A stretch of DNA of 23,892 nt, from positions 1 through 23,892 of the IMG/VR virus record IMGVR_UViG_3300032313_000105; one strand, written 5' to 3'. Both the position numbers and the translations under genes were made by a program. Positions within the stretch are counted from its first letter, which is position 1; each line of letters begins with the position of its first letter. Shown here in pieces: positions 1 through 23,892 of this stretch. The stretch is from a virus. The notes under the pieces were generated by a model. The model had not been told where the DNA came from, made no database searches, and worked only from the letters and a program-made list of their open reading frames with translations.

Positions 1-327
1 CTTTCTACCACTTTTATACTGAGGATAAATCTTCCGTCTTTTCAGTGAACCCCCTTGACCATCAGACACAACTACAATCTTTGTAGGATTAATTAGTTTA
101 GCTGCATAACCAATGCTTTTTAAGCATCCCGCAATTCCACCAGTATGGTTACCATTGGAATTGAGGGAGGGGGAGGCCATGAACGCTCTAATAAAAGTGT
201 TCATGAAATCAACAATTAGAACTTCAGAATTGGAAGATCTATTCAATCCTACACTTCTGTCTTCTTGTTTTACGTTGTCAAATAAAGAAAACAACCTCTT
301 TTTTTCACTGTCAGATAGATTACTCAT
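1..327 (-). CDS. FEN-family 5'-3' exonuclease (T4 RNase H-like), partial
   Basis: This is the N-terminal 109 codons of a gene that runs off the left edge; the frame is open to base 1. After a charged N-terminus there is a hydrophobic strand carrying an acidic residue (EVLIVDFMNTFIRAF). A later segment reads VVVSDGQGGSLKRRKIYPQYK, matching the FEN/PIN-like 5' nuclease pattern: an Asp-containing strand, then an Arg/Lys-rich stretch ending in P-x-YK-x-x-R. In T4 the equivalent enzyme (RNase H) removes RNA primers and flap DNA behind the fork. The ATG lies inside the end of the recA/uvsX-like gene, an 8-base overlap (ATGAGTAA), so the two are probably translationally coupled. The class is fairly sure. 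The specific substrate cannot be judged from this fragment. Confidence 0.75.
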   Translation of the reverse strand, partial: MSNLSDSEKKRLFSLFDNVKQEDRSVGLNRSSNSEVLIVDFMNTFIRAFMASPSLNSNGNHTGGIAGCLKSIGYAAKLINPTKIVVVSDGQGGSLKRRKIYPQYKSGRK

Positions 328-1471
328 TCTCAGATGATACACCAACATCTTCATCCGTGTCAATAACTGCGTCATCAACAATGATACTATTTGGATCTTT
401 ATACTTCATAATGACTGAATTACAGATTTTCATATAAATTTCTTCATTCAAAACTTTGTCATTTTTCATTATTTGTACAAAGTCTTTGGATTGAAACTTC
501 CATTCAGTACCATCATCCTTTTTATAGGTATAATAAGCTCCACCTTGTTTTACCAAGTCGTTTTCTTTCAGTACCTTAATCCAACTACCATAATCTGCAA
601 TTCCACTATCAAAGTAAATATCAAAAGATGCTTGACGTTGTGGTGGACCCATACGATTTTTGACAACTAATGCTTTACATTCATTGCCAATTACTTCTTC
701 ACCTTTCTTAAGTTTACCTGTGTTGTTCAAACGAACACGAACACTGCAATGATAAGCAAGTGATTTACCACCTGATACTACATACTTATCACCAAATGCC
801 ATAGCATTTATATTCTGACGTAATTGGTTAGTAAATACAGTAAGTACCTTCTGACGACCAATCATTGTAGTAATCTTACGCATTGCTTTACTGATAATAA
901 TTGATTTACCAGTAGCATAACCATCTTTACCATGATCACTTTCCAATTCTACTTTTGTTGATGCAGCAGCAACAGAGTCAACAATAATTGTAAGAATACG
1001 ATCTTTATTTGACTTACGTACAATTCCAATCATTTGTTCCATCTTTTCAAAAATATCTTCAACGGTTTCACATTGAACATATAGAAGTTTTGATAGATCT
1101 ACACCAAGACTTTTCCAGAATTCTGGAGCAGCAGCATTTTCAGTGTCAATAACAACTGCGATTCCACCTTTCTTTTGTGTATCAGCAACAACATGTGCAG
1201 ATAACAAACTCTTACCAGTTCCTTCCAATCCATTGAATTCAACCATTTTACCAACAGGTAGTCCACCATGTGGTCTGTTACTAATGGCCAAATCAAGAAT
1301 AGAAGAACCTGTACTAATCCAATCACTAATTTCTGCTGGATTTTCCTGTTCGTCTAAAAAATAAGCAATTTTACCACCGTCTTTGTTTGCTTTATTTAAC
1401 TCATTTGCGAGTAATTCAACCAACTCATCTCTTTGAGGAGTATCTTGTGTAGCTTGATTTTTCTTTTTCAT
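320..1471 (-). CDS. uvsX: RecA/UvsX-family recombinase
   Basis: This 383-residue protein is an ATP-dependent strand-exchange recombinase. Walker A is GLEGTGKS at residues 81-88. Walker B is the hydrophobic strand ILTIIVD, with the Asp at about 165. The DNA-binding and ATP-sensing segment TNQLRQN lies near 214-220, followed by the SGGKSLAYHCSVRVRL stretch typical of RecA cores. Length fits phage UvsX and bacterial RecA; the motifs look somewhat more RecA-like than classic T4 UvsX. It follows the gp32-like gene after a hairpin terminator and overlaps the FEN nuclease gene. Together these form a recombination-dependent replication set. No Shine-Dalgarno is visible before the ATG, only AT-rich sequence. 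Confidence 0.93.
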   Translation of the reverse strand: MKKKNQATQDTPQRDELVELLANELNKANKDGGKIAYFLDEQENPAEISDWISTGSSILDLAISNRPHGGLPVGKMVEFNGLEGTGKSLLSAHVVADTQKKGGIAVVIDTENAAAPEFWKSLGVDLSKLLYVQCETVEDIFEKMEQMIGIVRKSNKDRILTIIVDSVAAASTKVELESDHGKDGYATGKSIIISKAMRKITTMIGRQKVLTVFTNQLRQNINAMAFGDKYVVSGGKSLAYHCSVRVRLNNTGKLKKGEEVIGNECKALVVKNRMGPPQRQASFDIYFDSGIADYGSWIKVLKENDLVKQGGAYYTYKKDDGTEWKFQSKDFVQIMKNDKVLNEEIYMKICNSVIMKYKDPNSIIVDDAVIDTDEDVGVSSENE

Positions 1472-1482
1472 AAATTTATATA

Positions 1483-1520
1483 ACTAAAATAGGGGTGGCA
1501 GTAATATATACTACCACCCC
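1483..1520 (-). terminator. hairpin terminator between gp32-like and uvsX-like genes
   Basis: On the minus strand GGGGTGG (1514-1520) pairs with CCACCCC (1492-1498). A further four pairs form inside one mismatch. The hairpin is followed by a T-rich stretch (TATTTTAG). It starts 18 bases after the gp32-like stop codon. It probably reduces read-through from the highly expressed gp32-like gene into uvsX. The T-run is imperfect, so termination may be partial. Confidence 0.6.
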
Positions 1521-1537
1521 ATTACTAACAATTTTTT

Positions 1538-2347
1538 TTAACTGTTGAACAAATTATCAAAAGCAGCTGAAACATCATCTGTATTTGACTTTGATGCGGT
1601 AGCTGTTGGTGACTTATTCGTAGCAACTGCTTTTGGAGCAGGAGATTGAGCATCATCATCAACAATTGTGTTTACCGTTCCTTCTGTTGGAATTGAACCA
1701 TCTGGATTCAACCATGCGTTCATAACTTCCTTTAGTTCGTCATAACTAAATTCAGGGAATAGATCCATGATGTTAGTTTGTTGTGCCAAGATTTCTTTTT
1801 GAGCAACATCAATAGCAACACTTGCATTTGGCTTAACACGAATAGTAGTTTCTGGGAATGACTTACCAGAATCTTCTGCAGTACGGAATTCTACTACAAT
1901 GTCACGTCCATTTACCAGATCAGTAATATCACCGTAATCAACATCGCTGATGATACTTAGAATTTCTTGGTAAACATTCTTACCAAATCCCCAGAAACGA
2001 ACACCTTCGTTTTCTTCACCACGAACAAGGATTGGAGCATATGTACGCATCTTTGGTTCAAACTTACGTCCCAATAGCCAATCTTCCTTGTTTCCGGTCT
2101 TCTTCATACGATTTGACCATTCAACGATTGGATCTGGACGATTAAAACTGTCAGGAGATAGATAAGTCTTGTTATTGATGTTATAGTGGAACTTCAACTC
2201 AATAAAAGGATTGTCACTTTGATACTTGTAGGGAACGATACGAACCACTTGTTTACCAGGCTTTGGTTTCCAAATTAAATTGGTTTTGTTGCCTTGGTTT
2301 GTTAGAGAGCTCAGACGGCTCTTCAGCTTTGATATGTCTAATGCCAT
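1538..2347 (-). CDS. 32: Single-stranded DNA-binding protein, T4 gp32 family
   Basis: This 269-residue protein coats single-stranded DNA during replication and recombination and would load or regulate the UvsX-like protein. The N-terminus (ALDISKLKSRLSSL) matches the basic cooperativity domain of gp32. The core has the WKPKPGKQVVRIVPY segment, then KFHYNI, a NKEDWLLGRKF stretch, and VRFWGFGKNVYQEI, in the order usual for this family. The C-terminus (from about 225) is Ser/Thr/Ala-rich with scattered acidic residues and ends in AAFDNLF. In T4 the equivalent tail recruits partner proteins. There is no cysteine anywhere, so the zinc site of T4 gp32 is absent. Expression is probably autoregulated through the leader described at 2348-2430. 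Confidence 0.85.
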   Translation of the reverse strand: MALDISKLKSRLSSLTNQGNKTNLIWKPKPGKQVVRIVPYKYQSDNPFIELKFHYNINNKTYLSPDSFNRPDPIVEWSNRMKKTGNKEDWLLGRKFEPKMRTYAPILVRGEENEGVRFWGFGKNVYQEILSIISDVDYGDITDLVNGRDIVVEFRTAEDSGKSFPETTIRVKPNASVAIDVAQKEILAQQTNIMDLFPEFSYDELKEVMNAWLNPDGSIPTEGTVNTIVDDDAQSPAPKAVATNKSPTATASKSNTDDVSAAFDNLFNS

Positions 2348-2430
2348 AATTATTTTAATTAGTTAATTGTTTAATTAGTTAATTAAATAACTCACACGAA
2401 TTATTTAACGACAACCAATTAAGTTGTCAT
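2348..2430 (-). promoter_or_regulatory. gp32-type leader with hairpins and AU-rich repeats
   Basis: The 109-base gap upstream of the gp32-like ATG holds three elements in mRNA order. First is a hairpin GACAAC/GTTGTC (2410-2428). Second is an 8-bp inverted repeat TTAAATAA/TTATTTAA (2383-2390 and 2401-2408). Third are two 14-base direct repeats (plus-strand TTAATTAGTTAATT at 2355-2368 and 2371-2384) ending close to the ATG. T4 gene 32 is known to be controlled by gp32 binding cooperatively from a structured 5' site along an unstructured UUAAA-rich leader over the start codon. This layout has the same logic; the function is inferred. Confidence 0.5.
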
Positions 2431-2456
2431 TAATATATACTACCCACCAAACATTT

Positions 2457-2849
2457 TCAACTTATTATATCAAAAATTTTCACGGACACGATTCGGACAG
2501 ACACTTCACTTGTTAAAATAATGCTGTTTCTGTAGAGATTCCAGTCCAATTGGAAGGTTTTATCCAAAACACCGTTGTTTTCTTCAGCGATCAATTTGTT
2601 CATCGCATTCAGAGTGTACAGAGTGTTGGTTTCTTTTTTTCTATGAACGCTGATGGTATTTCGGAATTTCATTGAATTTCCATCGGTTAAGTCAACATTG
2701 TATGTAGCATACAATTCTTTTGGATTGTTGACATTACATAACAGAAATATTTTGCCGTTGATAACACTATAGAAATTTTTTATTTCTAAAATGACAGCAT
2801 CATATTCTTTGGAAGTGGTAAATGTACACAATAATTGTTTATTTTTCAT
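2457..2849 (-). CDS. Conserved-looking phage protein of unknown function (130 aa)
   Basis: I do not recognise a named family. The protein has 130 residues, is soluble, and has no signal peptide or membrane segment. It alternates short hydrophobic strands (LLCTFTTS, KIFLLCNV, LYATYNVDL, IILTSEVSVRIVSVKIFDII), suggesting a mainly beta fold. A central segment NTLYTLNAMNKLIAEENNG precedes a W-x-x-Y motif (DWNLYRN). Its ATG overlaps the stop of the upstream gene by four bases (ATGA, 2846-2849), so it is probably translated by coupling with the Gln-rich protein. Its place before gp32 suggests a DNA-metabolism or regulatory role, but that is only context. Confidence 0.65.
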   Translation of the reverse strand: MKNKQLLCTFTTSKEYDAVILEIKNFYSVINGKIFLLCNVNNPKELYATYNVDLTDGNSMKFRNTISVHRKKETNTLYTLNAMNKLIAEENNGVLDKTFQLDWNLYRNSIILTSEVSVRIVSVKIFDIIS

Positions 2850-3484
2850 TTATTTAATATTAGTTGTTTACCATCTATATTCCACAAATTACCAATAAAA
2901 TCGCCAGAACTATCGTACCATTTATTTTTCTTATTATAAAATCCGAATCTTAAAGCTTCTTCAAGTGTATATTCAGTAGTCAATGCCTTTTCAATTGCTA
3001 CTGCATCTTGTTCTTTTTCGTCAGAAGTTCTATCGTCACTCTTTGGTGTTTGTGGTTCTTGTTGTTGAGTTTGTTGAATTTGTTGGGGTTCTGTTGGTTC
3101 AAATTCAATTTGTTGACCGCTTTGTTGTGTTGGCTGTCCGTTTTGTTGTGTTGGTTGTTCATCTCCAGAGAATACATTAGCTTGTCCTTTTCTAGGATTT
3201 TGTTCAAAGTGAGAACCACGTTCAATAGCCTTTTGTTTATATTCAGGAGTTGGAAATGTAACGAGAATACCGTTTGAATTGTATGCTTGTCTGTCAGGAT
3301 ATCTGCCTTCAAGCATTTTATTTAGATATTGATTTACAGTTTTATAATCTATATTTGATTCCAATAAATGACATCTAAGTATTTCAATATGTTCTTGTTT
3401 AGAAATATCAAATATACCGTTTTCAATTGAATTGTCGGTACTTGACTTTTCTAATGCTTCTAAAAATATTTGTTTTAGGTTCAT
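2846..3484 (-). CDS. Gln/Thr-rich hypothetical protein with low-complexity linker (212 aa)
   Basis: No family is recognised. Residues 1-100 form an apparently folded helical region, including MNLKQIFLEALEKS and TFPTPEYKQKAIERGSHFEQNP. Residues about 105-150 are a Gln/Pro/Thr-rich linker built from repeats of PTQQ and QQ. A compact C-terminal region (about 165-212) follows, with YTLEEALRFGFYNKKNKWYDSSG and a closing NIDGKQLIL. The linker suggests two domains tethered flexibly. It lies 2 bases after the 613-residue gene and overlaps the next gene by 4 bases, so the three are likely co-translated. A role as a partner of the 613-residue protein is possible but unsupported by motif. Confidence 0.65.
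   Translation of the reverse strand: MNLKQIFLEALEKSSTDNSIENGIFDISKQEHIEILRCHLLESNIDYKTVNQYLNKMLEGRYPDRQAYNSNGILVTFPTPEYKQKAIERGSHFEQNPRKGQANVFSGDEQPTQQNGQPTQQSGQQIEFEPTEPQQIQQTQQQEPQTPKSDDRTSDEKEQDAVAIEKALTTEYTLEEALRFGFYNKKNKWYDSSGDFIGNLWNIDGKQLILNK
3040..3170 (-). repeat. CAA-rich low-complexity tract encoding the Gln linker
   Basis: The plus strand is a run of TTG/TGT-rich words (TTGTTGTGTTGG and variants) encoding PTQQ, GQQ and QQTQQQ. It is coding low complexity rather than a separate element. Such tracts can change length by replication slippage. Confidence 0.6.
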
Positions 3485-3486
3485 AA

Positions 3487-5328
3487 TTAAAATACATCTT
3501 CTTCACTTAAATTGGAACGGTGAATTTCCGTCTTGAAAGAAAACTTACTTCCTCTTTCATTTCTTAATTCAATTGCCGAATAAAATGGTTTTACTTCTAC
3601 TTTTCCATTTTCTTCTTCTTCTCGTATATCAAAGATAATATATAAATATACAACGAAATATGTTCCGGCCTTATTTTTACTAACTTCAAACTTACTTAAT
3701 CTAAAATTCTTATTTTCATTTGCATCAATTAACTTTTTACCACTAGAAAATTCATTCTTGGTTCCCATTCTGTTAATTGTCTTACCATTAAATACTACAA
3801 GCGGAAGACTATCGTTGTTTCCGAAAATTGCTTCGGCAGATATTTGACTTGCAAATTGAATAAATTCTTTCTTAATTTGTGCTTCATTACCAACATTCAT
3901 AAATCGTTCAATGAACTTTTCATAAAATACAATAGATGCAATATTAGAATTAAAAATGTTCATTGGTCTAAAAGCACCTTTATTTAACGGAACATCACCT
4001 TTAGTAGATGCATTAAAATAATCGTTATAGACTTTTATAGAAGCATTCTTAACTTGTTTTACATCTTCTGGTGTAGTTCCAGTAAGTTGTACCATAAACA
4101 AATTCTTATTATCAATCAATCTTACCTTTTCATTTATCGCACTAAATAATGAATCTGGTTGAATTCTATTGATTTGTTGAATCAAAATTGCAACATTCTT
4201 CTTTAATGATTCCGTCATCTTTACCAATTCTTCATCCGATTCTCTTGCTTCGGATAAAATACCAATTTCTTTTTCAATATTATCCCAACTATTAAACATA
4301 GCAGAATATTGATTTCTAGCATAATTCATGTCTTCTTGACACTTTTGTTCAATATTACCAAAAATCTTTACAATAGTGTTTTTAACTTTTTGTGTGAAAT
4401 CACTCCATCCTTTTGTTAATTCGGCAGATAAATCTCCTATTTTTGACGATATTCTATTAAGAGATGACTTTAATGATGATATAAATTCAATTTCAGTTAG
4501 TAGTGTTTTACCAATATAAATTTCTTCAAATATTGGATTTATACTTTCATTTTGTTGAAAAACAGATGCACCACCAGTAAATACACTGCGTGGATCTTTT
4601 TCAACTGGCTTTTCTTCGGGTTGTTGTGATTGTAACCATTGATAATATTTTTCTCTTTGTGCAGGTGTTCCAGAGAAACTTTGTTTATCTGGAAGTATAT
4701 CAAAAGCACCTTTCATTCTTCCAATACGATAACTATCACCACCTGCTTTTAAAGAAACCATTGCGAATTTCTTTCCTGTACCAGTAATTTCACACAAACT
4801 ATCTTCTAAACCAGATACTTTTCTGTCTTTTAAAGCAGTTTGTACTTCAGCAATACTACAATTATACAATAATACTACATCCGCAGTATTTTCTTTTTTC
4901 TTATCTTTGCTAGCATAACCACTATTATCAAATATATCGTAGAACTTCTTGATGTCTTGATGAATAAAACCAGTTGGTTTTGTAGAAGTAATATTTGCCA
5001 ATGTTACAGATGTACCAGATGCTAATTCAATTCTAGACTTTACATCAGCATAATTTTGATATAATTTACTTTTTCCTACAGATGCAATTACTAATTCGTC
5101 ATTGAGTTGTTGTATGCTTTTTAAAAGCGTTTCAATGTCAGCGGATAATTTTAACCATTTTATTAGTAAACTTTTTTCTTTTGGATGATAATCTCCTTGT
5201 TCACCAAATATCTTATATAACGGAAAACTTTCTCTCATCTGTTGACTGAATGGCAATGGCATAACAGTTTCAACTTGTTCTAACTTACTTTGTAAGTCTT
5301 TTAATTTTATTTCTGCATCTGTATTCAT
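3487..5328 (-). CDS. Large phage protein of unknown function (613 aa), possible nuclease-like N-terminal half
   Basis: I cannot name a family. The N-terminal 110 residues are helical (repeated Leu/Ser/Lys heptad-like pattern). Residues about 115-215 contain KENTADVVLLYN, a Glu-containing helix, then KKFAMVSLKAGGDSYRIGRMKG. An Asp on a hydrophobic strand followed by a strand ending in x-L-K resembles the D...(D/E/S)xK layout of PD-(D/E)XK nucleases, but this is tentative. Residues 220-260 are a Pro/Gln-rich hinge. The middle (270-400) is a long helical or coiled-coil region. The C-terminus is beta-rich (GTYFVVYLYIIFDIREEEENG). It could instead be a virion or internal protein. An ATATTTAT element lies 9 bases before the ATG, within a GTATATA/TATATAC inverted repeat (5331-5354). 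Confidence 0.7.
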   Translation of the reverse strand: MNTDAEIKLKDLQSKLEQVETVMPLPFSQQMRESFPLYKIFGEQGDYHPKEKSLLIKWLKLSADIETLLKSIQQLNDELVIASVGKSKLYQNYADVKSRIELASGTSVTLANITSTKPTGFIHQDIKKFYDIFDNSGYASKDKKKENTADVVLLYNCSIAEVQTALKDRKVSGLEDSLCEITGTGKKFAMVSLKAGGDSYRIGRMKGAFDILPDKQSFSGTPAQREKYYQWLQSQQPEEKPVEKDPRSVFTGGASVFQQNESINPIFEEIYIGKTLLTEIEFISSLKSSLNRISSKIGDLSAELTKGWSDFTQKVKNTIVKIFGNIEQKCQEDMNYARNQYSAMFNSWDNIEKEIGILSEARESDEELVKMTESLKKNVAILIQQINRIQPDSLFSAINEKVRLIDNKNLFMVQLTGTTPEDVKQVKNASIKVYNDYFNASTKGDVPLNKGAFRPMNIFNSNIASIVFYEKFIERFMNVGNEAQIKKEFIQFASQISAEAIFGNNDSLPLVVFNGKTINRMGTKNEFSSGKKLIDANENKNFRLSKFEVSKNKAGTYFVVYLYIIFDIREEEENGKVEVKPFYSAIELRNERGSKFSFKTEIHRSNLSEEDVF

Positions 5329-5336
5329 TCGTATAT

Positions 5337-5344
5337 ATAAATAT
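5337..5344 (-). promoter_or_regulatory. ATATTTAT element upstream of the 613-aa gene
   Basis: Minus-strand ATATTTAT at -16 to -9 from the ATG, in a 42-base gap. It is one of seven copies placed ahead of genes in this window. It is a candidate phage promoter core or initiation signal. Confidence 0.4.
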
Positions 5345-5370
5345 TACTATATACACGAAAATCAAAGTTT

Positions 5371-6723
5371 TTAAATATCAATTACTATCATTTCATCATA
5401 ATTCTTACCAATGTAACATTTAACTGGTAATTGATTGTTTGACATTAACCGTTTCAATTCCACCAAAGTTTCTTTTTTATCATTGGTATGACAATCAAAC
5501 AAAACACTATCATAAGTATATAGTATAGCTTTGGTTTGTTTATCATTCAAGTATTCATTTACTCTAACCAATGATTGCATTCCAAATTCAGTTTCACTTG
5601 CTTGTAAGATATAATTGAACAGTTTATTTGGACTTGGGTCATTTATATGATTTTTAGTAATTCTTCTTTTATAAATGGGAGTTTCTACATAACCATGTTC
5701 ACTAAAGAATAACCATCTATGAGCAATATAATCACTCATTTTCTTGAAATATGGTATTTCTAATAGTTCAACTGGAATATTACCATACATACATTGAAAA
5801 GTAAGGTTCTTTGACGCTTTAATTTCTTCATCCGTCAAAGTTTCTTTACCATAATACAACCTACCAAGATATTCATAAGCATTTGTCGGTAAGTTATAAT
5901 TGATTAACTTTGCAACTATGTGGGGGTGGTAGGCACTATAATCAATCATAAACAACATACCTTCATCACCGTATCTACTAATTAATGATGCCCTACATCC
6001 ATTTTCTTTGTTCAATGCACTATAGTTAATGTTACCAAACCTATTACTAGGTCGTCCTGTTGCGGTATATAGGTTATATTGAGTATAAACAAACCCATTC
6101 CTATCTTTGCTGGTTTTGTTTTCAAAATGCCTATTAAACAATTCTACATCAACTTTCAATCCATTGTATTCAAGAATTTTAAGATTGTCTGTAATGGTAC
6201 TATTGATACTATGAAAACTATCATCAATTTTGACAGATTTAAGTCTAATCAACACTGCATCATACATGTTTTCAAACTTTTCCAAATGTTTTACCATTGG
6301 AATTGCTTTATTCAATTCACCATATTTTTGAAATCTGGTTTTGATTACATTATGCGCAGTTGTATCAAATTCACTATAATCATCAACTTTACCGTCACTA
6401 ATAAAGAAAATGATATTGATATCATACAGATTATTGATAGAAAATAGATGTAAACACTTTTTCTTGTCAAATACCCATTTCTTACCCTTAAGTTTATTAA
6501 AATCTTTGATTAATGTTTCTTTATTGATAAAAACATTACAATCTGGGTGAGTAAGATTGATGACATAGGTAGTTTTGGATTTGAGTATATGAATCAAAAC
6601 CGTGCACAATTCATCTACACAAGGATGCACCTTTTCATCTGATTGTATACATTCAAGAATAAAATCAGATGAAATATGCAATTCTAAGAATTTAGAATAC
6701 GATTGTTTATCCAGACACACCAT
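5371..6723 (-). CDS. Compact family A DNA polymerase-like protein
   Basis: From the ATG at 6723 the product has 450 residues; a GTG at 6729 would add two. The polymerase core is visible in the C-terminal 240 residues. TATGRPSNRFGNINYSALN (220-238) resembles the PolA motif TxTGRLSS...NLQN. DYSAYHPHI (261-269) is motif A. KNLTFQCMYG (305-314) is motif B with its Lys and Tyr-Gly. YILQASETE is the Q-helix. YTYDSVLF (402-409) is motif C. Both catalytic Asp positions (A and C) are kept. The usual Glu of motif A (DYSQIELR) is His/Pro-like here, and the HDE of motif C reads Y-D-S. The N-terminal 160 residues are unrecognised and lack a clear 3'-5' exonuclease signature. T4-like phages normally replicate with a family B enzyme, so this may be an accessory polymerase or a divergent replicase. 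Confidence 0.75.
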   Translation of the reverse strand: MVCLDKQSYSKFLELHISSDFILECIQSDEKVHPCVDELCTVLIHILKSKTTYVINLTHPDCNVFINKETLIKDFNKLKGKKWVFDKKKCLHLFSINNLYDINIIFFISDGKVDDYSEFDTTAHNVIKTRFQKYGELNKAIPMVKHLEKFENMYDAVLIRLKSVKIDDSFHSINSTITDNLKILEYNGLKVDVELFNRHFENKTSKDRNGFVYTQYNLYTATGRPSNRFGNINYSALNKENGCRASLISRYGDEGMLFMIDYSAYHPHIVAKLINYNLPTNAYEYLGRLYYGKETLTDEEIKASKNLTFQCMYGNIPVELLEIPYFKKMSDYIAHRWLFFSEHGYVETPIYKRRITKNHINDPSPNKLFNYILQASETEFGMQSLVRVNEYLNDKQTKAILYTYDSVLFDCHTNDKKETLVELKRLMSNNQLPVKCYIGKNYDEMIVIDI

Positions 6724-6737
6724 TGACACAATGTAAC

Positions 6738-6743
6738 ATTATA
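6738..6743 (-). promoter_or_regulatory. possible -10 element (TATAAT) before the polymerase-like gene
   Basis: The minus strand carries TATAAT about 15 bases before the ATG at 6723, in the 35-base gap after the preceding gene. No -35 match exists at 16-18 bases; a TTGACT lies only 9 bases upstream. The call is weak, but a separate earlier promoter for a DNA-metabolism gene would make sense. Confidence 0.25.
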
Positions 6744-6758
6744 ACAAATCAAAGTCAA

Positions 6759-7154
6759 TTATTTACCGTCCCAAAATTCAAGTGGGTTATTTAAATAATT
6801 TTTTATACCTTTCATTGATTTTTCATATTCAACCAATGTTTGAATATTTTGTTCTTGAACTCCTTTTCTATCAAGAATTTTATTTTTATATTGATTGTTT
6901 TTTGGACCGGATATTATCCATTGTATAACCACTTTATTAAAATAATTAACATAAATTTTATTATATATGTTTTTATCTACTTCGGTTATTATTAAATCGT
7001 TTATTTTTTGAACAAAATAACGATTGATATATCCTTTTTCATAATCTTTTAATGTTGGAAATGGTTTGTAATAACTTGGATATACATCATTTGACATATC
7101 AACTCCACCAATATTAGTATATTGTTCTGGTATAATCATATTATTTAATCGCAT
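6759..7154 (-). CDS. Small tail/baseplate-module protein of unknown function (131 aa)
   Basis: The first ATG (7154) lies inside the 3' end of the preceding gene and overlaps it by 14 bases. A second ATG at 7139, just past that gene's stop, would give 126 residues starting MIIPEQY and is an equally good candidate. The body has PFPTLKDYEKGYINRYFVQKIND, an ISGPKN loop, and a C-terminal IKNYLNNPLEFWDGK. It is Tyr/Asn/Lys-rich, with no signal or membrane segment. The compact sequence and its position right after two large tail proteins suggest a small structural or assembly protein of the baseplate. I cannot assign it to a named T4 gene. Confidence 0.65.
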   Translation of the reverse strand: MRLNNMIIPEQYTNIGGVDMSNDVYPSYYKPFPTLKDYEKGYINRYFVQKINDLIITEVDKNIYNKIYVNYFNKVVIQWIISGPKNNQYKNKILDRKGVQEQNIQTLVEYEKSMKGIKNYLNNPLEFWDGK

Positions 7155-9972
7155 TGATTTTATATTCGTTTATACCATCAGTTGTAAAAATAATAGTTTT
7201 TCCTCTAATTGAACGAATACCTGCTTTAATTGTAGTTGTCCAATTGCCAGCATCAATTTTATGTGATATATCTACGATTTGACACATAATTTCTCTTTCG
7301 GAATATGGGCTTGGTAAATTTTTCAAACTAAATAATTGAAATGTTCTTAATCCGGAAATACCTTGTAATGTCATTTCCACATTAAATCCTGGTTGTTGAC
7401 CACCATAAATATTACTATTATTTGTAAAATCCATATCATTTAATAATGCCAATAACAATGATTCATTGGGCAATACAAGATTTACTATATTCCAACCAGT
7501 AATCTTTCCTGAAGATGATACTTCTTTTAATGGGTTAGACATTGATGCGGGAGGTAATCCACCGCCCATACCGCCACCAAGACCACCATAAGAACCGCCT
7601 ATACCAACATAACTTTTAGTAGTTGATTCTTCAAATGATTTAAATGACATTATATATGATCCGCCTTTATTTCCTCCGATATTTTCAGGAGAGTTTTGTA
7701 ACTGTTTTATAGTTTCTAGATTTTCATCTATTTTTCTTGGATTAGTTGGAACATTAATATAAAATCTATCACCATAAGGAAAATTTAAAGTTTGATTTGA
7801 TGTTGCATCTCCATTTGGTGAACCGTCAACACTTTTATTTGTTGATGCAGATGAAATTACTTGATTTGCTGCAACATTTGATAGTTGTGCAGTAAAATTA
7901 ATAGATTTAATAAACTTGTTTGTTGCACCGACATCAAATTGATAAATTTTTAAAGTATTATATTGTATAAATTTTTTATCAATTATCTTTAATTTATCAA
8001 CATCTTCAATTACTGCTAAATCCCATATTTTTCCCGCCGCAGTATTGATTTTATCAAGTAATGTATTGTAAAAATTTTCAACTGTGTCCGATGATTTTGC
8101 GCATTCAATTATTATATTTTTGTTAATATATAAATCTTTTAAATATCCCCAATATCCTGCTTTTATTTTTGTGTCATTTGTGTCGTCTTTCATTTGAGGA
8201 AATGCAAATGTATGTTCATTTTTGTTTCCCTGTGTTCTATATCTGAATCTATTTATTATACCATCTAAATCGTCTCTCATTATTGAAAGAGGAGGTGTTG
8301 GTTTATTTGCATTATTTTCTACGTCTGCTAAATCTCCTATACCTACTAGGCTTCCAAGACTTGAAAAAAATCCTGGCTCACCTAATGGTGGTTTGATTCC
8401 CGTAGCTTTTTTACCTGTTTTAAATATCTTAATTAAAGTTTTGTCTATTGGAGACAAATCTTTAATACCTTTTGCGGTTACCGTTTTTGCATTTTGAGAC
8501 GAAAAAATTGCAGGATTACCAAAGCCAGTTTGTTTTTGATAATCATTGTCATTTACATCTGTTGACGGAAATTGCCATCCCATATTATATTTAGGAGCAA
8601 CACTGTTGGGTATAAGTAATGTACTACCATCACATGAAATTAAATTCGGATGAGATCCAACTTTTACTTCGTCAACATCTATTTCATATAAAAAATAATT
8701 ATTTTTATTAGGGGAATTTGAACCGGTGTCTGATGCTTTTATTAATTCAATTTGTTTTGTAAAAAATACATTTGCTAATTCAATTAAAAATCCAAAAGTT
8801 ACCCATATATCTTTTTGATCCGAATAATCCCAATCATATTTAGTAGATCCTCTTTTAATTTCACCGTCTTTATATTGATCTCGTCTACCAAGAAATACTC
8901 TGTCTTCTGCTCTTTTTTTTCCGTTGGATGTATATTTTCCATCATCAAATTTATAAAATTCTAAATTAGAAGATATAAATGTTCCTTCTGTTTGCGCTTT
9001 TTCTTCATCTGCATCTAACGGTACCATAAAATTTTTAGATTGTAAAATACAATTAGGTATTTTAGTCAATCTTTTTTCCAAATATTCAGAAAAAGTAGAT
9101 TGTACTGCTGTTTTTTCTGTATTTGATGATACACTAGCCTTACTATTAATTAGTACACCAGAATAATTTGCGTGTTTAGACATAATTTCTGTTTTACAAT
9201 CAAATGTAATTCCATCTTGACTTGAAAAATCAAAACCACTTACGATGCCCATCGTGACATCATATAATCCATATGATTCTCTAATATTTTTATCGTATAA
9301 TAAAGATCCACTATTACTAAACAGTTCTCTCAAATTGTTTAAATTCGTCGTTCTTAAATCCAATAATGACGCAGGATTAAAATGATTCCACCCAAATTCA
9401 ACAAATGCACTAATCTTCGGTGATAGAAAATATGGTGTCATATATTCTAATTGAGCATATCCGTAACATTTCCAATTAATAGTAATTTTTCTAATTCTTT
9501 CTTTTTGTACTACAGCATCAATAGATGTAATGCCAGGAATAGGTAAAAATTTTTGTACAGTTCGTTTATCATTTGATACAGAATTTGGAAATGATACTAG
9601 ATTGCCGTCAGATAATAAATCCAATGTATGTTCATTGCCTTCAGCATCGTATCCTAATACATTTTTATTTGAAAGAGTCGAACCATTTAATGTAGTTCCA
9701 TATGATTTATCAAATCCATAACCACCTTGTAAAATGAATCCGCTTTTTTCTGGATAATTACTTCTATCACTCACTCTGCCAGTACCGTTTGAAAATACTC
9801 TTACCCAAGGAGTCATTGGTCCTTTGTATTGTTGCCAAGTACCATTATCGCCCCAAGTAACATTCGTAGGATATTCAAACCCAATATCGTTTTGTCTTCT
9901 TGTAAATTCTTTGATTATCCATGGCGGTATTGGATGTGGAGCCCACGGTCTATTATCTGGTGTTGTTGCCAT
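7141..9972 (-). CDS. Large baseplate or tail structural protein (943 aa)
   Basis: The N-terminus (about 1-60) is Trp/Pro-rich. A segment around 140-210 (LPIPGITSIDAVVQKERIR, then KCYGYAQLEYMTPYFL and FVEFGWNHFNP) looks like the beta-rich core seen in phage baseplate hub or wedge proteins that handle long contiguous surfaces. The middle is Asn/Ser/Lys-rich and loop-like. A glycine-rich stretch (GGSYGGLGGGMGGG, about 775-795) precedes a C-terminal beta-rich domain with MTLQGISGLRTFQLFSLKNLP and WTTTIKAGIRSIRG, which resembles tail-tube or hub-fold closing strands. It lies between the LysM-like protein and the 131-residue protein, supporting a baseplate role. The exact T4 counterpart is not clear from sequence alone. 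Confidence 0.7.
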   Translation of the reverse strand: MATTPDNRPWAPHPIPPWIIKEFTRRQNDIGFEYPTNVTWGDNGTWQQYKGPMTPWVRVFSNGTGRVSDRSNYPEKSGFILQGGYGFDKSYGTTLNGSTLSNKNVLGYDAEGNEHTLDLLSDGNLVSFPNSVSNDKRTVQKFLPIPGITSIDAVVQKERIRKITINWKCYGYAQLEYMTPYFLSPKISAFVEFGWNHFNPASLLDLRTTNLNNLRELFSNSGSLLYDKNIRESYGLYDVTMGIVSGFDFSSQDGITFDCKTEIMSKHANYSGVLINSKASVSSNTEKTAVQSTFSEYLEKRLTKIPNCILQSKNFMVPLDADEEKAQTEGTFISSNLEFYKFDDGKYTSNGKKRAEDRVFLGRRDQYKDGEIKRGSTKYDWDYSDQKDIWVTFGFLIELANVFFTKQIELIKASDTGSNSPNKNNYFLYEIDVDEVKVGSHPNLISCDGSTLLIPNSVAPKYNMGWQFPSTDVNDNDYQKQTGFGNPAIFSSQNAKTVTAKGIKDLSPIDKTLIKIFKTGKKATGIKPPLGEPGFFSSLGSLVGIGDLADVENNANKPTPPLSIMRDDLDGIINRFRYRTQGNKNEHTFAFPQMKDDTNDTKIKAGYWGYLKDLYINKNIIIECAKSSDTVENFYNTLLDKINTAAGKIWDLAVIEDVDKLKIIDKKFIQYNTLKIYQFDVGATNKFIKSINFTAQLSNVAANQVISSASTNKSVDGSPNGDATSNQTLNFPYGDRFYINVPTNPRKIDENLETIKQLQNSPENIGGNKGGSYIMSFKSFEESTTKSYVGIGGSYGGLGGGMGGGLPPASMSNPLKEVSSSGKITGWNIVNLVLPNESLLLALLNDMDFTNNSNIYGGQQPGFNVEMTLQGISGLRTFQLFSLKNLPSPYSEREIMCQIVDISHKIDAGNWTTTIKAGIRSIRGKTIIFTTDGINEYKINAIK

Positions 9973-9975
9973 AAC

Positions 9976-10272
9976 TTATGAATTTAATAACTTAAAATCT
10001 CCTATAATATTATAAATATTTTGCGGTATTCGTAATTGAATGCCTGCTGGTACACTCAATCTACCATTACCCAAATTATTAGATTGGGCCAATATCCACC
10101 ATAATGTAGAATCTTTATAATACTTATTAGCCAAAGCATCAAAAGTAGATACTTCATTTGTTATAACATATAAATCATTATAAGCAACAGGTATCACAGG
10201 ATATAATAATGACTTATATACCCGTTTTCCATCCCATCTCTTATCTTGTTGTGCAAATGTATATCTATTCAT
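9976..10272 (-). CDS. LysM-like small baseplate protein (gp53 / tail protein X-like)
   Basis: This 98-residue protein has a LysM-like pattern: YVITNEVSTFDALANKYYKDSTLWWILAQSN, then LSVPAGIQLRIP. The xxDALAxKYY ... LWWILAQxN ... PxGxxLxIP layout is the one found in phage tail protein X and in T4 gp53, where a LysM fold helps pack the baseplate rather than bind the wall. T4 gp53 is about twice as long, so this would be a minimal version. It is wedged between two large tail proteins with very short gaps. A copy of the ATATTTAT element (10012-10019) lies within its 3' end, upstream of the 943-residue gene. Confidence 0.75.
   Translation of the reverse strand: MNRYTFAQQDKRWDGKRVYKSLLYPVIPVAYNDLYVITNEVSTFDALANKYYKDSTLWWILAQSNNLGNGRLSVPAGIQLRIPQNIYNIIGDFKLLNS
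10012..10019 (-). promoter_or_regulatory. ATATTTAT element inside the end of the LysM-like gene
   Basis: Minus-strand ATATTTAT in the context AATATTTATAATATT, 40 bases upstream of the 943-aa ATG. An AGGAGA (9998-10003) follows it but is too far from that ATG (27 bases) to be its ribosome binding site. Confidence 0.35.
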
Positions 10273-10277
10273 GATTA

Positions 10278-12593
10278 TTAATCTTGTCTTGTAAGTATAT
10301 CTCTAGAAAATAAATCTTTAGGACCAGCAAATAAATCGTCATCATAATCTCCATTATTATCCAATTTTCTTGCATAATCACCGAAATTGTTTCCACCAAC
10401 AACAGGTCTTTCTTTTTCCAATAAATCCATACTTAAATTTAATTCACATTCTCTTGGAAATTGTGCATATGTTCCTTTACTATTTGCCAGTTGAATTATA
10501 CCATTCAAATAACTCCAATTATTTGTTTGTGCATATTTTTCACTCAATGTTTCCCATACACAATTATCCGGTATATTCATACCGATACTTTTAATTACTC
10601 CAGGTTGATTTTTGTATATATCCCCAATAGTAAATTTAACCAGCGGTGGTATAATAAATTTAGAATATATATTACTAGGACTATTTTGATCCCCACTAGT
10701 ATAATTAGCAGGTTTAGTTAATCCTACTAAGTAATTAATTCTTTGCCACATTGGCAACAATTCTTTTATACTATTAGCAACAACATTAAATTTAAAACTT
10801 AATGATCTTGAAAATCCTTTGTATGATTGTAATTTATCAGCTCTTCCAATATATTCAATTGCAGTCCAGTCCGCATTTAAGTTTTCATTCAATCCAGTAA
10901 CAGTAGCTCTAAATGGTATATATTTGTCATTTACAAGATCATGAAAATAAAATTGGATTAAATCACTGTCTTCTGAATATTCTTTTTTAAAATTATCTTT
11001 TGATAAAACTTTTAAAACATTAATTTTATCCGATCTTTGTGGTCCAGATAAACCTATATTTTTATTTTCACCATTAGCATTAGGAACTGGATCAAGAGTT
11101 TTTAAATTTTTAAATCTTTTAGCACTAAAATATTTATCAGATTTTACAGTCTTATCAATATAATCATATCCTATAGCGCTAGATTCCCAATTGTATTGTC
11201 GAATTGGAGTATATGCATATCCAGACCCAGGATCAACATTCAAAGTATATTTTTGATTTTCCGCATTTATATCTTCTTTTTTAAGATTCTCAATTAATTT
11301 TTTGAGATTATTATTTATTAAATCTTCTACGACAGGATCTGTTTTGTCCGAGTGTTTTGTTCCCCAACCAAAATAAGTAGGCGATATTAAATTTTTATTT
11401 AATGTACCAATATAATAAGCGTAATTTACAATTTGATCAGAAAATTCCAAAGTGGTTAAATCCATTCCGTCTTCACCACCTTTCATTATTCTACCAAATC
11501 CAACATTTTCACTGTATCTAGAACCTCTTGGATTTTTATCAGAATGGTTCGGAATACCAAATGGTTTATCATTTATATTTCCAATGTTGTTCCAAAAATT
11601 TATTCCTGCCAGCGTTCCATTTAAACCAATAAATGGCGCATATCTTATATAAGCAGTTGGTGTGTTTTTTGCTGTTCCGTCTGTACTTCCCCACCATCTT
11701 TGAGAAATACCAGGAGATTCGTAACCATTAACATCAATATCACGAAATATTGATTTGTTATCCAACATTATACCATATGTAGATTCACCAACTTTATATT
11801 TTTCACCATTTGGTTGTTTAACAACAGAAAAAGCACCAAATAATGTATTAGCTTTAAAAAAATCTCCAATAGCAGATAAACCAAATTTATTTGTGGACCC
11901 TCCTTGCCATTTACTTTGAAAATTCTTATTTGCTTGTGACGCAGTTGAACCACGAATCAATCCTTTACCACCGTCAGTGGCATTTTTTGGTAATGCACCA
12001 GCACCAACAGTTCCTTTAGGTGGAGTTGGTTTATTTAAACCCAAAGCATTTGATACTGCACCAAGTCCTAAAGCACCAAGAACACCACCTAAATTTGGTT
12101 CAATATGTCTAGTAGGAGGGGTAATCAAACCAAATGAAGCAATACTTGTTGATGCCAAAATAGGCATCAATGGATTATATAACTTAGTTTCATTAAATGA
12201 ATTTAATCCTTGTAGTATTAATTGTTTACCCAAGAAAATTATACCGTTACCACTAACACTAAATTTTGATATTCTAACTACATCTTGTAATGCGGAACCA
12301 ATCGGTAAAGATCTACTTTCATATCTTTTTAATCCATTTACACCTTTTCTTGCATTATTGGGATTAACTGTAATAAATGGTTGTTTAGGACCAAATCGTA
12401 ATAAACCACTGTTATTTGTTTCTAGTTTATACTTGTTATAAATTGCATCACTATTTTGAGCATATAATACACTCAATTCACCTGGTTGTCTTAAATTGTT
12501 AAATCCAGATGGCAATGTATATCCAGCACCAATAATTTGTGTATTGGTAGTGGATAACGGAGCAGGTGATTCTAAATTGTTAAGGTTTGCCAT
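10278..12593 (-). CDS. Large tail/baseplate structural protein (771 aa)
   Basis: The N-terminal region is Asn/Ser/Gly-rich, with PFITVNPNNARKGVNG and a GRFG-like start. Residues about 165-215 form a Gly/Ala/Pro-rich linker (LGALGLGAVSNALGL, then KPTPPKGTVGAGALP). The most conserved-looking part is C-terminal (about 545-690): LIQFYFHDLVNDKYIPFRATV, WTAIEYIGRADKLQSYKGFSR, FKFNVVANSIKELLPMWQRIN, then FIIPPLVKFTIGDIYKNQPG and a closing CVWETL. The 'YIGR ... Y.G..R' and 'S..EL..mw.r.n.L' patterns recur in tail and baseplate proteins of large myoviruses. It lies directly downstream of the tape measure gene, where baseplate hub and tube-initiator genes usually are. No signal peptide is seen. Confidence 0.7.
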   Translation of the reverse strand: MANLNNLESPAPLSTTNTQIIGAGYTLPSGFNNLRQPGELSVLYAQNSDAIYNKYKLETNNSGLLRFGPKQPFITVNPNNARKGVNGLKRYESRSLPIGSALQDVVRISKFSVSGNGIIFLGKQLILQGLNSFNETKLYNPLMPILASTSIASFGLITPPTRHIEPNLGGVLGALGLGAVSNALGLNKPTPPKGTVGAGALPKNATDGGKGLIRGSTASQANKNFQSKWQGGSTNKFGLSAIGDFFKANTLFGAFSVVKQPNGEKYKVGESTYGIMLDNKSIFRDIDVNGYESPGISQRWWGSTDGTAKNTPTAYIRYAPFIGLNGTLAGINFWNNIGNINDKPFGIPNHSDKNPRGSRYSENVGFGRIMKGGEDGMDLTTLEFSDQIVNYAYYIGTLNKNLISPTYFGWGTKHSDKTDPVVEDLINNNLKKLIENLKKEDINAENQKYTLNVDPGSGYAYTPIRQYNWESSAIGYDYIDKTVKSDKYFSAKRFKNLKTLDPVPNANGENKNIGLSGPQRSDKINVLKVLSKDNFKKEYSEDSDLIQFYFHDLVNDKYIPFRATVTGLNENLNADWTAIEYIGRADKLQSYKGFSRSLSFKFNVVANSIKELLPMWQRINYLVGLTKPANYTSGDQNSPSNIYSKFIIPPLVKFTIGDIYKNQPGVIKSIGMNIPDNCVWETLSEKYAQTNNWSYLNGIIQLANSKGTYAQFPRECELNLSMDLLEKERPVVGGNNFGDYARKLDNNGDYDDDLFAGPKDLFSRDILTRQD

Positions 12594-12598
12594 ATATT

Positions 12599-12606
12599 AT
12601 AAATAT
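12599..12606 (-). promoter_or_regulatory. ATATTTAT element upstream of the 771-aa gene
   Basis: Minus-strand ATATTTAT at exactly -13 to -6 from the ATG, within the 21-base gap after the tape measure stop codon; the full context is GATATTTATAATATATG. The same spacing is found at 17292 and 20817. Confidence 0.45.
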
Positions 12607-12614
12607 CAAATAGT

Positions 12615-15302
12615 TTAGAATGATCCTCTTAATCTTGTAGCAACTCCAACAGCAGTGCTTACTTTACTACCATCTATATTAACCGCAATAGCTCCACTCT
12701 GCATCAATCCTATTAACTCATCTAATTTTGCAACAACTTCTCCATTTGCACTTTGTTCATTTTTTGATTTATTAATTTCAGCCAACGCTGGTAAATTTGT
12801 TCCTAATGCAGATAATTGAGTGTTTAAAAATGCTATAGCAAAACCCATAGAATAAATCCCCGCAATCAATTCTTGATCTTTAAATATAGAAAGTGTTTCT
12901 TCTAAAGAAGCTATCTGTGATATATTTGCCGCAATATCTTTAACACCGTCTCCAAAATTTTTCATTCCTTCACCTGCTAATTTAGCTGCCATAGCAAGAG
13001 GTAACATTGCAACTCCTAAAGCAGCAATACCAATTACACCCGCACCAAATAGTATAGCACCAGGTCCAGCTAATAATACACCTAATCCAAAAGCAGCAGC
13101 GGCAAATATAACTAATGCTGCAGCTCCAGCAATAACTCCTGTCCAATTAACACCGGAAAATAATGTCATAGCAAATGCAAATGGTATTATTGACAACCCT
13201 AAAGCGGCTATTCCCAATAAACCTTTACCTATTGCGCTAATATCCATCATTTTTATTCCAGTAGATAATGCGGTAAATCCACCAACAATTAACGGTCCCA
13301 TTGCGCCGACGGCGGCCATTGCTAATATACCAGGAACCGCTAACAAAAATGCCACGAATGCGGGACCACTAAGAGTAATTCCAAGTAATCCTTTTAATAT
13401 TTCACCCAGTGGATTAAATGATTTAATACCATCCGCAAGATTCTTCAAGAAATCTTTTATATTTTGACCTGCAGTTTTATTTGCAGTTGGTGGAACAGAT
13501 GGTATTCCACCAGCCGCACCAGCCGTACCAGGTATAGCAGGTGTACCACCAGCCGCACCAGGTATAGCAGGTGTACCGCCAGTTGATGTAATATTTTTTG
13601 CAGCATCAACTGCACCTTCTGCGGCATCAACTGCACCTTTTGCGGCATCTTTTAAACCTCCTTTAAAATAATTTGGTATCAATTTAAGAGCTAATTTAAA
13701 TGGTGAAGTTATCAAACCTACAATTCCACCCATAACAGATTCGAAAGCGAATATACCAAAACCAAGAACAACTGCTCCTGCTAGTGCAACTCCTATTTTT
13801 TTACCCCAATTTTCGATTTCATCAGGAGTATCTGAAAAAATAGAAGAAACTTCATTAAATCCATCTTCTATAAGTTTTAATACATCTATATAAGGTTTTA
13901 AAGCTTTTAAACCAGCATCAATCAAATCAACAATAAGTCTAAATGGTGCTAAAATTAATTTTGTAATAATCATACTCATCTTAAACAAGATTCCAACAAT
14001 AGGAACCAAAGTGTTTATTATTGGTAAAAATGCTTCAGCCAATTCAGTTGTTATGCTTTGAATTGACATCATTATCTTTTCTTGTTGACTTGCCAATTGT
14101 TGAGATAACAATTCTTTTTTATATTTTTCGGATAAACTTTCTTTTGTTTTATCCATTACTTTTTGTTTAGCCGTCAATTTTTCATAAGTTTCTGGATCTT
14201 CTAAACGTAATTGATTTAATTCTTGTTGTTTTGCGTTCATCTTATCCATTTCTTCAACAGACATACCTAACGCTTTTGCAATACCTATTCTTTGGAAATA
14301 ATCCATCTTAGATACATCTCCTGCTTCTTTTAATAATCTAGATTGCTCTTTTGCTAAATTTTCTAAATCGCCTGCATATGCTAGTTCTCTTGCTTTTTGT
14401 AAATTAACATCTCTACCAAATAAAACACTTGCTTCCATTTCATCATTAATAGAAGATTGAAAATCTAACATTCCTGCAGCTGCTTTGCCTACTGATTCTA
14501 ATGAAGTTCCTAATCTTTTTGCTTCAATTACACCTTTTATTAAGCCATCAACACTGCCCCTAATTAATGATCTAACAGTTTCTGATGGCTTTGCAACTTC
14601 TTGCATTACTTTACTAAATGGTACACCAGCAGCTTTTGCCATACTTGCTGCAGCACCAGCAGTTTCTCTAGCAACTTTTGATGACATTCCACCGATTCCC
14701 ATGAAATTTTGCATTATTGCGGTAGAATCTTCTGCACTAACACCCAAATTCTGTTTCATCAAAGAAACATATTCTATATTTTCTTTGTTTGCAATAGAAG
14801 TATCACCAAAAGCGTTTGCCAATTGTTGTGCAGATTCACCTGCTAATTCTGCGGTAACTCCAAATTGTGATAAATCTCTACTAGCAATTCTTATATTCGA
14901 TTCTACTTCTCCCGTTTGACTTGCCAAAAATCCAGTGGTTTCTCTAAACTTTTGAGCTGCGTTATCTAATGCTATAAATCTTTCGACAGACAGTTTTAAT
15001 AATTCATATCCGGCAGAGAGTGGATTATTTAACTTTGTTAAACTTTTATATAAATCGCCAGCTTTATCATTTACTGGTGCAAATGCTCTAAACATATCAT
15101 CAAATGATTCTGCCATTTTACCTTCAATTTGTAATGATTTTTGAAGATAAGACGATAAATCTTTAACACTACTTATCTGTTGTGCATAACGTTCATTTGC
15201 TGCGTCTAACAAATCTAACTGTTCTTTTTGTTGATCGTTAATACTCTCACCTAATGCACGTAATCTTTCAGCTTCTGCGAGTCTCTGTTGTGGTGTCGCC
15301 AT
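12615..15302 (-). CDS. Tail tape measure protein (895 aa)
   Basis: This is the longest tail-module protein except for the 943-residue one, and it has classic tape measure features. The N-terminal third is helical and Ala/Gln/Glu-rich, including GMSSKVARETAGAAASMAKAAG. A charged coiled coil (about 320-410) includes EKLTAKQKVMDKTKESLSEKYKK. Hydrophobic segments start at about 420 (AFLPIINTLVPIVGILFKM) and 500. A large hydrophobic Gly/Ala-rich block lies at about 640-780. An Ala/Gly/Pro-rich linker (550-610) separates them. It would set tail length, sit inside the tube, and insert in the membrane during DNA entry. It is directly preceded by the candidate frameshifted chaperone genes, the standard arrangement in tailed phages. 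Confidence 0.85.
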   Translation of the reverse strand: MATPQQRLAEAERLRALGESINDQQKEQLDLLDAANERYAQQISSVKDLSSYLQKSLQIEGKMAESFDDMFRAFAPVNDKAGDLYKSLTKLNNPLSAGYELLKLSVERFIALDNAAQKFRETTGFLASQTGEVESNIRIASRDLSQFGVTAELAGESAQQLANAFGDTSIANKENIEYVSLMKQNLGVSAEDSTAIMQNFMGIGGMSSKVARETAGAAASMAKAAGVPFSKVMQEVAKPSETVRSLIRGSVDGLIKGVIEAKRLGTSLESVGKAAAGMLDFQSSINDEMEASVLFGRDVNLQKARELAYAGDLENLAKEQSRLLKEAGDVSKMDYFQRIGIAKALGMSVEEMDKMNAKQQELNQLRLEDPETYEKLTAKQKVMDKTKESLSEKYKKELLSQQLASQQEKIMMSIQSITTELAEAFLPIINTLVPIVGILFKMSMIITKLILAPFRLIVDLIDAGLKALKPYIDVLKLIEDGFNEVSSIFSDTPDEIENWGKKIGVALAGAVVLGFGIFAFESVMGGIVGLITSPFKLALKLIPNYFKGGLKDAAKGAVDAAEGAVDAAKNITSTGGTPAIPGAAGGTPAIPGTAGAAGGIPSVPPTANKTAGQNIKDFLKNLADGIKSFNPLGEILKGLLGITLSGPAFVAFLLAVPGILAMAAVGAMGPLIVGGFTALSTGIKMMDISAIGKGLLGIAALGLSIIPFAFAMTLFSGVNWTGVIAGAAALVIFAAAAFGLGVLLAGPGAILFGAGVIGIAALGVAMLPLAMAAKLAGEGMKNFGDGVKDIAANISQIASLEETLSIFKDQELIAGIYSMGFAIAFLNTQLSALGTNLPALAEINKSKNEQSANGEVVAKLDELIGLMQSGAIAVNIDGSKVSTAVGVATRLRGSF
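13527..13577 (-). repeat. tandem 30-base repeat in the tape measure linker
   Basis: A 21-base word is identical at 13527-13547 and 13557-13577 (period 30), encoding GGTPAIPG units. A second short repeat (16-base identity, period 21) lies at 13603-13618 and 13624-13639, encoding GAVDAA. Both stay in frame, so unit loss or gain would change linker length without a frameshift. Confidence 0.7.
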
Positions 15303-15309
15303 ATGTATT

Positions 15310-15317
15310 ATAAATAT
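15310..15317 (-). promoter_or_regulatory. ATATTTAT element upstream of the tape measure gene
   Basis: Minus-strand ATATTTAT at -15 to -8 from the ATG, in the 35-base gap before the tape measure gene; the context is CTATATTTATAATACATATG. Confidence 0.4.
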
Positions 15318-15337
15318 AGTACCTATGGATTTTTATA

Positions 15338-15547
15338 TCATTTTCCTCTAGAAATATTCGGTCTAGAATTTGGTTTAGAAGAAGACTTTGATCCTTTTTC
15401 CATAGCTTCTTTTTCTTTTTCTTTTGTTTCTATTAGTTTCTTTAAATAGAAAATCCTCAAGAACACAGGTAATTTATATGCAATATCCTGTGTAAATGCA
15501 CCTTGAGAATGATATGCCAAACTAAATATCTGTTCGTGAATCAACAA
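15338..15547 (-). CDS. Short +1-frame ORF, candidate frameshift extension of the gp26-like protein
   Basis: The ORF has no ATG before the coding body. The only starts are two TTG codons (15547, 15544) one base past the gp26-like stop, giving 69 residues. The same frame stays open upstream through GLTPEDK to a stop at 15584-15586, spanning the U7 run. The protein reads LLIHEQIFSLAYHSQGAFT, then YKLPVFLRIFYLKKLIETKEKEKEAMEKG, and ends in a Ser/Lys/Pro/Asn tail. GLTPEDKLLIHEQ looks like a coherent helix start that a TTG-initiated product would lose. A +1 (or -2) shift at the U7 run would fuse it to residues 1-272 of the gp26-like protein, about 348 residues in all. The alternatives are separate TTG initiation by coupling, or a homopolymer sequencing error. 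Confidence 0.6.
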   Translation of the reverse strand: MLIHEQIFSLAYHSQGAFTQDIAYKLPVFLRIFYLKKLIETKEKEKEAMEKGSKSSSKPNSRPNISRGK

Positions 15548-15548
15548 C

Positions 15549-15594
15549 TTATCTTCCGGAGTCAGGCCAAAAAAACTGTACCGTTAGCGGTACA
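15549..15594 (-). promoter_or_regulatory. candidate programmed frameshift site with upstream hairpin
   Basis: On the minus strand a perfect 7-bp hairpin TGTACCG/CGGTACA with a CTAA loop (15577-15594) is followed by one G and seven T residues (15569-15575). The gp26-like frame reads CAG TTT TTT TGG and stops 18 bases past that TGG. Slipping forward one base on the T-run keeps Phe tRNA pairing and enters GGC CTG ACT CCG of the 69-aa frame. The two frames overlap only from 15549 to 15583, a narrow window typical of recoding sites. Hairpin plus U-run also fits an intrinsic terminator. Confidence 0.55.
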
Positions 15595-16385
15595 CCTATC
15601 CTTTCGTCGTGATTACATTGTTCACATTTGAAATCAAAATTTAAATCAATATCAGGAGTTCTTTCTTTAATCAACTTTCTTAATTCAAAACTGTCTTTTG
15701 AAGTAAGTTCATTTTCAACAAATTTTTTGACTTCTGTTTTATCAGAATTTCCATTTACAGCTACAATTGTGTATCTTAATCTAGTAGTTACATCTGAAGT
15801 ACTACCAGTTTTAATCTTTTGCAACATCTTGGTTTCATTGTCAATCTGTTTTTCATCTCCTGAAGTTAATAATTTACAAGTTACGGTCTTTTTACAATAT
15901 GGCAGTTCAACATCAAATTGATTTGATCCTTGTGGATACTTTGATACATCCACATCTTTATATTTCAAATCGCTTAAATTGAATGTACATTCATTATTTT
16001 CTCTACATGACGGACATTTAATTTGAAGCGGACCATAACTATCACCATAAGCAAATCTTCGGATTGCAACAAATACTGCATTTTTATCACCCAATAACAA
16101 ATCGTCTAGTTTTATATCTTTATCCACTATAAGTGATTCAATCAACTTATCCAACACAATACCTTTTTTGATATAATTTTGATTGGTAAGAATATCTTCT
16201 TCTTTTGCAGTCATTATCTTTAAGTTAATAGTACCATTGCTCAATGGACTAGAAGAAGGATAAAAATGTCCCTGACTTGGCAAATCAACTATTTCAGATG
16301 GATAAGTTGTTTCTTGTTTTGGTTGAGAACTATTTCCAGCAAATTGACTAGCTGGTTTTGTAATAGGAATTGTATAGTCGTCCAT
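15549..16385 (-). CDS. 26: gp26-like zinc-ribbon tail/baseplate assembly protein (278 aa), likely tail assembly chaperone
   Basis: The protein opens with a Ser/Gln-rich arm, then YPSEIVDLPSQGHFYPSSSPLSNG. MTAKEEDILTNQNYIKKG (58-75) and LDDLLLGDKNAVFVAIRRFAYG (92-113) follow. This pattern matches the T4 gp26-type baseplate or hub assembly proteins of myoviruses. Two CxxC pairs (C124/C127 in CPSC and C254/C257 in CEQC) could form one zinc ribbon. The C-terminus is LTVQFFWPDSGR, with the shift site at Phe271-Phe272. It precedes the tape measure gene, where tail chaperones are encoded. A 13-bp inverted repeat abuts its ATG (16386-16432). The family assignment is from memory of the motif set, and the chaperone role is inferred. 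Confidence 0.75.
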   Translation of the reverse strand: MDDYTIPITKPASQFAGNSSQPKQETTYPSEIVDLPSQGHFYPSSSPLSNGTINLKIMTAKEEDILTNQNYIKKGIVLDKLIESLIVDKDIKLDDLLLGDKNAVFVAIRRFAYGDSYGPLQIKCPSCRENNECTFNLSDLKYKDVDVSKYPQGSNQFDVELPYCKKTVTCKLLTSGDEKQIDNETKMLQKIKTGSTSDVTTRLRYTIVAVNGNSDKTEVKKFVENELTSKDSFELRKLIKERTPDIDLNFDFKCEQCNHDERIGVPLTVQFFWPDSGR

Positions 16386-16432
16386 AAATTATAACTTTCA
16401 GTATACCAATATATAGTATAAAGTTATAATTT
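16386..16432 (-). promoter_or_regulatory. 13-bp perfect inverted repeat in the gp26-like leader
   Basis: AAATTATAACTTT (plus strand, 16386-16398) and its exact complement (16420-16432) flank a 21-base loop. On the mRNA the stem ends at the base just before the ATG. It could hide the start site, act as a dyad operator, or protect an RNA end. There is no U-run after it on the minus strand, so it is not a typical terminator for the upstream gene. Confidence 0.5.
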
Positions 16433-16446
16433 TTAATTTATTTAAT

Positions 16447-17292
16447 TTAAGACGATTGAGATTGTTGTTGTGCTGCTTTTAATAAATCTGTTTTTGACTT
16501 TACAGTTTCTTTTGCGGTTTTCAATTCGTCATCCACTTTCTTTTTTTCTTCAGGTGAAGATGCCATTCTTTGTCTTGCACTTACTTCTTTTTCTTTATCT
16601 TTTGCAGATGATAATTCTATTTGTCTTTGTGCGAGTAAAGCATCATTAGTTTTTTTAACTGCTTGTTTTACATCAGACTCGTCTTCATTCAATATTTCAT
16701 TGATAAGTTGTATAATACATTCCTTTATCTTTTTTTTAGATGTTGCCATACCCTGTTTAACCGCATCAAATAATTCTTTTGCTAATTGTGGATTATTTGG
16801 AACAGTACCCTTAAATGATTCAAAATCGTTATTCTTTACAAATTCTCTTGCCATACTAGCACTAACTCCTCCCACTCCTTCCATACCATCTTCTCTTTCA
16901 CCACTACTAATGATATTTAAAACACCAAATCTAGGTGTTTTATCCATACCATTCCATGTGTTCAATAGTTTAGTAAATTCTGGAACTCTATCACTACCAC
17001 ACACAAATGTTGCATCAGTATAACCATTTGCCTTTAATTTATCTGCGGCTTGTAAAACATTTTTAATTGATACATCATATACAATTTTATCTTGTATATC
17101 AGGAAATAGTTTCTTTAAAAAATTGACCTTGGTTTGATAATCCAATGGATTTTTATCAGGATCCTGCGATTGACTTGTAAAAATATAAAAATCACCACCA
17201 TCTGCTGCGTCAACTACAGTATCAATTAACTTTTTATGTCCTACCGTAGGAGGATTGAATCTACCAAATGCAAATGCTACATGTTTCTTCAT
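16447..17292 (-). CDS. Cytidylyltransferase-fold nucleotidyltransferase (NMN adenylyltransferase-like)
   Basis: From the ATG at 17292 the product has 281 residues. A TTG at 17298 would add two residues but overlaps the ATATTTAT element, so ATG is preferred. Residues 5-19 read VAFAFGRFNPPTVGH, the nucleotide-binding loop with the T/HxGH motif of this superfamily. FVCGSDRVPEF is the second conserved strand and loop, and GVSASMAREFV is the ISxTxxR-like motif. Together these cover a complete catalytic domain (about 1-185). The last 90 residues are a Lys/Glu/Ala/Gln-rich coiled coil, an extension beyond the usual enzyme. Many T4-like phages carry such genes, thought to act in NAD or nucleotide metabolism. 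Its position inside the tail module, right after the tail-tube terminator, is unusual. Confidence 0.82.
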   Translation of the reverse strand: MKKHVAFAFGRFNPPTVGHKKLIDTVVDAADGGDFYIFTSQSQDPDKNPLDYQTKVNFLKKLFPDIQDKIVYDVSIKNVLQAADKLKANGYTDATFVCGSDRVPEFTKLLNTWNGMDKTPRFGVLNIISSGEREDGMEGVGGVSASMAREFVKNNDFESFKGTVPNNPQLAKELFDAVKQGMATSKKKIKECIIQLINEILNEDESDVKQAVKKTNDALLAQRQIELSSAKDKEKEVSARQRMASSPEEKKKVDDELKTAKETVKSKTDLLKAAQQQSQSS

Positions 17293-17297
17293 ATACA

Positions 17298-17305
17298 ATA
17301 AATAT
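17298..17305 (-). promoter_or_regulatory. ATATTTAT element between the tail-tube terminator and the nucleotidyltransferase
   Basis: Minus-strand ATATTTAT at -13 to -6 from the ATG. It lies in the 31 bases between the terminator stem and the start codon. If the terminator is efficient, any promoter for this gene must lie in this stretch, and this element is the only candidate seen. An AAGGA sequence sits just upstream, 12 bases from the ATG. Confidence 0.5.
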
Positions 17306-17310
17306 CCTTG

Positions 17311-17349
17311 TATAAAATAAAAAATCCCTCTAATTTTAGTTAGAGGGAT
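17311..17349 (-). terminator. strong intrinsic terminator after the tail tube gene
   Basis: A perfect 10-bp stem ATCCCTCTAA/TTAGAGGGAT (17324-17349) with a 6-base loop is followed on the minus strand by TTTTTATTTTATA (17311-17323). It begins 19 bases past the tail-tube stop codon. This is the clearest Rho-independent terminator in the window. It fits the need to express the tube protein at far higher levels than its neighbours. Confidence 0.9.
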
Positions 17350-17368
17350 AAAAAGAATATAATTTGAA

Positions 17369-17860
17369 TCAATATTGTAAAATACAATAATCTACGCTTA
17401 AAGTTAAGCTAATTGTCATAGCTTCACCACTGTCAGACCAGTCCAATTCACCGAAATCTGCACTAGTGATAAATGCGCCTTTAAGTGTCCATTCTTCTAC
17501 TTTATCACCAACAGGTCCAAGAACATTGATAGTCAAATCTTTCTTATAAAAATCACTATAACCATCACGACCAGTTACAGATTCGTGTCCAAGACGAATC
17601 CACTCCATAACTGCTTGCGCACCAGATGGTACGATTGGATCATATAGTTCAATTGTTATATCATCCCAGGTGGTTTTGCCTTTATAGTATCTTTGAACGT
17701 TGATGTGGTCAAGAGTCTTCTTTTCGCTTTTTGGTGATGGTCTCTTACATTTCTTAATTAAGAAACTTGGAATACCGTCACAGTATAAAAGAAACCTATT
17801 CTTAACTTTTGGTTCAAATGTAGTAAAGAATATTTCGTTGCTGTTTAATAGATCTGCCAT
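17369..17860 (-). CDS. 19: Tail tube protein, T4 gp19 family
   Basis: The protein has 163 residues, as in T4 gp19. After a short N-terminal arm it reads FEPKVKNRFLLYCDGIPSFLIKKCKRPSPK, then VQRYYKGKTTWDDITIELYDP, then AVMEWIRLGHESVTGRDGYSDFYKKDLTINVLGP, and ends GAFITSADFGELDWSDSGEAMTISLTLSVDYC. This is the standard layout of the gp19/T6SS Hcp-like tube subunit. It would polymerise in hexameric rings around the tape measure protein inside the sheath. It has the best ribosome binding site in the window (AAGGA, 9 bases before the ATG), its own upstream element at 17889-17896 and a strong terminator. All of this fits a highly expressed single-gene unit. The sheath gene is not in the window. Confidence 0.92.
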   Translation of the reverse strand: MADLLNSNEIFFTTFEPKVKNRFLLYCDGIPSFLIKKCKRPSPKSEKKTLDHINVQRYYKGKTTWDDITIELYDPIVPSGAQAVMEWIRLGHESVTGRDGYSDFYKKDLTINVLGPVGDKVEEWTLKGAFITSADFGELDWSDSGEAMTISLTLSVDYCILQY

Positions 17861-17869
17861 AATTTTAAA

Positions 17870-17874
17870 TCCTT
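17870..17874 (-). promoter_or_regulatory. Shine-Dalgarno of the tail tube gene
   Basis: Minus-strand AAGGA, 9 bases before the ATG at 17860. It is worth noting because most other genes here lack a recognisable Shine-Dalgarno. Confidence 0.65.
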
Positions 17875-17888
17875 ATTTGTTGTTTATT

Positions 17889-17896
17889 ATAAATAT
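17889..17896 (-). promoter_or_regulatory. ATATTTAT element upstream of the tail tube gene
   Basis: Minus-strand ATATTTAT at -36 to -29 from the ATG (context TTATATTTATAATAAAC). This would leave room for a normal leader containing the AAGGA site. The plus strand at the same place reads TATAAATA twice (17888-17895 and 17894-17901), the T4 late promoter octamer, pointing toward the homing endonuclease gene. The direction of action is therefore ambiguous. Confidence 0.45.
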
Positions 17897-17943
17897 AAAT
17901 AAAAGAATATATTTTTGATTTTTATAGTTAATTTTTAAATAGT

Positions 17944-17949
17944 TATACT
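17944..17949 (+). promoter_or_regulatory. weak -10-like element before the homing endonuclease
   Basis: TATACT, with TTTATA 17 bases upstream (4 of 6 matches to the -35 consensus), 22 bases before the ATG at 17972. Weak support on its own. Confidence 0.25.
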
Positions 17950-17971
17950 GCATACGAACCAAAGACTAATT

Positions 17972-19477
17972 ATGTCCAGATCTAAAAATTTAAAAAATTG
18001 GTTGACTATACATTGCAAATTTTGTAATAATGTGTTTGAATGTAGGGTAAGTAAACCCAAAGTGTTTTGTAGTAAGAAGTGTAGCAATAGTGATGGTTCT
18101 ACAAAACAAAAGATAATTGACGGTCAAAAAAAGACATTTGACGAAAAATATGGTGGACATCCAATGACTACGGATGTGGTAAAATCCAACTTTAAATCTG
18201 CAATTCTTGAAAAATATGGAGTGGATAGTTACAGTAAACTTCCAGAATATAGAAATAAAGTTAAAAAAACAATGTTAGAAAAGTATGGGGATGAGAATTA
18301 TTCTAATGTAGAACAAACTAAATCTACTATGATGGATAGATATGGTGTAGATAATGCGGCTAAAATCAAATCTGTTCTTGATAAACGATCACATACTAAG
18401 AAAGTAAACCACTATGAGTTCCTAATAAATTACTGTAATAGTAACAAGTTGCAATTCCTATGCAGTGAAGAGGAATACAAAGGTTATCACTTTAGTAATC
18501 TTTATAAATTTAAATGTGATGTGTGCAGTAAAACACTAGAAAGTACGGTTTATAATTTAAATAATTTATTCTGTGATTATTGTCATCCAGAGAAAATTAC
18601 TACTGTTGAAAATCAATTTTATAATTTTCTAATAGAAATTTTACCAAAAGATACTATAATTAAAAGAAATGACAGAAGTATACTTAACGGTAAAGAACTG
18701 GATTTTTATATTCCCAGTTTAAAACTTGCGTTTGAAATCAATGGATTGTATTGGCACAGTGAAAATAGTGGTGGTATCAATAAAAACTATCATTTGAATA
18801 AAACAAAGTCTTGTAGTTTTTATGGCATTTCATTGATTCATATATTTGAAAATGAATGGATACATAAAATGGAAATTGTTAAATCAATTATTAAAGTCTT
18901 GACAAGAACAAATACACTTGTTAAAATTAACGCAAGAGATTGCAAAATCAAAGAAGTAAATGAATCGGATAAAAATAAGTTTTTAAATAACAATCATTTA
19001 CAAGGAGAAGATAAATCTACAATCAAATTGGGAATGTATCTTAAAGATGAATTGGTTAGTATTATGACATTTAGAAAATCATCACGGTTTGATAAAACAA
19101 GTGATTGGGAATTGGTAAGATTTTGTAACAGTATTAATACTATAGTTAATGGCGGTGCAAGTAAATTGTTAAAATATTTTGTAAATCACTACAAACCAAA
19201 GAATATTGTTAGTTATAGTGATAGAAGATATTTTACAGGTAAAATATATGAAACTTTAGGATTTAAATTCGTTAGTCATACACCGCCTAATTATCATTAT
19301 CTAATAAATAATTATAAAGATATTAGACACCGCATGAGTTTCCAAAAACATAAATTAGAAAAATTATTAAAAATATATAACCATTCGTTAAGCGAATGGG
19401 AAAATATGAAAAATAATGGTTATGATAGAATTTGGGATTGTGGACATGGTAAATATTTTTTAACCACATCATTATAA
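17972..19477 (+). CDS. Free-standing homing endonuclease with Vsr-like PD-(D/E)XK domain
   Basis: The only plus-strand gene (501 aa). A Cys cluster (C15/C18 and C33/C37) suggests a zinc finger. It is followed by repeats containing EKYGVDSYSK, EKYGDENYSN and DRYGVDNAAK (about 57-131), a pattern common in DNA-binding arms of phage homing endonucleases. A second zinc-ribbon pattern is C182/C185 and C201/C204. The nuclease core is KELDFYIPSLKLAFEINGLYWHSE (D244, E255, H262), then YHLNKTK and SLIHIFENEW, as in very-short-patch-repair-like homing enzymes. The C-terminal part (from about 315) has NNNHLQGEDK, VRFCNSINTIVNGGASKLL and YSDRRYF, resembling an acyltransferase-like fold often fused to these nucleases. 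It sits beside the tail tube gene and interrupts no visible ORF, so it is an intergenic selfish gene. A 7-bp inverted repeat (19381-19399) lies in its 3' end. Confidence 0.85.
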   Translation: MSRSKNLKNWLTIHCKFCNNVFECRVSKPKVFCSKKCSNSDGSTKQKIIDGQKKTFDEKYGGHPMTTDVVKSNFKSAILEKYGVDSYSKLPEYRNKVKKTMLEKYGDENYSNVEQTKSTMMDRYGVDNAAKIKSVLDKRSHTKKVNHYEFLINYCNSNKLQFLCSEEEYKGYHFSNLYKFKCDVCSKTLESTVYNLNNLFCDYCHPEKITTVENQFYNFLIEILPKDTIIKRNDRSILNGKELDFYIPSLKLAFEINGLYWHSENSGGINKNYHLNKTKSCSFYGISLIHIFENEWIHKMEIVKSIIKVLTRTNTLVKINARDCKIKEVNESDKNKFLNNNHLQGEDKSTIKLGMYLKDELVSIMTFRKSSRFDKTSDWELVRFCNSINTIVNGGASKLLKYFVNHYKPKNIVSYSDRRYFTGKIYETLGFKFVSHTPPNYHYLINNYKDIRHRMSFQKHKLEKLLKIYNHSLSEWENMKNNGYDRIWDCGHGKYFLTTSL

Positions 19478-19481
19478 AATC

Positions 19482-19509
19482 TTGACAAAAGTTATTGACT
19501 TTGTATAAT
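19482..19509 (+). promoter_or_regulatory. full-consensus sigma70-like promoter, antisense to the nucleotidyltransferase gene
   Basis: TTGACA (19482-19487), a 16-base spacer, then TATAAT (19504-19509). Both hexamers match consensus exactly. It lies between two convergent genes and points into the 3' end of the minus-strand nucleotidyltransferase gene. No plus-strand gene follows. Confidence 0.5.
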
Positions 19510-19521
19510 TTGCTTAAGCAT

Positions 19522-19539
19522 AGCGCTTGATGCGCTTTT
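19522..19539 (+). terminator. small hairpin with T-run after the plus-strand promoter
   Basis: AGCGC/GCGCT (19522-19526 and 19532-19536) with a 5-base loop, then TTT (four T in total). It lies just past the promoter at 19482-19509 and past the homing endonuclease stop, so it may end plus-strand transcription. The stem is short and support is modest. Confidence 0.4.
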
Positions 19540-20218
19540 AATTGTTTAAACTTTGCGATTTATCATATAAGTTATTAATTGCTGATTTTAATTTTTCTAT
19601 ATAGTTTCTGTTTCTTAAGATTTTAAATACTAAGTTTTCAGTGCTTAATTCTCCTGATTTATCTAAACCTGCTTGGCGCATATCATAAACATCTTTAACA
19701 ATTGATTTAAGCTTCTCAATATTTTGCGCTTTAATAGCAGAATTTATTTTTCTAACTGTATCATTATATTTTTCTTGAATTTTTTCTTTATCAATTTTAA
19801 TATTTTCTTTTTTTGGTTCACTTAGCCATTTATCTTGCATAAGTGAATACACACCTGTTGATCTATTTTCTTTAGTAACATCTTGAATATAAACTTCAAC
19901 ATTGTGTTGTTTTACATGTATATCATGATCATCATTCCATTTTGATTTAAGCGCATTAACTAATTTTTCAACAAGTTCTACATTTTCGTCTACATCTTTG
20001 AAGTTTATAACAACATGTACATCAAAGTCACTTGTATCTGACCAGTTATAATTTGCTAAGCTACCCACGAACAGTATATCTTTTAAAGGCGCATCAGTTT
20101 CTGTATCTGCGTAGAAGTCTTTGCCTATTTGCAGTAGTTTTTCTTTAATTTCCTGGTTTAATTTAAAATTATCCCAGATAACTGGATTAAGTGTATTGTT
20201 GTAGAGTCGTACCTTCAT
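19538..20218 (-). CDS. Nucleotidyltransferase-domain protein (226 aa)
   Basis: Residues 47-70 read DILFVGSLANYNWSDTSDFDVHVV. This is the GS...DxD signature of the DNA polymerase beta/MNT superfamily, with G52-S53 and metal ligands D64 and D66. VEVYIQD (107-113) is a likely third strand with an extra acidic residue. After GVYSLMQDKW the C-terminal half (about 140-226) is helical and Lys-rich. The start overlaps the upstream HAD gene by four bases (ATGA), so they are translationally coupled. Similar stand-alone domains occur in many large marine phages, but the substrate is not known to me. Options include tRNA or nucleotide modification, or protein AMPylation-like activity. No HEPN partner is seen nearby. 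Confidence 0.75.
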   Translation of the reverse strand: MKVRLYNNTLNPVIWDNFKLNQEIKEKLLQIGKDFYADTETDAPLKDILFVGSLANYNWSDTSDFDVHVVINFKDVDENVELVEKLVNALKSKWNDDHDIHVKQHNVEVYIQDVTKENRSTGVYSLMQDKWLSEPKKENIKIDKEKIQEKYNDTVRKINSAIKAQNIEKLKSIVKDVYDMRQAGLDKSGELSTENLVFKILRNRNYIEKLKSAINNLYDKSQSLNN

Positions 20219-20817
20219 ATTTTTATTTTAGCCTTTAGTTCATCTATGGCTTGATGTGCGTCTGTGAAAATGATACCATTACCACCTGCAGCAATAAATG
20301 CTTCTACATTGGGTGATAGATCGTCTATTAAGATACTATTTGCAGTTGCGTGTTTGGCTTTACTTTTACCTGAATCGCTGAATATAATAGATACAGGTCC
20401 AGTCCAATGTGTTCTTAACCAGGAGCGTTTACCAAATTCTATGTTTTTTATATAGTCTATAGCTTCTTGACGGGGGTAGTTTCGTAGTATTTGTCCTGCG
20501 CTTGTACTTGTTAAGAATTTTAGATTAAATCTACCATCTGTTGTGATTGAATTTACTTCTTTTTTAAAATATTCAAATTCTGGCATTGGTGGCATATTTG
20601 ACCAGAATTCTTCTTTTTCTTTTATTATTACATTCCAAAATTCTTTTGTACCCTTTGACGCTTCAAATTCTTTTGGTGTAGTATTTGTTAACGTTTCAAA
20701 TTGTTTTTCAAAGTCACATAGTACTCCGTCCATATCGCAATAGATTGTTAGTTCAACATTATTTTCCAATAAATTTGCGTCAAAGATTTCTTTAACAATG
20801 GACTTCAATTTTATCAT
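20215..20817 (-). CDS. HAD-superfamily 5'(3')-deoxyribonucleotidase-like phosphatase
   Basis: The motif I strand is LTIYCDMDGVLCDFE, with the DxD pair D28 and D30 and the GVLCDF cap start typical of 5'(3')-nucleotidases. Motif II appears as KFLTSTSAG, and the acidic motif IV as SILIDDLSPNVEAF, followed by GGNGIIFTDA. The length (200 residues) fits the deoxyribonucleotidase class. It would dephosphorylate nucleoside monophosphates or a related small phosphate ester in the cytoplasm. It is coupled to the nucleotidyltransferase gene by ATGA overlap, suggesting the two act on linked substrates. The ATATTTAT element at 20823-20830 precedes the ATG, so the pair may form its own transcript. Confidence 0.8.
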   Translation of the reverse strand: MIKLKSIVKEIFDANLLENNVELTIYCDMDGVLCDFEKQFETLTNTTPKEFEASKGTKEFWNVIIKEKEEFWSNMPPMPEFEYFKKEVNSITTDGRFNLKFLTSTSAGQILRNYPRQEAIDYIKNIEFGKRSWLRTHWTGPVSIIFSDSGKSKAKHATANSILIDDLSPNVEAFIAAGGNGIIFTDAHQAIDELKAKIKI

Positions 20818-20822
20818 ATATA

Positions 20823-20830
20823 ATAAATAT
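20823..20830 (-). promoter_or_regulatory. ATATTTAT element upstream of the HAD gene
   Basis: Minus-strand ATATTTAT at -13 to -6 from the ATG, in the 42-base gap after the upstream gene; the context is AATATTTATTATATATG. The spacing is identical to the copies before 12593 and 17292. Confidence 0.45.
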
Positions 20831-20859
20831 TAATAATTTAATGTATATCACCAAACATT

Positions 20860-21237
20860 TTAAAATTCTAATTTAGTATATTTTTGTTTTACTGCAAGAC
20901 ATGCATTAAGATAAGTTTGTAACGCTTCATTATCATTTTTAACAATAGCGTCCAAATAATTTGCCATTGGTGGATATGCATTTTTTCTTAGGTCTGATAT
21001 GGTTCTTACAACAACTTCTTCGTTTATTGTTAATCCCCATTGTTGGCAATATGTAAAATCGTATCCATTGTAACTAGCGAATGGTTCAAGTGCTTCATAA
21101 TTTGTTTTGGATAGTACCAAGAAACTAGAACAATCTTGTGTTTGTGCAATGATTACAACATCATCAACTTGTTTTCTTTCTTCTGGTTTACCGAATAACA
21201 ATTCAAAATTTTGGGATGGTAATTTATAAAGTTTCAT
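20860..21237 (-). CDS. Small protein with YPPM motif, fibre-module hypothetical (125 aa)
   Basis: No named family is certain. The N-terminal 75 residues are beta-rich (DDVVIIAQTQDCSSFLVLSKTNYEAL). The C-terminus has RKNAYPPMANYLDAIVKNDNEALQTYLNACLAVKQKYTK. An 'R..aYPP...yLDa...' stretch is common near the C-termini of phage tail-fibre-associated and assembly proteins. The stop of the upstream coiled-coil gene lies one base before this ATG, so the two are probably translated together. The context after the fibre-like genes supports an accessory or chaperone role in receptor-binding module assembly. Confidence 0.6.
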   Translation of the reverse strand: MKLYKLPSQNFELLFGKPEERKQVDDVVIIAQTQDCSSFLVLSKTNYEALEPFASYNGYDFTYCQQWGLTINEEVVVRTISDLRKNAYPPMANYLDAIVKNDNEALQTYLNACLAVKQKYTKLEF

Positions 21238-21238
21238 A

Positions 21239-21847
21239 TTATTCTATTAACTTTGGTTCATTTATGTTGTTTAATTTTAACGCATCAACAATATCTCTTT
21301 GTTCTAGCAATATTGTTTCTTTTGGTACTAATCCGATTAGTTTTAAAGATTCTAGTGTTTGTGGATTGCTCATGGCGTTTAGTAATTTGGCTGGTGATGG
21401 TCTACCATTGGCAATAATTTCGGCTTGTATTTCCCGTCCAATTGTTACGGTAAATTCGTTATTAGCATTTGCTTCAAACATTTGATCATCTGTATAACCA
21501 GGTATTCTGGTGGGTTCAACTATTGTATATAATTCAGCCATTAACTGTTCTAAAATCTTTATTTCTTGACGGTTTAATTCAAATGCATGTTTTTGATCAT
21601 CAAGATGTGATTCAAGTTCTAAAATTTCAGCTTCTAAATTTAGAATTACATGTTGTAATGCAGGTAATTCTTTTAAATGTTTAAGTTCTGATAATTTAGC
21701 TTTATATTTTAAATCAGCAACTTGTTCCAAAACTGCTGCTCTTTTTCTACCCACAAGAAAACCTTTTAATGTTTTTAACTTTTCCCACGGGGTACTGCCT
21801 ATCACTTGATAACGATAATTAAATTCTGAATTCAAATTTGATGCCAT
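21239..21847 (-). CDS. Coiled-coil hypothetical protein of the fibre module (202 aa)
   Basis: Residues about 20-115 are a long charged helix (KLKTLKGFLVGRKRAAVLEQ, then LSELKHLKELPALQ, LNLEAEILELESHLDDQK, IKILEQLMAELY), very likely a coiled coil. A PTRIPGYTDDQMFEANANNEFTV segment follows. The C-terminal part has IGREIQAEIIANGRPSPAKLLNAMSNPQTLESLKLIGLVP. There is no signal or membrane segment. I do not recognise a function. Its place between the repeat protein and the YPPM protein suggests a chaperone or a structural linker of the receptor-binding module. Confidence 0.6.
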   Translation of the reverse strand: MASNLNSEFNYRYQVIGSTPWEKLKTLKGFLVGRKRAAVLEQVADLKYKAKLSELKHLKELPALQHVILNLEAEILELESHLDDQKHAFELNRQEIKILEQLMAELYTIVEPTRIPGYTDDQMFEANANNEFTVTIGREIQAEIIANGRPSPAKLLNAMSNPQTLESLKLIGLVPKETILLEQRDIVDALKLNNINEPKLIE

Positions 21848-21878
21848 ATGTTTGTTTAATATATATTGTTTATGTTGT

Positions 21879-22814
21879 TTATGTCGTCGAATAACCTGCA
21901 GCTGCTATATTTCTTCTAGCAGTACCAACACCTGTTACATCAATTGCAACTATGCCTGTATTACTTACTAAATTTGTCATAGATAGATTATTACTACTAT
22001 CAAAACCATAACCAAATATAGCTTTATCACTACCATATCCCGCAGCAGCTAGCCCATGTCTAGCAGTACCTACGCCTGTTGTGTCTGTAGCAACTACACC
22101 TGTGTTACTTACTAAATTTGTCATAGACACATTTACACCTGTATAACCATATCCAAATATAGCTTTATCATTTCCATATCCAGTCGCTGCGGTAAAATAT
22201 CTAGCAGTACCAACACCCGTTGTATCAATTGCAACTATGCCTGTATTACTTACTAAATTTGTCATAGATAGATACGCACCTGTATAACCATAACCAAATA
22301 TAGCTTTATCACCACCATATACTGCTGCTGCTGGACCCTGTCTAGCAGTGCCAACACCAGTTGTATCTGTTGAAACAGTACCTGTGTTACTAACCAGATT
22401 TGTCATAGATACATTAGCACTGCCATTATAACCATATCCAAATATAGCTTTATCACTTCCATATCCCGCTGCTGCTAGATACACTCTAGCAGTACCAACA
22501 CCTGTTACATCATTCGCAACCACACCCGTGTTACTTACCAAATTAGTCGTAGATACATAATTGCCACTAGCGTTACCATAACCAAATATAACTTTATCAC
22601 TTCCATATCCCGCTGCAGCTAAAGAATTTCTTGCAGTGCCAACACCTGTTACATCATTCGTAACCACCCCCGTATTGCTTACTAAATTTGTCACAGATAC
22701 CCATGCTCCACTATAACCATACCCAAAAATAGCTTTTTGAGTACCGCTTATTACGACACTAGCACTAACATTAGTACTGTTGTATCTGGATGTGCTTAAT
22801 GTTTTTACTTGCAT
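21879..22814 (-). CDS. Kelch-like repeat protein, probable beta-propeller receptor-binding or fibre protein (311 aa)
   Basis: Almost the whole protein is six copies of a 47-48 residue unit: GTAR...AAAGYGSDKAIFGYG...TNLVSNTG. FGYG and TNLVSNTG each occur six times. The N-terminus has a divergent half-unit (TSRYNS...GTQKAIFGYG) and the C-terminus ends with the other half (GTARRNIAAAGY), as in propellers closed by joining the first and last strands. The unit length fits one four-stranded Kelch-type blade, so a six-bladed propeller is likely. The loops between IFGYG and TNLV vary most (YSGAWVSV, NASGNYVS, YNGSANVS, YTGAYLS, YTGVNVS, FDSSNNLS). This is where binding specificity would be expected. 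It starts one base after the 109-residue gene's stop. A role in host binding is inferred from position and repeats. Confidence 0.7.
   Translation of the reverse strand: MQVKTLSTSRYNSTNVSASVVISGTQKAIFGYGYSGAWVSVTNLVSNTGVVTNDVTGVGTARNSLAAAGYGSDKVIFGYGNASGNYVSTTNLVSNTGVVANDVTGVGTARVYLAAAGYGSDKAIFGYGYNGSANVSMTNLVSNTGTVSTDTTGVGTARQGPAAAVYGGDKAIFGYGYTGAYLSMTNLVSNTGIVAIDTTGVGTARYFTAATGYGNDKAIFGYGYTGVNVSMTNLVSNTGVVATDTTGVGTARHGLAAAGYGSDKAIFGYGFDSSNNLSMTNLVSNTGIVAIDVTGVGTARRNIAAAGYSTT
21966..22700 (-). repeat. six tandem 141/144-base coding repeats
   Basis: The TNLVSNTG-coding word recurs with its AAATTT mark at about 21970, 22114, 22255, 22396, 22540 and 22684. The spacings are 144, 141, 141, 144 and 144 bases. 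Units differ by whole codons only, so copy-number change by recombination would stay in frame. Confidence 0.8.
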
Positions 22815-22815
22815 A

Positions 22816-23145
22816 TTAACTTATTTCTGTACCGAATAGATTAAATGATTGGCTTATAGTTGAAGCGTAAACTTGTATTTTATCATATTGTGCGAGCGTC
22901 ATACCTATGGTTAATGCGATACTATCATTTCCTGGTATAACTGTGTCATAAGCCAAGTAATTTTTAGCTTGTAGTGATGAACCTGATGGTAGTACAGCTA
23001 GTCTGAATGTAGCATTGCTGGCTGCTAAATTGGCAATATTTAGCGTTGAACATACTGCGGATGTTGCTGCTGGTACAGTATATAAGTCTGTACTGGATGT
23101 TAAAGCAGGATTTGATTGTCCTAATATTTTATAAGTTGTTGCCAT
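22816..23145 (-). CDS. Small beta-rich virion-associated protein (109 aa)
   Basis: The sequence alternates short strands and Ser/Thr/Ala-rich loops: TYKILGQSNPALTSSTDLYTVPAATSAVCSTLNIANLA, then ATFRLAVLPSG, a YDTVIPGNDSIALTIGMTLAQYDKIQVYAS stretch and a closing FNLFGTEIS. This looks like a single beta-sandwich of the kind found in small phage fibre, decoration or head-fibre proteins. No signal peptide or catalytic motif is seen. It lies between the LamG-like protein and the repeat protein with minimal spacing, suggesting a small adaptor within the same receptor-binding assembly. Confidence 0.65.
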   Translation of the reverse strand: MATTYKILGQSNPALTSSTDLYTVPAATSAVCSTLNIANLAASNATFRLAVLPSGSSLQAKNYLAYDTVIPGNDSIALTIGMTLAQYDKIQVYASTISQSFNLFGTEIS

Positions 23146-23172
23146 ATTGTATATATATTTTTAAATTTTGAT

Positions 23173-23892
23173 TTACCCCAACAAAAATGGATGAAATGAT
23201 TCTCCAGCAGAAGCATTAATTAAATAACTAGATGATACAGCATAACTACTAGTTACCATTACATTCGTATAATCCAATACATTCACATACACTCTATCAA
23301 CTGATGCGCTCAATGTTCCAGAACCACTAAGCGGCTGACCACTAGCAGACATCTTTCGTATTTTCAATGAACTATCACTTAACTTTTCAACACCATAATC
23401 TACAGTTGAATCGTTTAACCCACCAATCAATCCAATATATTTGGTTTCATATTGTGGTATTGTTCCTTGTGTATCTGGAAACGCTGAATTTGGTGCAGTA
23501 AAACTTGCAGTATATCTAGCTACACCTTTTGTTATACGAAGTTCGTCAATATAAGCATTCATACTTATATTGTTATGTTGTCCTATTACTAATGGATATG
23601 ATACACTTGATTGTGGGGTACCTGATACCGATGCGGACGAAACAGACATTACACCATTTATAAAAAGTTTAATACCAGTAGAATTTTTTGACATTGCAAT
23701 ATGATTCCACTGTCCAACATTAACGGTTTCGGTAGATGTAACCGTAATTGTGGTTCCATTAAAATAATATAATACTAAATTCCTACTATTATTTGGCCCA
23801 AATGACCAATAATTTATACCATCACCTGCACCTAAATTACCTATTAAAACCGGAGCTAAACCTGTTGATAATGATGAACTATTATTTGGATA
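23173..23892 (-). CDS. LamG/concanavalin-like fibre protein, C-terminal part (partial)
   Basis: The frame is open to the right edge, so the true start is outside the window; an internal ATG at 23694 should not be taken as the start. The visible 239 residues contain a LamG-like jelly-roll signature: a TVNVGQWNHIAMSKNSTG strand, KLFINGVMS, SYPLVIGQHNNISMNAYIDELRITKGVARYT, then FTAPNSAFPD. This is the classic 'W.hiA ... lfinG ... iDelRi..g.aRYt..Ftpp' pattern of LamG3/concanavalin-like domains in phage tail fibres, which bind surface glycans. The C-terminus has a second beta-rich part with Ser-rich strands (VTSSYAVSSSYLINASAG) and ends FHPFLLG, which may join it to the small downstream proteins. 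Confidence 0.8.
   Translation of the reverse strand, partial: YPNNSSSLSTGLAPVLIGNLGAGDGINYWSFGPNNSRNLVLYYFNGTTITVTSTETVNVGQWNHIAMSKNSTGIKLFINGVMSVSSASVSGTPQSSVSYPLVIGQHNNISMNAYIDELRITKGVARYTASFTAPNSAFPDTQGTIPQYETKYIGLIGGLNDSTVDYGVEKLSDSSLKIRKMSASGQPLSGSGTLSASVDRVYVNVLDYTNVMVTSSYAVSSSYLINASAGESFHPFLLG

Follow-up and report, generated by a model that had tools for sequence, protein, structure and literature searches.

A probable +1 programmed frameshift in a tail assembly chaperone gene of T4-like phages, preceded by a Shine-Dalgarno-like element and a hairpin

The sequence under study, hereafter the window, is a virus record of 23,892 bases. On its minus strand the genes of a tail module follow one another in the order tail tube protein (gp19-like; 17860–17369; PF06841, E 4.3e-07; phrog_4542, E 1.5e-29), cytidylyltransferase, a gp26-like gene (16385–15549), a short open reading frame (ORF) ending at 15338, and the tape measure protein (15302–12615; 895 aa; phrog_167 tail length tape measure, E 6.7e-10). 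The 278-aa gp26-like product belongs to the T4_baseplate family (PF12322, E 4.6e-15; 56.3 bits against a cut-off of 24.5) and also matches phrog_150, baseplate hub (E 1.1e-16). Pfam and PHROGs searches with the domain encoded by the short ORF (the C-domain) gave no convincing match, and scanning the window against Rfam and for tRNAs gave none. The cytidylyltransferase-like gene (phrog_3041, 4e-52) occupies 16447–17298, between the tube and gp26-like genes; in several named relatives the tube gene adjoins the chaperone gene. Elsewhere in the window, an ORF of 501 aa on the other strand within the tail module (17972–19477) has Cys pairs and a homing-endonuclease-like look, and a 311-aa protein (21879–22814) that adjoins likely structural genes is built from some seven repeats of the form GVGTARxxLAAAGYGSDKAIFGYG.

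The gp26-like gene crosses the sequence TTTTTTTGG and reaches its zero-frame stop six codons further on. Its 3′ end reads GUA CAG UUU UUU UGG CCU GAC UCC GGA AGA UAA, in which the seven U residues run from 15575 to 15569, starting eight sense codons ahead of the stop (15551–15549), and the candidate slip site UUU UUU UGG occupies 15567–15575. The +1 frame, closed upstream by a TAA at 15586–15584, stays open between 15583 and 15338, so that the overlap of the two frames starts just before the U run. Past the U run this frame reads GGC CUG ACU CCG GAA GAU; it contains no ATG, and its first start-like codon is a TTG at 15547, just past the UAA. A +1 shift at this site would join 270 residues of the gp26-like protein to 78 residues of the extension (TAC-C, GLTPEDKLLIHEQ..., 15338–15568), giving a product of 348 aa. 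A preliminary description of the locus had placed the gene, the U run and the +1 frame at these positions, by implication on the minus strand, and had recognized the small ORF without an ATG and forms of 278 and about 348 aa, all of which the sequence bears out. A short ORF with an overlapping out-of-frame extension directly upstream of the tape measure gene is the arrangement of the G/GT-type chaperones, and the sequence comparisons set out below make it very probable that the locus is a two-product tail assembly chaperone gene with a +1 programmed frameshift. In the public records that we looked at, the two ORFs stand separate, nameless or are absent.

Comparison of homologous loci, proposed in the preliminary description as a check on the U run and the frame offset, showed that the offset is kept and that the slip site varies within the pattern TTT/TTC-YTT-T. 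A scan with the window protein returned 38 loci, of which the 36 with sequence across the site, one of them at 34% identity, all have a U run followed by GG together with the frame offset. When the C-domain was scored by hidden Markov model, its frame was +1 in 118 of the 120 scorable loci among the matches listed for window-type queries, and in 79 of 79 scorable loci among the matches listed for a more distant profile. The profile search of relatives used the best 80 of at least about 600 stretches; the two IMG/VR sets overlap in part, and both consist of the best matches listed rather than random samples. Synonymous diversity drops from 0.30 to 0.03 across codons −8 to +4 around the site. 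Isolates and large uncultured phages carry the site with minor variation, among them Flavobacterium phage immuto (TTTCTTTGG), Microcystis phage Mel-JY01 (TTTTTTTGG) and Rhodothermus phage RM378 (TTTTTTTGG). The Bacillus, Listeria and Streptococcus phages SP-15, LIS04 and GXN1 have U-rich sites with the +1 offset, those of SP-15 and GXN1 fitting a UUU_C slip, as does the site of LR756508 (TTTCTATTC). By these comparisons the conservation of the +1 site is not due to chance. The large number of independent contigs, together with the isolates immuto, Mel-JY01, RM378 and SP-15, rules out sequencing or assembly error as the source of the offset. The two exceptions among the 120 loci, L103 and L043, have the C-domain in another frame. 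In the IMG/VR relative L103 (2760–2790), which lies inside the +1 clade, the C-domain is in the −1 frame and the site, TTC TTC TGG, is seemingly followed by an extra C, which points to a true reversal or else to a one-base error in the contig.

The sites were TTTTTTTGG (96), TTTTTTTAC (10), TTTCTTTGG (10), TTCTTTTGG (1), TTCTTTTAC (1) and TTTCTATTC (1) among the matches listed in the first set, and TTTTTTTGG (67), TTTTTTTAC (4), TTCTTTTGG (2), TTCCTTTGG (2), TTTCTTTGG (2) and TTCTTTTTT (1) among those listed in the second. They follow the pattern TTT/TTC-(T/C)TT-T(GG/AC), and nearly all are compatible with a P-site slip at YUU_U in which the tRNA moves from YUU to UUU. At the sequence level, the site and its variants thus have the YUU_U P site of the RF2 type. 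They do not form a canonical −1 signal (X_XXY_YYZ, a Shine-Dalgarno sequence at 9–14 nt and an extension in the −1 frame), the offset here being +1.

Just upstream of the slip site lie two elements that were absent from the preliminary description. A hairpin of 7 bp, UGUACCG-CUAA-CGGUACA (15577–15594), ends 1 nt short of the site, and a Shine-Dalgarno-like sequence, AAAGGAUAGG (15595–15604), stands directly 5′ of it. The window hairpin folds at −8.5 kcal/mol (z −4.1 relative to dinucleotide shuffles), and in the +1 class the hairpin ends 0–4 nt ahead of the slip site. We distinguished structure from coding by means of a null in which synonymous codons were re-drawn with pooled usage. Among 83 distinct +1 loci, 49% fold better than 95% of the re-draws in the 24 nt before the site, and mean Z is −1.49 at −24 to 0 and near 0 at more upstream positions of the gene. 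A significant hairpin is missing from roughly half of the distinct +1 loci and is therefore not needed everywhere. The hairpin was replicated in 58 new +1 loci (mean Z −1.51, s.e. 0.17), whereas the same test in 74 loci of the −1 class described below found none (mean Z 0.04, s.e. 0.09). Stem sequences differ widely (GUACCG, AUACCG, GAUCCC, CUACCC, ACGGU and others), and it is therefore the structure and not the sequence that is conserved. Pairing to the anti-Shine-Dalgarno sequence also beats the synonymous null, at −30 to −18 in the +1 class and at −18 to −6 in the −1 class (Z −1.24 in both). Synonymous selection acts on both the Shine-Dalgarno-like element and the hairpin in the +1 class.

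The spacing of the Shine-Dalgarno-like element differs between the classes. In the −1 class a GGAGG ends 11 nt from the site, and spacings of 9–14 nt are known for −1 frameshifting. In the +1 class the median distance between the end of the element and the P codon is 26 nt, which falls to 7 nt with the hairpin removed (4 nt in the near relatives of the window). The spacing given for +1 frameshifting is 3 nt (PMC5009743), and a hairpin adjoining the E site raises +1 and attenuates −1 shifting on 70S ribosomes (PMC6321510). A 3′ stimulator was not found in the window, where the sequence past the site folds less well than its shuffled versions; across the class a weaker fold signal lies at +13 to +37 (Z −1.2), in a stretch that is read in two frames and for which the null kept only one. 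By eye, a second stem of about 6 bp surrounds the zero-frame stop in L057, L061, L062, L105 and other loci (for example, GCGGGC...GCCCGC).

The same extension frame could be reached by a −2 ribosomal shift, as is reported for phage Mu (PMC5009743), with one extra residue and the junction VQFFFGLTPEDK (FFFG) in place of VQFFGLTPEDK (FFG) for +1. At TTT TTT T the two shifts allow equally perfect tRNA re-pairing, and the preliminary description had named both. The variants separate them: TTC TTT T, TTC CTT T and TTC TTT C keep the frame but cannot all re-pair at −2 as a Mu-type site would, because the tRNA would then be placed on UCU or UCC with a mid-codon mismatch, and +1, after which the variants pair well, is therefore favoured. 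An upstream hairpin adjoining the site also stimulates +1 shifting (PMC6321510). Thus, +1 is the best reading and −2 is unlikely. RNA polymerase slippage on the T7 run, producing mRNAs of altered length that are read straight through, is suggested by the presence of seven T residues in the window and most relatives, but we consider it highly improbable: the site is TTTCTTTGG in 10 of 119 cases and TTCCTTTGG or TTCTTTTGG in some others, and all of these keep the frame offset although their longest run is at most four. These variants without a long U run exclude slippage as the general cause, and the selection on the hairpin and Shine-Dalgarno-like element suits a ribosomal event.

Two further alternatives concern initiation rather than a change of frame at the U run. 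The downstream ORF could be a gene of its own, translated from the TTG or by ribosomes that re-initiate past the UAA, and the TTG at 15547 in the window is suitably placed for this. However, in 13 of 118 relatives the C-domain frame lacks ATG, GTG and TTG throughout its first 40 codons, and an ATG occurs within the first 15 codons in only 6 of 118, so that relatives do not generally have the ATG-started small gene that was anticipated as one objection to a frameshift. Moreover, the segment GL[TS]xE is conserved in the +1 frame upstream of any start, in line with the earlier suggestion that initiation at TTG would cut off a natural protein segment. We give a separate gene next to no chance. It is also very unlikely that the Shine-Dalgarno-like element and hairpin serve an internal start about four codons before the slip site, from which a separate C-domain would be made after the shift. 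Some relatives read GGAGGUGCCGAUG at that position, and an internal start, 26′, is annotated within gene 26 of T4, but a start-like codon is found there in only 27% of 143 distinct loci, the window has CTA, and a shift would still be required. Comparison of the loci establishes a conserved site, a +1 offset, a C-domain without its own start, and selection on the 5′ hairpin and Shine-Dalgarno-like element. The conserved site, offset and C-domain support the original proposal of a programmed +1 shift that would yield a short and a long tail chaperone ahead of the tape measure gene.

A PF12322 search of T4-like reference phages found two members in T4 (gp26 and gp51) and one each in P-SSM2, S-PM2, HTVC008M, phiM12 and KVP40. 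The single-member phages have the extension in the −1 frame, as do 80 of 80 IMG/VR relatives of the cyanophage type among the matches listed, all at U_UUU_UUC. The C-domain profiles of the +1 and −1 classes match each other with 93% probability (E 3e-7; score 38.3, against a maximum of 18.5 for 60 shuffled profiles), and the −1 profile matches the C-terminal end of gp51 (84%, E 7e-6); the direct match of the +1 C-domain to the gp51 end is weak (0.3%). Through these links the long form of the window would therefore be the equivalent of TAC-NC, with T4 splitting the pair into two genes. In a tree of 53 N-parts, which has several long branches and an unsure deep order, −1 and +1 fall largely by clade with few direction changes (5 for all three states). 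The jumbo-phage PF12322 genes of XacN1 (L125), RAS14 (L128) and LR756511 (L043) lie on the +1 side of the tree with an apparent −1 site of the U_UUU_UUA or U_UUU_UUC type, which suggests that the direction of the shift changed repeatedly. A profile search with XacN1/RAS14 found no relatives.

Vladimirov, Gautam and Davidson (2022, Virology 566:9, doi 10.1016/j.virol.2021.11.003) reportedly identified the chaperones of T4-like phages; the abstract is said to describe frameshifting as conserved in several T4-like groups, and the study may already list a +1 group. In passages citing the 2022 study, other papers refer to T4-like phages in which a short gene and a fused, longer one stand in place of a frameshift (PMC10885494) and to poly-T −1 signals in T4-like TAC genes (PMC12846349). 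A 2016 review lists lambda-type G/GT frameshifting, the −2 shift of Mu and a likely +1 shift in HSTV-2, with T4 as the exception (PMC5009743). The preliminary description did not mention that frameshifting of T4-like chaperones had been described before, apparently as a −1 shift.

Among the closest known systems is the TAC-N/TAC-NC gene of the P-SSM2, S-PM2 and KVP40 type, an orthologous PF12322 gene with the same Phe-Phe and a homologous C-domain. It shifts −1 at U_UUU_UUC with a Shine-Dalgarno-like element 11 nt upstream and no hairpin, whereas the window would shift +1 at YUU_U behind both elements. T4 gp26 and gp51 are both PF12322 proteins and correspond to the short and long forms, but are encoded by two separate genes without a frameshift. 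Lambda G/GT likewise produces a short and a long chaperone by low-level frameshifting just before the tape measure gene (PMC5009743), although by a −1 shift and in a different protein family. The bacterial RF2 gene (prfB) shares the +1 slip at a YUU_U P site and a 5′ Shine-Dalgarno stimulator, and some relatives of the window read CUU_UGG C. RF2 has a stop codon in the A site, whereas the window class has a sense codon (UGG or UAC) and a Shine-Dalgarno-like element about 26 nt away linearly, with the hairpin between. The tail chaperone shift of the haloarchaeal myovirus HSTV-2 is very likely +1 (PMC5009743), but this virus is archaeal and unrelated, and the review does not mention a Shine-Dalgarno and hairpin cassette for it (PMC5009743). 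The layout of a Shine-Dalgarno-like element plus a hairpin was not found in the literature searched. Frameshifted tail chaperones are thus an already known class, and the new part is apparently this cassette.

From these comparisons we infer that the shift occurs and is +1, that the hairpin acts on it and that the products are chaperones. Most ribosomes would end at the UAA at 15549 and make the 278-aa TAC-N. Some would slip by +1 with the P-site Phe tRNA on the second UUU of UUU UUU UGG, re-pair on UUU and read GGC, making a TAC-NC of about 348 aa. By analogy with lambda gpG and gpGT, the short and long forms would load the tape measure protein and recruit the tube protein. The hairpin may refold at the exit side of the ribosome and drive the slip, either alone or by drawing the Shine-Dalgarno duplex close, perhaps to an RF2-like distance. 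We put at about even the chance that Shine-Dalgarno, hairpin and YUU_U constitute an undescribed +1 cassette, in which the hairpin fills the spacer and a duplex beside the E site pushes the ribosome forward.

If this is correct, an upstream hairpin would be in widespread natural use for +1 shifting, and the direction of the shift would have changed during evolution along with the stimulator layout, the cyanophage orthologue being −1, with no hairpin and its Shine-Dalgarno sequence elsewhere. The comparisons suggest that annotations of these phages should join the two ORFs. The tail-chaperone frameshift would be extended in the +1 direction to a large, mostly uncultured T4-like clade. The two classes share a gene and a site but differ in the direction of the shift and in how the stimulators are laid out, which would make them a natural matched pair for testing what determines the direction of the slip.
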